From Spirochaetia bacterium (GTDB lineage Bacteria; Spirochaetota; UBA4802; UBA5550): a DNA stretch of 64,000 bases. Location of the stretch: NCBI GenBank assembly GCA_009885955.1, contig VFJS01000031.1, positions 1-64,000 on the forward strand, read 5' to 3'. Under the pieces are notes generated by a model that was not told where the DNA came from, searched no databases, and worked only from the letters and a program-made list of their open reading frames with translations. Below, piece by piece: positions 1 through 64,000 of this stretch. A program made the position numbers and the translations under genes. Each line of letters begins with the position of its first letter. Position 1 is the first letter of the stretch.

Positions 1-294
1 AAACGGATTGACCGGCGGTGATGAATATAGGGATTGTATGTCATGAATTATTTAACCTATTGGGGTCATATAGGGGCGGACATTGAATCCATTCCTATAT
101 AACCAATTTATCATATCTTAATACTGTTATGGACAATATATATTGAATAAATAACCATGAAAAACAGAATAATAATTTCACGTGAATGATTTCCTCTACA
201 AACAGATAATCATTTCTTACATAGCAAAATAACTGAAATACCAATTTCAATTTCCTTTATTCATATATTTCTATCAAACCCATTAAAAATTATC

Positions 295-370
295 TCTCGC
301 AAAGTTCGCTAAGTTTGCAAAGTAGGTTCATGATATCATCTTCTTTGCGCCCTCTGCGCTCTCTGTGTGA
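295..370. repeat. Degenerate dispersed repeat 'tctcgcaaagttcgct..gcaaagt / ctttgcgccctctgcgctctctgtgtgagaa'
   Basis: Same word set recurs at about 1108-1184, 1880-2095, 3548-3575, 3970-4100; covers the 3' end of hsdS. Confidence 0.85.
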
Positions 371-1782
371 GAATTCCCCTCAAACGCTTCCCTCAACACA
401 GCTTGCATCAACTCCTCCGACTGCCCCTTCCTCTCCTCTACTTGCTTTTCCAATTCATCCACCATGGCAAGAAGTCGGTCAATCCGTACAACAATAGCTT
501 GCTGTTCGGCTAGGGGGGGAAGGGGAAACATAGCCTCATTAAGTTTTTCAATTGTTAACGCATTGTAAGATGTATCTGTAGCGTTAAGTATTGTTTTATT
601 CCAAAATAGTGGAGTTTTAAGATACGATAATAAATAGGGTATTGCAGTTGAATTATTTTGCTCAATAAGAACAAGGTTACCATCTTTATAATAGAACTCT
701 CTTTCATCAATAACCCACGTATTGCCTATTGAACCACCAATACAGGCGATTAATATATCACCTGGACTAGGAATGCCAAACTTTTCTTTTATCTCAAAAT
801 ATTTCTCCTTACTAATAAATAATTGTTCTTTTAAAAGGTCGCCTCTTCCAAGAGATCCAATTTCTCCAGATCTTAAAAATGGTATTCCTTCTTTTTTATA
901 ATCAGAAGCATGAATTCTTTTCCCAGATTTAATATTATTAATCATCCCCAACCTGCACCACACCCACCCCTCCGGCAGCTCAAACGGCACCTCCTCCGGC
1001 TTAATCGGCGCAAGGGGCTTCTCTTTCCTGATTTTACCTTCCCCAATCATCTTCAGCTTTTCCGCTTTTATTTTTTCGAGTAACACCGATGCGTCACTAA
1101 ACTCATTCTTCTCTGCGTCCTCTGCGCCCTTTGCGAGAGCCCCTTTTTTTTCTCTCGCAAAGTTCGCGGAGATCGCAGAGTTTTGCTTCCGCCAAGCCTC
1201 GGTCAATTTGCCTTCAATGGCTTCCTGAAGGATGGATTGACGGAGAAGAGAGAGGTGGGTTAATTGTGTATCACTTTCTGAATTTAATTGTAACAAAATA
1301 TTTTTGGAGTTGAGATAGAAATTAATAATTTTTTTTTGTTCTTGAATGGTTGGACACGGTATTTCAAAATCCAAAACTTCTGAAGGGCTTACTCTTGAAT
1401 AATTTGTACTACCTTGAGCTTTAATCTGATTTTGTATTACATCAGTATCAATCAAAACAGATAAATAATCAGGGATAATTTTCTTTTTATCCAATTCATA
1501 GAGATAATAATGACTACTTACAATAGCATTTTCTAAATCTTCGGGGATTATTCCATAGCCACCAAATTTTGCATCCATCTCAGCAACAATGAAATCATTC
1601 TTTTTACAAAGTCTTTGTTTTTTGGTTTTAATGTTAACACCACTAATTTTATCTCTAAGAACAACACCTCTTTTATGCAACTGAACGCGACATCGCTTAT
1701 ACTCAATTGAGTCATCGATTTCAATAAATTCTTTTCTATACTTTGAAATTTCCGATATTTTTACTATTAGTATATTATTCAT
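328..1782 (-). CDS. hsdS: Type I restriction enzyme specificity subunit (HsdS)
   Basis: ORF 484 aa; two target-recognition halves, HsdS motifs 'AIEGKLTEAWRKQN', 'KPLAPIKPEEVPFELPEGWVWCRLG', 'PLPPLAEQQAIV'; downstream of hsdR/hsdM on the same strand. Confidence 0.95.
   Translation of the reverse strand: MNNILIVKISEISKYRKEFIEIDDSIEYKRCRVQLHKRGVVLRDKISGVNIKTKKQRLCKKNDFIVAEMDAKFGGYGIIPEDLENAIVSSHYYLYELDKKKIIPDYLSVLIDTDVIQNQIKAQGSTNYSRVSPSEVLDFEIPCPTIQEQKKIINFYLNSKNILLQLNSESDTQLTHLSLLRQSILQEAIEGKLTEAWRKQNSAISANFAREKKGALAKGAEDAEKNEFSDASVLLEKIKAEKLKMIGEGKIRKEKPLAPIKPEEVPFELPEGWVWCRLGMINNIKSGKRIHASDYKKEGIPFLRSGEIGSLGRGDLLKEQLFISKEKYFEIKEKFGIPSPGDILIACIGGSIGNTWVIDEREFYYKDGNLVLIEQNNSTAIPYLLSYLKTPLFWNKTILNATDTSYNALTIEKLNEAMFPLPPLAEQQAIVVRIDRLLAMVDELEKQVEERKGQSEELMQAVLREAFEGNSHTESAEGAKKMIS
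1108..1184. repeat. Dispersed repeat copy inside hsdS coding sequence
   Basis: 'ttctctgcgtcctctgcgccctttgcgagagcc..tctctcgcaaagttcgcggagatcgcagagtt' read in frame in HsdS. Confidence 0.9.
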
Positions 1783-1803
1783 TTATTATCTCTCGAAATA
1801 ATA

Positions 1804-1853
1804 ACCACGAATGGACACTAATATCTTTTTTTTTATTCGAGTCTATTCGTGGT
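1804..1853. repeat. Inverted-repeat unit 'accacgaatggac ... gtctattcgtggt'
   Basis: Near-perfect 13-bp arms (one extra base) around an AT-rich centre; same 'accacgaa' class as 33640-33721 and 50754-50816. Confidence 0.8.
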
Positions 1854-1879
1854 AATTTATGGTTATCATTATTCATCCT

Positions 1880-2110
1880 CTCTCTCCCCTCCGCGTTCTC
1901 TGCGCCCTCTGCAAGAAACTTCTTCTCTTCACCCATTCACAAGCTTCTAATTTAATATCTCTCGCAAAGTTCGCTAAGCTCGCAAAGTAAACTCATCCTC
2001 TCTCCCCCTCCGCGCTCTCTGCGCCCTCTGCGAGAAACTTCTTTTTTGTTTCTCACAGAGCATACAGAGTTCACAGAGTTCACAGAGTTTTGTCATTTAT
2101 TTCCCTCTGC
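1880..2110. repeat. Tandem cluster of dispersed repeat copies between hsdM and hsdS
   Basis: Two successive copies of 'ccctccgcg.tctctgcgccctctgc.agaaacttctt' plus 'tctcgcaaagttcgctaagctcgcaaagt' and 'cacagagttcacagagttcacagagtt'. Confidence 0.9.
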
Positions 2111-3532
2111 GAGAGAATTCTTCAATTCTTCCAATAGTACATCACTCTTTCTAAACGAATCATGAAGCATCGAAACGAGTTCCTTACTCGAATACCTGCG
2201 CTCCTCTTCCGGAGTATGGGGATTCTTCACATCCAGATTAAATCCATTTCCCGATAGTGTCTTCACCGACACCTTCCAGGCCTGCTCGCTCCCTTTCCTT
2301 TTCTTCCACCACTTTTTCAGGTTCTCAAACTCGCTCTTCTGAATCGGTTTCGTCTTGGAATATGACTTTACCCCTTCCGGAAGTTTATGCTCCCAATACC
2401 AGATATCTTTTGTCGGCTCTCCTTTAATGAAGAACAGCAGATTCGTGGCAACACTCGCATAAGGTTGAAATACCGAATTAGGTAGGCGTACTATTGTATG
2501 AAGGTTACAGCTTTCCAGAAAATGCTGGCGAATGCGTTGTTTTACTCCGTCGCCGGTAAGCGACCCATCAGGTAATACAATGGCTGCGCGCCCTCCGTCT
2601 TTCAGGTAACGTATCATAAGTACCAGGAACAGGTCAGCACTTTCTGTTGTACGGTAATTTTGCGGAAAATTGGTTTCCGCACCGTCGGTAACTGACGCGC
2701 CAAAAGGCGGGTTGGCAAGGATCACATCAACACGGTCTTTGGCTCCTATGCTCGTATATTCACGGTTCAGGCTGTCAGTATAATCAACATTTGGCACTTC
2801 AATATCATGGAGGATGAGATTAGTCACAGATAGCATAAAAGGCAATGGTTTGAATTCCATACCGTGAATTGTTGATTCAAGCAACTTCAGGTCATCAACG
2901 CCTTTAACATCCTGCCTGCGGATATTTTCGATAGCGCTGGTTAAAAATCCTCCGGTTCCGCAGGCCGGGTCGAGTACTTTCTCACCAAGCCTGGGATTGA
3001 TAATTTCTGTCATAAACTCTGTTATTGCCCTGGGCGTATAAAACTCACCATAATTGCCGGCACTTTGAAGGTCTCTGAGTATTGTTTCGTATATGTCACC
3101 AAAAAGATGACGATCTTCCGATATATTAAAATCGATCTGGTTGAGCTGATTGAGCACCTGCCGGATTATGGTGCCGTTCTTCATGTAGTTGTTGGTACCC
3201 TCAAAAATTTCACGGATAATAAGTGTACGTTTATTTCCTGTGGAGACATCAAGATTTTTCAAGCCAGGGAAAAGTTTTTGTTCGATGAAGTCCTTTAGTT
3301 CATCGCCTGTCATACCTTCAGAATCAGCAGCCCAGTTCCGCCATTGCAGTTTTTTTGGTATGGATGATTTATATTTATCATTGAGAAGTTCAAGCTCCTT
3401 GTCCTTGTCATCGATAATTTTCAGTGTAATGAACCAGCCGAGCTGTTCTATGCGCTGTGCATCGCCGGAAACTCCCTGATCTTTCCGCATGATGTTTTGC
3501 AAAGTTTTGATAATATTCCCAATGTTTTTCAT
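2093..3532 (-). CDS. hsdM: Type I restriction enzyme methylase subunit (N6-adenine, HsdM)
   Basis: ORF 479 aa; 'DPACGTGGFL' SAM motif and 'NPPF' catalytic motif ('DVILANPPFGAS'). Confidence 0.97.
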   Translation of the reverse strand: MKNIGNIIKTLQNIMRKDQGVSGDAQRIEQLGWFITLKIIDDKDKELELLNDKYKSSIPKKLQWRNWAADSEGMTGDELKDFIEQKLFPGLKNLDVSTGNKRTLIIREIFEGTNNYMKNGTIIRQVLNQLNQIDFNISEDRHLFGDIYETILRDLQSAGNYGEFYTPRAITEFMTEIINPRLGEKVLDPACGTGGFLTSAIENIRRQDVKGVDDLKLLESTIHGMEFKPLPFMLSVTNLILHDIEVPNVDYTDSLNREYTSIGAKDRVDVILANPPFGASVTDGAETNFPQNYRTTESADLFLVLMIRYLKDGGRAAIVLPDGSLTGDGVKQRIRQHFLESCNLHTIVRLPNSVFQPYASVATNLLFFIKGEPTKDIWYWEHKLPEGVKSYSKTKPIQKSEFENLKKWWKKRKGSEQAWKVSVKTLSGNGFNLDVKNPHTPEEERRYSSKELVSMLHDSFRKSDVLLEELKNSLAEGNK

Positions 3533-3547
3533 GAAATCTCCATATTT

Positions 3548-3575
3548 CTCGCAAAGGACGCAGAGTTCGCAAAGT
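3548..3575. repeat. Dispersed repeat copy between hsdM and the GxxExxY gene
   Basis: 'tctcgcaaaggacgcagagttcgcaaagtt'. Confidence 0.8.
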
Positions 3576-3584
3576 TAATATCAT

Positions 3585-3965
3585 TTATAAATCATTTACA
3601 ATACGTTTAATACCATTTTTTAATAAAGTCTCATTAAAGTTAATCAATAAACCTAATTTCATTCCAGATAACTTTAAATACGTTAGTAATTGCTTCAAAT
3701 GTATTTGTTCAATTTTTTTTACAGATTTTAATTCCACAATAACCAATCTATTTATGATAACATCAGCACGAAATCCCTCATCAATCATTATATTCTCATA
3801 TTTAATTGGGATGAGCACTTGCGCTTCTGTTTTAAAACCATTTTTATTCAATTCAAAAACCAACGCTTTCTCATAAGCAGATTCCAACAATCCCGGTCCA
3901 AGAGCGGAATGAACCTTAATTGCGAAACCGATAATTTTTTCTGATAATTCATTTTCATTTATCAT
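3585..3965 (-). CDS. GxxExxY family protein (PD-(D/E)XK nuclease-like)
   Basis: ORF 126 aa; 'GPGLLESAYEKAL' matches GxxExxY signature, 'VIVELKSVKKI' resembles the ExK core. Confidence 0.9.
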   Translation of the reverse strand: MINENELSEKIIGFAIKVHSALGPGLLESAYEKALVFELNKNGFKTEAQVLIPIKYENIMIDEGFRADVIINRLVIVELKSVKKIEQIHLKQLLTYLKLSGMKLGLLINFNETLLKNGIKRIVNDL

Positions 3966-3967
3966 TA

Positions 3968-4100
3968 TTATTTACGCTCTCTGCGCGAGACTTCTTCTCT
4001 TCACTCACAATCTCCTTGTTTAATATCTCTCGCAAAGTTCGCAAAGTAATTTCAACCTCTCTCCCCCTCCGCGCTCTCTGCGACCTCTGCGAGAAAAACT
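3968..4100. repeat. Dispersed repeat copies between the GxxExxY gene and hsdR
   Basis: 'acgctctctgcgcgagacttcttctcttcac' and 'tctcgcaaagttcgcaaagtaa..ctccccctccgcgctctctgcgacctctgcgagaaaaa'. Confidence 0.88.
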
Positions 4101-4101
4101 C

Positions 4102-6507
4102 TTATGCAGCCCGGTATATTTCCATTTCAAGCTCTTTCAAGGCTTTCATATAATTCTCTTTTCCGCCGAAGTGCCCAATTATTTCAGCCGGTGTTCCAAA
4201 AGTATTAAAAGGGTCCACCTTGAGAACGGTCATGTCTTCTATATTTTCGATTCCCTCGGTGGCGTATTTATCAAGAAGGGCATTTAATATTATTCTCGCT
4301 TTCTCTCCATATTTCACAAAGTAATTCCGTTTTCTCACCTGTTCAGCCCTTTCCCTTCGCGTAAGGGCCGGCATATCCCATGCAATATGGCATATCAGAT
4401 CGAATATATCGAGGTCTTTCTTTACTTCTTCTTTCAGATTTTCAATGATAATACCATTGGACTCCAATTCATCAATCAGGGTCTTCTTTTTCTCAGCTTT
4501 ATTCCACCGGGTTAAAAATTCATCAAGGCTTCTGAATTCCTTTAGGATTCCATTTTTCGTGAAATCTATCAGGCTTTCAATAATAAGTTTACCGTTACCG
4601 TCGAGGTGCTGAACACGTTCATTGAGGATAGATACATCCACTCCTGCAACATATACTTTTCCTTGGGGCTCAGAAATAATGCTTCCACCTGAAATTATAC
4701 CAGGCCCATCTGGTGAATTATCATAGGAATCATTACCGAAATCAACTGCATCTCCTGTTTCAGGGTCTATGATATCTTCATTTTCCTCAGGATGGATATC
4801 TTCTTCGGTTAATTCCTTATCCCCTTTAATTTCTTTAATCATAACAGGATCCCCATCAAATGCCCTGTCTGCAAAAAGATTGGTGACATTCCGAAAATCC
4901 ATTATGGTAAAAAAACTTTTCCCATATTCTTCGTTTATACGAGTTCCACGCCCAATGATCTGCTTAAATTCAGTCATGGAATTAATATTTGAATCGAGTA
5001 CAATTAACTTGCAGGTCTGTGCATCCACACCTGTTGTCATGAGCTTTGAAGTGGTTGCAATGACAGGGTAGGTTTCTTCGGGATTGATAAAATTATCCAA
5101 TTCACGCTTTCCCTCTTCTTCATCTCCGGTAATACGCATGACATACTTATAGTTTTTCTTCACCTCTTCCGGATTTTCATTGGATAGCGCCTGCCTCATG
5201 CGCTCTGCATGTTCAATATCAATACAAAAAACAATTGTCTTATCAAATAGATTGGTCTTTTTAAGAAATTCAGAAATTTTTTTAGCAACAACTTTTGTCC
5301 GCTCATCAATAACGAGATTTTTGTCGTAATCTTTAGTATTATAAATTCTATCTTCAATTTCATTTCCTGTTTCATCAGTCTTCCCTTTCTCAGGACGCCA
5401 GCCATCAAGATCAACATTGATTCCAATGCGGATTACCTTGTAAGGTGCAAGAAATCCGTCTTCAATCCCCTGTTTTAAAGTGTAAGTATAAATCGGTTTG
5501 CCGAAGTAATCAATATTTGATATTTCTTTTGTTTCTTTTGGAGTTGCGGTTAAACCTATCTGTGTGGCAGAGGAAAAATATTCAAGAATTTCTCGCCAGG
5601 CACTATCTTCAGCAGCGCTTCCCCGGTGGCACTCATCAACAATTATTAAATCAAAAAAATCCCGGCTGAATTCCCTGTAGGCGTCCTTGTCTTCATCGTA
5701 ATTCGTAAGTCCCTGATAAAGAGCAAGATAAATCTCATAGGCTTTATCAATCTTTTTCTTGCGGATAACGGTCATTCGGTCCTTAAAGTGTTTAAAATCA
5801 CCCCGTTTGGCCTGGTTAATAAGAATGTTTCTGTCAGCAAGAAAGAGTATTCGTTTTTTTGTACCGCTTTTCCAAAGTCGGTATATGATTTGAAACGCAA
5901 CATAGGTCTTTCCCGTACCTGTTGCCATAACAATAAGAATACGATTTCTTTTTTTTGCAATTGCTTCAATAGTCCGGTTTATCGCAATCTGCTGGTAATA
6001 GCGCGGCTTTCGTCCAGAGCCATCAAAAAAATAGTCAAAAGAAGCGATATTCTCTTGTTCCTTTGATTCTATACCTTTATATTTTTTATATTTTTCCCAG
6101 ATTTCATCAGGTGATGGAAAAGATTCGAGTGATAGATTTCTTTCAATAGTCTTACTTTGACCTGAACGGTCATGCTCAAGAAATCCATCTCCGTTTGAAC
6201 TAAAAGCTACTGGTATATCGAGGATTTCCGCATAATTTAATGCCTGTTGCATACCTGCGCCAATTGCATGCTTGCTGTCCTTTGCTTCTATGACAGCAAT
6301 TGGAATATTTGCTTTATAATAAAGAATGATATCAGCACGTTTCCTTTCCCCGCGGGCCGTTTTATTCCCTTTAACAAATATCCGCCCATCGGTAAAATAA
6401 ACTTCTTCCCGGACCTGTTTCTCAATATCCCATCCGGCACTATGTATAGCAGGAATTATATATTGGGTACAAATATCCCGTTCTGATAAGTCTTTTTTTG
6501 AAGTCAT
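4102..6507 (-). CDS. hsdR: Type I restriction enzyme endonuclease/helicase subunit (HsdR, EcoEI-like)
   Basis: ORF 801 aa; nuclease 'AVIEAKDSKHAIGAGMQQALNYAEI', Walker A 'MATGTGKTYVAFQ', 'DECHRG', 'QIIGRGTR'. Confidence 0.96.
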   Translation of the reverse strand: MTSKKDLSERDICTQYIIPAIHSAGWDIEKQVREEVYFTDGRIFVKGNKTARGERKRADIILYYKANIPIAVIEAKDSKHAIGAGMQQALNYAEILDIPVAFSSNGDGFLEHDRSGQSKTIERNLSLESFPSPDEIWEKYKKYKGIESKEQENIASFDYFFDGSGRKPRYYQQIAINRTIEAIAKKRNRILIVMATGTGKTYVAFQIIYRLWKSGTKKRILFLADRNILINQAKRGDFKHFKDRMTVIRKKKIDKAYEIYLALYQGLTNYDEDKDAYREFSRDFFDLIIVDECHRGSAAEDSAWREILEYFSSATQIGLTATPKETKEISNIDYFGKPIYTYTLKQGIEDGFLAPYKVIRIGINVDLDGWRPEKGKTDETGNEIEDRIYNTKDYDKNLVIDERTKVVAKKISEFLKKTNLFDKTIVFCIDIEHAERMRQALSNENPEEVKKNYKYVMRITGDEEEGKRELDNFINPEETYPVIATTSKLMTTGVDAQTCKLIVLDSNINSMTEFKQIIGRGTRINEEYGKSFFTIMDFRNVTNLFADRAFDGDPVMIKEIKGDKELTEEDIHPEENEDIIDPETGDAVDFGNDSYDNSPDGPGIISGGSIISEPQGKVYVAGVDVSILNERVQHLDGNGKLIIESLIDFTKNGILKEFRSLDEFLTRWNKAEKKKTLIDELESNGIIIENLKEEVKKDLDIFDLICHIAWDMPALTRRERAEQVRKRNYFVKYGEKARIILNALLDKYATEGIENIEDMTVLKVDPFNTFGTPAEIIGHFGGKENYMKALKELEMEIYRAA

Positions 6508-6815
6508 TTTAGGTTTATTTAATAAAAATAAATTATGAATTGTTTGAATTCAATTTATTTATATAGATGAATATTTATTTGTCAAGTCATAATAAAGTCC
6601 AACCTTAACATAACTCCTCTCCCGAACAATCCTAAAAAATTCGATACCCGACATGTTCCTGCAATGTACGGTTTGATTTGCTTAGCAAAACAGCCGGGTT
6701 TTTATCATAACAGTTAGAATCAGGATAATATAAAATACTATGGTTCTTATTCAATAATTGATAACGACATGAAGACCAACTGAATATTCAACGACATCAA
6801 ACGCCAGCTATATTG

Positions 6816-7202
6816 TTAGTCATTAATTCCTGGTGCATGGGCATATCTATGATTCCGTATAAAATCATCATTCTTTAATCTCATCTGAACTCCATTTTCT
6901 TCAATCTTTATAGGTCCGCTCCACAATTCATTTAAGGATTGATGGAGTAATGTTTCTGAAAAAAGGTGCAATTCAAGTCCATCATGAACCTGATAAAGAC
7001 CACTGTATTCCTTAACAAATTTACCCTTCATATAAAATTTAACATATATTGTATGGCTGCGGGTGAAGGTAACAACTATATCATACCCCTGCCTCCAGGT
7101 CTGCCATTCTCCATAGAGCTGTTCCGCCATCTCCAGGTTTTCCTGTTCCGCCCTGAGACTTAGAGCCATTAAAAGGGCCAAAATTACTGCTGCTGTTTTC
7201 AT
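6816..7202 (-). CDS. Hypothetical secreted protein
   Basis: ORF 128 aa with N-terminal signal peptide 'MKTAAVILALLMALSLRA'. Confidence 0.7.
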   Translation of the reverse strand: MKTAAVILALLMALSLRAEQENLEMAEQLYGEWQTWRQGYDIVVTFTRSHTIYVKFYMKGKFVKEYSGLYQVHDGLELHLFSETLLHQSLNELWSGPIKIEENGVQMRLKNDDFIRNHRYAHAPGIND

Positions 7203-7240
7203 GCCTTCAATCCTCCGTTATTCTTATTACAACATATACA

Positions 7241-7268
7241 AGAACAAGGGGCTTAAGCCCCTTGTTCT
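7241..7268. terminator. Perfect 28-bp palindrome, possible terminator
   Basis: 'agaacaaggggcttaagccccttgttct' is its own reverse complement; sits between two minus-strand genes. Confidence 0.55.
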
Positions 7269-7288
7269 CAAAGGAACGACCCCCTCCC

Positions 7289-7429
7289 CTAGCACACATC
7301 CTCCTCGGAATCATCCCAGTATATGTCGAGACACTGCCATGGGTCTTCTATGTATTTATTAATACCACCGGCAAATCCTGAAACATTCATTATAACGAAT
7401 ACCATCATAACAAAAAATTTAATTTTCAT
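7289..7429 (-). CDS. Small hypothetical secreted protein (46 aa)
   Basis: Internal start MKIKFFVMMVFVIMNVSG preceded by a GGAGGAG ribosome-binding site; hydrophobic N-terminus. Confidence 0.5.
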   Translation of the reverse strand: MKIKFFVMMVFVIMNVSGFAGGINKYIEDPWQCLDIYWDDSEEDVC

Positions 7430-7599
7430 ATACTCTCCTCCTCTCTGTCTGCAGTAAAAATTCAAATAGTAACTCATGTTTATTACAATATACATTAATA
7501 GGTATGACAAATAGTGTCCTATACATTAATGTAGTTTAAAATATTCCATATTTTATAATTTTTTATCAAAAATGATGCTAAATTCAGGCAAATCCCTAA

Positions 7600-8085
7600 G
7601 GTATGAATAAGTGAGCGAGCCACGATGGCGAGCGAAATGCGCCGAGGACGGGCAGGTCGGCTCTTTTTGCACATCCTATTGCTGAACCGGCATTAAATCA
7701 TCCTGTTTTAAAATTCAGATTCCATCGGCATAATACATGAATTCTTTTCACGCAATAGTGGTTTCCGGCAGGGGGTGTTAATCAGAAGTAATAATTTATT
7801 GGAAAAACCACTAAAAGAGCAAATCAGCAGGAGGCTGATTTGCATGGGGATGCAGCCGAGGACCGTCACGAGGACACTCCGCAGGCTGCATCTGTATATT
7901 TTCTGAAACAATCAAGTCAGCCCTCTGCAAGAGCGCGCGGGGAGCGCCGAGGGGCTGACCGCGCAGCAGCCCCTCGGCAAAAGTTCCGGTCCAGGAACCT
8001 GGACATCCCCTCGCGGGTGTAAGCCCGCACAACGTACAGTTAAATTGCGGCCAACTATCCGCATGGATGCAGGCGCCAGCCTGCT
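7600..8085. repeat. GC-rich non-coding array of inverted repeats (candidate structured RNA or palindromic element)
   Basis: Perfect arms: 7756-7764/7805-7813, 7819-7828/7834-7843, 7849-7857/7884-7892, 7946-7957/7967-7978 (12 bp), 7989-7995/7998-8004, 8013-8017/8024-8028, 8069-8074/8079-8084. Confidence 0.6.
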
Positions 8086-10489
8086 AATTTTTAACAAACC
8101 TCACAACAGAACCTTCCTCTGTCCTCACCACCTCCATGATATTGGGGAACTCCTCCTTCACATCCTCCACATGGGATACGATAAAGATCTGCCTGTACAT
8201 CTCCTGGAGCCGGAGGAAGGCCCCCAATATTTCAAGCCTCCTCTCCCCGTCCTGGCTGCCGAATATCTCATCAAAACCGAGGAAACCAGCGGGCCCGGCA
8301 CCGGACATGGAACTCACTGCCCTGCTTATGGCTATGCGGAGGCAGAGGTTCGCCAGATCGATCTCTCCCCCTGAAAATCGTTTAATGGGATAATATTCTC
8401 CCTCATCCATGATAAAAAATTCAAAATCCTCATCCAGGCGGATCTCCTGGTATCTCCCCCTGGTCAGCTCATTGAAGAGCGACCCGGCATACCCGGCTAT
8501 GGCTGGACGGACCCTGTCCAGCGCGGCCTTTTTAAATTCATCCATGAAGAGATCGAGCCTGTCGAGGTCTAAATAATCAGCCTTGATTATCATATACGCC
8601 TCACGCCTCTTATTGTCCCCGGAAAGCCTGCCGGTTAACTCCTTTAAATTCATCCGTGCACTGTTGATTTCATCTTTCTGCTTCTGATGAAGGTCTCTGA
8701 GCGAATCCCTCTCCTTCTCAATCCTGTCCCTTGCATCCTTTGCACTGTTAAACTTCTCTGCAGAGTACCCTATGCCTGCAAGTTTCTCTGTCATCCCGTC
8801 ATGGGCAGCCTTGAGCCCATCGCCTTCGGACTTCAGTTTATTCAGTTCTGTTTCAAGGATTGGAATCTCCTTAACCTTTTCTGTCAGGGCTACGAAAGAT
8901 TCATGAATTTTTGTCAGGATCACAAGTTTTTCTTTCAGATGAAAGTGCGCCTTTTCATCATATCCGGCATCTCCTAGTAGATCCAGTTCTCCGGTGCTTC
9001 TCCTGACCTCCTCCTCCTTCTTTTTCATCTCTTCCACGCGGGCCCTTAAATTCTCAGCTGCCTCTCTCATGGCTGCCGCATTTTTTTCCATCGCGGCAGC
9101 GCTCTCCCTTATATTTTTCAAATCCTTCTTTTTGTCTGATATTTCCTTCTCCTGAAGTTGTATTTTTTCCGCCATGATACAGAGCTCCTTCTCACGGTAC
9201 TCCCTAACTTCGCTCCCCAGCTTTTCCAGTGTTGAATCATAGGCGTCTTTCAGGGGCCTGAGGCATGTGGGGCACTTTGATTCCCTCCCTGCCTTTTTGA
9301 TTTTTACAATGCTCTCCTCCCTTTCGCCCAGGAGCCCCATGATGTGCCCCCGGGATGCTATAAGATTATTAAGTTCGATATTCATCGCTTCCATTGCAGC
9401 CTGGGTGTTTTCTATCCTTTTCCTCTCTTCATCCAGCCCTGACTCCAGTTGAACCCTGTCCTTTATCCTCTCCTGCACGGCTGCGGTCTCCCTCTTCATC
9501 TCTTCAATTTCAAACGTGGCCTTTTTGATCCCTTTGCGTATCTCGCCGGCCTTAATAAATATCTTCTGGGCATCATTCAGGGCCTGGTCCTCTTTTTTTG
9601 CCGCAAGGTATTCCTTCTCATCACCCCACATTGTATTCTGCCTGTCTCTCTCTTTATGAAGTTCCCGGAGCCTCTGCCCCTTCTCTGAGATATTCTTTAT
9701 GTTATTATCAAGCCTCTCCGCTCCCCTTATTATCTCTCCTTCAAGGGATTTATGCTCCCTGAAAATTCTCTCCTGCTCATCATTGGCCGCCTTAGCCTCA
9801 ACATAGGCAAGGCCTGCATTTTCCAGGTCACCTCCCGTTTTCCCGGCCTTTTTTTCAGACTCTACAATGCCTGCTTCAAGGACTTTCTTTTCCTCCTCAA
9901 GCTTACCGGACTCTTCACCGGAAAGGAGAAGCTTTTCCTGGCCGGCAAGCTCGTTCTTCAGCCTGTTCCTGTCTTCGCGCATGAGCCCCTGTACGGCATC
10001 GAGCCTGTCCATGCCGGCCATTTTCCTCACCAGTTCCCTTCTCGGGGCCCCGGTCACCGAGGAGAGGGCGCCCAGGTCCTTCTGCCCGGAAAACACCGAT
10101 TTCAGAAAGGCCTCCCTGGCCATGATGATCTTTTCAATCTCCCTGGTCACTTCACTCACCCCGGTGGCCACGGGGCTCTCATCCCCGGCGTGTAGAGACG
10201 CATACGCCGTAAGCGCCTTGCCGCGGAATTCCCGGAACACGCTGTACCTCTTCCCCCTGGCTTCAAAGACCAGCCTCACTTCAACGGGCTCAGTCAAGCC
10301 GGCGCCGGAATAGCGCATGTACTCCTTGCCTGCCGGGATTATCCCGTATAACGAAAGGAGGACGCTGTCAAATATGGTTGACTTGCCTGCCCCGTTTCTG
10401 CCGATGATCCCGGTGAGCCCGCCGGAAAACTCCACTGACTGGCTCCGGTACTGCTTGAAATTTTTCATTGAAAGCGATATAAGTTCCAT
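8084..10489 (-). CDS. sbcC: SbcC/Rad50-type ATPase with zinc hook
   Basis: ORF 801 aa; Walker A 'GRNGAGKSTIFDSV', zinc hook 'CPTC', long coiled coils, C-terminal 'FSGGE' and 'FLGFDEIFGSQD'. Confidence 0.92.
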   Translation of the reverse strand: MELISLSMKNFKQYRSQSVEFSGGLTGIIGRNGAGKSTIFDSVLLSLYGIIPAGKEYMRYSGAGLTEPVEVRLVFEARGKRYSVFREFRGKALTAYASLHAGDESPVATGVSEVTREIEKIIMAREAFLKSVFSGQKDLGALSSVTGAPRRELVRKMAGMDRLDAVQGLMREDRNRLKNELAGQEKLLLSGEESGKLEEEKKVLEAGIVESEKKAGKTGGDLENAGLAYVEAKAANDEQERIFREHKSLEGEIIRGAERLDNNIKNISEKGQRLRELHKERDRQNTMWGDEKEYLAAKKEDQALNDAQKIFIKAGEIRKGIKKATFEIEEMKRETAAVQERIKDRVQLESGLDEERKRIENTQAAMEAMNIELNNLIASRGHIMGLLGEREESIVKIKKAGRESKCPTCLRPLKDAYDSTLEKLGSEVREYREKELCIMAEKIQLQEKEISDKKKDLKNIRESAAAMEKNAAAMREAAENLRARVEEMKKKEEEVRRSTGELDLLGDAGYDEKAHFHLKEKLVILTKIHESFVALTEKVKEIPILETELNKLKSEGDGLKAAHDGMTEKLAGIGYSAEKFNSAKDARDRIEKERDSLRDLHQKQKDEINSARMNLKELTGRLSGDNKRREAYMIIKADYLDLDRLDLFMDEFKKAALDRVRPAIAGYAGSLFNELTRGRYQEIRLDEDFEFFIMDEGEYYPIKRFSGGEIDLANLCLRIAISRAVSSMSGAGPAGFLGFDEIFGSQDGERRLEILGAFLRLQEMYRQIFIVSHVEDVKEEFPNIMEVVRTEEGSVVRFVKN

Positions 10490-10509
10490 ATCATTCCCCT
10501 TTATGCATC

Positions 10510-11646
10510 CTACTGGCCGTCCCTGTCGTACTTTTCAAAATATTTCATTGCAAGGCTGTACATCCTGTCGGACTCCGGTTTATCATCAACCGTTCTTTCG
10601 AGATAATCCCTGAACAGCTGGTCAAGGGATTCGCTCTCCATCTCCATTGATGCCATGCCGGCATCTCCCTTACGGAATATCCTTCTCACCTGAACGGTAA
10701 GGGCGCCGGAAAAAATTTCAGCAAGGCTGCTGTTCGATATCTCGATTCCCTGGCGCGGGTCGAGGTTATGAAAATAAATGCTTACGATTGCCCCTTCGGG
10801 AACCCCGCCCGGTTCGGCGCAGCCCTTAACCTCTTTTATTATATCAGAAACACTCTTTTCCCAGGAATCTTTTATATCAAACCTGAGCCATGGCCTTGCA
10901 GGGAGCCGCTCAAACTCCGCAGATACGGCGCCATTGTCATGGAACTCTGTAACGATGAACCCCTTCTCCCTCCCGGACTCCCGGTCGCTCAACCGCTCGG
11001 TGGATCCTGAATACCATACGTTCCCCTTTATTCTGACCTGCTGAAAATTATGCCAGTGGCCCAGTGCAGTGTAATTGAAACCTCCGAAAATACTATTCCT
11101 GTCTGACGGGAATACCCTTTCTCCATACTCTTCCATGATGTAATCCCTTCCGACTGAAGCATGGAGCATCAGGATGTTCGCCTTCCCTTCTGCCGGTTCG
11201 GCCCTCCGGATTTCCTCATCAAAGGCGCTGTCGTCATTCATGTGGGGTATGCCGTGGAAAACCATGTCGCCGATTTCCATGCGCCCGTATTTCTGATCAA
11301 AAAACGGATGCACATTGTCAATGGATCTGAATGCCCTGAGGATGGGGCTTGTAAAAAAGGTCCTTGGCGTGGAATGGTTCCCGGCTATGATGATAAAAGG
11401 GATCCCTTGAGAGGTTAGGCGTTTCAATTCCATAAGCCCCTGTATCATGGGGCGGTTGGCAGGCGAAGGGCGGTGGAAAAAATCGCCGGTGTGTATCACG
11501 GCATCGGGCTTTATTTCGATAGCCCTGGTAACCACCCTGGACAGGGAGTCGTAGAAGTCCTGCTCCCTCACGTTCACCCCGTCGGCGCCCACCCTGTCGA
11601 AGTCATTGTATCCGAGATGCGTGTCAGAGAGATGTAGTATCTTCAT
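10510..11646 (-). CDS. sbcD: SbcD/Mre11-type DNA exonuclease
   Basis: Metallophosphoesterase motifs 'HLSDTHLGY', 'HTGDFFH', 'IAGNHS', 'GHWHNFQQ'; paired with sbcC. Confidence 0.92.
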   Translation of the reverse strand: MKILHLSDTHLGYNDFDRVGADGVNVREQDFYDSLSRVVTRAIEIKPDAVIHTGDFFHRPSPANRPMIQGLMELKRLTSQGIPFIIIAGNHSTPRTFFTSPILRAFRSIDNVHPFFDQKYGRMEIGDMVFHGIPHMNDDSAFDEEIRRAEPAEGKANILMLHASVGRDYIMEEYGERVFPSDRNSIFGGFNYTALGHWHNFQQVRIKGNVWYSGSTERLSDRESGREKGFIVTEFHDNGAVSAEFERLPARPWLRFDIKDSWEKSVSDIIKEVKGCAEPGGVPEGAIVSIYFHNLDPRQGIEISNSSLAEIFSGALTVQVRRIFRKGDAGMASMEMESESLDQLFRDYLERTVDDKPESDRMYSLAMKYFEKYDRDGQ

Positions 11647-11669
11647 TCCTGTCACTGCTCCTTAATATC

Positions 11670-11735
11670 AGCCACAGAGGCACAGAGGGTATTTGGGTTA
11701 AGACTTTTTCTCTGTGTCTCTGCAGCAAAATTTTC
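11670..11735. repeat. Dispersed repeat 'ccacagaggcacagagg ... tttctctgtgtctctgc'
   Basis: Imperfect inverted repeat of the cacagaggcacagag word; similar word at about 49938-49965. Confidence 0.7.
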
Positions 11736-11767
11736 TTTTTTTACTGATCTCTTTACTAATAGCTTGT

Positions 11768-12418
11768 TTAAAAAAATTCCCTGATATCCATGGGCCTGTG
11801 TGCGATAAACCCTGCCCCGTGACTCTTCAGCTCGTCGATTCCCCTGAATCCCCAGGCGGCACCCACCGGGTACATGCCTGATTGTACTGCTGTGTCCATG
11901 TCGGTCCCTGTATCGCCTAAATAGAGGACATCAAGAGGCGCCAGATTCATCCGGCCTGCAAGATACAGCGCCCCGTCCGGTGCGGGTTTGGGAGGGATCT
12001 CATCAGTCATACCCAGGATTTTGACAAAGCTCCATTTCGATAAAAGCTTCCCGGTAATCAGCCGGGTCAAATCATCTTTTTTATTTGAGAGGATGCATTT
12101 AGGTACATTGTTCATTTCCAGGAAGTCCAGGATTTCCGGCATGCCGTTATAAAGGGATGTCCTGTCAAGGCAGTGCTCCCTGTAATATGCCGTCATTTTT
12201 CCGGTAATCCTGTCGATTAATTCATCACTCTTCAACTCCCCGGGAATTGACCGTGCGGCAAGGACCCTCAGGCCGTCGCCCACGTAGACCATGTAGGTTT
12301 CATAGCTGTGGCCCGGAAATCCCTCATCCGCAAGGGCATGGTTCATGGCATTGCTGATATCTTCAATGGTGTTTATCAGCGTGCCGTCAAGGTCAAAAAT
12401 GATACCTCTGAATTTCAT
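11768..12418 (-). CDS. HAD-family hydrolase, phosphoglycolate phosphatase-like
   Basis: 'IIFDLDGTLINTIEDI' motif I, 'ILSNKKDD', 'YLGDTGTDMDTA'. Confidence 0.88.
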   Translation of the reverse strand: MKFRGIIFDLDGTLINTIEDISNAMNHALADEGFPGHSYETYMVYVGDGLRVLAARSIPGELKSDELIDRITGKMTAYYREHCLDRTSLYNGMPEILDFLEMNNVPKCILSNKKDDLTRLITGKLLSKWSFVKILGMTDEIPPKPAPDGALYLAGRMNLAPLDVLYLGDTGTDMDTAVQSGMYPVGAAWGFRGIDELKSHGAGFIAHRPMDIREFF

Positions 12419-12677
12419 CGCATACAACCTCATGATCACCATGGAATATCCTGGTTTTCCCCTGGCTCTGTTTCCTGATTATAATTCAACTATTTCTAGA
12501 GCTGCCTGCCGTGTTCAAGTTTTTTTTAGGTTCAGAAAAATTAATTGTATAAAAATTTGATTACAATTTCTTGCTCAGGAAATTACTTTTAATATCCCAT
12601 GATAATTATTATTGACATAAGATGAAAGCAGCCATACACTAATTCCAATATAAGATAAAAATTCAAGGATAACAACC

Positions 12678-13592
12678 ATGCTGAAATTGATAACTATAGT
12701 CGCCCTTATTACCATGCTTCCTCTTGCCATTCATTCACAGGTGTCCCCCCGGGACCGTTATCTGGACCCGTCATTTAAAAAAGAGGTCAATGATATTCCT
12801 GAAAGCAGGAAAAGCGACGCCCAAAAAGCCTTCAGGCTCATGGAGGAAGGAATCAGACTTTACAAGTTGAAAAAAGATCGCGATGCCATTGATACATATG
12901 AGCAGGCCCTGGAGATCTTCGCGGCTCCTGAGATCTACTACCACTACGGCAACAGCCTTTCCAACATCGACGAGCTTATCTATTCCGTGAAAGCCTATGA
13001 ATATGCCATTGAACACAATTACACTTCGCCGGAGCTGGCGTGGTACAACATGGCCTGTTCCCTGAGCAGATTGGGCAGGGTTGATAAAACATATAGTGCC
13101 CTCAAAAACGCAATCCTGGCAGGCTACTCTTCAATTGATTACATGAAATCGGACAGCGATCTGGCATACATTCGAACCGATTCAAAGTGGAACGAAAAGT
13201 TCATGGAGCTGAAAAGTCTTTTCGATAGGGGCAAAACGCAGCTCCCTTCGGGAAAAAAATACAGGCACGGCATGGCAAGCACAATTGATATCTATTCCTT
13301 CTGCCCTGACGGAAAAGCGATGGTTGAATACAGTGTATCAAAAATAAAAAATCGTAAAAAATTCGGCACCTGGAAATTTAGAAACTTCAAAGTTATGATA
13401 TCCTGGAACAGGGAAAGCGGTGGAAAAGGGATCGGCCAACCTGAATTAGGCTGCGGGGCTGTATGCAGTTATAAAAACTATGAGCCCTTTGAACGTAAAA
13501 TTTTGGAGAAAGAAATAATCAACTGGCAGGAAGTGGAAGAACAGGACGGGAACCAGTGGCAGGTTCTGCCGCTGACCGGCACCTGTGAATGA
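12678..13592 (+). CDS. TPR-repeat secreted protein
   Basis: Signal peptide, 'AIDTYEQALEIFAAPEIYYHYGNSLSNI' TPR-like segments. Confidence 0.75.
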   Translation: MLKLITIVALITMLPLAIHSQVSPRDRYLDPSFKKEVNDIPESRKSDAQKAFRLMEEGIRLYKLKKDRDAIDTYEQALEIFAAPEIYYHYGNSLSNIDELIYSVKAYEYAIEHNYTSPELAWYNMACSLSRLGRVDKTYSALKNAILAGYSSIDYMKSDSDLAYIRTDSKWNEKFMELKSLFDRGKTQLPSGKKYRHGMASTIDIYSFCPDGKAMVEYSVSKIKNRKKFGTWKFRNFKVMISWNRESGGKGIGQPELGCGAVCSYKNYEPFERKILEKEIINWQEVEEQDGNQWQVLPLTGTCE

Positions 13593-13700
13593 ATGCCCGC
13601 TCATTATTGAGCAAAAACAATCGGCTAGCACGGCCGTTTTTCACCGGGCTGCAGAAAATGGAACTGAATTTTTATATCTATTGAACATGGAAGGGCCTGC

Positions 13701-14402
13701 TTGAAAAATAAATCAGATCTTGACATTAAGGATATTGAGCGCCGCTTCGGGCTTGTAGAAAAAAATTACCGGATAGGAAGCCTCAATCTAAAGGCAGCCC
13801 AGATAGACAGGGTGGATGAGATAGTTTGCGAACTATACCCTGACGCAGTTGCCCTGCACGGCGATGCCCCTGTATGGATGATCACATGGCCTGCCGCATT
13901 CGGCCTTGCCGAATACCTGCTGCATAACAAAAAGCTCTCCGGAGCCGCGGTCCTGGAACTTGGATGCGGCACTGCATTCCCCGGTATAGCCCTTGAGAAA
14001 ACAGGAGCCCATGTTATCAGCACCGATTATGACAGCAATGCCCTGGCACTTGCAGCTTATAACGCAGAACGTAACAGGTGCTCTTCAATACAATTCAGCC
14101 GCCTGGACTGGTATAAACCTGAAATGGAAGGGAGCTTTGACCTTGTAATAGGATCGGACGTTGTTTACTTTGAAAAAAATTTCCTTCCCCTTATTTCCGT
14201 GATGAAACGCTACACAGCCCCTGGAGGGGAGATAATTATCTCGGACCAGGGAAGGCCGCAGATGAAGGTATTTCTAAAAAAGTGCGAAGAAGCGGGATTC
14301 AGCTATTCAGAAAAAAGACAGAATGTCTATCTACCCGATGAGACGATGATCATAAGAATCATCACGATAATGCCCTCACCCCCGGCCCCTCTCCCGAAAT
14401 AG
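13701..14402 (+). CDS. Class I SAM-dependent methyltransferase (Nnt1/METTL-like)
   Basis: TTG start; 'VLELGCGTAFPGIALEKTGAHVISTDYD', 'FDLVIGSDVVYFEKN'. Confidence 0.85.
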   Translation: MKNKSDLDIKDIERRFGLVEKNYRIGSLNLKAAQIDRVDEIVCELYPDAVALHGDAPVWMITWPAAFGLAEYLLHNKKLSGAAVLELGCGTAFPGIALEKTGAHVISTDYDSNALALAAYNAERNRCSSIQFSRLDWYKPEMEGSFDLVIGSDVVYFEKNFLPLISVMKRYTAPGGEIIISDQGRPQMKVFLKKCEEAGFSYSEKRQNVYLPDETMIIRIITIMPSPPAPLPK

Positions 14403-14672
14403 GGAGAGGGGTGTTAGTAAAATTTTTAATTCCTTATAAAAATATAATTGTATTACCACTTGAGACCACTTCAAACCTTGTTACTCAAAATAATCAAATA
14501 TGGCTGAAAATGAGATTTTTAGGTATTGTTGTTGATAATTATCTTTATTTTATAATAGTGAGGATAGCATAAAATTTATACAGGCATTATTATTGGATAA
14601 TTAAGTAGTAGACATATATAAAAACCCTCGCCCTACTGGGAGAGGGTGCGCGTAGCGCGGGTGAGGGCATTA
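14368..14672. repeat. MITE-like element with 14-bp terminal inverted repeats
   Basis: 'taatgccctcaccc' at 14368-14381 and exact inverse 'gggtgagggcatta' at 14659-14672; AT-rich core; related half-units at 60063-60109 and 63261-63270. Confidence 0.7.
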
Positions 14673-14724
14673 GATTTAGAAGTATAAAAATATACCACGG
14701 ACGGCGTCTTTCACACCTTTCGGT

Positions 14725-15819
14725 TCAATCGTAACTGTTGACTATGGTCAGATACCCGCCGAAAAGAAATCCCGTATGGCCCTCATCATCCTTCACATGA
14801 TACCAGTAGTCCTCCATCTCTCCGGACTTATCGGTTATAATATAACGCCGCGGCTCCTTTTTCAGGACCACGGCTATGCTATCCTTCCTGATAAGTTTTT
14901 TGATGTTCGACCTCTCCGTAGGTTCCGACCTCAGATTGATGTCCTCCTTTGCAATGGCGTACTGTTTTTCGGCATTCATCTTCTTTAATATGCCCTTTAT
15001 ATTTTCAACCAGCGGGTTATCCTGATTCCCGGCCTTGAACCTGATGAGTACCGGCATCCCGTATTTTATTCCGAACTGCCCCAGGGCCTCCAGTGCCTCT
15101 TTTGCAACCAGTGAATTGCCGTGAGAAAGCTGTTTCTCTATGACATCCAGGGAATCGGGATTTTTCAGGGAACCGGCAGCCCTGAGCGAAGAAATCACCA
15201 GGGATGCTTCGCTGCCTGTACTGTAGCTTTTTATGAGTGCCCAGTTGTTCATGATTCCGAAACGTCCGATTGCCTCTATGGCAGCCTCCCGCGCACCCCC
15301 CTTCTCCCAGTTAATGTTTAGCGATTCTGTGAAAATAGTCATATGCTCCTTTCCCCCATATCTGGCTATTCCTATGAGGGCCCAGTATTTCATGTTCATA
15401 CCGGATTTTTCATTATAACCTTCAAGGAAAAACGGAAGACTGCTCCTGTCGCCTGTCTTTGCCAGGGACTCAATCGCCTTCTCCCTTACATATTTGTCAT
15501 CGATTTTAAAAGCCTGCTCCAGAGCCGTCCTGGACGTTACTGATATACCCCCCTTTATCTCGCCAAGGGCATAGGCGGCGCTGCTCCGCACCTTGCTCGA
15601 TTCGCTGTTTTTGAGTAAATCTGCCAGCTTCTTTTCAGACTTTCCAGTCCCCATGGAAGCAATCTTCTGGAGAAGAAGGATAAGTTCAGGATCGGTTCTG
15701 GCATCATCGAGCCCCTTGAGCAAAACATCTTCGCTCTCAGCTCCATAGAGGGGATGGAGAGAAGCCATACATATTATCAGCAAAGCTTTTGAAAAAATAA
15801 TTTTTATCAACTTACTATT
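14725..15819 (-). CDS. HEAT-repeat secreted protein with C-terminal SH3-like domain
   Basis: HEAT-like repeats ('VRSSAAYALGEIKGG', 'VREKAIESLAKTGD'), C-terminal 'INLRSEPTERSNIKKLIRKDSIAVVLKK'; start chosen at MNSKLIKII with GGAGA upstream. Confidence 0.8.
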   Translation of the reverse strand, partial: NSKLIKIIFSKALLIICMASLHPLYGAESEDVLLKGLDDARTDPELILLLQKIASMGTGKSEKKLADLLKNSESSKVRSSAAYALGEIKGGISVTSRTALEQAFKIDDKYVREKAIESLAKTGDRSSLPFFLEGYNEKSGMNMKYWALIGIARYGGKEHMTIFTESLNINWEKGGAREAAIEAIGRFGIMNNWALIKSYSTGSEASLVISSLRAAGSLKNPDSLDVIEKQLSHGNSLVAKEALEALGQFGIKYGMPVLIRFKAGNQDNPLVENIKGILKKMNAEKQYAIAKEDINLRSEPTERSNIKKLIRKDSIAVVLKKEPRRYIITDKSGEMEDYWYHVKDDEGHTGFLFGGYLTIVNSYD

Positions 15820-15925
15820 CATGTTCATCTCCATGGTATGCTGATTCATATCGTACCATCTGTCCAGCTCAAGCAATCCCGGCCGTATGCCTGAATAGAA
15901 CAGTCATCGCAGGGAAACAAATTTT

Positions 15926-18064
15926 ATGTATAACTATAATACAGGTCCCGATGGTTGTAAAGCAATAAATCTTGAACCGGTGATGAAATTCATTGACAGG
16001 GGGCCATGGTTATCCCACATTTCTTCCATGAAATCAGAGAATCTGAAACTTAAGGGCATACTCCCCTATCTCCTGTCAATTTGCCTTGCCGGTATATCGT
16101 CCCTTATTACCGCCTGCCTGTCTCCTGAAAGTTCCGGTCCGATCCAGGTTTTGCTCATGGCCTCAATCGGCTTCATCTTTCATCTGGGTTTCATCCAGGG
16201 CGCAGCCTTTTTCAGGAAAATCTCAATTCCTCTATCATTCATAATCCTCCTCTTCTATGAACTCCTCATGGCCTTTTCCCTGGTACAGCTCATCTATGCC
16301 GGCATGTTCAATGAGTTTATTAACCTGAGTACATGGCTTTTCATTCTTGACGATCTGAAATATTTCATCAGGCTCATATCCTACGGCCATGTATTCACCA
16401 TGATTGCTGCCGGTTTTATAGTACTTACTGCGGCAATAATTCTGAACTATCATCTTATCATAAAAAACAACAATATCAAAAAGAGCCTCTACCCGGATAC
16501 ATTAAAGAGACGCCTCCCTCTTCTATTGATACTGATGACAGCATTCATCTCCCTGCAGTTCATTGTTTACAGCCTGATACAAAAAGAGATGATCCCCTCA
16601 AAGACCTATGCTGCCGGAGCTGCATGTATCTTCATATTCATTACAGGATTTCTTGCGCCTCTATCATTGAAGCTCAGAGTAACCGGACTCGCCCCCATGC
16701 TCCTCCTTTATATCATCTTTGCAGGATTTACCATGAAGGGGAAAATGGCAGCCCCGGCCGGCTTTGAAGTTTCCCTGTCCCACCTCCTGTTCACATCGCT
16801 CCATGTAAAGGCAAAGGGCATCCCGGACATGGCTCCTGATCCGGGAATCCACGGGAAAAACATGGCCGGAATTGCGAAGATACGCCCCGGGTACAATCTC
16901 CTTATCATCATAAACGACTCACTGAGGCATGACCATTTCAGGATCTCGGGATATCACAGGAATACCGAAGGGGAGATGGGAACCTGGTTCAGGGACTGGT
17001 TCCATTTCAGCAGAACTTTTTCCACATCGAACAACACGAGCCTGGCAGCACCCACCCTCTTTACCGGGGCAGGGACCGAAAAAGGGAGGAGCTTTCTGCA
17101 GAATGCGCCGCGCCTGTGGGATTACTTTACCGCAGATGTCCACACATTCTTCATCTCTTCCGAAAGCCTTGGATGGAAGGGGTTCGACAGGTTCATCGAT
17201 ACCGGAAGGCTCGACTACACCTGGGATTCGGTCAGGGGAAAATACGGGATGCACGGACGGTTCGATGACAGTGCAGCCTTTGAGAGGCTCCTGGAACACA
17301 TAGCCGGGATAAAGGGTACATTCGCCGGGATATGGCACAACAGCTATGCCCATTATCCCTATGAGAGCGAAAAAAAATCAAAACGCTACCTCCCCGAGTC
17401 AGTCGACAGGAACAGCCGGGACCAGTTCATAAACCGCTATGACAATTCCCTTGTTCACCTTTCGGAAAAAATTTCCCGCCTGTTTACATTCATGAAATCC
17501 TCAGGGCTCTATGACCGGACGGTGATCATCTTCACATCGGACCATGGGGAATCGCTGGGAGAAAAGGGGATCTATTATCACGGTAAAAGCCTCTACCCAG
17601 GCGAGATACGGGTCCCCCTGCTCATCCATATACCTGAAGGACTCCTGGGCTCTCTGACAAAGAATGAGCTCGATAATTTCAGGGCAAACCGCGACAGGAT
17701 CACATCCACCATTGACATCCTGCCCACAGTACTTCACCTCCTGGACAGGAACAGGGAAAAGAGAAATACACATTTCACCGGCATGTCTTTCGGCAAATCC
17801 CTGTTTAATGAACATGAGCCCGGCAGGATGGTACTGTCGTCGGAATGTATATACGGATATGTATGCCTCAGCTCCAGTTACGCCTTCATCAACAACGACA
17901 TGTATTATATGATCAACAGGAGTGACGACGGATGGAACAGGAGGCTCTACCTCCATTCAAAGGATCCCGGGCTGACACATGAAGTCAAAGAGAAGGATAT
18001 CATTGACAGGGCCGAAGAAGAGATAAAGACCGGTTTCCCGGGATTGTCAAAGGGATTCCGGTGA
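15926..18064 (+). CDS. Membrane sulfatase / phosphoethanolamine-transferase-like protein
   Basis: N-terminal multi-TM; 'IIINDSLRHDHFRISGYHR', 'IFTSDHGESLGEKGIYYHGKSLYPGEIRVPL'. Confidence 0.85.
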   Translation: MYNYNTGPDGCKAINLEPVMKFIDRGPWLSHISSMKSENLKLKGILPYLLSICLAGISSLITACLSPESSGPIQVLLMASIGFIFHLGFIQGAAFFRKISIPLSFIILLFYELLMAFSLVQLIYAGMFNEFINLSTWLFILDDLKYFIRLISYGHVFTMIAAGFIVLTAAIILNYHLIIKNNNIKKSLYPDTLKRRLPLLLILMTAFISLQFIVYSLIQKEMIPSKTYAAGAACIFIFITGFLAPLSLKLRVTGLAPMLLLYIIFAGFTMKGKMAAPAGFEVSLSHLLFTSLHVKAKGIPDMAPDPGIHGKNMAGIAKIRPGYNLLIIINDSLRHDHFRISGYHRNTEGEMGTWFRDWFHFSRTFSTSNNTSLAAPTLFTGAGTEKGRSFLQNAPRLWDYFTADVHTFFISSESLGWKGFDRFIDTGRLDYTWDSVRGKYGMHGRFDDSAAFERLLEHIAGIKGTFAGIWHNSYAHYPYESEKKSKRYLPESVDRNSRDQFINRYDNSLVHLSEKISRLFTFMKSSGLYDRTVIIFTSDHGESLGEKGIYYHGKSLYPGEIRVPLLIHIPEGLLGSLTKNELDNFRANRDRITSTIDILPTVLHLLDRNREKRNTHFTGMSFGKSLFNEHEPGRMVLSSECIYGYVCLSSSYAFINNDMYYMINRSDDGWNRRLYLHSKDPGLTHEVKEKDIIDRAEEEIKTGFPGLSKGFR

Positions 18065-18099
18065 TACCGTTCTGCATGCAAACTGATCAGGCAGACTGA

Positions 18100-18124
18100 A
18101 GGGCCCTGTTTTTCACAGGGCCCT
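18100..18124. terminator. Putative bidirectional terminator hairpin
   Basis: 'agggccctg tttttca cagggccct', 9-bp stem between convergent genes. Confidence 0.6.
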
Positions 18125-18161
18125 GACATAAGTGAATGTCCTGAATCATATTATAACATCT

Positions 18162-19313
18162 TTACTGACCGGGAGCGCAGTTGCTGTTACAGTCAAATTT
18201 CCTCGACAGGAAAGTGTAATAGTTAAACATGAATTCGCCGCCCTTCATCTCCCTCTCCCTGTCGCGTACATCGATCTTGACCAGGTAGCAACTGCCGGCT
18301 GGTTTTATCATCCTGTTGAAATCGGTGCCGAATTCGGTTTTCATGGAATTCCAGTTATCGTCATCCTGCACAACCAGTGCTATGGTCCAGCTCTCCTGGG
18401 CTCCGCTGGAATTTTTAACGCTTATGCTTACCCCTTTTTTATCGAACCCCTCGACCGTATAGGATCCGTTCATGGCCGGGAGGTATTCCCTGTAGGAGCC
18501 TTTATTGTCGTATCCCGTAGCCGGGGTCCTGCTTATTGTCCCGTTGTGGTAAATCTGAAGGGATAACTGACCCTGGTTCCCGTAAAAACGGAGGTCGGAA
18601 CAGTCCGGCGCATTCTTCGTGGTCTCCTTGAGCCCGTGGAAAATCCAGTTGTTGGTCTGGTAAAGCTTCAGCTCATCTATCTGTTTCTTAACCAGGTCCA
18701 TGCTGTTATTCGGAAAAATCTCAACTTTACCAGCATCTTCCAGGCCGAATTTCACTTCCGAAAGGCATGTATCCTTGTATTTCGTGCCGGGATGGGCGCT
18801 CTTGAGGGTGATGATAATCCTGTCGCCGATAAGGGTTGTATGAAGCTTAACCAGCTCCTCCTGGGAAACGGCCTTTCCCGTTTTAGGATCTTTTACATAG
18901 GCAACTTTTTTGAAAGAGGCGTTGGCCCCTTTTTTGGAACCAGGGGTGTCCCGCATCTCTGCGCTTATCTCCACATCCTTGAACTGCCCGTTCTCCTCTG
19001 CATAGCTTTCAAATCTGGCAAATCCGTTCAATACCTTTAATACATTGAACCCGATGGGCTTTTCAAAATCAAAGGTGATATATGTCCCTTCACCGTATGA
19101 ATTATCAACCCCCTCCTGCCAGACAGTATCGGGGTTGTTATCCATGAGGTAGATCGGATGAAAATCCCAGGGGGCTTTTTTTGTGTCCAGTGTGCTGTTT
19201 GCAGTTATTGATTTGATCACAATCTCTTTTACCGTTGCAACCTTTTTGCCGCATCCGGGAATAATTACGGCAAGAACCGCAATACATGACAGGACCTTAA
19301 ATCTGATATCCAT
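18162..19313 (-). CDS. Lipoprotein with NADase-type glycan-binding-like (discoidin-like) domain
   Basis: Lipobox 'VIIPGCGKK'; 'LMDNNPDTVWQEGVDNSYGEGTYITFDFEKP ... DTCLSEVKFG'. Confidence 0.7.
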   Translation of the reverse strand: MDIRFKVLSCIAVLAVIIPGCGKKVATVKEIVIKSITANSTLDTKKAPWDFHPIYLMDNNPDTVWQEGVDNSYGEGTYITFDFEKPIGFNVLKVLNGFARFESYAEENGQFKDVEISAEMRDTPGSKKGANASFKKVAYVKDPKTGKAVSQEELVKLHTTLIGDRIIITLKSAHPGTKYKDTCLSEVKFGLEDAGKVEIFPNNSMDLVKKQIDELKLYQTNNWIFHGLKETTKNAPDCSDLRFYGNQGQLSLQIYHNGTISRTPATGYDNKGSYREYLPAMNGSYTVEGFDKKGVSISVKNSSGAQESWTIALVVQDDDNWNSMKTEFGTDFNRMIKPAGSCYLVKIDVRDREREMKGGEFMFNYYTFLSRKFDCNSNCAPGQ

Positions 19314-19461
19314 AAATCCTCCTTAACAATCAATTAAGATACTTTTTTCCGATTATGGGAATAAAAAAGCAATAAAAATTTAATAGGGAAAACTCGAATA
19401 ATTAAAACTTACGGCTCCGCTTTAAATACAAACATTGGGAAAAATCAGGTGCATGGTATGT

Positions 19462-20628
19462 TTATTCAAATATTTTCAAAGACCTGGAATCGCCATATTC
19501 ATTCACATGAACCAGTTCATACCTGAATACCTTCTGCTTCAGGTTTTTCACATCCCCGGCAGAGAGGGCATGGATCGGCACAAATAGCTCCCATTTTATC
19601 GTATTCCCGCCCATGGGGCTGATCTCACCATATCCCATAAAACCCTCTCCAATAAAAAACTTCAGCCTGAGGTACCGGTATGGGATAACCCCCTTCACCG
19701 AAGGGCTTTTGAGAACATCCATATTTATCTCGCCGGAAAAGCTCAGCCTATCCTTTCCGAATTCCTCAGAATTTTTTCCCTTTATCCTGATTGTTGAAAT
19801 GCAGGTCTTTGCCGCAGAATCGCTCCCGGGATAGATCCCGGTAATCTGTAAAATACCCACGTAACCGGCTTCACTCTCTTCAACCGGAATTTTGAATTTC
19901 TGCCGCTCACTTTTATCGCGAAAAGCGAGTTTATCAACCCTGACAACCTCTCCAAGCTGTCGCCTGAGGCTGCACAGGAGAACTTCGCTCTTTTTAACTT
20001 TATAGATTGCCAGGACCGCTTCCCTGACGCGGTTGTTTGTTTTAAATGATTCCCCATGGCCCATGCCCGGATGTATCTCCAGGGAATCCATATTTTTAAA
20101 AAAGAACCCGGCCCTGCCCCATGTCCCTTTACCCGTACTTCCCGCTGCCCAGACCGTATCATCATTGTTGTCAAAGGCCATGTCAATGGAATACAAACGG
20201 ACTTTTTCGCCGCTTTTCATGCCCGGCTCTGCGGCGTAGTATCCATCAAGGGCATAGTCGGTGATTGTATTGGACCACCGGTCGCAGGGGACCTTTTTTT
20301 CAGGGACTTCAAGGTATCCGCTGAAGACCCACCCGGTATCATTATTCCAGCTGACCCTGACCCATTTCCCTCTCCTGCCGAGAAGGAGTATCTCGTCATC
20401 GGACTCGCCAAGCAGAGTAACCCTGGAGCCGTCAGGGATGAGCTCTGTTACTTTTGCCATCTGGCTCGGCTGCTCGCGCATCCTGAGACCGCCGTCTGCC
20501 CTGACGACGCGGAAACCGTCATTCCCCTTTGAAGTATACGGCAGGGCAAGTATGATAAAAAAAAGAAAGCCGGCAGCCATTGATGCCGGCCGGGCAATAG
20601 ACTTCAGTATCAACATCAGTGCTTTCAT
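19462..20628 (-). CDS. Secreted protein with SH3-like and NADase-type glycan-binding-like domains
   Basis: 'GGLRMREQPSQMAKVTELIPDGSRVTLLGE' SH3; 'AFDNNDDTVWAAGSTGKGTWGRAGFFF ... KTCISTIRIKG'. Confidence 0.7.
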   Translation of the reverse strand: MKALMLILKSIARPASMAAGFLFFIILALPYTSKGNDGFRVVRADGGLRMREQPSQMAKVTELIPDGSRVTLLGESDDEILLLGRRGKWVRVSWNNDTGWVFSGYLEVPEKKVPCDRWSNTITDYALDGYYAAEPGMKSGEKVRLYSIDMAFDNNDDTVWAAGSTGKGTWGRAGFFFKNMDSLEIHPGMGHGESFKTNNRVREAVLAIYKVKKSEVLLCSLRRQLGEVVRVDKLAFRDKSERQKFKIPVEESEAGYVGILQITGIYPGSDSAAKTCISTIRIKGKNSEEFGKDRLSFSGEINMDVLKSPSVKGVIPYRYLRLKFFIGEGFMGYGEISPMGGNTIKWELFVPIHALSAGDVKNLKQKVFRYELVHVNEYGDSRSLKIFE

Positions 20629-20672
20629 AAAAATATCACCTGTATGAGATTCATGAAAAAGTAAAAAAGCTG

Positions 20673-21614
20673 CTACATCCCCTGGAACTCTTTGTTCAGC
20701 TCAAAGGAAAAACTGTAGGGGCCGTCAATAAGCGTCATACTGTTATAAATTTCATGGGCGTATATCCTGAACTTCGGAACATAATCGCCTTTTGCAAAGC
20801 CCGTATGTATCGTGCACTCAATCTCCATGCCGCTCATCTTGACGCATTTCCCCGAATATGAAGGATACCTTCCTTCGCCTGTTCCCGGAGGCGGCCCTCC
20901 GCAGCTGAAACTCCCTTTCTCCCGGTCAAAAAATATTCTATTGGAGCAGTTCTCCGGAAGGGAGCTGCAGTCGCTTGCGAAAAAACCCTGAGGCGAGATT
21001 TTTTTCATTACAGCGGCTATAGGCGATTCCGATTTGACGCACCTGCCGAATTCAAAGAAATTTCCTTCATCTTTGCAGGCCTGTATAAAACTCCTGATTT
21101 TTGATATTTTATTCATGTCAAAGGATATTTCCGATACGCAGGTATCCTTCCACCTTTTCCCGCTGTACACAGAATCTATGATGAATAAAAGTTCATCGGT
21201 TTCAACTGGCTTTACAAAATTAATGGCCTGGACATTGTTGTTGTCAAGCAGCACTGCCTTCACCGCAGTGCCGTCTGATGCTTTCACCTGAAGGTCCTTC
21301 ACCCTGCTGTTCAACTGGAAATATTCCGGATCACCCATCCCGTTTCTTATGAATGCACCGCCGATGACCACCTTTTTTTCAAACTTAATCCTTATGGTCT
21401 CCCCGATGCCGTCTCCATCTTTCCCCTCGCACCAGGACCTCAGGGAATTATCAAAAAGATTCTCCTTCACAAAATCCTTTGACCTGATTACATCCAGGGT
21501 GCTGGAAACCTCGATGGATTTTATTTTTATATCCTCGACCTTTGTGGGCTCTTTTCTGCATCCTCCATGAATCAGGCAGAGGATGACGGCCATCATTGAC
21601 AGTGATTTAAACAT
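20673..21614 (-). CDS. Lipoprotein with NADase-type glycan-binding-like domain
   Basis: Lipobox-like 'LIHGGCRKE'; 'LFDNSLRSWCEGKDGDGIGETIRIKFEKKV ... KDTCVSEISFD'. Confidence 0.7.
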   Translation of the reverse strand: MFKSLSMMAVILCLIHGGCRKEPTKVEDIKIKSIEVSSTLDVIRSKDFVKENLFDNSLRSWCEGKDGDGIGETIRIKFEKKVVIGGAFIRNGMGDPEYFQLNSRVKDLQVKASDGTAVKAVLLDNNNVQAINFVKPVETDELLFIIDSVYSGKRWKDTCVSEISFDMNKISKIRSFIQACKDEGNFFEFGRCVKSESPIAAVMKKISPQGFFASDCSSLPENCSNRIFFDREKGSFSCGGPPPGTGEGRYPSYSGKCVKMSGMEIECTIHTGFAKGDYVPKFRIYAHEIYNSMTLIDGPYSFSFELNKEFQGM

Positions 21615-21821
21615 GTATATTACCTCAACATTAAAGTTGACTTAAAATTTATAGTGCATAAGATGTATTCTATTTTCTAATTCCTCATTTGTCCTTTGTC
21701 AATAAAAATTTAAGTAAACCTGTAATAATGTGTTTTCGTGACTTCCCGGGTGAAATTAATATATAGAAAAAATCAGTATTACTATCTATGATTATAATAA
21801 AACTTATACTGTAATATATTT

Positions 21822-21986
21822 GTGTAAGACAAAGGGGATAGGGGGATGTTCGAGATATGGGGGATAAATATAAAATAATTTAAATTATACATGCTATTAC
21901 AAATGCACACTTTGTTTATTAATCAAGCATTAATATCTCTTTCATCTCCATATCTCTACCATCCCCCTATCCCCCCTTTATTACAC
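21822..21986. repeat. MITE-like inverted-repeat element, about 165 bp
   Basis: Left arm 21822-21860 'gtgtaagacaaaggggatagggggatgttcgagatatgg' vs right arm 21948-21986 'ccatatctctaccatccccctatccccccctttattacac', about 39-bp imperfect inverted arms. Confidence 0.7.
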
Positions 21987-22078
21987 TTGCTGCGTTTAAA
22001 CTGACGTAAAAAAATCATTTACAATAACCAGTTTATTTGTATCACTGCAACCATAAAAAATAATATACCGGAGAAATT

Positions 22079-22861
22079 ATGAAATTCAATGAAACAAGGC
22101 CGCTCTATATGCTGGCTGAGCTTGCAGCATTCCTGAGAGGTGATAAGGGATGCCTCTGGGACAAAAACCAGACCATCATGAGCCTGAAACCCTATCTCAT
22201 GGAGGAGGCCTATGAGGTCTACGATGCCATTGAAAGGGGGAAGCCCGATGAAATTAAAGAGGAACTGGGCGACCTTATCTACCAGATTTTCGCCCAGGCC
22301 CAGATAGCCGGGGAGGAAAAACTCTTCAGTATCGACGATGTTGCCGCCGGAATAATCGAGAAGCTCATCAGGAGGCACCCCCATGTCTTCGGCAGTGAAC
22401 GGGGCGACGACGCGGACGAGATAACCCGAAAATGGGAGGAGAGAAAAAAAATTGAGAAGCCCGAAAGGGAGTCGATCCTGGACGGCATACCGGTTCACCT
22501 CCCTTCCATCCTGAAGGCTTACCGGGTGCAGCAGAAGGTCTCCAAGATCGGGTTCGACTGGGAAAGGGCCGAAGATGCCGTAGCCAAGATACAGGAGGAG
22601 ATCAATGAACTCAGGGAGGCGGTACATTCCGGAAACAGCGAGGAGATTATCAACGAGTCCGGGGACATCCTGTTCAGCATAATAAATGTTATGCGGATGA
22701 TGAAGGTAAACCCCGACGAGGCCCTGAACCGGACCGTGAATAAATTCATACAAAGATTTAAATTCATTGAGAAAGCCGCATCCATGGAAAACAGGAGAAT
22801 TGATGAGATGACGCTCGCAGAACTTGACGCCCTCTGGGAGAGGGCAAAGAGGGAGATGTAG
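22079..22861 (+). CDS. mazG: Nucleoside triphosphate pyrophosphohydrolase MazG
   Basis: 'GCLWDKNQTIMSLKPYLMEEAYEVYDAIERG', 'EELGDLIYQIFAQAQIA', second MazG domain 'EEINELREAV'. Confidence 0.95.
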   Translation: MKFNETRPLYMLAELAAFLRGDKGCLWDKNQTIMSLKPYLMEEAYEVYDAIERGKPDEIKEELGDLIYQIFAQAQIAGEEKLFSIDDVAAGIIEKLIRRHPHVFGSERGDDADEITRKWEERKKIEKPERESILDGIPVHLPSILKAYRVQQKVSKIGFDWERAEDAVAKIQEEINELREAVHSGNSEEIINESGDILFSIINVMRMMKVNPDEALNRTVNKFIQRFKFIEKAASMENRRIDEMTLAELDALWERAKREM

Positions 22862-23040
22862 GTATAACTACTCCCTCACGTAATTCAACCTGGTAAGGCT
22901 GATTTATTCCACAGCATGCGCAGACAATGTACAAGTCATCTTTCAAAATATTTATTAAATATTAGTTGTCAAATATCAATATAAATCTCATCTGTCAATA
23001 TTGATAAAATTTCAAAAAATATATATTTTATGGAGAATTT

Positions 23041-23550
23041 ATGACAAATTTTAAAAAGCATATGGCCATATCAGCAGTACTGGCTCTTTTTTTCATTGGA
23101 TTCAGCGTCACAGGGTGTAAAAAAGAGGTAAAAATTTCTGAAAAATCAAAACAGCTTTTCGGCACCGCATGGGTATATGATGCCGAGGCAACAAGGACCG
23201 AAGTCCTCACAAAATCAGGAGAGGCCACGGGCATAAAAAATTTAAAAGACATCAAACTTCAGGGTGATGTGAAAAAAATGGCAGAAGCGCTAACTGCAAA
23301 ATCCATCTTTTTTGCCGCTGACAAGCAGGGGAGAGGCATAGGGTATATCCAGACAACGGGAAAGGGAATTCTGAAATCTGAAATATCGGGCTGGCTTACC
23401 TGGAACCAGGATGAAACATCATTCACCCTGACCCCGACAGATAAAAAACATCAGCCCTCAACCTACAAGGTTGTTGAGATATCTCCGAACAAGCTGCTTA
23501 TACTGAACGATGCCAGTAAAACTAATACACCGGAGATCTTTAAAAGATAG
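23041..23550 (+). CDS. Hypothetical lipoprotein
   Basis: Signal peptide with lipobox 'FSVTGCKKE'. Confidence 0.7.
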   Translation: MTNFKKHMAISAVLALFFIGFSVTGCKKEVKISEKSKQLFGTAWVYDAEATRTEVLTKSGEATGIKNLKDIKLQGDVKKMAEALTAKSIFFAADKQGRGIGYIQTTGKGILKSEISGWLTWNQDETSFTLTPTDKKHQPSTYKVVEISPNKLLILNDASKTNTPEIFKR

Positions 23551-23583
23551 TATCAATATCGTACAGGAACGATGGCCTCTATG

Positions 23584-23636
23584 AGCGGATGTATGCTGTT
23601 TGTTGATCTTCCAGATTCAGAAGGTATACATCCGCT
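23584..23636. terminator. Inverted repeat downstream of the lipoprotein gene
   Basis: 11-bp perfect arms 'agcggatgtat' / 'atacatccgct'. Confidence 0.4.
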
Positions 23637-24051
23637 TCTTCAGTTCCCGCACGAACACACCGCCCCGGCACCTGGAACTGCGAATTCCTCTTAATTCTTT
23701 GCTGTGCCTGCCATGGCATTTATATTTTTCCGATGCTGTTCCTGATAGAAAAATTCCAACAAATCCCCCTTTACTGATTTATAAAAATATTATTTATCAA
23801 AAAAATATTGACAATAATTAAATTTTTATTATTATAAAATCATTCTGTAAGTCTTTTTTTTCTCGGTAAGTTAAATATTTTCTTAACATCCATATAATTT
23901 TCACTTTGAAATGAAAAGAGATCATGCATCACACATTTTTTACCCCGGGGGATACTATTTGAAATATTGGAACCGGAATGAAGCTGCGACAGGAAAATGA
24001 TATGTACCACCTCTATATGAAGTTCAGAATATTTCTGCCGGTCTGGGTACC

Positions 24052-26190
24052 ATGCTGAATGCGCTGAAAAATAAACTGAAAAACAGGGCGGATTCAGAGC
24101 ATGAACAGGCTGCCATCCGCGTAATTATTACCGCAATCGTATCCATATATCTTTCAGCAACATTCTTATACGAATCCCGGCCCGGCGATGAAAGCTTTGC
24201 CCTGGTTCTTACAATTGTCATATATTCACTCATCTCTATTCTGATTTTCTGGGCGATTACGGTGCATCCGGTGGTTTCACCGTTAAGGCGTCTCCTGGGG
24301 ATAATCGGGGATAATACTGCAACCACTATCGCCATGTATTTAACCGGTGAAACCGGAGCGCCCCTCTTTTCAATTTATCTCTGGGTCGCCTTTGGAAACG
24401 GTTTCCGTTTTGGCGGCAAATACCTTACCGTCTCATCAATGCTGGCCTTCACCGGGTTCGGTGCCGTGTATCTTACTACGGGCTACTGGGAAACCCAGCG
24501 CATCATGGGTGCAGGCATCCTCATCGCCATTATCGTCCTCCCGTTATATGTGATTATCCTCGTGAAAAAACTCATGGTTGCCCTAAAAAAGACTGAGGAG
24601 GCCAACCGGGCAAAGTCCCAGTTCCTTGCAAATATGAGCCATGAAATACGGACACCCATGAATGGAGTCCTGGGGATGATAGATTTGTTATTGAAGACCC
24701 CGCTCTCAGACCGGCAGTTCAAGTATGCGGAGACGGTCAGGCGCTCGGCAATGACGCTCCTGGACATAATCAACAGCATCCTTGATTTCTCAAAAGTTGA
24801 GGCAGGCAAACTGGATATCGACATCACCACCTTCGACCTGCAGGCCACCGTGAGGGAAACATTGGAATCCTTTGGTGAAATAGCGCGGAAAAAAGGGCTC
24901 AAATTCAAAAGCAGCATCTCACCGGATACGCCCGCATTGCTCCATGGAAGCGACCTGAGGATCCGCCAGGTCCTCGTCAACCTCGTCGGCAATGCGCTTA
25001 AATTCACAGAGCATGGAACAGTGGATGTGAACATTTCTTTATACGAAGCCGGAGATGACATCGTCTGGCTTACCATTGCAGTGCGCGACCAGGGGATTGG
25101 GATTGCCCGGGAGGATCACGGCAGGATATTCGAAGCCTTCAGCCAGGCCGACGGTTCATCTGCCAGGCGATACGGCGGGACGGGCCTCGGCCTTGCCATA
25201 TCGCGCCAGCTTGCCCTGATGATGGGCGGTGATATTACCGTTGACAGCGCCCCGGGACAGGGTTCAACCTTCACCTTTACCGCGAAACTCAAAAAGCCCA
25301 CCAGTGAAGAAATCGAAGCCGCCCTGGCTGCAGGGGCCGCAGGGACATTGGCAGATAAGGATAAAGAAGCCCGTTTTCCGCTTCTCCATTGCAGAATTCT
25401 GCTGGCAGAGGACAACCCGGTGAACAGGGAGGTTGCTGTCTCCATGCTTGAATCCTTCGGTGCAGCTGTACATGTTGTCATCAACGGGTTTGAAGCAATA
25501 GATGCCTCTTTAAGCGGCGCCTATGACCTGATCCTCATGGACTGCCAGATGCCCGGCATGGACGGATATAAAGCCGCGGCGAAGATCCGGTCAGCTGATG
25601 AAAAAATGAAAAACATCCCCATCATCGCCCTCACTGCACACACCATGGAGGGGGACCGTGAGAAATGCCTTGCCGCGGGCATGAATGATTTTATTGCCAA
25701 GCCCTTTAAGGAGAGGGAGCTTTATGACACCATATCCCGGTGGCTCAGCGGAAAGGCCCTCCATGAAACAGCACATTCCGGAAGAGCCGCCGATGAAAAA
25801 ACCGGAGCACAAATCCGCAGGATCCTGGTGATCGATGATGATGAAACTATCCTCGATGTCACGAGGCAGATGCTTGAATTTCTCGGATGTGAAGTGATCT
25901 GCGCCATGAACTTCACCGGATTAATTGAAGAGTATGAAAAGGAGGCAGCCGGAGGCCGGCAGTTTGACCTTGTATTCATGGATATTAACATAGCAGGAAA
26001 TACAGACGGGATAGAATCCACACGGACCCTGGTGAAAAAATTCCCGGAAGCGCGTGTTATTGCCACCAGCGGCCAGCTGAACCACGATGCCATGACTAAT
26101 TTTGCCGGGTACGGTTTCTGCGCAGCCCTTCCCAAACCGTACACACTGGATGAACTTGGCCGCATCCTGAAATTAATCCCTTCACCATAA
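24052..26190 (+). CDS. Hybrid sensor histidine kinase with two receiver domains, RpfC-like membrane region
   Basis: N-terminal TM helices; '[26 protein letters not shown]', HATPase '[12 protein letters not shown]', REC1 '[14 protein letters not shown]', REC2 '[10 protein letters not shown]'. Confidence 0.92.
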
Positions 26191-26217
26191 CAGAAAATAT
26201 GATAAAGATTAAAAGTG

Positions 26218-27849
26218 TTAAAACAGCTGCGAAATCTCCTGATATATCCGTTCCATCTGTTCCCGGGAGAGCGCGCCGCCCCCGTACCTGAAACTGTTGA
26301 GCTCCTCTTTAATCCTCTCTGCGTCAGGCATGGCATTCCCCGGGACGATTCCAGATTCATATAAAATGGAAAGCAGCCGGCCGGCAAGAAGGGTAAAGGT
26401 ACCGGCATCACCCCTCTTCATGGATCCATGGAGCTCTTCAAGGATCTGCCTGCGGCCGGGTACTTCTTTTTCAGCAACCAGTCCGGGTTTCTCCATCTCA
26501 ATGCCTCTGTTGAGGAGTTTCATCCTCTTTCTTTCACGGTATACAAGAAAAATTATCCCGGCTATTGCAAGGATGATGAATGCGAAAAACACCGGGTTCA
26601 CGGCAGGGTGTTTATCATTATCATCCTTAAATTTTTCCCGGTCCCTTTTTCCGTCATCCTTTTTACCTACGGCGCTGAATTTTATCACTTCCGAAAAAGC
26701 TGTTTCATATTTCCCTGTCTCAGGGTTGAATGAAGCAAGCCTGATCCTCCCCAGGTCCACGAGGCCCGGTTTCTGCGGGATGATGGTAAAAACATAAGTC
26801 TTAAAACCTTGCAGGGAGTTTTTAACAACATCAATCCTTTTGTCCTTCTCCTCGATGACTATTTTCACATCAGCCTCCGTCTTTTCCGGACGGGGCTTTG
26901 TCATGGTGAGAAGGTTCCCCCTCCCGGTTACAGTAACAGTGGCAGTCTTTTCCTGGAATATGTCAATGGGATCAATAGAATATACCGCTTTCAATTTGAA
27001 ACTCCCCACGTCCCCATGGTACCCCTCGGGCTTCCCTTTTTCAGGCAGGGGGAGCACACTCAATTTTACCGGAGCAAAAGAGAGGCTGTACTGTTCCGTC
27101 ATTCCAAGGAAGCTTCTCCCGGACATGTACGATATTACCAGCTTTCCGCCGCCGGCCTTGTGATTTCCCGTCTCAGCCGGGATCAGGATGTATGAGATAA
27201 AGTGGTTCTTGATGAAATCACCAGTCGGCTCCTTCACGATTTCCTGGGCAATGGATTCCCTGAATTCCCGGGCTGCGAACCCCCTGAATAGAGGTGCGCC
27301 ATCCTGGGCTATTCCTTTGTATTCCACAGAGCGGAGCCCCCGGTAAATGAGAAAATATCTCAGGATTACAGGCTCCCCTGAATACACAACATCCCTGGAC
27401 AGGGTGTTCGATGAATATCCCTTCCCGTCGCTTTTTTCCCCTCTCCCCGATGAAGGAGCGGTTACAATCAGGCTCACCTCGGCTGTCTTTAAAATTTTTC
27501 CCTTGATCTCAAAAATAAAGGACGGAATCTTATACGACCCTGGCTTATCTCCGGTTATGGAATAGGTGATTACCACGCCTTTCCATATGATGCCATTATT
27601 GTTCTCGTAAAGCGTTGCCACATTATTCTGTTCTATCGCAAGCCCGTTCACCGTGGGGACCTTGAGGGGTTTTATATCGCTCATGACTGCTGTAATTTTA
27701 ATTTTAATATCAGTTTTTTCACCAGCGGATATCACGTTATCATCAATCTGAATATTAATTTCCGAAGCCGGCGCGGGGCTGGAAATAAGCAGGATGGAGA
27801 AACAGAGAATAATGAAACTACCAGTTCTTTTCAGGACTGTATTTTTCAC
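26218..27849 (-). CDS. BatD-like protein (oxygen tolerance)
   Basis: Signal peptide, beta-rich N-terminus 'ISAGEKTDIKIKI', single C-terminal TM; last gene of the bat-type cluster. Confidence 0.82.
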   Translation of the reverse strand: MKNTVLKRTGSFIILCFSILLISSPAPASEINIQIDDNVISAGEKTDIKIKITAVMSDIKPLKVPTVNGLAIEQNNVATLYENNNGIIWKGVVITYSITGDKPGSYKIPSFIFEIKGKILKTAEVSLIVTAPSSGRGEKSDGKGYSSNTLSRDVVYSGEPVILRYFLIYRGLRSVEYKGIAQDGAPLFRGFAAREFRESIAQEIVKEPTGDFIKNHFISYILIPAETGNHKAGGGKLVISYMSGRSFLGMTEQYSLSFAPVKLSVLPLPEKGKPEGYHGDVGSFKLKAVYSIDPIDIFQEKTATVTVTGRGNLLTMTKPRPEKTEADVKIVIEEKDKRIDVVKNSLQGFKTYVFTIIPQKPGLVDLGRIRLASFNPETGKYETAFSEVIKFSAVGKKDDGKRDREKFKDDNDKHPAVNPVFFAFIILAIAGIIFLVYRERKRMKLLNRGIEMEKPGLVAEKEVPGRRQILEELHGSMKRGDAGTFTLLAGRLLSILYESGIVPGNAMPDAERIKEELNSFRYGGGALSREQMERIYQEISQLF

Positions 27850-28507
27850 CGCCGCCCCCTTTTTTCCTCTGCACAGGCCTGTTTTTCATGGCATCGAGGA
27901 GGTTTTTTATCTGGTCGCTGTCCATTTTCCCCCGGCCTTTATCGCTTCCGTCATCCTTTTCGTCGGCACCGCTGTTTCCTTTATCATCCGTATCCTTATC
28001 TTCTTTGTTATTATTTTTTTTGTCCTTCTGGCCGTCTTTTTTGTCATCCTTCCCCTTATTGTCATCTTTATTCTCTTTCTTCCTGTCGGAAAGGAGGTAT
28101 TCAATGTTTTTTTTAGCCTTTTCGTAACCGGGGTCTATCTTCAGGGCATTGATATAGGAGTCTATGGCCTCGCGGGTGTTCTCCTTTTTCATCCAGGTAT
28201 TTCCCATATTGAAGTAGGCTTTCTTCTGAACGTCCCTGTCATCGCTCTGCAGCGCTTTTTTATACTGCTCCAGGGCGCTGTCATAGTTGCCCGACATGAA
28301 ATCCGCATTTCCCCTGTTAAAGGAAAGGTTTTTTCTCCCGTCGTCGTCAGGGGCAAATTTTTCAGCATTGTCGTAATGCTTTTTTGATTCGGCAAATTTA
28401 CCGCTGTGAAATTCGCTGTTCCCCTTTGACACCTCGTCCCTGAAAGGGTCAAGCCATGCCGGGAAAACAAGGAGAAATAATAATGGAAGAAATAATTTCA
28501 TGTTCAT
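27818..28507 (-). CDS. TPR protein, BatC/BatE-like, with charged low-complexity tail
   Basis: 'SFNRGNADFMSGNYDSALEQYKKAL', 'AYFNMGNTWMKKENTREAIDSYINALKIDPG' TPRs; K/D/N-rich C-terminus. Confidence 0.82.
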   Translation of the reverse strand: MNMKLFLPLLFLLVFPAWLDPFRDEVSKGNSEFHSGKFAESKKHYDNAEKFAPDDDGRKNLSFNRGNADFMSGNYDSALEQYKKALQSDDRDVQKKAYFNMGNTWMKKENTREAIDSYINALKIDPGYEKAKKNIEYLLSDRKKENKDDNKGKDDKKDGQKDKKNNNKEDKDTDDKGNSGADEKDDGSDKGRGKMDSDQIKNLLDAMKNRPVQRKKGGGGEKYSPEKNW

Positions 28508-29508
28508 CCCCTCCTCTCATAGAGCAGGAGCTCCGCGGAAAGCAGCGCAGCCAGGATGAGGGCAAAAAAGGCGTACTGTTCCCTGGGCTCTTTTATCACC
28601 CTGTTGCCGAAATTGTTTCTCTGCTGCCCTTCTATGGCATTGATGAGAGGTTTCATGCCTGAAAGAGAGTCTGTGATGTCGATATAGGTGCCGCCGGTGG
28701 ATGCGGCGAGCCCTGAAAGGACCCCTGTATTTTTCCTGGTCTTTATCAGTTCCCCCTTCCTGTCCCGGTAATATATCTCGCCCGATTTGTCGTCGTCCCC
28801 CGATGGAATTACCGTACCGTTGTCCCGTCCGATACCCACGGGATACACCGACACCCCCAGGTCCCTGAAGTCCCTGACGGCCCGGTCAATATTCCCTTCA
28901 TGGTCCTCACCGTCGGTTATGAGCACCAGGATCTTCGAAGTGAGCCTCTTTTTCCTGAAGACCTTCATGGCTTCGTCAAGCGCGCTCCCGATGTCGGTCC
29001 CCTGGACATTCACTGAGCCGGGGCCCGCGGAATCAAGGAACATCATGAACGCCCCCATGTCCGATGTGAGCGGGCACTGGAGAAAGGCATCGCCGGCAAA
29101 GAGTATGAGGCCGATCCTGTCGCCCCTGAGCGACTCCATGATCCACCTGACCGAGGACTTGGCCCTGTCGAGCCTGGTGGGAACTACGTCCCTTGCCAGC
29201 ATGCTCCTGCTCACATCAAGAGCGATGATGAGGTCGGTCCCCTCGCTGGAAGCCTCCCTCACTCCCTCGCCCCATTGCGGCCTGAGCATGACAAATACGG
29301 AGAGCACTATTGAAATTATGATAATAGCTGACCTGGCCGTCTTTACAGCCCGCGATCCCTTCACCATGCTCTGTATTAATCCGCCGTGGCTGAGGAGGGA
29401 TGATACCACCCTCCTCCTCCAGAGGACGTAAAGGATGAACACCGCCAGAACCAGCGCACCCGTTGCTGAAATGTATATGAAATATGTATAATTTCCAAAG
29501 CCCATCAC
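28504..29508 (-). CDS. VWA-domain membrane protein, BatB-like
   Basis: MIDAS 'IIALDVSRSMLARD', 'VLITDGEDHEG'; TM helices at both ends. Confidence 0.88.
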   Translation of the reverse strand: MMGFGNYTYFIYISATGALVLAVFILYVLWRRRVVSSLLSHGGLIQSMVKGSRAVKTARSAIIIISIVLSVFVMLRPQWGEGVREASSEGTDLIIALDVSRSMLARDVVPTRLDRAKSSVRWIMESLRGDRIGLILFAGDAFLQCPLTSDMGAFMMFLDSAGPGSVNVQGTDIGSALDEAMKVFRKKRLTSKILVLITDGEDHEGNIDRAVRDFRDLGVSVYPVGIGRDNGTVIPSGDDDKSGEIYYRDRKGELIKTRKNTGVLSGLAASTGGTYIDITDSLSGMKPLINAIEGQQRNNFGNRVIKEPREQYAFFALILAALLSAELLLYERRG

Positions 29509-30503
29509 GGTATCTTCCTGTAAACTGCCGATTTCAAAATAATCTCGAGGAAAAAGATGGATAGTGACATGAGGAGAAAAACCTGAAAGCGGTCGCTGAA
29601 CTCATGGTAGACCCTCAGCTCAGCCTCGCTCCTTTCCAGCCTGTCTATGTCCTGAATATTTTCCCACAATACTTTTCCCGACGTCGCGTTATAGGATTTA
29701 CCGCCGGTGAGGTCTGAAATTTTTTTCAGTGAGTCAAGGTCAAGGTCGCTGGGTACTGCAATCATGCCGCCGAAAAAATTCTTTCTCATATACTCCTTCC
29801 TGCCGATCCCCACGGTATAAATCTTAATACCCAACTCTCTGCAGGCCCTGGACGCTGTTTCAGGGTCTATGATGCCGGAATTATTGGCGCCATCGGTTAA
29901 AAGAAGTATGACTCTGCTCCTGGACTTTATATCCATCATCCTTGAAGCTGACATGGCAATGGCATCTCCAATGGCCGTACTCCTGCTGTCAACCACGCCG
30001 AAATCGATGTCATCGACGATGTCCCGTATAATATCATATTCAACCGTAAGCGGGCACTGGAGGTAGGCCTCACGCGCAAAAACGACCAGGCCGATCCTGT
30101 CGGTCTTGCGGAGCGCTATGAACTCTTTAAGTATGTTTTTCGCGGCAGTAAGCCTGTTCCCGGGTTCGAAATCCTGGGTGCTCATGGATCCGGAGATGTC
30201 CAGGGCAATCATGATGTCTATGCCGAGATTTTTCACGCTTGAATAGCTCACCCCCCTCCCCGGCCTTGCGGCTGCGATGATCAGCAGCAATATGGAAATA
30301 AACCTGAGAAGGGGCATAAACCGGTATGTCACAGTCCTGAAGGTGGCGTTCTTTCTGATGATACCCTCTGATGAAAGGGCTATGGCCGAATCTTTCAGAA
30401 AGATTTTTTTCCTGAGATACATACATACCATTAATCCATAGGGAATAAGAAGAAGGAGAACATAGGGATTCCTGAACTCCAGTTCACTCATTCTCTTTTC
30501 CAT
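29505..30503 (-). CDS. VWA-domain membrane protein, BatA-like
   Basis: MIDAS 'MIALDISGSMSTQD', 'LLLTDGANNSG'; TM helices at both ends. Confidence 0.88.
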   Translation of the reverse strand: MEKRMSELEFRNPYVLLLLIPYGLMVCMYLRKKIFLKDSAIALSSEGIIRKNATFRTVTYRFMPLLRFISILLLIIAAARPGRGVSYSSVKNLGIDIMIALDISGSMSTQDFEPGNRLTAAKNILKEFIALRKTDRIGLVVFAREAYLQCPLTVEYDIIRDIVDDIDFGVVDSRSTAIGDAIAMSASRMMDIKSRSRVILLLTDGANNSGIIDPETASRACRELGIKIYTVGIGRKEYMRKNFFGGMIAVPSDLDLDSLKKISDLTGGKSYNATSGKVLWENIQDIDRLERSEAELRVYHEFSDRFQVFLLMSLSIFFLEIILKSAVYRKIP

Positions 30504-31473
30504 TGTGGAGATTTACGGCAAGCCTCGTTGCCTGTTCCAGGTTAATCAGAAGCATTTCAACCGGAGGGGTAAATTCGGCAAACTTTGAGATATCCCATAA
30601 ATGGAAGAAGTTCATAATTTCACCTCCATGCCTTTCATAGGCCGCGGAAGGCATCACCCTCTTGAGTAAAAAATCTATCTCATCGGAAGTCATCTCAGCA
30701 GCATCGATGCGGTACGAGAGTGAAAGGAACTTTCTGAAGATCATGGAGATGCCAAGTACATACTCTTCAATCTTCCCATCGGAGATGAGCCTTTCGGGCC
30801 CGAGTTTTTCCAGGCTCCCCAGAAAAATCTCCAGTGGAGATACAATAACGGGTGTTTCCAGGCGGAGATTCCTCCGTCTCCTGATCTCTTTTACAAGTAC
30901 TACGGCAATAAGGGTAAGGGCAATCAGGGCTGCCGCGAGAATAATCAATCTGAAGTGGTTCCCGGATAGATCCAGGGGGGGCTCAATATCAGCGAGCTCG
31001 CTCTTATCATTGATACTCTTTATTTCAAGCTCAGGGACCCTGTATGCAATCCTCACCCTGTCCTTCCCGAAGATGCTGATTTCAGGAAGGGTATGCTTTC
31101 CGGTTCTATAGTAGGACATCTTCATTATGAGCATGACATAGCCCAGGTCAGAGGTTGACCTGTCCTCTTTCCTGGCTTCGTGAATGATGTAGAGGGGAAC
31201 AAGGGACGCGGGATTATCCTTCCGGTTTTTATCAGCCTTTGCGCTTTCGGGATAGAATACATCCATGCCGGGCTTTACGATTTCAAGATCTTTCAGGTTT
31301 TTCCCGCTGATGGTAACCCGGTATTCAACCACGCTCCCCACGGTGGATGTCGCGGGATTTACCGCGGCTTTTATGATCGGATAATCGGCGTCGCCCTCCC
31401 CGGCCCACGCGGGCAGAGCCGCAGCGGAAATTGCCGAGGCCAGAAAAAGTTTTAATAATGCCTGATACAACAT
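30484..31473 (-). CDS. Bat-operon secreted/membrane protein of unknown function
   Basis: Signal peptide (start taken at MLYQALLKLF), single TM 'LIILAAALIALTLIAVVLV', located between DUF58 and BatA genes. Confidence 0.7.
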   Translation of the reverse strand: MLYQALLKLFLASAISAAALPAWAGEGDADYPIIKAAVNPATSTVGSVVEYRVTISGKNLKDLEIVKPGMDVFYPESAKADKNRKDNPASLVPLYIIHEARKEDRSTSDLGYVMLIMKMSYYRTGKHTLPEISIFGKDRVRIAYRVPELEIKSINDKSELADIEPPLDLSGNHFRLIILAAALIALTLIAVVLVKEIRRRRNLRLETPVIVSPLEIFLGSLEKLGPERLISDGKIEEYVLGISMIFRKFLSLSYRIDAAEMTSDEIDFLLKRVMPSAAYERHGGEIMNFFHLWDISKFAEFTPPVEMLLINLEQATRLAVNLHNGKENE

Positions 31474-31489
31474 GATTGGATTCTGCCTG

Positions 31490-32329
31490 CTATCTTGCGA
31501 TACGCCCGGCCCTGTTCCTCTTTTCAAAAAATTTCAGCAGCGGTTTTTCAATCGGTTCACCGGTGCTTATGTGAATTGAATCAAAGCCGGCAAGTACCGG
31601 ATAGGCGGACCTCCCGGGAACGGTGTCCGACAGGAAAACATTTCCCGTTTCAAGATCAAGGAATTCGACGAGACCGGTGAGCTTCATCTCTTTTTCCGCC
31701 GGGTCCGATATCTGTACCGGGATGAGATCGTGCTTTCTCGAAATGAGCCTGAGCTTCAGGATATGGTCGTCCATGCTGTCCATGAAGTCCGAGATGACAA
31801 ATATCACGCTCCTCTTCTTCAGCACCCTCCGTAAAAAATCGACCCCCTCGGAAATCCTTGTCCCCCTCCCTGACGGCCTGAATTTTAAAATTTCATCGAG
31901 AACTTTAAGAATGAATTTTCTCCCCTTCCTGGGCCTGATGAACTTTTCCACCCTGTCGGTGAATAATAATACCGAAATCCGGTCATTGTTCATCTGGGCA
32001 AGATAAAGAAACAGGGTAACGACTTCGAGCATCACTTCCATCTTGCTCCGCCTGCTCCCGAACTCGATGGATCCCGACATGTCCACCATGATCACCACCG
32101 AGAGCTCCCTCTCCTCGACAAACTCCTTTATGAAGAGATGGTTGAGCCTTGCCGACACGTTCCACTCGATGTTCCGTACATCATCGCCGTACTGGTACTC
32201 ACGGACCGAATTGAGTTCCAGGCCGTACCCCTTGAATGCCGAATGATATTCGCCCATAAACAGCGTGTTGAGCTTTCTCCCTGTCTGGATCCTGATCTTC
32301 TTCAGCAGGGCAAGTTCCTTGGACTCCAC
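31490..32329 (-). CDS. DUF58 domain protein (VWA-like)
   Basis: 'GYGLELNSVREYQYGDDVRNIEWNVSARLNHLFIKEFVEERELSVVIMVDMSGS'. Confidence 0.92.
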   Translation of the reverse strand: MESKELALLKKIRIQTGRKLNTLFMGEYHSAFKGYGLELNSVREYQYGDDVRNIEWNVSARLNHLFIKEFVEERELSVVIMVDMSGSIEFGSRRSKMEVMLEVVTLFLYLAQMNNDRISVLLFTDRVEKFIRPRKGRKFILKVLDEILKFRPSGRGTRISEGVDFLRRVLKKRSVIFVISDFMDSMDDHILKLRLISRKHDLIPVQISDPAEKEMKLTGLVEFLDLETGNVFLSDTVPGRSAYPVLAGFDSIHISTGEPIEKPLLKFFEKRNRAGRIAR

Positions 32330-33313
32330 CTACGGGACCTCCACGGAGTCGAAAATCATCTTTACCACGTCGTCGGCGCTTTTGCCGTCGGCCTCTGCCT
32401 CGTAGGAAAGCATGAGCCTGTGACGGAGCACATCGGCGCCGATCTCCTTGATGTCATCGGGCGTGACAAATCCCCTCCCCTTTATGAAGGCAACGCACTT
32501 CGAGGCCCTCATGAGCGCTATGGACGCCCTGGGGCTCGCGCCGAAATCCAGGTATTTCCTGAGTTCCTTCCTGTCGGGTTTCCGGGTCATGGCGGTTATT
32601 GAAACGATATAGTCAATGAGTGTGCCGTCAATGAATATGGAATCAACGATTGCAGCCCTGGACAGGATCTCGCCGGCCGGCATTACGGTGCTGATATTAT
32701 CCACCTTGATGTCGGAAAAACGCATGAGTATCTGCCGCTCCTCGTCCCTTCCGGGATAATCGACAAGGACCTTCATGAAAAAACGGTCAAGCTGGGCTTC
32801 GGGCAGGGGATAGGTCCCCTCCTGTTCTATGGGATTTTCGGTTGCAAGGACCATGAATGGTTCATTGAGTATATGTGTTTCATCCCCGATGGTTACCTGT
32901 TTCTCCTCCATGGCCTGGAGCAGGGCAGACTGGACCTTGGCCGGAGCACGGTTGATCTCATCGGCAAGGAGCAGGTTGGTGAAAATGGGCCCCTTTTTGG
33001 TGAAAAAATCGAGCTCTTTAGGATTATAAATCCTGGTCCCTATAAGGTCTGCCGGAAGGAGGTCCGGTGTGAACTGGATGCGGCTGAAATCTGTTCCTAT
33101 GGTCCTGGCAAAAGACCTCACTGCCAGGGTCTTTGCAAGGCCGGGAAGGCCTTCCAGGAGTATATGGCCCCCGGAGATAAAGGTGATAATAATCTTCTCA
33201 ATGAGGCTCTCCTGCCCTATGATGACCTTTGAAATTTCTGCCTTTATTCTGCCGATAAAAGCATTTTCCTGTTTTACCCTTTCCGTCAGCTTTTCAATTG
33301 CGGCATAATCCAT
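32330..33313 (-). CDS. moxR: MoxR-family AAA+ ATPase
   Basis: 'GHILLEGLPGLAKTLAVRSFA', 'LLADEINRAPAKVQSALLQAMEE', 'ATENPIEQEGTYPLPEAQLDRF'. Confidence 0.95.
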   Translation of the reverse strand: MDYAAIEKLTERVKQENAFIGRIKAEISKVIIGQESLIEKIIITFISGGHILLEGLPGLAKTLAVRSFARTIGTDFSRIQFTPDLLPADLIGTRIYNPKELDFFTKKGPIFTNLLLADEINRAPAKVQSALLQAMEEKQVTIGDETHILNEPFMVLATENPIEQEGTYPLPEAQLDRFFMKVLVDYPGRDEERQILMRFSDIKVDNISTVMPAGEILSRAAIVDSIFIDGTLIDYIVSITAMTRKPDRKELRKYLDFGASPRASIALMRASKCVAFIKGRGFVTPDDIKEIGADVLRHRLMLSYEAEADGKSADDVVKMIFDSVEVP

Positions 33314-33639
33314 GATATTCTCCCCAAAAAAAATTTCACCGTCTAAAAGAAGTATTGTGCCAGAGATTCTATTTTTTTCATTTATGTCTATAATAAAAAA
33401 TCAGTTTTGAATCAGAAATAATTCAGGCGATTCATTCAAGCAGTATTTGTCCGGGCAGTTTTTTCTTTGTTACAAAAATTTACAGGCGGATATGAGCTTC
33501 AGCCTATTCCATTACCGGCCAGGCTGTTTTATTATCTTCCCGATGAAAGACCAACTCCTCGCGCCGGATTTTCACTGACTGGCAAATTCAGCGCCTCGCG
33601 GCGCACCGAAGAGCGCAGAGGAGAAGAAAGAATAAATTG

Positions 33640-33721
33640 AACCACGAAAATCTCGAAAAACACGAAAGAAGAGGATATTCCCTTTGCGTGATGTTCGTGC
33701 CTTTCGTGGTTAATCTTTTTA
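33640..33721. repeat. Inverted-repeat element 'aaccacga ... tcgtggtt'
   Basis: Shares 'attccctttNcgtgatgttcgtgcctttcgtggttaa' with 50754-50816 with one difference. Confidence 0.85.
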
Positions 33722-33997
33722 AAATTAGAAGAGATAGGCCGCAATACCTGGGCCATGGCAATTTTGAAGTCTTTTGGAAAAGCTCCGGAAGAATGCCCGG
33801 AGTGTACATCTTTAATGTTGCCTGATACTGTTTTTTCATTCCCTGCTGACAGAAAAATCAATACCTCCTTGATTGGAATTCGAGTTTATAAAATTGCATA
33901 AAATTGTTGACATTAATGAAATGGTTATTATTGTAAAAGTATTCAGAAGAGGTAGGTCTTTTCATTTTTAGGGGCGGCGCAAATACAGGGATCAATA

Positions 33998-34630
33998 ATG
34001 TCTTCAATACGTTGTAAATCATGCGGCGGTTCCATTCAGGATGTTGAAATTGATTACCTCACCTGCCCGTACTGCGGATCAAGGCAGAAAAACAATAAAG
34101 GCAAAACAGAAAAAACCGAACTACCACAGCAGCGCAGGTTTTTCCGATTAACTATCAACTCTATTTTCGTATCACTAGTAATAGTAATACTAATTGCAGT
34201 TACTGCAGGTGTATTCGTTTACATCCGCTTGAATGCTTTTAAGGCGACTAAACCGCCAATACTGGAATTAATCAGGTCCCCGGCCGGCGCTTGCGGTGTG
34301 ATGCAAGGCGATGAGGGCCTGCCCCTGGGGCAGCAGTACAGGTCGTGCGATAAAAGGTTCACACTGACCATGCAGCATGACGGTAACCTGGTACTTTACA
34401 TGGGGGAGGCTTCCCTCTGGGCAACGAACACCGTTGGCAAAAACAGTGCTAAGGCTATTATGCAGCGCGACGGTAACTTTGTTTTGTATGATAAAACCGG
34501 AAAACCGATCTGGGCGACTAACACACTGGATCCTTCCGGGGCATACTTTTCAGTTCAAAACGACGGCAATCTGGTAATCTACTCCGCATCCGGCAGTCCG
34601 ATCTGGGCGTCACACACATGCTGTTATTGA
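33998..34630 (+). CDS. Zinc-ribbon / TM / bulb-type (D-mannose-binding-like) lectin protein
   Basis: N-terminal 'CKSCGG..CPYCGS'; TM 'IFVSLVIVILIAVTAGVFVYI'; three B-lectin repeats 'QHDGNLVLYMGEASLWATNT', 'QRDGNFVLYDKTGKPIWATNT', 'QNDGNLVIYSASGSPIWAS'. Confidence 0.9.
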   Translation: MSSIRCKSCGGSIQDVEIDYLTCPYCGSRQKNNKGKTEKTELPQQRRFFRLTINSIFVSLVIVILIAVTAGVFVYIRLNAFKATKPPILELIRSPAGACGVMQGDEGLPLGQQYRSCDKRFTLTMQHDGNLVLYMGEASLWATNTVGKNSAKAIMQRDGNFVLYDKTGKPIWATNTLDPSGAYFSVQNDGNLVIYSASGSPIWASHTCCY

Positions 34631-34829
34631 TGCGCTGCGCCGTTCGTTATTGGTCTCTTATGGGGTTCGAGATCCCTGCCAAATTTTAAGGCAGAGTGCA
34701 TAAACTTTCTCATGAGTCATAAGAGGCTAATATATGAAATATTTTTTAGCTCTAATTGGACTTTTCAGCTTTTCTTTTAATCTAATGCCACAGGAAATTC
34801 CTAAATATTTATACACAGAGGAGGAAAAG

Positions 34830-35294
34830 ATGTTCATATGGAAAAAGCAAAACAGCCTGAGATTTCTGGTAAGTTTCTGTTGTCTGTTTTTAATCTTCAG
34901 TTCCCAGGTTATGGGCGGCAGTTATCTTGCTATCTGCGATGCCGGGGTTACCAATTCTAATACGATTTTAAAATTTAGGCCAGGTGCAGCTTCTATCTTT
35001 GATTTTTCTGGATCTACTACCCCGTTCACAAGCAGGAAATCTCATATACAATATGAAACGTATAGGGCAATTTATTTTGAAAATAACAGCAATTACACAA
35101 TTACTATTAGTGAGATGTTGTTGACATATGGAGAAGGCTCAACCACCTGTACAGATAAAACCATTCAACCAGGCAGGACCTATTATCAGGATTTTCGCGG
35201 AGCATACAGAATTGTAAAACAGGTGAGGATTTTATGGCGCTCAAATGCCCCGGAAAAGATAAGGGCCAAGGTAACGGTGTCCTTATATCGTTAA
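34830..35294 (+). CDS. Hypothetical secreted protein
   Basis: Start MFIWKKQNSLRFLVSFCCLFLIF preceded by 'gaggaggaaaag'; hydrophobic signal. Confidence 0.6.
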   Translation: MFIWKKQNSLRFLVSFCCLFLIFSSQVMGGSYLAICDAGVTNSNTILKFRPGAASIFDFSGSTTPFTSRKSHIQYETYRAIYFENNSNYTITISEMLLTYGEGSTTCTDKTIQPGRTYYQDFRGAYRIVKQVRILWRSNAPEKIRAKVTVSLYR

Positions 35295-35499
35295 GGATGC
35301 TGATTTATATATATGGAAACATCACAAATAAATTTTAAGTCAGAGTGTATATAATTGCTTTTTTTGTCATGAATATGCAGTTTCTAATAACCTTTATTCT
35401 GTCTCTTGAATAGGGTTGTATTAAATACTTTCTGAATTTTTAACGTATTCCGGGATCTGTTTTTATCATTTATTTGCAGAAATTCATAAATCAAAAAAA

Positions 35500-35835
35500 T
35501 TAAATCGAAATCCTTATCTTGTATTCCCTGTGGTCCCGGGAAACATTCACCTTTATATTTTTAAGCATCTGCTGTTCGAGTTCAAATTCAAACGAAGAGA
35601 GCCACTTTTCAAATTTAACGGTCTCAAAATACTTCTTCTCTATGACCATGTCTATGCTGTTCGCGTACAGAAAAAAACGGAATGGAATATCGATGCCGCT
35701 GGGAAGGGTCATGACAAAATTTATCTTGTCGATCTTATCCAGTTTGTCGTGCATGCCCTCGGACTGAAGGTTTTTATCGGCACCGAAGGTCTTTGACACT
35801 AAATCAGCCACTTTCATGTAATCTATATTTCTCAT
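35500..35835 (-). CDS. Conserved hypothetical protein (111 aa)
   Basis: Uninterrupted ORF with GGGGGCGGT upstream; no recognised domain. Confidence 0.6.
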   Translation of the reverse strand: MRNIDYMKVADLVSKTFGADKNLQSEGMHDKLDKIDKINFVMTLPSGIDIPFRFFLYANSIDMVIEKKYFETVKFEKWLSSFEFELEQQMLKNIKVNVSRDHREYKIRISI

Positions 35836-35863
35836 GAGACCGCCCCCCTATATCATCAGCCCT

Positions 35864-36271
35864 CTATTTTACCCCTTTCTCCAGAAAGAAATCCTTATAT
35901 TTTAGATCGGTCCCCATGATGTGGTTAATGAGCCAATCCTTTAAAAATCCCATGAGCGCCAGGGAGAAGGAGCCCCTGCCGCTGTTGAGCTGGGTCTGGA
36001 AATCGGCCACCCTGGCAACAAGGGTATCATGCTCTTTTTTGTGCGCTTCATAGCCGGCATAGGTATGCTGAATCATCATCCGCTCTTCATTGTCAAAATG
36101 GGTCATTGTATAGTCCACGAGCCCATTCAGAATATCAGTCATCGACGATGTGCCGAGGCCGGTCACCATGCCCTGGTGGAGCCTGTTTATATATTCAAAC
36201 AGCCTTTTGTGGTCCTCATTGAAAAGGTCAACACCTACGCTCAGATCCTCATTCCACTCAATGTATGCCAT
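35864..36271 (-). CDS. Bacteriohemerythrin
   Basis: 'IEWNEDLSVGVDLFNEDHKRLFEYIN', 'HFDNEERMM', 'HKKEHD', 'WLINHIMGTDLKYKDF' di-iron ligand pattern. Confidence 0.95.
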   Translation of the reverse strand: MAYIEWNEDLSVGVDLFNEDHKRLFEYINRLHQGMVTGLGTSSMTDILNGLVDYTMTHFDNEERMMIQHTYAGYEAHKKEHDTLVARVADFQTQLNSGRGSFSLALMGFLKDWLINHIMGTDLKYKDFFLEKGVK

Positions 36272-36799
36272 GGCATTATCTCCAGATTTATGATAACGTA
36301 TTATATCTTTGTCATAATATAAGAAAAAATCTCTGAATTTCAACCATTTTATTTTATGATGCCAAAAAATAAAAATAGTCCCCTTTTAATTCAAACCAAT
36401 GGTGGTTTGCCCGGTGCATATTCATCGAATTTAAAACCGTAAATATCTGACAAAAAAATTGACATTGCCCGGCATTTCATTACTATTAAGACATACTCAT
36501 AAACTTTATTTAATTCTGAAAATGAAAATATCAGCTGCAAAGATTTTTTCATTTGTCATTGAATTGACAATGTCGGCATAAATCATTCCGCCGTTTCCGA
36601 GGGTTGGATATGAGATATTTACCAATTCCTATATGGCGCTGCATCTTCCCCATTCTACCTCTAATAGAAAAAATTAAGAGTCAAAATAAAATGAGCCTGC
36701 GACAGCAGGAACTCATTGATACAGCCAGTCTGACCTTTACAATACATGTATGTGAACTTCAATTGGCAGAATCTTCATACCATTCTCATGGAGGTCTTT

Positions 36800-37639
36800 A
36801 TGAAAAAGATAGCTGTGTATATTTTTTCGATCATCACGGGGATCCTGTTAATTAATATCAAGGGTGCATCCGGCTTATTCACTACTTACGTCGATGGATG
36901 GGGGCAGATGAGCCACTATTCTTTACCATCGGTAACCGGAATTGGCTGCATGGTAGCCAATCATAAATATCCGAACTCCACGTCCAGGGTGGAACTAAAA
37001 AATACTGTATGCCATGTGTATCTGACCTGCAGTGATAATTGGCTTGATTGTGACAAAAAACTCGATAACGGCTGCGAAACAAAGGCATCTGAAAAAAATT
37101 GCGGTAAATGCGGTGTAACATGCCCGGCAGGCACTTTCTGCAAAAAGACAGGCACAGTCGCTTATAAGTGCGAGTGCCCGCCTGCGACCTGCCGTGTTCA
37201 AAGCGGCAACAATTCACAGGAAGGAGTGATGACCCTCAACGCAGCAACAGGAAAATGTGAATGCCTGGTAACGAAATGCCCGAACTGTTACGCTGACTGC
37301 GACAAAAATCCGAAAAACGGCTGCGAAGTCAACATCTGCGTAGACCCCAACAACTACATGGGGTGCGGAAAAAAACTGGATACCAAGAAAGACCCGAACA
37401 ACTGCGGCCAGGCGGGGCGCAAGTGCGCTTCATACCAGGTATGCAACAACGGTGTCTGCGGCTGCAAGGTGCAGATGGCACATGGATCAAAGTGTGATCT
37501 TCCGAATGCGAATGCAATTTGGGATGCCGGCACCTGCAAATGTAAAATATACAAGTGCATTGCAGGCTGGGCCGACTGTGACGAAAATCCGGCGAATGGA
37601 TGCGAGAAAAAATATACAGGTGCAAAAAAATGCAATTAG
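36800..37639 (+). CDS. Cysteine-rich secreted protein
   Basis: Signal peptide (MKKIAVYIFSIITGILLI); repeated 'DWLDCDKKLDNGCET ... NCGKCGVTCPAGTFC', 'ADCDKNPKNGCEV', 'ADCDENPANGCEK' motifs. Confidence 0.75.
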   Translation: MKKIAVYIFSIITGILLINIKGASGLFTTYVDGWGQMSHYSLPSVTGIGCMVANHKYPNSTSRVELKNTVCHVYLTCSDNWLDCDKKLDNGCETKASEKNCGKCGVTCPAGTFCKKTGTVAYKCECPPATCRVQSGNNSQEGVMTLNAATGKCECLVTKCPNCYADCDKNPKNGCEVNICVDPNNYMGCGKKLDTKKDPNNCGQAGRKCASYQVCNNGVCGCKVQMAHGSKCDLPNANAIWDAGTCKCKIYKCIAGWADCDENPANGCEKKYTGAKKCN

Positions 37640-37893
37640 GGCGGCATTAAAATACGGTTCATCGGATCCCGAGATGCCTTTTGTACAGGGAAATTTATGA
37701 TAACCGGCATGTACGTGATAAGGACATAAATATGTATTGAAATATAAAAAAATCAGAATAGTTAAAATAATTCTTAAAATTTCTGATTTTTATTGGATAC
37801 TATCAGGAATTAACAAGAATCCTGTCATTTTTGATGGATAGCATTTGTATATCAATATATGACATCAGGATATTGGCAGCATAATCGGATATC

Positions 37894-38889
37894 ATGAAAA
37901 ACATTAAAATATACAGCCCTGATTTAATAAAAATATCCTTAATAATAATCTTTTATTATTTTAGCTGCATTCCCGCATTCCCTGAGACATCAATTCCCGA
38001 GCCGTTGAATTTAGATAACCTCTATGCAGCCGCATGGAACCCCAGGGGAAAACCGGGCAGACGACCAATAACAAGATATGATGAGATCCGCACCGACCTC
38101 CTGTCCGTGGGTTATTTTCTCCCCGATTATCATTTTGAAACAGAAAACCCTGATTCATCGAATTCCAATAATATCAAAAAATCCTACGGGATAAACGCCT
38201 CGGCCCATTACAAGGTGAGTTACCTGCTCCTCGGTCTTTCCTTCGAATATTCAAATTTTAAAACGGATTATTCCGGTTCACGCCCCGACACATTGCCGGT
38301 AAACACCTATTCCGGCAGGCTCGACAACAAATTATTCCGTTTCCACTATACCGTGGGATTTTCGTACGTATTCAGCGAAAGGGTCCATCTCGTTTTCCCC
38401 TACACCGGGCTGGTGTATTATAAAACTAATACGAGAGGGGAACTGGCAACGGACAGAGTTGATATCATGTACGAATGGTTTAATATCCCGGCGGGTTTCA
38501 GGATTTTTTTCCAGGTATTCAGAAATTTTATCTTCGGCATCGATGTTTCCTATAATATTTTAATGAATCCCCGGGCCCAGGTATATACCAGCAGAACGTT
38601 ATCCGGAACATATCCCGGGATCCGGGAGGATGCCAGCTTCTATCTTGACAAGGGATGGAGAAACTTCCGCGCACAGGCCCCCCTGGAGTATTACCTGGCA
38701 AAAAATATCGGAATAACGGTCACCCCGTGGTATGAGACCATGGAATTCGGAAGGCCCAAAAGTGTGAATGTCCCCGTAACCTATGATATTGACAATAATC
38801 CCACATCCTATACCCCGGTAACGGTATCGATAAAGCATTTTCGATCATACGGCTGCCTGTTTGCCGTGAATGTATACCTGGATTTTTAA
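37894..38889 (+). CDS. Putative outer-membrane beta-barrel protein
   Basis: Signal peptide, alternating aromatic beta-strand pattern, terminal 'FAVNVYLDF'. Confidence 0.65.
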   Translation: MKNIKIYSPDLIKISLIIIFYYFSCIPAFPETSIPEPLNLDNLYAAAWNPRGKPGRRPITRYDEIRTDLLSVGYFLPDYHFETENPDSSNSNNIKKSYGINASAHYKVSYLLLGLSFEYSNFKTDYSGSRPDTLPVNTYSGRLDNKLFRFHYTVGFSYVFSERVHLVFPYTGLVYYKTNTRGELATDRVDIMYEWFNIPAGFRIFFQVFRNFIFGIDVSYNILMNPRAQVYTSRTLSGTYPGIREDASFYLDKGWRNFRAQAPLEYYLAKNIGITVTPWYETMEFGRPKSVNVPVTYDIDNNPTSYTPVTVSIKHFRSYGCLFAVNVYLDF

Positions 38890-38899
38890 TGAATAGTAA

Positions 38900-39724
38900 A
38901 TGAATACGAAAAAAAAATATTATTATTACTGTTCTCTCATCCTGTTTTTTATTTCCGCCCATCCATCATATTCCCAGCAGGCGGGGGATCCGGGCTCGCA
39001 ACCGGGCTGGAAGGACACCCTGAGCATAAGCGCCGGGTATAACCTGAGCAGGACAACAAGGGTGGAAACGAGTTCCCTGTATGAAATTGCATACAATGCT
39101 TCGTACCAGGAGACCTGGGACCTGGTCCTGAATGCCGGCGGCGCATACAGTAAGACAAAAAGGGAGCTCACCCGGAATGAACACAAGACTGACCTGCAGA
39201 CGGACCGGTGGATTGCCCATTCCATGTGGTCAATTACCTATCTTGGAAAGATAGAAACAAACGAAGTCCAGCAGGTATATTACACTTTCACCACAGGACT
39301 TGGAATAAAGGTCCAGCCGCTGAGGCTCTGGTGGATACATTTCAGCATCTCATCAATGCCCACCTTTGAGAAACAGCGCACATGGAACTTTACCGAAGAC
39401 ACGGACAAGCTGAGGATTTTAAGCAAAGCGGGCATGAAGATAAATTTTTCCAGGACGGAGCCCGACAGCCGCACATTTTCAATATCCTATGTCTATGATC
39501 CCAACGCGCTGGATGTTTATGATTACAAGATGAACCTTGAAGCGACCCTGTCATTAAAGATAATCGGCAATTTGATGTGGGAGACAAAATATACCTATAA
39601 TTTAGTATCCAATCCCGTGAAAGGATCTTCCCAGGGCGGCAGCGCTCCTACGGCAGGAGGCCAGGAAAAAACATATAGCCTGTCATCGGGCCTCAGGCTG
39701 AACCTGGATTTTTATAAAATGTAA
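38900..39724 (+). CDS. Putative outer-membrane beta-barrel protein
   Basis: Signal peptide, strand-rich sequence 'TLSISAGYNLSRTTRVETSS', terminal 'SSGLRLNLDFYKM'. Confidence 0.6.
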   Translation: MNTKKKYYYYCSLILFFISAHPSYSQQAGDPGSQPGWKDTLSISAGYNLSRTTRVETSSLYEIAYNASYQETWDLVLNAGGAYSKTKRELTRNEHKTDLQTDRWIAHSMWSITYLGKIETNEVQQVYYTFTTGLGIKVQPLRLWWIHFSISSMPTFEKQRTWNFTEDTDKLRILSKAGMKINFSRTEPDSRTFSISYVYDPNALDVYDYKMNLEATLSLKIIGNLMWETKYTYNLVSNPVKGSSQGGSAPTAGGQEKTYSLSSGLRLNLDFYKM

Positions 39725-39752
39725 AAAGATGATATTGAACCAAGGATGATAA

Positions 39753-40118
39753 TTGATGAACAGAAAAATAATTACCCTGATTCTAATCCTGGCCTTCTCA
39801 GTTTTTTTTCCAGAAATAATCCTACCCCTGTCAGAGGATGAATACGCTTTTATCATGACCACAAAATGTGAAATCTCAATCTGGATTCCGGTGAACAAAA
39901 TGTGCGACAAAAAGGAACAGTACCGAAAAGACGGGAGATGGCATTACATTGACAAAAAAGTCCCCTGCACGGTGAAAGTAGAATCATCGAGAACAGTCAT
40001 TCTCACCGACGTGTTTGAAGGCAAAAACTGGCAGATAGCAAAGGAAAACGCTATTAATCATTATAAAAAGAGAGGCTACAAAAATATATTGGTTTCTGCC
40101 ATCAAGATTGTTAATTGA
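39753..40118 (+). CDS. Hypothetical secreted protein
   Basis: ORF 121 aa with signal peptide. Confidence 0.6.
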   Translation: MMNRKIITLILILAFSVFFPEIILPLSEDEYAFIMTTKCEISIWIPVNKMCDKKEQYRKDGRWHYIDKKVPCTVKVESSRTVILTDVFEGKNWQIAKENAINHYKKRGYKNILVSAIKIVN

Positions 40119-40320
40119 AACAGCCCACCCATTTCCTCAGCCGTGGCCCTGCATCCCCCGGGCAGAAATATTGAAAGCCCCTGAACCGCCCCTCGTCCCG
40201 TACAAATAAAAAATTTCTTGATTTTTTACAGCATAAAAAATCTTATTTCTAATATTGCCGGTTTTATGGATACAATGGCAAAATCGGCTCTGGATTATAA
40301 AATACTATGGAGAATCAGAC

Positions 40321-40959
40321 ATGATGAACAGGATTTCAGCACTTGTACTATTATCAATATTCACCTTCATTTCAGCCTCATGCGATAAAAATGTCAGGAA
40401 AAGTAAAATAATCAAAAACCCCGACGGCACAAAATATGAAGGTGAAATGGTGAACGGGAAAATGGACGGAAAAGGGACCCTCTCCTATGCAAGCGGGGCA
40501 AAATATTCGGGAGAATGGAAGGATGACATGAAGCACGGGGCAGGCACATATACATGGGCAAACGGGCAGGTATATGAAGGCCATTGGGCTGGAAATCAGA
40601 TGGAAGGAAAAGGCGCAATGAAATATGATAACGGTGATTCCTATACCGGAGAATTCCTGAAAGGCGAGGTCACAGGTACCGGCACCTATATATGGAAAAA
40701 CGGGAGCAAATATGAAGGTTCATTTAAAAATAGTATAAAACATGGAAAAGGGACGTTTAAAGAAAATAATGGAAACATATATACCGGAGACTGGGAGAAT
40801 AATAAAAAGCATGGACAGGGGATATATAACTGGCCGGACGGATCCAAATATGAAGGAGAATGGAAGGATGACAAAAGAAACGGCATGGGTACAATGACCG
40901 GAAAAAAGGGCGCAGTGGAAAAGGGAAAATTTCTCAATGATATATTTGTAGGGAAATAA
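40321..40959 (+). CDS. MORN-repeat lipoprotein
   Basis: Lipobox 'TFISASCDK'; tandem 'YxGEWKDDxxHGxGTYxWxNG' units with 23-aa period. Confidence 0.9.
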   Translation: MMNRISALVLLSIFTFISASCDKNVRKSKIIKNPDGTKYEGEMVNGKMDGKGTLSYASGAKYSGEWKDDMKHGAGTYTWANGQVYEGHWAGNQMEGKGAMKYDNGDSYTGEFLKGEVTGTGTYIWKNGSKYEGSFKNSIKHGKGTFKENNGNIYTGDWENNKKHGQGIYNWPDGSKYEGEWKDDKRNGMGTMTGKKGAVEKGKFLNDIFVGK

Positions 40960-40981
40960 GGGAGCCCGGGCTGTTAAACAA

Positions 40982-42337
40982 ATGAATGATACACACGATT
41001 TTTTTTCATTATTCAGGGAGGATATACATAGCATACAGGGTCCATGGGACGGCGCCTGCTATATCCGCTTTGAAAAATTTGTTGAAACCGGCCTGGACAT
41101 ACTGAAGCTCATCAACTCATATGACATATCCGAACTCCTCTATTTCAAGGATAAAAACAGCATAAACCAGTTCGGAGGGATAGGGAGCACCCATGTCATA
41201 CGGGCCGGGACACCGGAAGAGGCCCTCCCTAAAATTCATTCCCTCCTTGATATTGACAAAAGGATACGGCTCTTCGGAGGGTTCAGCTTCTCCTTTGATG
41301 TGCCTGTCTCCAGGGAATGGGAAGGGTTCAACAATTGTAGATTTACCCTCCCCCTGATAGAAATTCAGAAAAGGGACCATGGCCATCTGATAACCCTGAA
41401 CTATTACAGTGAAAAAAATGTGAGCGCCGGAGAAATTATATCATTACTTACAGAAAAGGTGAAGTTCATTGATTCAAAATTTTCAGGAAAAGGGCATGAA
41501 TCCAGGTTTGAGGGCACCGGGGAGAAATTCATCCCGGACAAAACCGAATGGATAAAAATAATAGACAGGGCCCTGGATAAGATTAAGGCTGATAAAATTG
41601 AGAAAATCGTCCTCTCAAGAAAAAAAATTATCACAAGCAGAAACAGCTGGGACCTCTATTCGATACTGAACAAGCTCGACAGGCTCAAGGAAGAGTCATT
41701 CCTGTTCTTCTATAAAATAGACAATGACCTGGCATTCCTCGGCAGGTCGCCTGAAAGGCTTTTCAAGATAAAGGACGGGGAGTTTATTGTTGAATCCATT
41801 GCAGGGACGAGGCCCAGGGGCGCAACTCCTGCCGATGATAAAAGGCTCGAAGATGAGCTCATGAACTCCCCGAAGGAGCTCGAGGAGCACCGGATTGTGT
41901 CGCGTTTTATCAAGGAGAGGATGGACAACTTCTGCAGCGAAGTTCATGTGAGGATAGACGAAAAAATACTCAAGCTCCACAACCTTCAGCATATCATAAC
42001 CCTTTTTTCCGGAAAGGTGCGCGGAGAAGTGGATTTTTTGAAGATCATCAACACCTTCCACCCCACGCCGGCCGTAGGCGGACACCCCAGGGACTCGGTG
42101 TACAGGCTTATCCCCGAGCTTGAGCCTTTTCACCGGGGGTGGTATGCCGGGCCCATAGGATGGCTCCGCAGGGATGAGGGAAATTTCGCCGTTGCCATAC
42201 GCTCAGCCCTCATCAACGGAAAGGACCTCCACATTTTCGCAGGGGCGGGCATTGTGAAGCAGTCCGACCCTTTAGAGGAATGGAATGAGACCGACAACAA
42301 GATGGACAACTACCTGAAAGGGCTCGGTGACCTCTGA
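40982..42337 (+). CDS. menF: Isochorismate synthase
   Basis: 'KIEKIVLSRKKII', 'FLGRSPERLFKIKDGEFIVESIAGTRPRG', 'HPTPAVGGHPRD', 'RGWYAGPIGWL'. Confidence 0.95.
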   Translation: MNDTHDFFSLFREDIHSIQGPWDGACYIRFEKFVETGLDILKLINSYDISELLYFKDKNSINQFGGIGSTHVIRAGTPEEALPKIHSLLDIDKRIRLFGGFSFSFDVPVSREWEGFNNCRFTLPLIEIQKRDHGHLITLNYYSEKNVSAGEIISLLTEKVKFIDSKFSGKGHESRFEGTGEKFIPDKTEWIKIIDRALDKIKADKIEKIVLSRKKIITSRNSWDLYSILNKLDRLKEESFLFFYKIDNDLAFLGRSPERLFKIKDGEFIVESIAGTRPRGATPADDKRLEDELMNSPKELEEHRIVSRFIKERMDNFCSEVHVRIDEKILKLHNLQHIITLFSGKVRGEVDFLKIINTFHPTPAVGGHPRDSVYRLIPELEPFHRGWYAGPIGWLRRDEGNFAVAIRSALINGKDLHIFAGAGIVKQSDPLEEWNETDNKMDNYLKGLGDL

Positions 42338-44070
42338 TGCCGGTTACCCTCCTCGATCAGAATATCAACGTCCTTTGGGCCTCTTTGATTATCAGCGAGA
42401 TTGCAAAAAACGGGATTAAAAATTTTTTCATATCTCCGGGTAACCGGAATGCCCCCCTTATCAGCGCCCTTGCCCATAATGACGGGACAGTAAAAAAAAT
42501 ATGCTTTGATGAAAGGGCGGCAGGGTTCATGGCCCTGGGCCATGCCAGGGGAACGGGAAAAGCCGCGGCACTGGTATGCACCTCGGGGACAGCGCTGGCA
42601 AACTACTTTCCCGCTGTCATTGAAGCATACCGGGACGGCCTCCCACTGGCGGTGATTAGCGCTGACAGGCCGCCGGAACTCCTGGGAAGCGACGCGAACC
42701 AGACCATCGACCAGGTAAATTTCTTCGGCAATTACACTCCCGGCAGGCTGGACATCCCGTGCCCATCGGCCGAATATCCGCTGAGGGCCCTGTTAAGCAA
42801 GATAGACCACCTTCTGCAGACCGTGAACGCGCCTGTGCACCTGAACTGCCACTTCAGAGATCCGCTGATCCCGTCAGACACGGGCCTGAAAAAGGCCTGG
42901 CCCCTCCTCGTGGAAGAGGCAGGCAAACTGTTCAAAGCAGCCAGGCCCTTCACATCATATCCGTCAGTTAAAACATCAGGCATGATCCCGGACACCGTTA
43001 CAGAAATTATCTCCGGGGCAGAGCGGGGGATACTGGTCATCGGAAGGATGCACCCCTTTGAAGAGAAGGAAAATATCCGGCCCTTCATAGACAGGCTTAG
43101 ATGGCCGGTATTCTGTGATATCGGATCTTCACTGAAGCAGCATATCCCGCCGGGACAAAGAATCTTTGACATGGATTTAAAAGAGTCCATACGGCTCATC
43201 AGGGCCTATTCACCGGCTGTCATACTCCACCTGGGTTCCGGGCTTGTGTCGAAACAGTTTTATGATGAAATTCTCAGAGAGAGCAAAGCGGCCTACATCA
43301 TGGTGAACCAGTCAATGGAACTGCGGGATCCGGCGCACAGGGGGGACATCATGGCAAAGATTCATCCCGACTCCTTCGCGGCATCGCTTGGTTCCGTGAA
43401 GAGCAGGATTATTGAAAAGGATGCGCATGAATTCATTGCATCCATGCGCATCCTTGAAAAGAGGGTATCATCAGAAATACCGGTTGATGAACTGACCTTC
43501 CCTCTTATCGCGCAGAAAATTCTGGATAAAATTCCGTCGGGCCACCTCCTCTTTCCCGGCAATTCCATCGCCATCAGGGAATTTGACCGTGCCATTTTCA
43601 AAAGCGGAACAGAGATAACCGTTGCGGCAAACAGGGGGGTGAGCGGAATCGAAGGGAACATATCCACAGCCATGGCCTGTTCAGAGGGGAGCCGGAAACC
43701 TGCCACAGCCGTTATCGGAGACCTCTCTTTCATCCACGACCTCAATGCCCTGGCGCTGCTGAAAGAATTCAGTCCCGGGCTGATAATTGTTGTCGTGAAC
43801 AACAGGGGGGGCCGCATCTTTGAACGGCTGCCCATCAGCAATTTCCCTGAAATATTAAATCCCTACATAACGGCGCCGCATCGCATGAACTTTGAATATG
43901 CCGCGGCCCAGTTTCAAATCCCATACACCGCGGCATCGACCCCTGCCGGACTTGACGCCGCCTATGAAATCGCTTTACAAAAAACCGGCCCCCATATCAT
44001 TGAAGTCATTCTGTCAAATGAAAGGGACCTTGAGGTTTTCAGGAACATCAGAGACATCCAAATCATGTGA
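42337..44070 (+). CDS. menD: SEPHCHC synthase (ThDP-dependent)
   Basis: '[17 protein letters not shown]', '[39 protein letters not shown]', '[12 protein letters not shown]'. Confidence 0.96.
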
Positions 44071-44080
44071 GGTGAAAAGC

Positions 44081-44905
44081 GTGGCAAAAAAATTTGACTG
44101 GGTCAAGGCAAAGGAATACAACGACATACTCTATCATAAATTTGAAGGCATTGCAAAAATAAGCATAAACAGGCCCGAGGTGCACAACGCCTTCAGGCCG
44201 GCGACGGTCATGGAGATGATACACGCCCTGGACGAGGCACGGAACGATGAGTCCGTGGGGGTCATCATACTCACCGGCGAAGGGGGCCAGGCGTTCTGCT
44301 CGGGCGGCGACCAGAGGGTGCGCGGAGATTCGGGATACGTTGATGACAGCGGCACACACCGGCTCAATGTCCTGGAACTCCAGAGGGACATACGCACATG
44401 CCCAAAACCGGTAATCGCCATGGTTGCAGGGTATGCCATCGGCGGAGGACATGTGCTCCACATTGTCTGCGACCTCACCATAGCCGCGGACAATGCCGTA
44501 TTCGGCCAGACCGGGCCAAGGGTCGGTTCCTTTGACGGAGGGTTCGGATCGAGCCACCTTGCTGATCTCGTGGGCCCGAAAAAGGCAAAGGAGATATGGT
44601 TTTTGTGCCGCCAGTATAATGCCGATGAAGCCCTTGCCATGGGACTCATCAACACCATCGTCCCCCTTGACAGGCTGGAGGAGGAGACGGTAAAATGGTG
44701 CATGGAGATGCTCCAGCACTCGCCCCTGGCCCTGCGGTGCCTTAAATCGGGCTTCAACGCCTATACCGACGGACAGGCCGGGGTTCAGGAACTTGCCGGG
44801 AACGCCACCCTGCTCTTTTACATGACCGAGGAGGGCCAGGAAGGGAGAAACGCCTTTCTCGAAAAAAGAAAACCGGAATTCAATAAATTTCCAAAAAGGC
44901 CCTGA
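44081..44905 (+). CDS. menB: 1,4-dihydroxy-2-naphthoyl-CoA synthase
   Basis: GTG start; '[24 protein letters not shown]', '[35 protein letters not shown]'. Confidence 0.97.
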
Positions 44906-46029
44906 TGGCGACCTTCCCGATAATAAAAGCTATTACTCTCTCTTCCTACAAAATTCCCCTCACTGAACCCTTCACCTATCCGGGAAATCAAATTTCCGAA
45001 AGGCGCGGGTTCGTCATATTCATTACAGACAGCAGCGGAAAGACAGGCTGCGGGGAGATATCCCCCCTCCCCGGCCTCGACATCATATCACCGGAGCAGT
45101 GCCTGGCAGAGCTCAAAAAATTCATTGATACCGCCGCAGGGAGAGAGATCAGGTATGATAATTTCATGCAGGAGCTTCCCCTCTTCGGCCTCCTGGACAT
45201 GGTGCCGGAGGCAGGCCCGCTGACGCTCTTCGGCATTGAGAGCGCTCTGGCAATGCTGGTTATGAAAAATGGAGGCAACCTCCAGGGCCCATTCCTGAAC
45301 ATGACCGGCCCGGGAATTAACATAAAGATGAACGGCCTCTTTATGCCTGAACGTGACAACAGGGCTGCTGCCGCCGCGATCCGCTATCTTAAAGAAAACT
45401 CCTTTGAAACGGTAAAGGTAAAAATAGGAAGGCTCGATCCCGGTATCGAGATAGGTCAGATAAAAGAACTGTGCCTCTCCATGGGAAAAAACGTATCAAT
45501 CCGTCTCGACGGCAACCGTTCCATGGAAATGGATGCTCTCATGGAATACCATTCCTCTCTTAAAGATATCCCGGTGGAATACATAGAAGAGCCCCTCGCA
45601 AGCGGCGACCTGTCCCGCCTCCCCTGGCCCGCGGCGCTGGACGAATCATTAGGGGATTACATTGACATACGGGAGCCCTCTCCCGGTTCAATTCCATCAT
45701 GGGTAAAGGCTCTTATCATTAAGCCCGGTTCCGTCCAAGGCCTGCATGGAATTATGAAAATCATGAGGATTGCCGGGGATAAAGGGATAACAGTCACATT
45801 AAGTTCATCTTACAACACGGGCCTGGGGATCGCCATGCTGGGGGCCATTGCATCTTCATCGGAGCATACGCGGGAGAATGCCCATGGGCTGGATACCTAT
45901 AAATATCTTGAATGGGATGTCCTGGCTAAAAGGCTTAGGGTTGATAAGGGAAAACTGGAGATTCCCCGGGGTCTTTTTCATGGCGGATTCCCGCTTGACC
46001 TGTCAGCCCTTGCGGATGTAGAATTATGA
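44905..46029 (+). CDS. menC: o-Succinylbenzoate synthase
   Basis: Enolase-superfamily 'FETVKVKIGRLD', 'IRLDGNRSMEMD', 'YIEEPL'; in men operon. Confidence 0.93.
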   Translation: MATFPIIKAITLSSYKIPLTEPFTYPGNQISERRGFVIFITDSSGKTGCGEISPLPGLDIISPEQCLAELKKFIDTAAGREIRYDNFMQELPLFGLLDMVPEAGPLTLFGIESALAMLVMKNGGNLQGPFLNMTGPGINIKMNGLFMPERDNRAAAAAIRYLKENSFETVKVKIGRLDPGIEIGQIKELCLSMGKNVSIRLDGNRSMEMDALMEYHSSLKDIPVEYIEEPLASGDLSRLPWPAALDESLGDYIDIREPSPGSIPSWVKALIIKPGSVQGLHGIMKIMRIAGDKGITVTLSSSYNTGLGIAMLGAIASSSEHTRENAHGLDTYKYLEWDVLAKRLRVDKGKLEIPRGLFHGGFPLDLSALADVEL

Positions 46030-47480
46030 TAAGGCCCGGCGATATTGAAAAAGGGTTTGATTTAGAATCTCTCCTTTCGAGACATGGAGACATGCCCGCA
46101 ATAGAGGCCGGCTCCACAGTCATCACCTATTCCGGATTAGCAGGACTGGTGGACAGGGCCAGTGTCATACTCAAAAAAAACAGCATCGGGGAGGGTGACT
46201 GGATTGCACTCCACACTGAAAATTCACCCCTCCACGCCGTACTCCTCCTTGCCTGCTGGAACCTGAAAGCGCTTTTTGTCCCTGTACATCCAGACGAGCC
46301 GTTACGAACGGTAATGAATGCCATACCAGCTCATATCCTTGTAACACCTGAAACCGCCGGTGAAAAGGGGATGAGGATAATCGGAACCGGGGAATTCTCC
46401 GGTGATATTATTCCCATGGATAGAGAAAACTCTATCAGCCTGATCAGCCTTGAACAGAATTCCTCGGTCATCTACACCTCGGGGAGCACGGGAAGTCCCA
46501 GGGGCGTGGTCCACACCGTGGGCAATTTCATCTATAGCGCCATGGGGACCATAGAGAGCCTGGGGGTGGATGAACATGACCGGTGGCTTGCAAGCCTGCC
46601 CATGAACCACGTGGGGGGCCTCCTCATATTCATGAGGACCATGCTTTCCGGGGCGGCCCTCGTATTTCCGGGGGGAGGCCCCGCCGGGCAGGCCATTGAA
46701 GCAACAAAACCGACAATCCTGTCCCTCGTCCCCACCCAGCTCATGCGCTTCATGAAATCCGACAGGCTGATACACATAATGAAGGATATGAAGGCAATTC
46801 TCCTGGGAGGGGCGCCGGCACCCACGTGGCTCATCGATTCGGCCCTTGATAACGGCATCCCCATCGTACCTACCTACGGGTCAACGGAATCATGCGCCCA
46901 GGCAACCGCTGTCCCGATCAATTCCCCGAGGGGGGAATACCATACATCGGGAAGGCCCCTCCCCTACCGGGAGGTGTCCATCTCCATTGACGGGCGTGTC
47001 ACTATTAAAGGAAGGACTGTATTCAAAGGCTATGTCAATCATGGCAGGAATATAGAGATCAACACAGGTGATGAATTCATAACCTCGGACCTTGGGGAAT
47101 TCGATTCCGTAGGAAACCTGATTATCCATGGAAGGTGCGACCAGGTGTTCATATCGGGCGGCGAAAACATCAACCCCCATGAAATCGAGAACCACTTACG
47201 GAATATTGAAAACATCATGGACGCAGCCGTTATCCCGGTCCCGGACATTGAGTACGGCATGGTTCCCTGGGCCTTTGTCAAAACAACAGGCCGGCTGGAC
47301 GAGGACGCCATAAAGGAAAAACTTCGCCTGGCGCTGCCGGGATACAAAGTTCCGAAAAGAATCATAGCCCTGGGAACTGGCGGCGATGAGGATAGCAAAT
47401 TCAGCAGAAAAAATCTCATGGAACTGGCCCGGTCCATGGCAGGCGGAATGGATGATGCGGAAGACCCTTCTCAACTTTGA
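46026..47480 (+). CDS. menE: o-Succinylbenzoate--CoA ligase
   Basis: 'VIYTSGSTGSPRGVVHT', 'VPTYGSTESCAQ', 'ITSDLGEFDSVGNLIIHGRCDQVFISGGENINP'. Confidence 0.94.
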   Translation: MIRPGDIEKGFDLESLLSRHGDMPAIEAGSTVITYSGLAGLVDRASVILKKNSIGEGDWIALHTENSPLHAVLLLACWNLKALFVPVHPDEPLRTVMNAIPAHILVTPETAGEKGMRIIGTGEFSGDIIPMDRENSISLISLEQNSSVIYTSGSTGSPRGVVHTVGNFIYSAMGTIESLGVDEHDRWLASLPMNHVGGLLIFMRTMLSGAALVFPGGGPAGQAIEATKPTILSLVPTQLMRFMKSDRLIHIMKDMKAILLGGAPAPTWLIDSALDNGIPIVPTYGSTESCAQATAVPINSPRGEYHTSGRPLPYREVSISIDGRVTIKGRTVFKGYVNHGRNIEINTGDEFITSDLGEFDSVGNLIIHGRCDQVFISGGENINPHEIENHLRNIENIMDAAVIPVPDIEYGMVPWAFVKTTGRLDEDAIKEKLRLALPGYKVPKRIIALGTGGDEDSKFSRKNLMELARSMAGGMDDAEDPSQL

Positions 47481-48264
47481 AATTCACGGAAATAGAAAAG
47501 GGAAGTCCATACTATTCCTCCATGGATTCATGGGAAGCATGAATGACTTCTCCGGCATTATCAGCGGGCTCACGGACGATTTCCTGTGCATTGCCGCAGA
47601 CCTTCCGGGCCACGGCAGGTCACTGTTCAAGAACTCAGAGGATTTTCATGGGGCAGTTGATTTCCCGTCACTATCCAGGCTCATACTGAAAGACCTGGAT
47701 ACGCTGGGCGTTGAAATGGTGAATCTCTACGGCTACTCCATGGGAGGGAGGGCGGCCCAGTCACTTGCGCTGGAATCCCCGGAACGGGCCGACACCCTTA
47801 TCCTCGAATCGGCTTTATTCGGAATAGAAGACCAGGCAGAGCGTTCAGCAAGATTTAAAAGCGACTTATCTCTGTTAGATGGAATTGAATCACCGGGCCA
47901 CTTCAGGATTTTCCTTGAGAAATGGCATGCCATGGAGATGTTTGCAACTATCAGAGGAACCCCCCTGGCTGAAAGTCTTGTGGAACTAAAAATGGCCAAC
48001 AGCGTGGAGGAGCTGAAAAAGGCTCTTAAGCTCATGAGCCCGGGGAACCATGCCGGCTTCATACAAGGGCTCCATGAAAGCAGGATACCGGTAATATATA
48101 TCCATGGGTCAGGTGATGATAAATACAGTGTATCAGGGGCCAGGGCAAAAGAGCGAATCCCCAGGATGGAAATATATACGGTTGAAGATGCCTCGCACAA
48201 TGTTCATGCCCGGCATCCCGGCATTATCGTGAAGATCATCAGGGAGATACTTGAAAAAAAATGA
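47455..48264 (+). CDS. menH: Alpha/beta hydrolase, SHCHC synthase MenH
   Basis: 'ILFLHGFMGSMNDFSGI', 'LYGYSMGGRAAQSLAL', 'DASHNVHARHP'; in men operon. Confidence 0.9.
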   Translation: MRKTLLNFEIHGNRKGKSILFLHGFMGSMNDFSGIISGLTDDFLCIAADLPGHGRSLFKNSEDFHGAVDFPSLSRLILKDLDTLGVEMVNLYGYSMGGRAAQSLALESPERADTLILESALFGIEDQAERSARFKSDLSLLDGIESPGHFRIFLEKWHAMEMFATIRGTPLAESLVELKMANSVEELKKALKLMSPGNHAGFIQGLHESRIPVIYIHGSGDDKYSVSGARAKERIPRMEIYTVEDASHNVHARHPGIIVKIIREILEKK

Positions 48265-48279
48265 ACAGGTGGATCAAAT

Positions 48280-48891
48280 ATGTTTAACGATGACCGGCGC
48301 CCATCAATCTTAACTCTTGCAAAATTTTATGTTGAAACCTATGCCCTGTATCACCTGAGGCTGAAAAAATGCTTTTCCAGAATCGGCTCCATGCCGCGGA
48401 TTATGGGGATCAGAAATGTCCATGTGTACGGCCCGAATATCAGCCTGGGCAGCAGCGTGATCATGATGGCAGGAAAATCAGCCCCGATCCAGATATCCAC
48501 GGTAAAAAGGGGCTCGATTGAAGGCAGGATTGATATTGAAGACAATGTTCTCATCATGGCAGGCGTCAGGATGAACAGCGCTTCATGCATCACCATCGGC
48601 AGGGGCTCCATGCTGGCCGGTTTCTCATGCATCATGGATGCTGACTGGCACGATATCTATGACAGGAATATTCCCATCGGGAAAACATCCCCTGTATGCC
48701 TGGAGGAGAATGTCTGGGTCTGCGATTCAGCCATAATCTGCAAAGGCGTCACGATCGGCAAAAATTCCGTAATCGGTGCCGGTGCTGTAGTGACCAGGGA
48801 CATCCCTCCCAACGTGGTTGCCGGAGGCAACCCTGCAAGGGTGATAAAAAAACTGGATCCCGAAAAAATTGTCAGAAGAATATTTTCTTGA
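48280..48891 (+). CDS. Left-handed beta-helix acyltransferase (hexapeptide repeat)
   Basis: 'VWVCDSAIICKGVTIGKNSVIGAGAVVTRDIPPNVVAGGNPARVIKKL'. Confidence 0.92.
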   Translation: MFNDDRRPSILTLAKFYVETYALYHLRLKKCFSRIGSMPRIMGIRNVHVYGPNISLGSSVIMMAGKSAPIQISTVKRGSIEGRIDIEDNVLIMAGVRMNSASCITIGRGSMLAGFSCIMDADWHDIYDRNIPIGKTSPVCLEENVWVCDSAIICKGVTIGKNSVIGAGAVVTRDIPPNVVAGGNPARVIKKLDPEKIVRRIFS

Positions 48892-48967
48892 CACAAAACC
48901 GGACATTGTAATAAAATGTATATGATTAAACCTGAAAAAAAAAATTAATGTTCTGGAGCTGATTATT

Positions 48968-49882
48968 ATGAGAAGAGTAATTATATCATCACTCTCCCTG
49001 GTCCTTATTTTCCCGGGCCTGTGCTGCAAGAAAGAGACCAAGACCGTTCAGCCCAACGGTGTAGTATCCTTTATCAGCGGTATAGTGACTATTGAAAAAC
49101 AGGGCGCGAAAACACCTGCCAAAATTGGTGACAATATAACTGAAGGAATGAAAATTATTACCGGCGACAAGTCAATTGCTGATATAATAATAGGTGAGAA
49201 TGGAATCAAAATAGTTGAGAATACCATACTGGAAATTTCAAAGCTTTTCAAGGACGATAAAAGCGAAGGCGAAACCACTGATCTTACCATGTCGAAAGGA
49301 AAAATATTCTCAAGGGTGGGGAAAAAACTGATCAAGGGAGACTCCTTCCAGGTAATAACCCCCACTGCCGTTGCGGCCATCAGAGGGACTGATTTTGTCG
49401 TAAGCGAAATTGACGGGAAGAGCAATGTCGCATGCCTCAAGGGAAAAGTCCAGGTAAAGGACGCAACCAAGGCTGACAGCAAGCCTGTGGAATTGAATGC
49501 CGGCCAGGAAGTCAACGTGGAAAAGGGGAAAACCCTGACCGTGCAGGACCTCAAGGAAGAAAATCTCAAAAACATGCAGAAAATTATTGAGGATATAAAT
49601 GAAATCAAGCAGGATATAAGGAAAAAATTCGAAACCCAGAGGGATGAAATAAAAAAGGCGGTCCAGGATCAGAAGGACTCCAACCGTGAGCTCATTGACA
49701 AGCAGAAGCAGGAGAACAGGGAGAACATGGATAAGGTTAAGGATTCGGGAAAGGAAAATATCCAGGGCATTAAGAGTGATTTCGGAGATAAAAAGGAAGG
49801 GATAGGGGATAGCGTGAAAAAATTCGAAAAGCCCGATCTGAAGGGTGTAAAACCGAAGATTGAAAAGGACTCAATAAAATAG
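48968..49882 (+). CDS. FecR-domain lipoprotein with C-terminal charged coiled coil
   Basis: Lipobox-like 'FPGLCCKKE'; FecR-like 'ISGIVTIEKQGAKTPAKIGDNITEGMKIITGDKSIADIIIGENGIKI', 'TPTAVAAIRGTDFVVSE'. Confidence 0.88.
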   Translation: MRRVIISSLSLVLIFPGLCCKKETKTVQPNGVVSFISGIVTIEKQGAKTPAKIGDNITEGMKIITGDKSIADIIIGENGIKIVENTILEISKLFKDDKSEGETTDLTMSKGKIFSRVGKKLIKGDSFQVITPTAVAAIRGTDFVVSEIDGKSNVACLKGKVQVKDATKADSKPVELNAGQEVNVEKGKTLTVQDLKEENLKNMQKIIEDINEIKQDIRKKFETQRDEIKKAVQDQKDSNRELIDKQKQENRENMDKVKDSGKENIQGIKSDFGDKKEGIGDSVKKFEKPDLKGVKPKIEKDSIK

Positions 49883-49937
49883 GCTGAGTAATAGTTTTAA
49901 AAACTTATGGGGCTGCATACAAACCAAAGCATAATTC

Positions 49938-49968
49938 GCCACAGAGGCGCAGAGACACGGAGAATTTC
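49938..49968. repeat. Dispersed repeat word 'cgccacagaggcgcagagacacggagaa'
   Basis: Same word class as 11670-11735. Confidence 0.65.
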
Positions 49969-50037
49969 AATTACGTTTTACTCAACAACTTTATGTTTAA
50001 GTGGTATGCCTGTATGTCAACCTGAATAATTACAATA

Positions 50038-50733
50038 ATGATAATAAACAGAATTAATGTATACCTAATGATGAAAAGCTTGAAAAAAAGAGTACCGCCT
50101 GTTCTGAAGATGATCGTGATAACGGTATGTATCTTTATTGCGGTAAATGCCCCCCTGAAGGCCAGCATGAGCGCAGGCCTTTTCGGCGGGATATCGGGTT
50201 CCAGCATGGTAATTTTCCTTGCCGATTACCTGGGCGATATGAATGGTTCCCTGGTTAATCAGGCTTCTGATGACGGCCTTCTTACCGGCGAGCTGGGGCT
50301 GGGGGTTGATGTTAATTTCAGCAAGCTGGGTTTCCGCTTTGAGGGCCTCATGGGATACTATAAATACAATGTTATCAAACAGCCCAACACAGCTTACATG
50401 ATGTACCTGGCAGGCGGTGAGGTTTACCTGTCATCGGAAGACCGGGGGAACGGCTACATACTCGGTGCTGGGTACGGAAAATTCAACGGCTCGCAGTGGG
50501 GAGAAGTAATGGGGCAGAAAGTGGACATTTTCAAGAACCACAAAGGATATGCTGTCTGGGGAACCCTGGGCCACAGGTGGGACGGCTTTGAGATGAATTT
50601 CAGGCTGCGCTACCACAGGTTCACGATGATAAATGAAACAGACCTGGAAAGCTATGAAGGGAGAGACTATAAAAGGCTCAGGAGCGATTATGTTATCGTT
50701 TTCCGTATGTGCTACTGGCTGAATTTTATATGA
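50038..50733 (+). CDS. Putative outer-membrane protein
   Basis: Signal-like N-terminus, Gly/aromatic beta-barrel pattern, 'YVIVFRMCYWLNFI' terminal strand. Confidence 0.6.
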   Translation: MIINRINVYLMMKSLKKRVPPVLKMIVITVCIFIAVNAPLKASMSAGLFGGISGSSMVIFLADYLGDMNGSLVNQASDDGLLTGELGLGVDVNFSKLGFRFEGLMGYYKYNVIKQPNTAYMMYLAGGEVYLSSEDRGNGYILGAGYGKFNGSQWGEVMGQKVDIFKNHKGYAVWGTLGHRWDGFEMNFRLRYHRFTMINETDLESYEGRDYKRLRSDYVIVFRMCYWLNFI

Positions 50734-50753
50734 ACGGACACATGAAAGAATTG

Positions 50754-50816
50754 AACCACGAAAATCATTAAATAAAAAACCATTCCCTTTTCGTGATGTT
50801 CGTGCCTTTCGTGGTT
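50754..50816. repeat. Inverted-repeat element 'aaccacgaaaatc ... gtgcctttcgtggtt'
   Basis: Near-identical right half to 33640-33721. Confidence 0.85.
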
Positions 50817-50833
50817 AAATTTCTTATCCCGGG

Positions 50834-51034
50834 TTATTTCGGGACCCTTTTGATTATCTTGTTTTCAATCATGTCATGAAAATTGGACAGCAGCTTTTTT
50901 TCCTGGCTGTCGATGACATTGTCTTCATTGGCAAGCATGATTATTTCATCGTATTCAGCATTCGTGACAACATTATCATCAATCGCTTTTTTTATTAAAT
51001 CTAACAATCTTGCAGCGCTTTTACTGGGTTTCAT
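50834..51034 (-). CDS. Small hypothetical protein
   Basis: MKPSKSAARLLDLIKKAIDD start with GGAGAT upstream; helical. Confidence 0.55.
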   Translation of the reverse strand: MKPSKSAARLLDLIKKAIDDNVVTNAEYDEIIMLANEDNVIDSQEKKLLSNFHDMIENKIIKRVPK

Positions 51035-51132
51035 TTTTATCTCCTCTATCAGTACATGTATCAAGAATGGATAATTCTTCCGGCAGTTTGTCAGTCAAGC
51101 GATTTTTTATGCCGATTCATTCAAAAAATCAT

Positions 51133-52182
51133 TCACCTGTTCCATGAAAAAAGCCGTGCTCCCAATAGCAGGCAGAAAACTGTAAGGCCTCCAAGAATCA
51201 TTATTTCCAGGGAAACATCGCCCATTGTGGCGCCGTCATTCATTACCTTCCTGACGCCGTTATTGATATGCGTCAGGGGAAAAAATTTTGCCATTGTTTT
51301 GACCCAGTCCGGCGCGCCTTCAAGGGAGAACCAAACCTCGGAAAGAAACATCATGGGCCAGGTAATAAAATTGAGAATGCCGCTTGTGAACTCCTCGCTT
51401 GTCCCCCGCGAGGCCACGAGCAAGCCCATGGCGGTGAGGCTGCAGCCGCCCAGGAAAAATATTATGAATGCCGTGGCATAGGAGCCTTCCATCCTGAAGT
51501 TAAAGATCATGTGGCAGCCTATCCATACAATGACGAGAGAAAACATCAGAATGAAAATCCTCGACAGCATCTGGGCGCTCAGGTACTCAATAGCGGTGAG
51601 CGGTGTGGCCTTGAGCCTTTTGAGAACACCGTTCTTCCTGTATCGGACTATGACATAGCCCACGCCCCAGAGGGCAGAGAACATCATGTTCATGGAAAGT
51701 ATGCCGGGGAAAAGCCAGTCTATATATTTTATCTCTATCCCTTCGATCTGCTTTTTGTTTATGCGGATAGCGCCTGATTCCGGGGAGAGCGCGGCTTTTA
51801 TCAACTGCTCGGCTACATATCCCCGCGGTGATGTACTGCTCACCCAGTATGACGGGGACTTGCTCCCGGCCTCAAGGAGAAGATCGATCCTGTGGTGTTT
51901 CAGGAGCTCCATCCCTTTCTCCTGATCAGGGAATCCGATGAACTCCATGTATTTCATCTTCTTAATACCGGTAGGGATGTCCAGTGAAACTACGCTTACC
52001 TTCCCGGATTTTAAAGGGAATACGCCTATTTTATAAAATTCCCTTGTATCATCGCCGAAGATTACCCCGAATCCGACAATGATAAAAAAGGGAAATAAAA
52101 AATTCCATCCGAAAGCCGACTTGTCGCGGAAAAACTCCCTGTTCCTCGAAACGAACATCACCCATAATCTTTTCCAGTTCAT
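51133..52182 (-). CDS. ABC-2 type transporter permease
   Basis: Multi-TM, 'IDWLFPGILSMNMMFSALWGVGYVIVRYRKNGVLKRLKATPLTAIEYLSAQMLSRI'. Confidence 0.93.
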   Translation of the reverse strand: MNWKRLWVMFVSRNREFFRDKSAFGWNFLFPFFIIVGFGVIFGDDTREFYKIGVFPLKSGKVSVVSLDIPTGIKKMKYMEFIGFPDQEKGMELLKHHRIDLLLEAGSKSPSYWVSSTSPRGYVAEQLIKAALSPESGAIRINKKQIEGIEIKYIDWLFPGILSMNMMFSALWGVGYVIVRYRKNGVLKRLKATPLTAIEYLSAQMLSRIFILMFSLVIVWIGCHMIFNFRMEGSYATAFIIFFLGGCSLTAMGLLVASRGTSEEFTSGILNFITWPMMFLSEVWFSLEGAPDWVKTMAKFFPLTHINNGVRKVMNDGATMGDVSLEIMILGGLTVFCLLLGARLFSWNR

Positions 52183-52183
52183 G

Positions 52184-53068
52184 CTATTCCCTCAGTCTCC
52201 TTCCGGTTAAATGAATAAATACATCCTCAAGGTTCGGCGACCTCACTGTCATCTCGGCCAGGTCAACATGGCTATCCACCAGGTCCTGGATACAGCTGTT
52301 GATATCATCGGTCTGAATCTCTATGAAATTATCCATTTCATATATTGCATAGGAATCCCTTTTCAGTGAATTCCTGATGCTCCCGGCCGGCAGAACAACG
52401 GTTACATGGCGCGCGTGCTGGCGTATCAGCCCGGAAGGAGACCCGGCGGCGATGATCCTGCCCTGTTCCATGATGGCGATATCATCGCAGAGGTACGACG
52501 CCTCTTCCATGTAATGCGTGGTGAGGATAATAGTTTTTCCGTTCTTTTTGATTGTCTTGATGATCTCCCAGAGGTTTCTCCTGTTCTGCGGGTCCATCCC
52601 AGTGGAAGGTTCATCGAGGAAGATGAGAACCGGGTCATTGATGATGGCCAGGGCAAGCATGAGCCTCTGCTTCTGCCCTCCCGAAATCCTGTCGTTATAC
52701 TGCCCGAGGATCTCACCCAGATGGCATGTTTCGATGACTTTTCCCAGGTCAACAGGCTTCCGGTACATCTTATGAAAAACCTCAAGTGTCTCCCTGACGG
52801 TTAAAAATGAGAGGACAGCAGTCTCCTGGAACTGGATCCCTATCTCCTCATTGAACCCGGAATCCCTAAGTTTTCCTTTATACAGGATCTGGCCCGATGT
52901 GGGCTTTATGATATTCTCAATTGCCTCCAGGGCCGAGGTCTTCCCTGCACCGTTGGGCCCGAGCAGGCCGAAACAGATCCCTTCAGGGATTGAAAAGCTG
53001 ATATTGTCAACGGCTACGAGGTCACCGTATTTTTTTACAAGGTTCTGAACTTCTAATATTCCTGACAT
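52184..53068 (-). CDS. ABC transporter ATP-binding protein
   Basis: Walker A 'GPNGAGKTSALEAIE', signature 'ISGGQKQRLMLALAI', Walker B 'LIFLDEPSTGMD'. Confidence 0.96.
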   Translation of the reverse strand: MSGILEVQNLVKKYGDLVAVDNISFSIPEGICFGLLGPNGAGKTSALEAIENIIKPTSGQILYKGKLRDSGFNEEIGIQFQETAVLSFLTVRETLEVFHKMYRKPVDLGKVIETCHLGEILGQYNDRISGGQKQRLMLALAIINDPVLIFLDEPSTGMDPQNRRNLWEIIKTIKKNGKTIILTTHYMEEASYLCDDIAIMEQGRIIAAGSPSGLIRQHARHVTVVLPAGSIRNSLKRDSYAIYEMDNFIEIQTDDINSCIQDLVDSHVDLAEMTVRSPNLEDVFIHLTGRRLRE

Positions 53069-53405
53069 AAAATTGTGCCTGGCCGCCATAAACATGTTAT
53101 TTTTTTTACGAAGTCACGTATTATTAAATAAGGATATTCCCCTGATGGCATGCTGAAGATGAGAATATCAGAATTAATTATGTTTTGCTCATGATAATTC
53201 TGATATTTTTATGCGCCATGAAGTTATACCAGTTATTTGAAAGACCTAAATTTTCAAGCTATTTTTATCATAAAATCCTGGAGCCTTGAGTTTTTAGAAA
53301 AAGAGCATGATTGACCATGATAATATCACGTAATGGGCTTGACAGTATAAAATTTTTATTTTATACTATAAAGGATTGAAACTCAGCCAGGAAGAAAAAA
53401 ATAGC

Positions 53406-53484
53406 TCACGGATCAGCACGGATTTAATGGATTGATTATATTAGGACATTAAAAAAATCCGTGTATAGACCTGTGAATCCGTGA
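53406..53484. repeat. Inverted-repeat element 'tcacggatcagcacggattt ... aaatccgtgtatagacctgtgaatccgtga'
   Basis: Imperfect inverted arms around an AT-rich centre. Confidence 0.75.
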
Positions 53485-53544
53485 ACAAATATTTATATCT
53501 GAGTAGTTATAGAAAATCCCGAATAATTTAAACCGGAGTACCAT

Positions 53545-56500
53545 ATGAAAAAGTTATTATCTATACTCTTAACGATGATGATTCTCCCCATGATTCATGG
53601 CGCCTGCAGCAGCCAGAAAATGGGGGCAAAAAAACAGGGTGACACAATGAAACGTGAATCCGGTGAATCGAGAATTGAAGGGGCTTCCGGCATGGCTGAT
53701 ATGGAAATGACTTCAAAGTCCCCGGAAAAAAGAGACCGGGCTGCAGGGAAAATGAAAAAAAACGGAGGCAAGGGCGATGCGGAAGGAAAGGGAGTAACTA
53801 CCTGGAAAAGGTCCGAGGTTGTGCCCAATACCTCCCGTCTCATGATAGGAGACAGGGAGGAAATCCCGCTGAAAGCCATGCAGGCAAGGATTCTGATTAA
53901 CGGGTTCAGGGCCCGGGTTATCATAGATTGTTACTTCTTCAACAAGCTCGACAGGAGATTTGAGGGGACCTTCAAACTCCGCCTTCCCGACGATGCATCG
54001 CCATACTTCTTCGCCTTCGGTGAAACGTCCTATGCGGCCGGGGACGTACCTCCCGGCCAGATGTTCTATTCACTGGAGCAGAGCCAGGACATGGGCCAGG
54101 AACCGTCTGAGATAATGAAGGCGCGGCAGGAGAAATGGACCGGACCGAAAGAGGCCCGCATGGTGCCGAAGGAGAAGGCGGCCTTTGCCTATCATGAGAC
54201 CGTGAGAGGCCAGACGGATCCCGCGCTCATGGAATGGTCAGGGGCTGGAATTTTCAGCGCCCGCGTTTTCCCCATCATGCCCGGAAAGATGCACAGAATT
54301 GTCATAGGATACGATGTAAACCTGCTCCCGGCAGGCGATGACCTTGAATACTCTTTTGAGCTTCCCAAAGTGGCAGAATCGGTCATTGACATTGAAATGG
54401 AATACTTTACCAGGGACGGCCAGTTTACGATTACCCCACTCACCGAATCCAGGCAGACCAGCAGGTCAAAAATCTACCGCTACAAAAATCCCCAGGACAG
54501 GACCATTACCGTGAGGATTAAAAAACCGGGAAGCATAATGCTAACCGGGGGCGGCTCTGCCTCTGGAAATTATTTTGCCATGCACACAAGGCCGGCAATA
54601 CCTAAAGTGACCGCTGGAAGTGATGAAACAAGGGCAGTCTTCCTTGTCGATGTATCCCTCAGCTCCAACCCCGACAGGTTCAACATCTGGCTGAAACTCC
54701 TTGAAGCCATACTCGTCAACAACAGGAATACGATAAAAGAATTTGCCGTCCTCTTCTTCAACATTGAACAGTTCTGGTGGAAGGATTCATTTACGGCCAA
54801 TACACCGGAAAAAACCAGGGAGCTCATGGCCTATGCCGGGACACTGAGCCTTGAAGGCGCCACTGACATCAAGCCGGCCCTGGAGGCAGCAGTCACTCCT
54901 CCCTGGATAAAGCCCGATATGCCGAAGGGCTGGAACCTCTTCCTCCTCAGCGACGGTTCTGCAACCTGGGGTGAAACAAACCAGCACTCCCTTTCCCAGG
55001 CGATGAAAAAAAATTTAAAGGGGTCCCTTTTCTCCTATAGGACAGGACTCTCCGGAACAGATACCGGTATCCTCAACCACCTCGCCAGGGAGAGCGGCGG
55101 ATCGGTTTTCTCAATCGTCGGCGAGGAGGAGATACCCGGTGCCTCCACGGCCCACGGGCTATCAAGCTGGAACCTGGTGAGCGTATCATCAAGGGGCTGC
55201 AGCGACATCATCATTGCAGGCAGGCCCGTATCGATCTTTCCCGGCCAGAACCTCTTCATTGCCGGGAGAATTGACCAGGGCCCGGGCACTCCCGAACCGA
55301 TACTCCTGACCATAAGGAATAACCAGGGCAAGGAGATGAAGGTCCCCCTTCAGGCAGACCACAGGATAGCAAGCCGGCTAACCTCAAGAACCTACGGCCA
55401 GATTGCCGTGGATCAGCTTGAGGAATTCGACAACGCATCGGAAAATTATTCAAAGGCCTACGCCACCCATTTCAGGGTTACGGGGAAGACCTGTTCCCTT
55501 GTTATGCTGGAGAGCGAACAGGATTATTTAAGATATAATATCAAGCCTGAGGAGGATGCCCTTGTTGTATCAAAGAACAGGGCTGCGGAAATTATTGAGA
55601 ACATCATGCAGAAAATCGGAGATACCCTTGGCGACCCCAAAGCCTGGTTCCTTTCATGGCTGGAAAAAATGAAATCGGTTCAGGGGATCTCCTTCGAGGT
55701 TTCCCAGGCATTTCTTGATGTTATAAAAGATATGCCGCGGACATCATTCTCGGTCACTCCCCAGCCCCTGAAGACTGAAATCCGGACATGGGACCGGGTA
55801 CCTTCAGATTTCCAGGTACATCTGAAAAACAAGAAGGTTGAATATGATATCTTTACAGCTGAATCCCTCCGCAGGCTTAAAAGCAGCGGCAGCAATGACG
55901 CGCTGAAAGCGCTGAGCTCCCTGGCAGAGAACAATCCCGGCGACGGGGTGCTCATACGGGACATAGGGTATTCGGCTATGGAATGGGGGCTCGGCGCCCA
56001 TGCCTATCACCTTTTCAGAAACGTGGCTGAGTCGAGGCCTTTTGAACCGCAGACATATCATGCCCTTGCACTGCTCCTGGCCGATATGGGTAACATCGAT
56101 CTGGCCATCGCATACTTTGAAGTGGGCCTTGCCGGGAAGTGGAATGCCAGGTTCGGGGAATTCAGAAAAATCCTTATCATCGACTACCTGAACCTCCTGA
56201 ACAAGGTAAAAAAAGGAATTTTTAAAACTTCGGCCGGCAGCTTTGCCCTGGCCAGGCTTAAAACACTTTCAGAGGAAATTCCCTACAGCAAGATGGACCT
56301 GATGATTACAATAATGTGGAACACCGATTCCACCGACGTTGACCTGCACGTTATTGAACCCACTGGCGAAGAGTGTTTCTACGGCCACAGGACAACGAGG
56401 ATAAACGGCATGATGACACAGGACGTGACCCAGGGGTACGGGCCGGAGATGTACATGCTTAAAGATGCCGTCGGGGGCTCATATAAAATCAGGGCGAAAT

Positions 56501-56670
56501 ACTTTGCCTCGAACCGCAACCTCGCGAGCGCAAGGACCAAGGTCTACGCAACTATTTATGAGAACTGGGGCACATCTCAGGAAAAGGTCACACGGAAGGT
56601 TGTGACACTGGAATACGGCAAGGAAATGCATGATATTGCCACGGTCACCATATATAATCGGGACTATTAG
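53545..56670 (+). CDS. VIT/VWA-domain lipoprotein with TPR-like region and C-terminal DUF2135-like (YfaP) domain
   Basis: Lipobox 'MIHGACSS'; VIT region 'VIIDCYFFNKLDRRFEGTFKLRLPDDASPYFFAFG'; VWA 'AVFLVDVSLSSNPDRF'; C-term 'WNTDSTDVDLHVIEPTGEECFYGHRTT'. Confidence 0.82.
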   Translation: MKKLLSILLTMMILPMIHGACSSQKMGAKKQGDTMKRESGESRIEGASGMADMEMTSKSPEKRDRAAGKMKKNGGKGDAEGKGVTTWKRSEVVPNTSRLMIGDREEIPLKAMQARILINGFRARVIIDCYFFNKLDRRFEGTFKLRLPDDASPYFFAFGETSYAAGDVPPGQMFYSLEQSQDMGQEPSEIMKARQEKWTGPKEARMVPKEKAAFAYHETVRGQTDPALMEWSGAGIFSARVFPIMPGKMHRIVIGYDVNLLPAGDDLEYSFELPKVAESVIDIEMEYFTRDGQFTITPLTESRQTSRSKIYRYKNPQDRTITVRIKKPGSIMLTGGGSASGNYFAMHTRPAIPKVTAGSDETRAVFLVDVSLSSNPDRFNIWLKLLEAILVNNRNTIKEFAVLFFNIEQFWWKDSFTANTPEKTRELMAYAGTLSLEGATDIKPALEAAVTPPWIKPDMPKGWNLFLLSDGSATWGETNQHSLSQAMKKNLKGSLFSYRTGLSGTDTGILNHLARESGGSVFSIVGEEEIPGASTAHGLSSWNLVSVSSRGCSDIIIAGRPVSIFPGQNLFIAGRIDQGPGTPEPILLTIRNNQGKEMKVPLQADHRIASRLTSRTYGQIAVDQLEEFDNASENYSKAYATHFRVTGKTCSLVMLESEQDYLRYNIKPEEDALVVSKNRAAEIIENIMQKIGDTLGDPKAWFLSWLEKMKSVQGISFEVSQAFLDVIKDMPRTSFSVTPQPLKTEIRTWDRVPSDFQVHLKNKKVEYDIFTAESLRRLKSSGSNDALKALSSLAENNPGDGVLIRDIGYSAMEWGLGAHAYHLFRNVAESRPFEPQTYHALALLLADMGNIDLAIAYFEVGLAGKWNARFGEFRKILIIDYLNLLNKVKKGIFKTSAGSFALARLKTLSEEIPYSKMDLMITIMWNTDSTDVDLHVIEPTGEECFYGHRTTRINGMMTQDVTQGYGPEMYMLKDAVGGSYKIRAKYFASNRNLASARTKVYATIYENWGTSQEKVTRKVVTLEYGKEMHDIATVTIYNRDY

Positions 56671-56925
56671 CAGTAACCGGCATGTCGGAACAGGACTTGC
56701 CCATGTTTTAAAAATTTTATCAGACACTCCCTTATTCCTGTTAACATGGCGGTATTCTGTGCCGATTATATGATGAGGGCCGGTTTACGGAACCCTTTAT
56801 TTCATGCATTTTATCATTTATTCATATCAAAATAGTTAAAACTATTATTTGATTTAATGATAAAAATAGTTTGACAAAATTGGTGAAATAAACATAAAAA
56901 TGATAATTCAGGGAATAAAAAGTAT

Positions 56926-58185
56926 ATGTTAGACGATACAAAAAAACTCAATGAAATAATAAATTTGAGTTCAGAGCTGAACAATGTTCAGGATTTGGAC
57001 ATCCTCCTTGATAAAATACTCACCGAGGCGAGAAAAATTCTGAATGCCGACGCAGGATCAATTCAGATCCGTGAAGGCGAAGAGCTGATATTCAGCCATG
57101 TGCAGACCGAATCGATCCAGAAAAAGCTCCAGCCCGGGCAGAAGCTCATATACAAAACCTTCAGGACCAAAATAAACAAGGGTTCCATATCGGGATACGC
57201 CGCGCTCACCGGGCAGATAATAAACATACCCGATGCCTATGCCATCCCTGCTGACGCGCCCTATAAATTCGATTCGAACAACGATAAAAAATCGAACTAC
57301 CGGACCAAGTCGATGCTTACCATTCCCCTTAAAAATAACAGGAGTGAAATCATCGGTGTGATGCAGATCATAAATTCACTGAACCCGAACCCCGACGGCC
57401 AGGACCTGACCGTGTACTGCTGCGAAGGGGGGCGTTTCAGCGCCGATGATGAGATGATTGCGCTCCATTTTGCCAGCATTACCAGTATGATACTCCAGCG
57501 GGCCCAGATGACCAGGGCCCTCATACTCAGGATGATAAACATGGCCAAGCTCCGCGACCCCAAAGAGACGGGCCCCCATGTAAACAGGGTGGCCTCCTAT
57601 TCCGTGGAGATATACGAAAGATGGGCCCGATACAAAAAAATTGATGAGAATGAGATAGAGAGAAACCGCGACCTCCTGCGTATGGCTGCCATGCTCCATG
57701 ATGTGGGAAAGGTTGCCATATCGGACCTTATCCTGAAAAAGCCGGCTAAGTTCACCCCGGAAGAATATGAGATCATGAAAACCCATGCACAGGAAGGGGC
57801 AATGCTTTTCAAAAGCAAGCAGTCGGAGTTTGACGAAATTTCCGCCATTGTTGCCCTCACACACCATGAAAACTGGGACGGCACCGGCTATCCGGGCCAT
57901 ATAGATATCAGCACCGGCCTCCCCACAAAGGCAGATTCCAATGGAAAGGCCATCCCGCTGAAAGGAACGGAGATTCCAATTTATGGTAGAATAGTCTCTC
58001 TGGCCGATGTATACGATGCCCTGATTTCTAAGAGGGTTTACAAGGAGGCATGGGACGAAAACTCAGCGCTGAAGGAGATGAGGCTCATGTCCGGCACAAA
58101 GTTTGACCCCGAAATTGTGGAAATTTTCTTTGACTGCCAGGAGGTATTTCAATCCATTGCCAACCGCTATCCCGATGAGGAATAA
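56926..58185 (+). CDS. GAF-domain HD-GYP phosphohydrolase (putative c-di-GMP phosphodiesterase)
   Basis: GAF N-terminus; 'MAAMLHDVGKVAISDLILKKPAKFTPEEYEIMKTHAQEGA', 'HHENWDGTGYPG', 'RIVSLADVYDAL'. Confidence 0.95.
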   Translation: MLDDTKKLNEIINLSSELNNVQDLDILLDKILTEARKILNADAGSIQIREGEELIFSHVQTESIQKKLQPGQKLIYKTFRTKINKGSISGYAALTGQIINIPDAYAIPADAPYKFDSNNDKKSNYRTKSMLTIPLKNNRSEIIGVMQIINSLNPNPDGQDLTVYCCEGGRFSADDEMIALHFASITSMILQRAQMTRALILRMINMAKLRDPKETGPHVNRVASYSVEIYERWARYKKIDENEIERNRDLLRMAAMLHDVGKVAISDLILKKPAKFTPEEYEIMKTHAQEGAMLFKSKQSEFDEISAIVALTHHENWDGTGYPGHIDISTGLPTKADSNGKAIPLKGTEIPIYGRIVSLADVYDALISKRVYKEAWDENSALKEMRLMSGTKFDPEIVEIFFDCQEVFQSIANRYPDEE

Positions 58186-58187
58186 AA

Positions 58188-59606
58188 TCAGCCCGGATAT
58201 CTGTAGCCGCTGCTGAACCCCGCCTTATAAATCGCCTCCTGCGCTTTTAATGAGAGGTTGCTGAATTTCAGGGTGGAGTTAATCTCCGAAATTACATCTG
58301 CAGCATAGACCATTCTCTGATCAGTCATGGAAATCTTTACGGGATAAAAGCGTTTCTGGTCCCGGTATGAATAGGTAGTCAATACGGCCAGGTCCCTTCC
58401 GAAGACGTAGTCAATGTTCCTCAGCATCGTAAGTATCCTGGAACCCACATTATCGTTGAAGTCGTTCCACTGCATCATCTCTCCGTTCACCTCGATGTTT
58501 ATGTGGACAAGGAGCTGATGATCCTGCCGGTACCTTATCCTGTTCTTTTCTATGACCTGCTTCCCCACGCTGAGGGCATCCATGTCGTCCCCCCTCCCGG
58601 TTTTTACCAGCACCGCCTTGTTCCTGGGGAGCGTTTCAAACCCGTCACCGTAACAGATGAGTTCCTCTGCATGGTCAAGGTGGGAGTCCAGTTCCGCCGG
58701 GCTGAGCCTGGCTATCATGCCGGTCTGATACAGGGCATAGGTTATGTTCCATATAACCTGGTAGAGCATGGGGCCGATAAGGTTCCCGGGAATGGAGGCC
58801 CTGTCCAGGGTGATAAATATATAGTCCAGTATGTCGGGCCGGATAAGTCTTTTCAGATCGCCACGGTCCTTCCTTATTATTGAAGTGATCTCCCTGAGGA
58901 GATAGTTCTGCATGTTCAGGCATGTCTGGAAATTCGTAAAAAAACCGGGCTGCTCACCGGAAAGGAGGTCCTCAGGGGTCTTGTGGTCCACGTAACGCGA
59001 AGTGGCAACATCATTTATTTTGTTCAGAAGAAAAAATTCATGAAACACATCCCTGGGTTTCTTCAGATTGCAGTAACGTATCACATCCTCGGAGTCGAGC
59101 CTGACGTTTCCGGGAAATATCAGAGTTTCAGCCATGATGTCGGTGTTCGTATCACCCCCGAAGACATAGAGCTCAGATTCACTGTAGGTTTTCCGGACTT
59201 CAGCCACCTGGGCCTCAACGGACTTCAGCGCTTCGGCATCGTTGGAATTGTGCGCAGCGCAGCCAAGGCCCCGCGGCGAATGGTGCATGAAGGCGATAAA
59301 AATTGCCGGGGTCTCGGGTGTATTAAAATGGGCGTCTTTGACAACCCGGTCTATGCGGTTCCAGAACCAGAAGTTACTTTTGTCCAGGGAAACCCTGTTC
59401 CCGTCAGTACGGCCGAAAAGAATGGTGGTAGGGGGATATCCTTTCGCCTTGCTGCCGTGGACCCTGCCGTCGATGCATTTCATTACAATGATCTTCGGGG
59501 CCCTTGCAGTGAATTCGGCTATTACATTTCTCATCCTCTCCAGAGTGTCGGAATCGGAAATATTCTCAGAGAGATACTTATGGAAAAAATCGTAGGCTGA
59601 CTTCAT
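58188..59606 (-). CDS. Uncharacterised protein with carbonic-anhydrase-like CxDxR motif
   Basis: 'IVMKCIDGRVHGSKAKGYPPTTILFGRTDGNRV', 'FMHHSPRGLGCAAHNSNDA'; start MKSAYDFFHKY with GGGGAGGGG upstream. Confidence 0.5.
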   Translation of the reverse strand: MKSAYDFFHKYLSENISDSDTLERMRNVIAEFTARAPKIIVMKCIDGRVHGSKAKGYPPTTILFGRTDGNRVSLDKSNFWFWNRIDRVVKDAHFNTPETPAIFIAFMHHSPRGLGCAAHNSNDAEALKSVEAQVAEVRKTYSESELYVFGGDTNTDIMAETLIFPGNVRLDSEDVIRYCNLKKPRDVFHEFFLLNKINDVATSRYVDHKTPEDLLSGEQPGFFTNFQTCLNMQNYLLREITSIIRKDRGDLKRLIRPDILDYIFITLDRASIPGNLIGPMLYQVIWNITYALYQTGMIARLSPAELDSHLDHAEELICYGDGFETLPRNKAVLVKTGRGDDMDALSVGKQVIEKNRIRYRQDHQLLVHINIEVNGEMMQWNDFNDNVGSRILTMLRNIDYVFGRDLAVLTTYSYRDQKRFYPVKISMTDQRMVYAADVISEINSTLKFSNLSLKAQEAIYKAGFSSGYRYPG

Positions 59607-59810
59607 GTAATCCCCTCCCCTGATATGCAAGGATAATCATGGTGATAATGGAATAGATAAAAAATCAAATGATTTTTTACCGATCAATTGATAAATTTAG
59701 CTTGCCATGCATGAAGATTATTCAGAAATAATAATTTTATCAGGCATATTAATACTTTGAAAGTTTGATAGATTGAAGAGATGTATAATTAAGCGGGGAT
59801 ATCAAGAGAC

Positions 59811-60050
59811 ATGAAAAATGATGATGTCTGCAGGCACAGAAGGCTCCATCTTGTCACAGGAGACCCGGCCAGGCTGAGGTGCAGGAAATGCCACCTGACG
59901 ATACGGGTTGAGGAGTTATCCGCTGAATTCTGCCCGGAATGCTTCGAAAAGGACGGGGTGAAGAGAAATGACTTCGAAAAAATTGAAATCAGGGAAAAGG
60001 GTTCCTATAAATACCGGTGCGAAGACTGCGGGATTATGATAGAGGGATAA
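59811..60050 (+). CDS. Small zinc-ribbon protein
   Basis: 'CRKCH..CPEC..CEDCG' CxxC pairs in 79 aa. Confidence 0.65.
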   Translation: MKNDDVCRHRRLHLVTGDPARLRCRKCHLTIRVEELSAEFCPECFEKDGVKRNDFEKIEIREKGSYKYRCEDCGIMIEG

Positions 60051-60062
60051 AGGGGGGACTGA

Positions 60063-60120
60063 ATGCCCTCACCCGCGCTCTGCGCGCCCTCTCCCATTAG
60101 GGCGAGGGCTTCTTTTTTTT
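60063..60120. terminator. Repeat-derived hairpin followed by a T-run
   Basis: 'gccctcacccgcgctctgcgcgccctctcccattagggcgagggcttctttttttt'; same word as the TIR of 14368-14672. Confidence 0.65.
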
Positions 60121-60161
60121 TGCGGCTTTTTTATTAATCCTATAGATAAAATGATAAATTG

Positions 60162-60680
60162 TTATAAAGTCCCAAACCGGCCGAGTAATTCCGATGAAAC
60201 CTTAAAAAACCATCTGTCCAATTCGGGTAAATCATGGGGAAAATTCTGTACAGGCAATTCGTCCTTTGAAAAGAGCTTCACGTCAAGGGTTTCGATGATA
60301 TCCCTGTCCGGTGACCCTCCGGTTATTATCCCCTTATAGATAAGAAAAACAACCCCGGCATCCGGTTGAGACTGCACCCCTATGAGCCGCTCTATCTTTA
60401 TATCGTATCCTGTCTCTTCGCGCACTTCCCGCGCCGCGCCATCCTCCACAGTCTCGTCTATTTCTATATATCCCGACGGCGGAGCCCAGTATCCCTGTAG
60501 GGGCTTGTTGGCACGCTTGACAAGCAGAACCCTATCCCCTTCGGTGACAATGACAACGGCTACGGGCAGAGGATTTTGAAATACGATATGCCTGCAATTA
60601 CCGCAAACCTGACGCTCCCTTCCGGAAACCATTTCATGGGAGAGAAGATGACCGCACTGTGAGCAAAATTTCATGGCCAT
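60162..60680 (-). CDS. NUDIX hydrolase with N-terminal zinc ribbon
   Basis: 'FCSQCGHLL..CGNCRHIVFQNPLPV' and Nudix box 'GYIEIDETVEDGAAREVREETGY'. Confidence 0.94.
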   Translation of the reverse strand: MAMKFCSQCGHLLSHEMVSGRERQVCGNCRHIVFQNPLPVAVVIVTEGDRVLLVKRANKPLQGYWAPPSGYIEIDETVEDGAAREVREETGYDIKIERLIGVQSQPDAGVVFLIYKGIITGGSPDRDIIETLDVKLFSKDELPVQNFPHDLPELDRWFFKVSSELLGRFGTL

Positions 60681-61130
60681 ATAAAATCAGAACCTCCCGG
60701 TAAGCCCCATGAAATGTACATCACCGGTTATGGATTGACCGGTCATATAATCAGGGATTCTGCCGTGACGGACAAGATGTACCTCAGGCCGGCATATGCT
60801 TACAGAATGATTTGCATCCATGCATACATGGTTTCATTATACAGTTCCATATGTCAATTTAAAAAATGCGCATAGATCCGGCCAACTGGAAATTTACTTT
60901 TATCATATATATCATATCACATTTATTATTGACAAAAAATACCGGCCAGCATTATATACAAAAATTTCCATTATAGAATTTTTTTCTATATACAGAATGT
61001 ACGGTTATTGTCAAAATCTGATTTTAAAAATGTATGATAATATATCATTCCAATTTTTGTAAAATTAAAATCAACAAAGAGAGAAGTGGTTAAATCATGA
61101 ATATTGAAGGTCCTCATATAAGGCGAATAC

Positions 61131-61961
61131 ATGGCAAAAAGTGAGTTTACATTACCTATAAAAGAAAAAAAATCGTCATACCGGCCCATAGTACCTGCTG
61201 TAGAACAGGCAATCAGGATATTAATACACCTGGGCAAAAGCACAAAAAACAAGCAGACACTGACTGAAATATGCGGCCACACGGGCATCCATAAAAGTAC
61301 GGTATATTCCATCTTAAACACGCTTAAACAATTCGGCTTCATAGAAAAAGAGCCCGATTCAAAAACCTATTCAGTTGGCCCGGGACTTGTTATATCAGCC
61401 CGGAGCTTTCTCGTTAACCTGGACCAGAAGGAGATCGTCGGGCCTTTCCTGAAAAAACTGGCCGAGGAAACAAGCAGCACTGCCCTGCTGTGCCTCATCA
61501 ATGCTGAGGACCAGGTGTATGTGGCAGGCAAGCATGAAGGAAACCAGGACATAGGCTTCACAATCCGACGCGGTTTTACCTTCCATATCACCCACGGGGC
61601 CATCGGAAAATCTATTGTGGCATTTATGCAGGAACCGGAAAGGGAAAAAATATTATCAGGCAAAAAATTATATTTCTACAACAGGGAAGGAAATATAAAC
61701 TCCAGCCGATTAAAGAGGGAACTGTCACTGTGCAGAAAAAACGGCTTTGCAGAAGACCCGGGAGAAATGCACAGGGGAATAAATTCCGTAAGCTCGCCCC
61801 TGTTCGGCCCCATGGAAAAAATGCTGGGGTGCATCCTCCTTATCGGAAATTATCAGGATGCATTAATCAGGGAATATGGCCGCAAGGTATCAGCAGCCGC
61901 CAGAGAAATTTCTTACCGGCTCGGTGCCGATGTATCACAGATATATGAAACAACGAAATAG
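61131..61961 (+). CDS. IclR-family transcriptional regulator
   Basis: wHTH 'TLTEICGHTGIHKSTVYSILNTLKQFGFIEKEPDSKTYSVGPGL'; effector domain 'GINSVSSPLFGP'. Confidence 0.93.
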   Translation: MAKSEFTLPIKEKKSSYRPIVPAVEQAIRILIHLGKSTKNKQTLTEICGHTGIHKSTVYSILNTLKQFGFIEKEPDSKTYSVGPGLVISARSFLVNLDQKEIVGPFLKKLAEETSSTALLCLINAEDQVYVAGKHEGNQDIGFTIRRGFTFHITHGAIGKSIVAFMQEPEREKILSGKKLYFYNREGNINSSRLKRELSLCRKNGFAEDPGEMHRGINSVSSPLFGPMEKMLGCILLIGNYQDALIREYGRKVSAAAREISYRLGADVSQIYETTK

Positions 61962-61974
61962 CAGGCATTAAAAT

Positions 61975-62688
61975 TTATCTGGAGAGCAATGGTAGTATCT
62001 GATCAAGGGAGGATATTTCAATATCCGCAGAGAGTTTCGGGAAACCGTAAGGCCACCTCTCTCCTCCGCGTAAATAACATACTGCCATATCCGCTGCCCG
62101 GGCTGCTGCGACATCATTTCTGGAGTCCCCTACAAAGATGGTTTCTCCCGGTTCCATGCCTAATGACTTCAGCCCCTTTACAAGCCCTTCATGGTGCGGC
62201 TTAAGCATTAAGACATCATTTCGAGTCACCATGTTTTCAAAACATCCATCCAGGCTGAACAAGGGAAGAGCCTTCTGAATGCAGATCCTCCCGACACTTG
62301 TCACAAGTCCCATCCTGAATCCGCCGTCCAGGAGCATCCTCAGGGTATTGAGGGTCTCAGGGTAAAGGCTCCACCTTGTCAGGGCATCGGCATCATACCT
62401 GTCATAGATCCTGTTGATAATCTCCATGGCGCTGGCGATTTCATGAGAACTCTTTCCATGCGCATGCATCCCCTGCGTCATGTTATAGATTGCCGCATAG
62501 TCAGGAGAGTACCCATACCATTCTTTCAGGAAACCGATTTCCGAAATCAGGGCAAAAGTCTCATTCACCGCGTCATCAAGCTTCCATTGAAAATCAACAA
62601 GGGTCCCCTCATAATCAAAAAGAACTCCCCTGATTTTACCAGGGGATATTTTCTCTGCATTTGAGTTAATGGAGGTCAACCATTCCAC
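61975..62688 (-). CDS. HAD-family hydrolase
   Basis: 'GVLFDYEGTLVDFQWKLDD', 'LVTSVGRICIQKAL', 'IFVGDSRNDVAAARAADM'. Confidence 0.88.
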   Translation of the reverse strand: MEWLTSINSNAEKISPGKIRGVLFDYEGTLVDFQWKLDDAVNETFALISEIGFLKEWYGYSPDYAAIYNMTQGMHAHGKSSHEIASAMEIINRIYDRYDADALTRWSLYPETLNTLRMLLDGGFRMGLVTSVGRICIQKALPLFSLDGCFENMVTRNDVLMLKPHHEGLVKGLKSLGMEPGETIFVGDSRNDVAAARAADMAVCYLRGGERWPYGFPKLSADIEISSLDQILPLLSR

Positions 62689-63236
62689 CTGGTGAAAAGA
62701 TCATGGCTTATTTCCAGATAATCAAAAATCTTTCCAATTGTCTGATGTATAATATCTTCAATGGTCTTTGGATTGTGATAAAAAGAGGGGACTGGCGGCA
62801 GTATGTGGGCACCCATGTCAGCAGCCTTGTACATTAATTTCAAATGGCCCTTATGCAGAGGGGTTTCCCTGACAACGAGGACAAGTTTTCTCTTCTCCTT
62901 TAATGTCACATCTGCGGCCCGTACGAGTAGATTATCAGTGTAACAGTTGGCTATTCCCGATAAGGATTTTATTGTACACGGAATTACTACCATCGCATGC
63001 GTGAGAAAAGATCCGCTGGAAACCGGCGCTCCCATATTCCCATAGTCATGGTTAAAATCCGCCAGATTGATAACATCTTCAGCGCTCCAGTCTGTTTCTA
63101 TATGTATATTTTTTTTAGCCGAATCCGTAAGAATAAGATGGGTTTCAACATCACTCTTTTTCAACTGCCTGAGAAGTTCGATCCCGTATATAACACCGCT
63201 TGCGCCGGAAATACCTATAATTATCTTTTTTTTCAT
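62676..63236 (-). CDS. ubiX: Flavin prenyltransferase, UbiX family
   Basis: 'IIIGISGASGVIYGIELLRQLKK', 'GSFLTHAMVVIPCTIKSLSGIANCYTDNLLVRAADVTLKEKRKLVLVVRETPLHKGHL'. Confidence 0.96.
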   Translation of the reverse strand: MKKKIIIGISGASGVIYGIELLRQLKKSDVETHLILTDSAKKNIHIETDWSAEDVINLADFNHDYGNMGAPVSSGSFLTHAMVVIPCTIKSLSGIANCYTDNLLVRAADVTLKEKRKLVLVVRETPLHKGHLKLMYKAADMGAHILPPVPSFYHNPKTIEDIIHQTIGKIFDYLEISHDLFTRWNG

Positions 63237-63260
63237 TCAATCTTCTCCATAAAATTACTT

Positions 63261-63326
63261 GCCCTCACCCGCTTCGACAGGTGCTACACTGAGCTATGCC
63301 GAAGTGCTCAGAGCACCGTACTGAAG
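63261..63326. repeat. Composite dispersed repeat 'gccctcaccc' + 'gcttcgacaggtgctacactgagctatgccgaagtgctcagagcaccgtactgaagga'
   Basis: Begins with the TIR word of 14368-14672; internal inverted words 'gaagtgctc / gagcacc'. Confidence 0.65.
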
Positions 63327-63700
63327 GATAATTTTATTTTATCTATAATCAGCACAACAAGGTCCCTGCTGTTTATTCCGACTTTTTTCAAACCGTCTTC
63401 TGATATGCCGTCCCAGTGCATTCCGGCTGTCACTACGACATTTGTTTTGAATGCAGCCGAAATTGTTTCCGATGCGAGCTTGGCAATTTCATCCTCTTTA
63501 TGCGATAAAAAACAGAAAACCGATGCCGTTGAACTTGTGATATCAGGGTCCTTCAGGCTTGGCCTGGGCTGCGCAACTGCCACAGCTCCGATATGCGGCC
63601 TCTCCCCTCCATAGACGGCTATCAGCAAATCATCCCCAATCGACTTAATACTTGCTTCAAGATCATATTCGCCGCTGACTGTTCTTACAATGGCATCCAT
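63308..63700 (-). CDS. LpdD-like protein (prenylated-flavin decarboxylase accessory family)
   Basis: 'GDDLLIAVYGGERPHIGAVAVAQPRPSLKDPDITSSTASVFCFLSHKEDEIAKLASETISAAFKTNVVVTAGMHWDGIS'; adjacent to ubiX. Confidence 0.75.
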   Translation of the reverse strand: MDAIVRTVSGEYDLEASIKSIGDDLLIAVYGGERPHIGAVAVAQPRPSLKDPDITSSTASVFCFLSHKEDEIAKLASETISAAFKTNVVVTAGMHWDGISEDGLKKVGINSRDLVVLIIDKIKLSFSTVL

Positions 63701-63709
63701 AATAATCTG

Positions 63710-64000
63710 TCACTCGTCCTCAGTGGTTATATTATATCCGAGGTCTTCCAATTGTGTTATAATCTTATTCCTGTTGTCTGATTTAAGGCGTATGTAAAGC
63801 CTTCTTTTCCCGGAATCGGACTGTTTCAGGGTAAAAAGACTGTACAGGCTGCCGCCGGAATTATAGATACTCTGAATAATTTCATTCACATGAGTGCTTT
63901 CAATAACTTCACCCTCTATGCTGATCCCATGAACATCTTCATCAATCCCCAGGATCTGTGACAGTGAGTTATATATGTCAAGATCGGATACGGTACCGAC
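63710..64000 (-). CDS. CBS-domain protein, C-terminal part (runs off the window end)
   Basis: Manual translation of the minus strand: 'VGTVSDLDIYNSLSQILGIDEDVHGISIEGEVIESTHVNEIIQSIYNSGGSLYSLFTLKQSDSGKRRLYIRLKSDNRNKIITQLEDLGYNITTEDE*'; CBS end plus ACT-like tail. Confidence 0.65.
   Translation of the reverse strand, partial: VGTVSDLDIYNSLSQILGIDEDVHGISIEGEVIESTHVNEIIQSIYNSGGSLYSLFTLKQSDSGKRRLYIRLKSDNRNKIITQLEDLGYNITTEDE

Follow-up and report, generated by a model that had tools for sequence, protein, structure and literature searches.

The window, which is the whole 64-kb stretch of Spirochaetia DNA that was analysed, opens with a minus-strand type I restriction operon that occupies its first 6.5 kb. 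Its hsdR gene (4102–6507, minus strand) belongs to the EcoAI/FtnUII family, which is type IB-like (NF046051, 1182 bits against a cut-off of 550). The other genes of the operon, all on the minus strand, encode a GxxExxY protein (PDDEXK_3; 3585–3965; TIGR04256, E = 8e-43; PF13366) with repeat arms in inverted orientation on either side, the type I methyltransferase HsdM (2093–3532; PF02384, E = 1.3e-68) and the specificity subunit HsdS, for which an open reading frame (ORF) of 484 aa is present (328–1782; Pfam Methylase_S PF01420, E = 2.6e-25; PADLOC Specificity_I). HsdS has two target-recognition domains (TRDs) with Methylase_S similarity, TRD1 (about 1357–1782, minus strand) and TRD2 (about 529–981, minus strand), and two coiled-coil helices; hsdM and hsdR are adjacent, and the predicted fold matches the solved HsdS structures 5ybb and 3okg. 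TRD1, which is of RKEFIEIDD type, recurs at 43–52% identity in HsdS proteins of Nitrospirae, Planctomycetia, Verrucomicrobia and Cyanobacteria (L037–L042), the remaining parts of which differ; judged by sequence, it is a widely exchanged TRD. The GC content of the operon is 38% compared with 44–52% elsewhere in the window.

Positions 1111–1180 (minus strand), delimited by palindrome search, core-pattern matches and folding, form a complete palindromic repeat that is translated in frame in the HsdS linker as residues about 201–224. An earlier sequence-only reading had quoted codons and a peptide for an in-frame repeat between the TRDs, and both are present; that the repeat is a complete palindrome had gone unsaid. 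Its arms (1111–1139 and 1152–1180) are 29 nt each and 83% complementary, with a 12-nt loop, and the sense-strand hairpin folds at −24.4 kcal/mol compared with −10.4 for shuffles (z = −6.2). The palindrome is composed of 9-nt CTYTGCGNN units and ends at 1111 and 1180 in CTCTGCG/CGCAGAG, with flanks TTCTT and TTTTGC. It is free of stop codons in all six frames, as are only 0.6% of random 70-nt stretches of the region, and the peptide read from it is hydrophilic and A/E/K-rich.

CTYTGCG words recur in the operon gaps, as the same reading had noted: palindrome search and core-pattern matches locate an arm cluster in the hsdM–hsdS gap (1886–2087), an arm in the gap that separates hsdM from the GxxExxY gene (3545–3574) and copies in the next gap, which lies between the GxxExxY gene and hsdR (3977–4096), with a further copy at 292–378. 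These copies are mutually about 63–95% alike. The core CTCTGCGNNCTYTGCG, with two mismatches or fewer, has 19 matches in 64 kb where 0.49 are expected, all of them at 298–4091; with one mismatch at most it has 44 matches in the whole 4.77-Mb genome compared with 1 for a reversed control pattern. Elsewhere in the genome, clear copies are intergenic: no ORF that covers one exceeds 97 aa, compared with 484 aa for HsdS, and three single-mismatch core matches in long ORFs resemble chance. A dispersed repeat is thus found in a predicted reading frame as well as between genes, which on sequence grounds would place the hsdS insert in the functional class of protein-coding palindromes like the Rickettsia palindromic elements (RPEs); the likeness to Rickettsia proposed earlier was apt, in that a dispersed, mainly intergenic palindromic repeat lies in frame inside a gene. 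The GTAG/CGTC tetranucleotide of REPs is absent at both ends of the palindrome. For the MITE class, which is defined by terminal inverted repeats with a target-site duplication, an inverted repeat is present, but an exact empty site was not found among the insert-free homologues compared because these differ around the junction. The HsdM C-terminus (2103–2122) was also considered as repeat-encoded and was dropped because the orthologue in genome G035 ends in a similar SLANG. The window's own genome also contains near-identical copies of a longer unit with CTCCGCG-type arms (L012–L015; G000:C25:104681–111438).

Orthologous operons in related genomes place the insert in a comparative context. 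HsdM and HsdR are 84–89% and 76–78% identical to those of the window in G035 and G148, 82% and 73–79% identical in G047, and 65% and 55% identical in G014. The TRDs of these operons are unrelated to those of the window (19–28%); the segment after the joint together with the second helix is 51–82% identical among full-length HsdS proteins. The closest homologue, from G035 in the same order, carries the same insert as a diverged copy of the window palindrome; 66 of 81 nt are identical, without gaps and with the same loop, so the two inserts read as one shared insertion. Both TRDs of the G035 protein are unrelated to those of the window and the insert is common to both proteins, which indicates that the insert outlived TRD replacement. 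At the orthologous place in G148 the translated palindrome is a different one and belongs to the ATTCGTG family; more copies of it lie in the gaps of that operon. Unrelated sequence of the same length in close homologues, which had been named in advance as evidence against an insertion, is thus found in part in G148, but this sequence is itself another translated palindrome and the insertion reading is therefore strengthened. A palindrome of ATTCGTG type also lies at 1800–1857 of the window, in the hsdM–hsdS gap (24-nt arms, 83%), and belongs to the family that is translated in the G148 linker. The G148 operon includes an hsdM–hsdS segment with small ORFs (L280, G148:C20, 9560–10800) that has the ATTCGTG palindrome and adjoining sequence on either side, as near-identical direct copies, and resembles a composite element.

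The linker is 75 aa long in the window, 56 aa in an insert-free homologue (G303, L073) and 46–50 aa in many others. A clean insertion of about 26–28 aa had been expected; an insertion is present, but the linker exceeds that of the insert-free L073 protein by about 19 aa net and the common 50-aa linker by about 25 aa, which indicates insertion plus local replacement. The CTYTGCG family exceeds its control in G035 on the hsd contig only. This restriction and the GC-poor operon fit horizontal transfer in which operon and repeats would have moved together.

The same joint is occupied by palindromes elsewhere in the phylum. The survey comprised 134 non-redundant HsdS-like ORFs, all from this phylum, with linker limits set by regular expressions and a strong palindrome defined by a stem score of at least 14. 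Thirteen of 14 strong stems were assigned by script to linkers that precede a TRD, which make up 8.4% of residues (nominal p = 1.4e-13), and the fourteenth, in an HsdM–HsdS fusion, proved on inspection to have the helix on one side and TRD2 on the other; when the first 118 genes were dinucleotide-shuffled, 0–1 strong stems resulted. The 14 stems are non-independent, because they represent about six families in six or seven lineages and eight come from one family; if six independent events are assumed, our own arithmetic gives a chance of about 4e-7. The families are CTYTGCG (window and G035), ATTCGTG (G148), TTGTCACACGGATT (joints of G177, G145, G174, G384 and G364), CGTAGGGGAGGGTCGCGACCCTCC (G158), GGATTCGTAGGATT (G221) and AGGATAAACAGGATAGACAGG (G041). 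Longer or weaker joint inserts include SPSL..SATPSAG (G283, G273, G282, G352 and G311), RHSELVSESK (G220), HGDTEARRGKG (G322), VVEPAETT (G174) and ATCACGGATT (G176). Several linker inserts recur in the genome that carries them or in a related one, and those of G283, G220, G322, G176 and G148 match other sites in their own genome. The STTLSLRKSG insert of G014 is unconfirmed as a dispersed family because it matched hsdS copies only, and the L202 insert matched only itself in G221. Six loci from other phyla mainly have TRD1 in common and lack this linker type, three HsdS proteins on viral contigs have short, palindrome-free linkers, and all plasmid HsdS matches are below 60% identity. Unrelated repeats have come to lie repeatedly in the same joint of related proteins, and the joint before a TRD therefore resembles a site where mobile repeats land time and again, not a spacing device.

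Genes for GxxExxY proteins and for the 23S-IVS protein (IVP) also lie between repeats. When 230 nt on each side of a gene were compared for matching sequence (E < 1e-4), 18 of 33 GxxExxY genes (PF13366) and 12 of 21 IVP genes (PF05635) had matching repeats in direct or inverted orientation on both sides (loci L289–L317 and L318–L340 for the two sets together), compared with 6 of 139 control ORFs of the same loci, three of which are hsdS or hsdM. The bracketed share is thus 55–57% versus 4%. In G176 two palindrome copies enclose a GxxExxY gene, and the HsdS joint carries a third. These arrangements, taken from sequence comparison, suggest candidate mobile elements of palindrome plus ORF, with solo palindromes as putative by-products.

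The hsdS insert is most likely a tolerated, hitchhiking protein-coding palindrome like those of Rickettsia. A single copy of a palindrome that is dispersed and lies mainly between genes would have integrated in frame between the coiled-coil helix and the next TRD. Some mobility mechanism would insert the palindrome and selection would follow, with only in-frame, open insertions in the joint leaving a working enzyme. Insertions would be tolerated in the joint for two reasons: neither the coiled coil nor either TRD includes it, and the repeat, with its 9-nt period and stop-free frames, reads as hydrophilic, A/E/K-rich peptide. If an insertion survives only when the enzyme still works, unrelated palindrome families would collect in the same joint. 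Operon and repeats would travel jointly by horizontal transfer, and the insert would stay in place as flanking TRDs are exchanged; both TRDs were replaced after the insertion, so that joint and palindrome outlive TRDs. The identity of the repeat, its position, its recurrence, the ancestry shared with G035 and the unchanged helix length are direct observations, from which we infer that the joint is flexible and that tolerance causes the positional bias. HsdS that carries the insert could be impaired. Taken as a whole, this account of in-frame integration into a flexible helix–TRD joint, persistence through TRD exchange and joint transfer of operon and repeats is, in our judgement, probably correct.

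A second in-frame copy bears on an alternative in which the palindromes act as recombination hooks. ORF and palindrome searches place this copy at 292–378 (minus strand), at the 3′ end of hsdS, where it encodes the last ~14 HsdS residues (NSHTESAEGAKKMIS) and the stop codon; it had not been mentioned previously. This C-terminal tail is absent from two relatives, with HsdS ending in AFEG in G035 and in AFETGK in G148. The palindromes at 1111–1180 and 292–378 would then serve as points of homology or breakage for swaps of TRD cassettes, like the x/y repeats of hsdS in Helicobacter and Streptococcus. In the window as in G035, the repeat bounds TRD2 on either side, both TRDs differ between these proteins while the insert is common to them, and TRD-flanking repeats mediate domain movement elsewhere (PMC3077401). 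In G035 the hsdS 3′ end is tandemly duplicated (L279, G035:C421, 11201–11531), and precisely between the two copies sits a CTYTGCG palindrome; this suggests breakage or recombination there, although one case proves little. Conserved coding segments beside the TRDs (about 80% identical) could suffice for such exchange, however; the repeat copies are only about 63–95% alike, and the TRD replacement was observed between species. We consider a hook function unlikely. A broader version, in which HsdS joints are hot spots that capture palindromes of many families as TRD-swap hooks, mobilised in trans by the GxxExxY nuclease or the 23S-IVS four-helix protein, and in which palindrome plus ORF forms a new kind of mobile element, is speculative and rather doubtful.

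The palindrome might instead act as an mRNA hairpin that causes attenuation, affects processing or makes translation pause between the HsdS halves, with the peptide as a by-product. The hairpin is stable in the sense strand and its overall pairing is kept in G035, where a pair survives one two-sided change and new pairs arise from three one-sided changes. Two further two-sided changes between the window and G035 break pairs, however, so selection on pairing is not established. Several recurrent joint inserts fold weakly (L046, L067 and L219), Rfam has no match in the 64-kb window, and a role for the hairpin appears improbable.

The sequence-only reading had proposed that the insert lengthens the central spacer and thereby retunes the distance between half-sites. 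The insert does lie between the TRDs, and repeat-number changes of the spacer are established for EcoR124I/II: in the step from EcoR124I to EcoR124II, TAEL is added within the coiled-coil helix and the spacing thereby changes (PMC3874165). The element expected to set half-site spacing here is the central coiled-coil helix (residues 146–189; 1216–1347, minus strand), which is insert-free and was delimited from the structural model and its constant length. From EQ to GKL this helix has 46 residues in the window, G148, two copies in G014, G004 and, by hand count, G035, while the linker after it has 75, 79, 64, 50 and 75 aa in the window, G148, G014, G004 and G035, respectively. The second helix (residues 424–468; 379–513, minus strand; also from the model) is 78–82% identical in G035 and G148. 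In an AlphaFold model of modest confidence (mean pLDDT 66, six sequences), residues 200–226 lie outside both helices with pLDDT mostly below 50, and the insert site is probably a flexible joint after the helix and before TRD2. In HsdS proteins of the other domain order (L061, L062 and L212), like inserts are found ahead of the first TRD as well and hence do not lie between TRDs. A repeat within the helix that changes its length, as in EcoR124, is not what is found, and the earlier proposal is not supported on this point; the insert would have no effect on recognition spacing, and retuning is very improbable. An ordinary low-complexity linker with a chance likeness to the repeat can be dismissed, even though A/E/K-rich linkers are common, since the palindrome exists at the nucleotide level, its 9-nt words are identical to intergenic copies and a different palindrome occupies the orthologous site in G148.

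Mobile palindromes captured in frame were previously reported from scattered genes of Rickettsia and of some REP-bearing species. A single structural joint, in a single enzyme family, that collects about six unrelated palindrome families within one phylum provides a testable rule, namely that an insertion persists where the protein is able to ignore it. The joint marks a natural insertion site in type I enzymes, and linker length should not be taken as recognition spacing. Bacterial repeats of a common but orphan class might be driven by the repeat-bracketed GxxExxY and IVP genes. No report of the HsdS joint as a recurrent insertion site was found in the open-access literature searched.

Intervening sequences of 23S rRNA are palindromes that contain a small ORF for the IVP four-helix protein. 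IVP and GxxExxY genes are likewise repeat-bracketed here, whereas the hsdS copy is a solo, ORF-free palindrome and does not lie in rRNA. EcoR124I and EcoR124II share repeat-encoded length variation between TRDs with the window protein, but TAEL lies inside the helix and the hsdS insert lies after a helix of unchanged length. In domain movement (DoMo) and phase-variable hsdS systems, repeats flank TRDs (PMC3077401), as they do here; the DoMo x/y repeats are intrinsic to the gene, whereas those of the window are genome-dispersed palindromes, and TRD replacement next to them was seen only between species. Intragenic REPs of the GTAG and CGTC families are short, mainly intergenic and sometimes inside ORFs, as is the hsdS element, and in two Xanthomonas species different REPs lie at approximately the same position in recB (PMC3733652); the hsdS element lacks the terminal GTAG/CGTC tag and is built of CTYTGCGNN units. 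RPEs are dispersed palindromic DNA translated in frame within genes whose host protein tolerates them (PMC10969869), and the hsdS insert is likewise a dispersed palindrome translated in frame. The organism and the repeat differ, and RPEs are spread across many genes, whereas HsdS palindromes of unrelated families converge on one joint.
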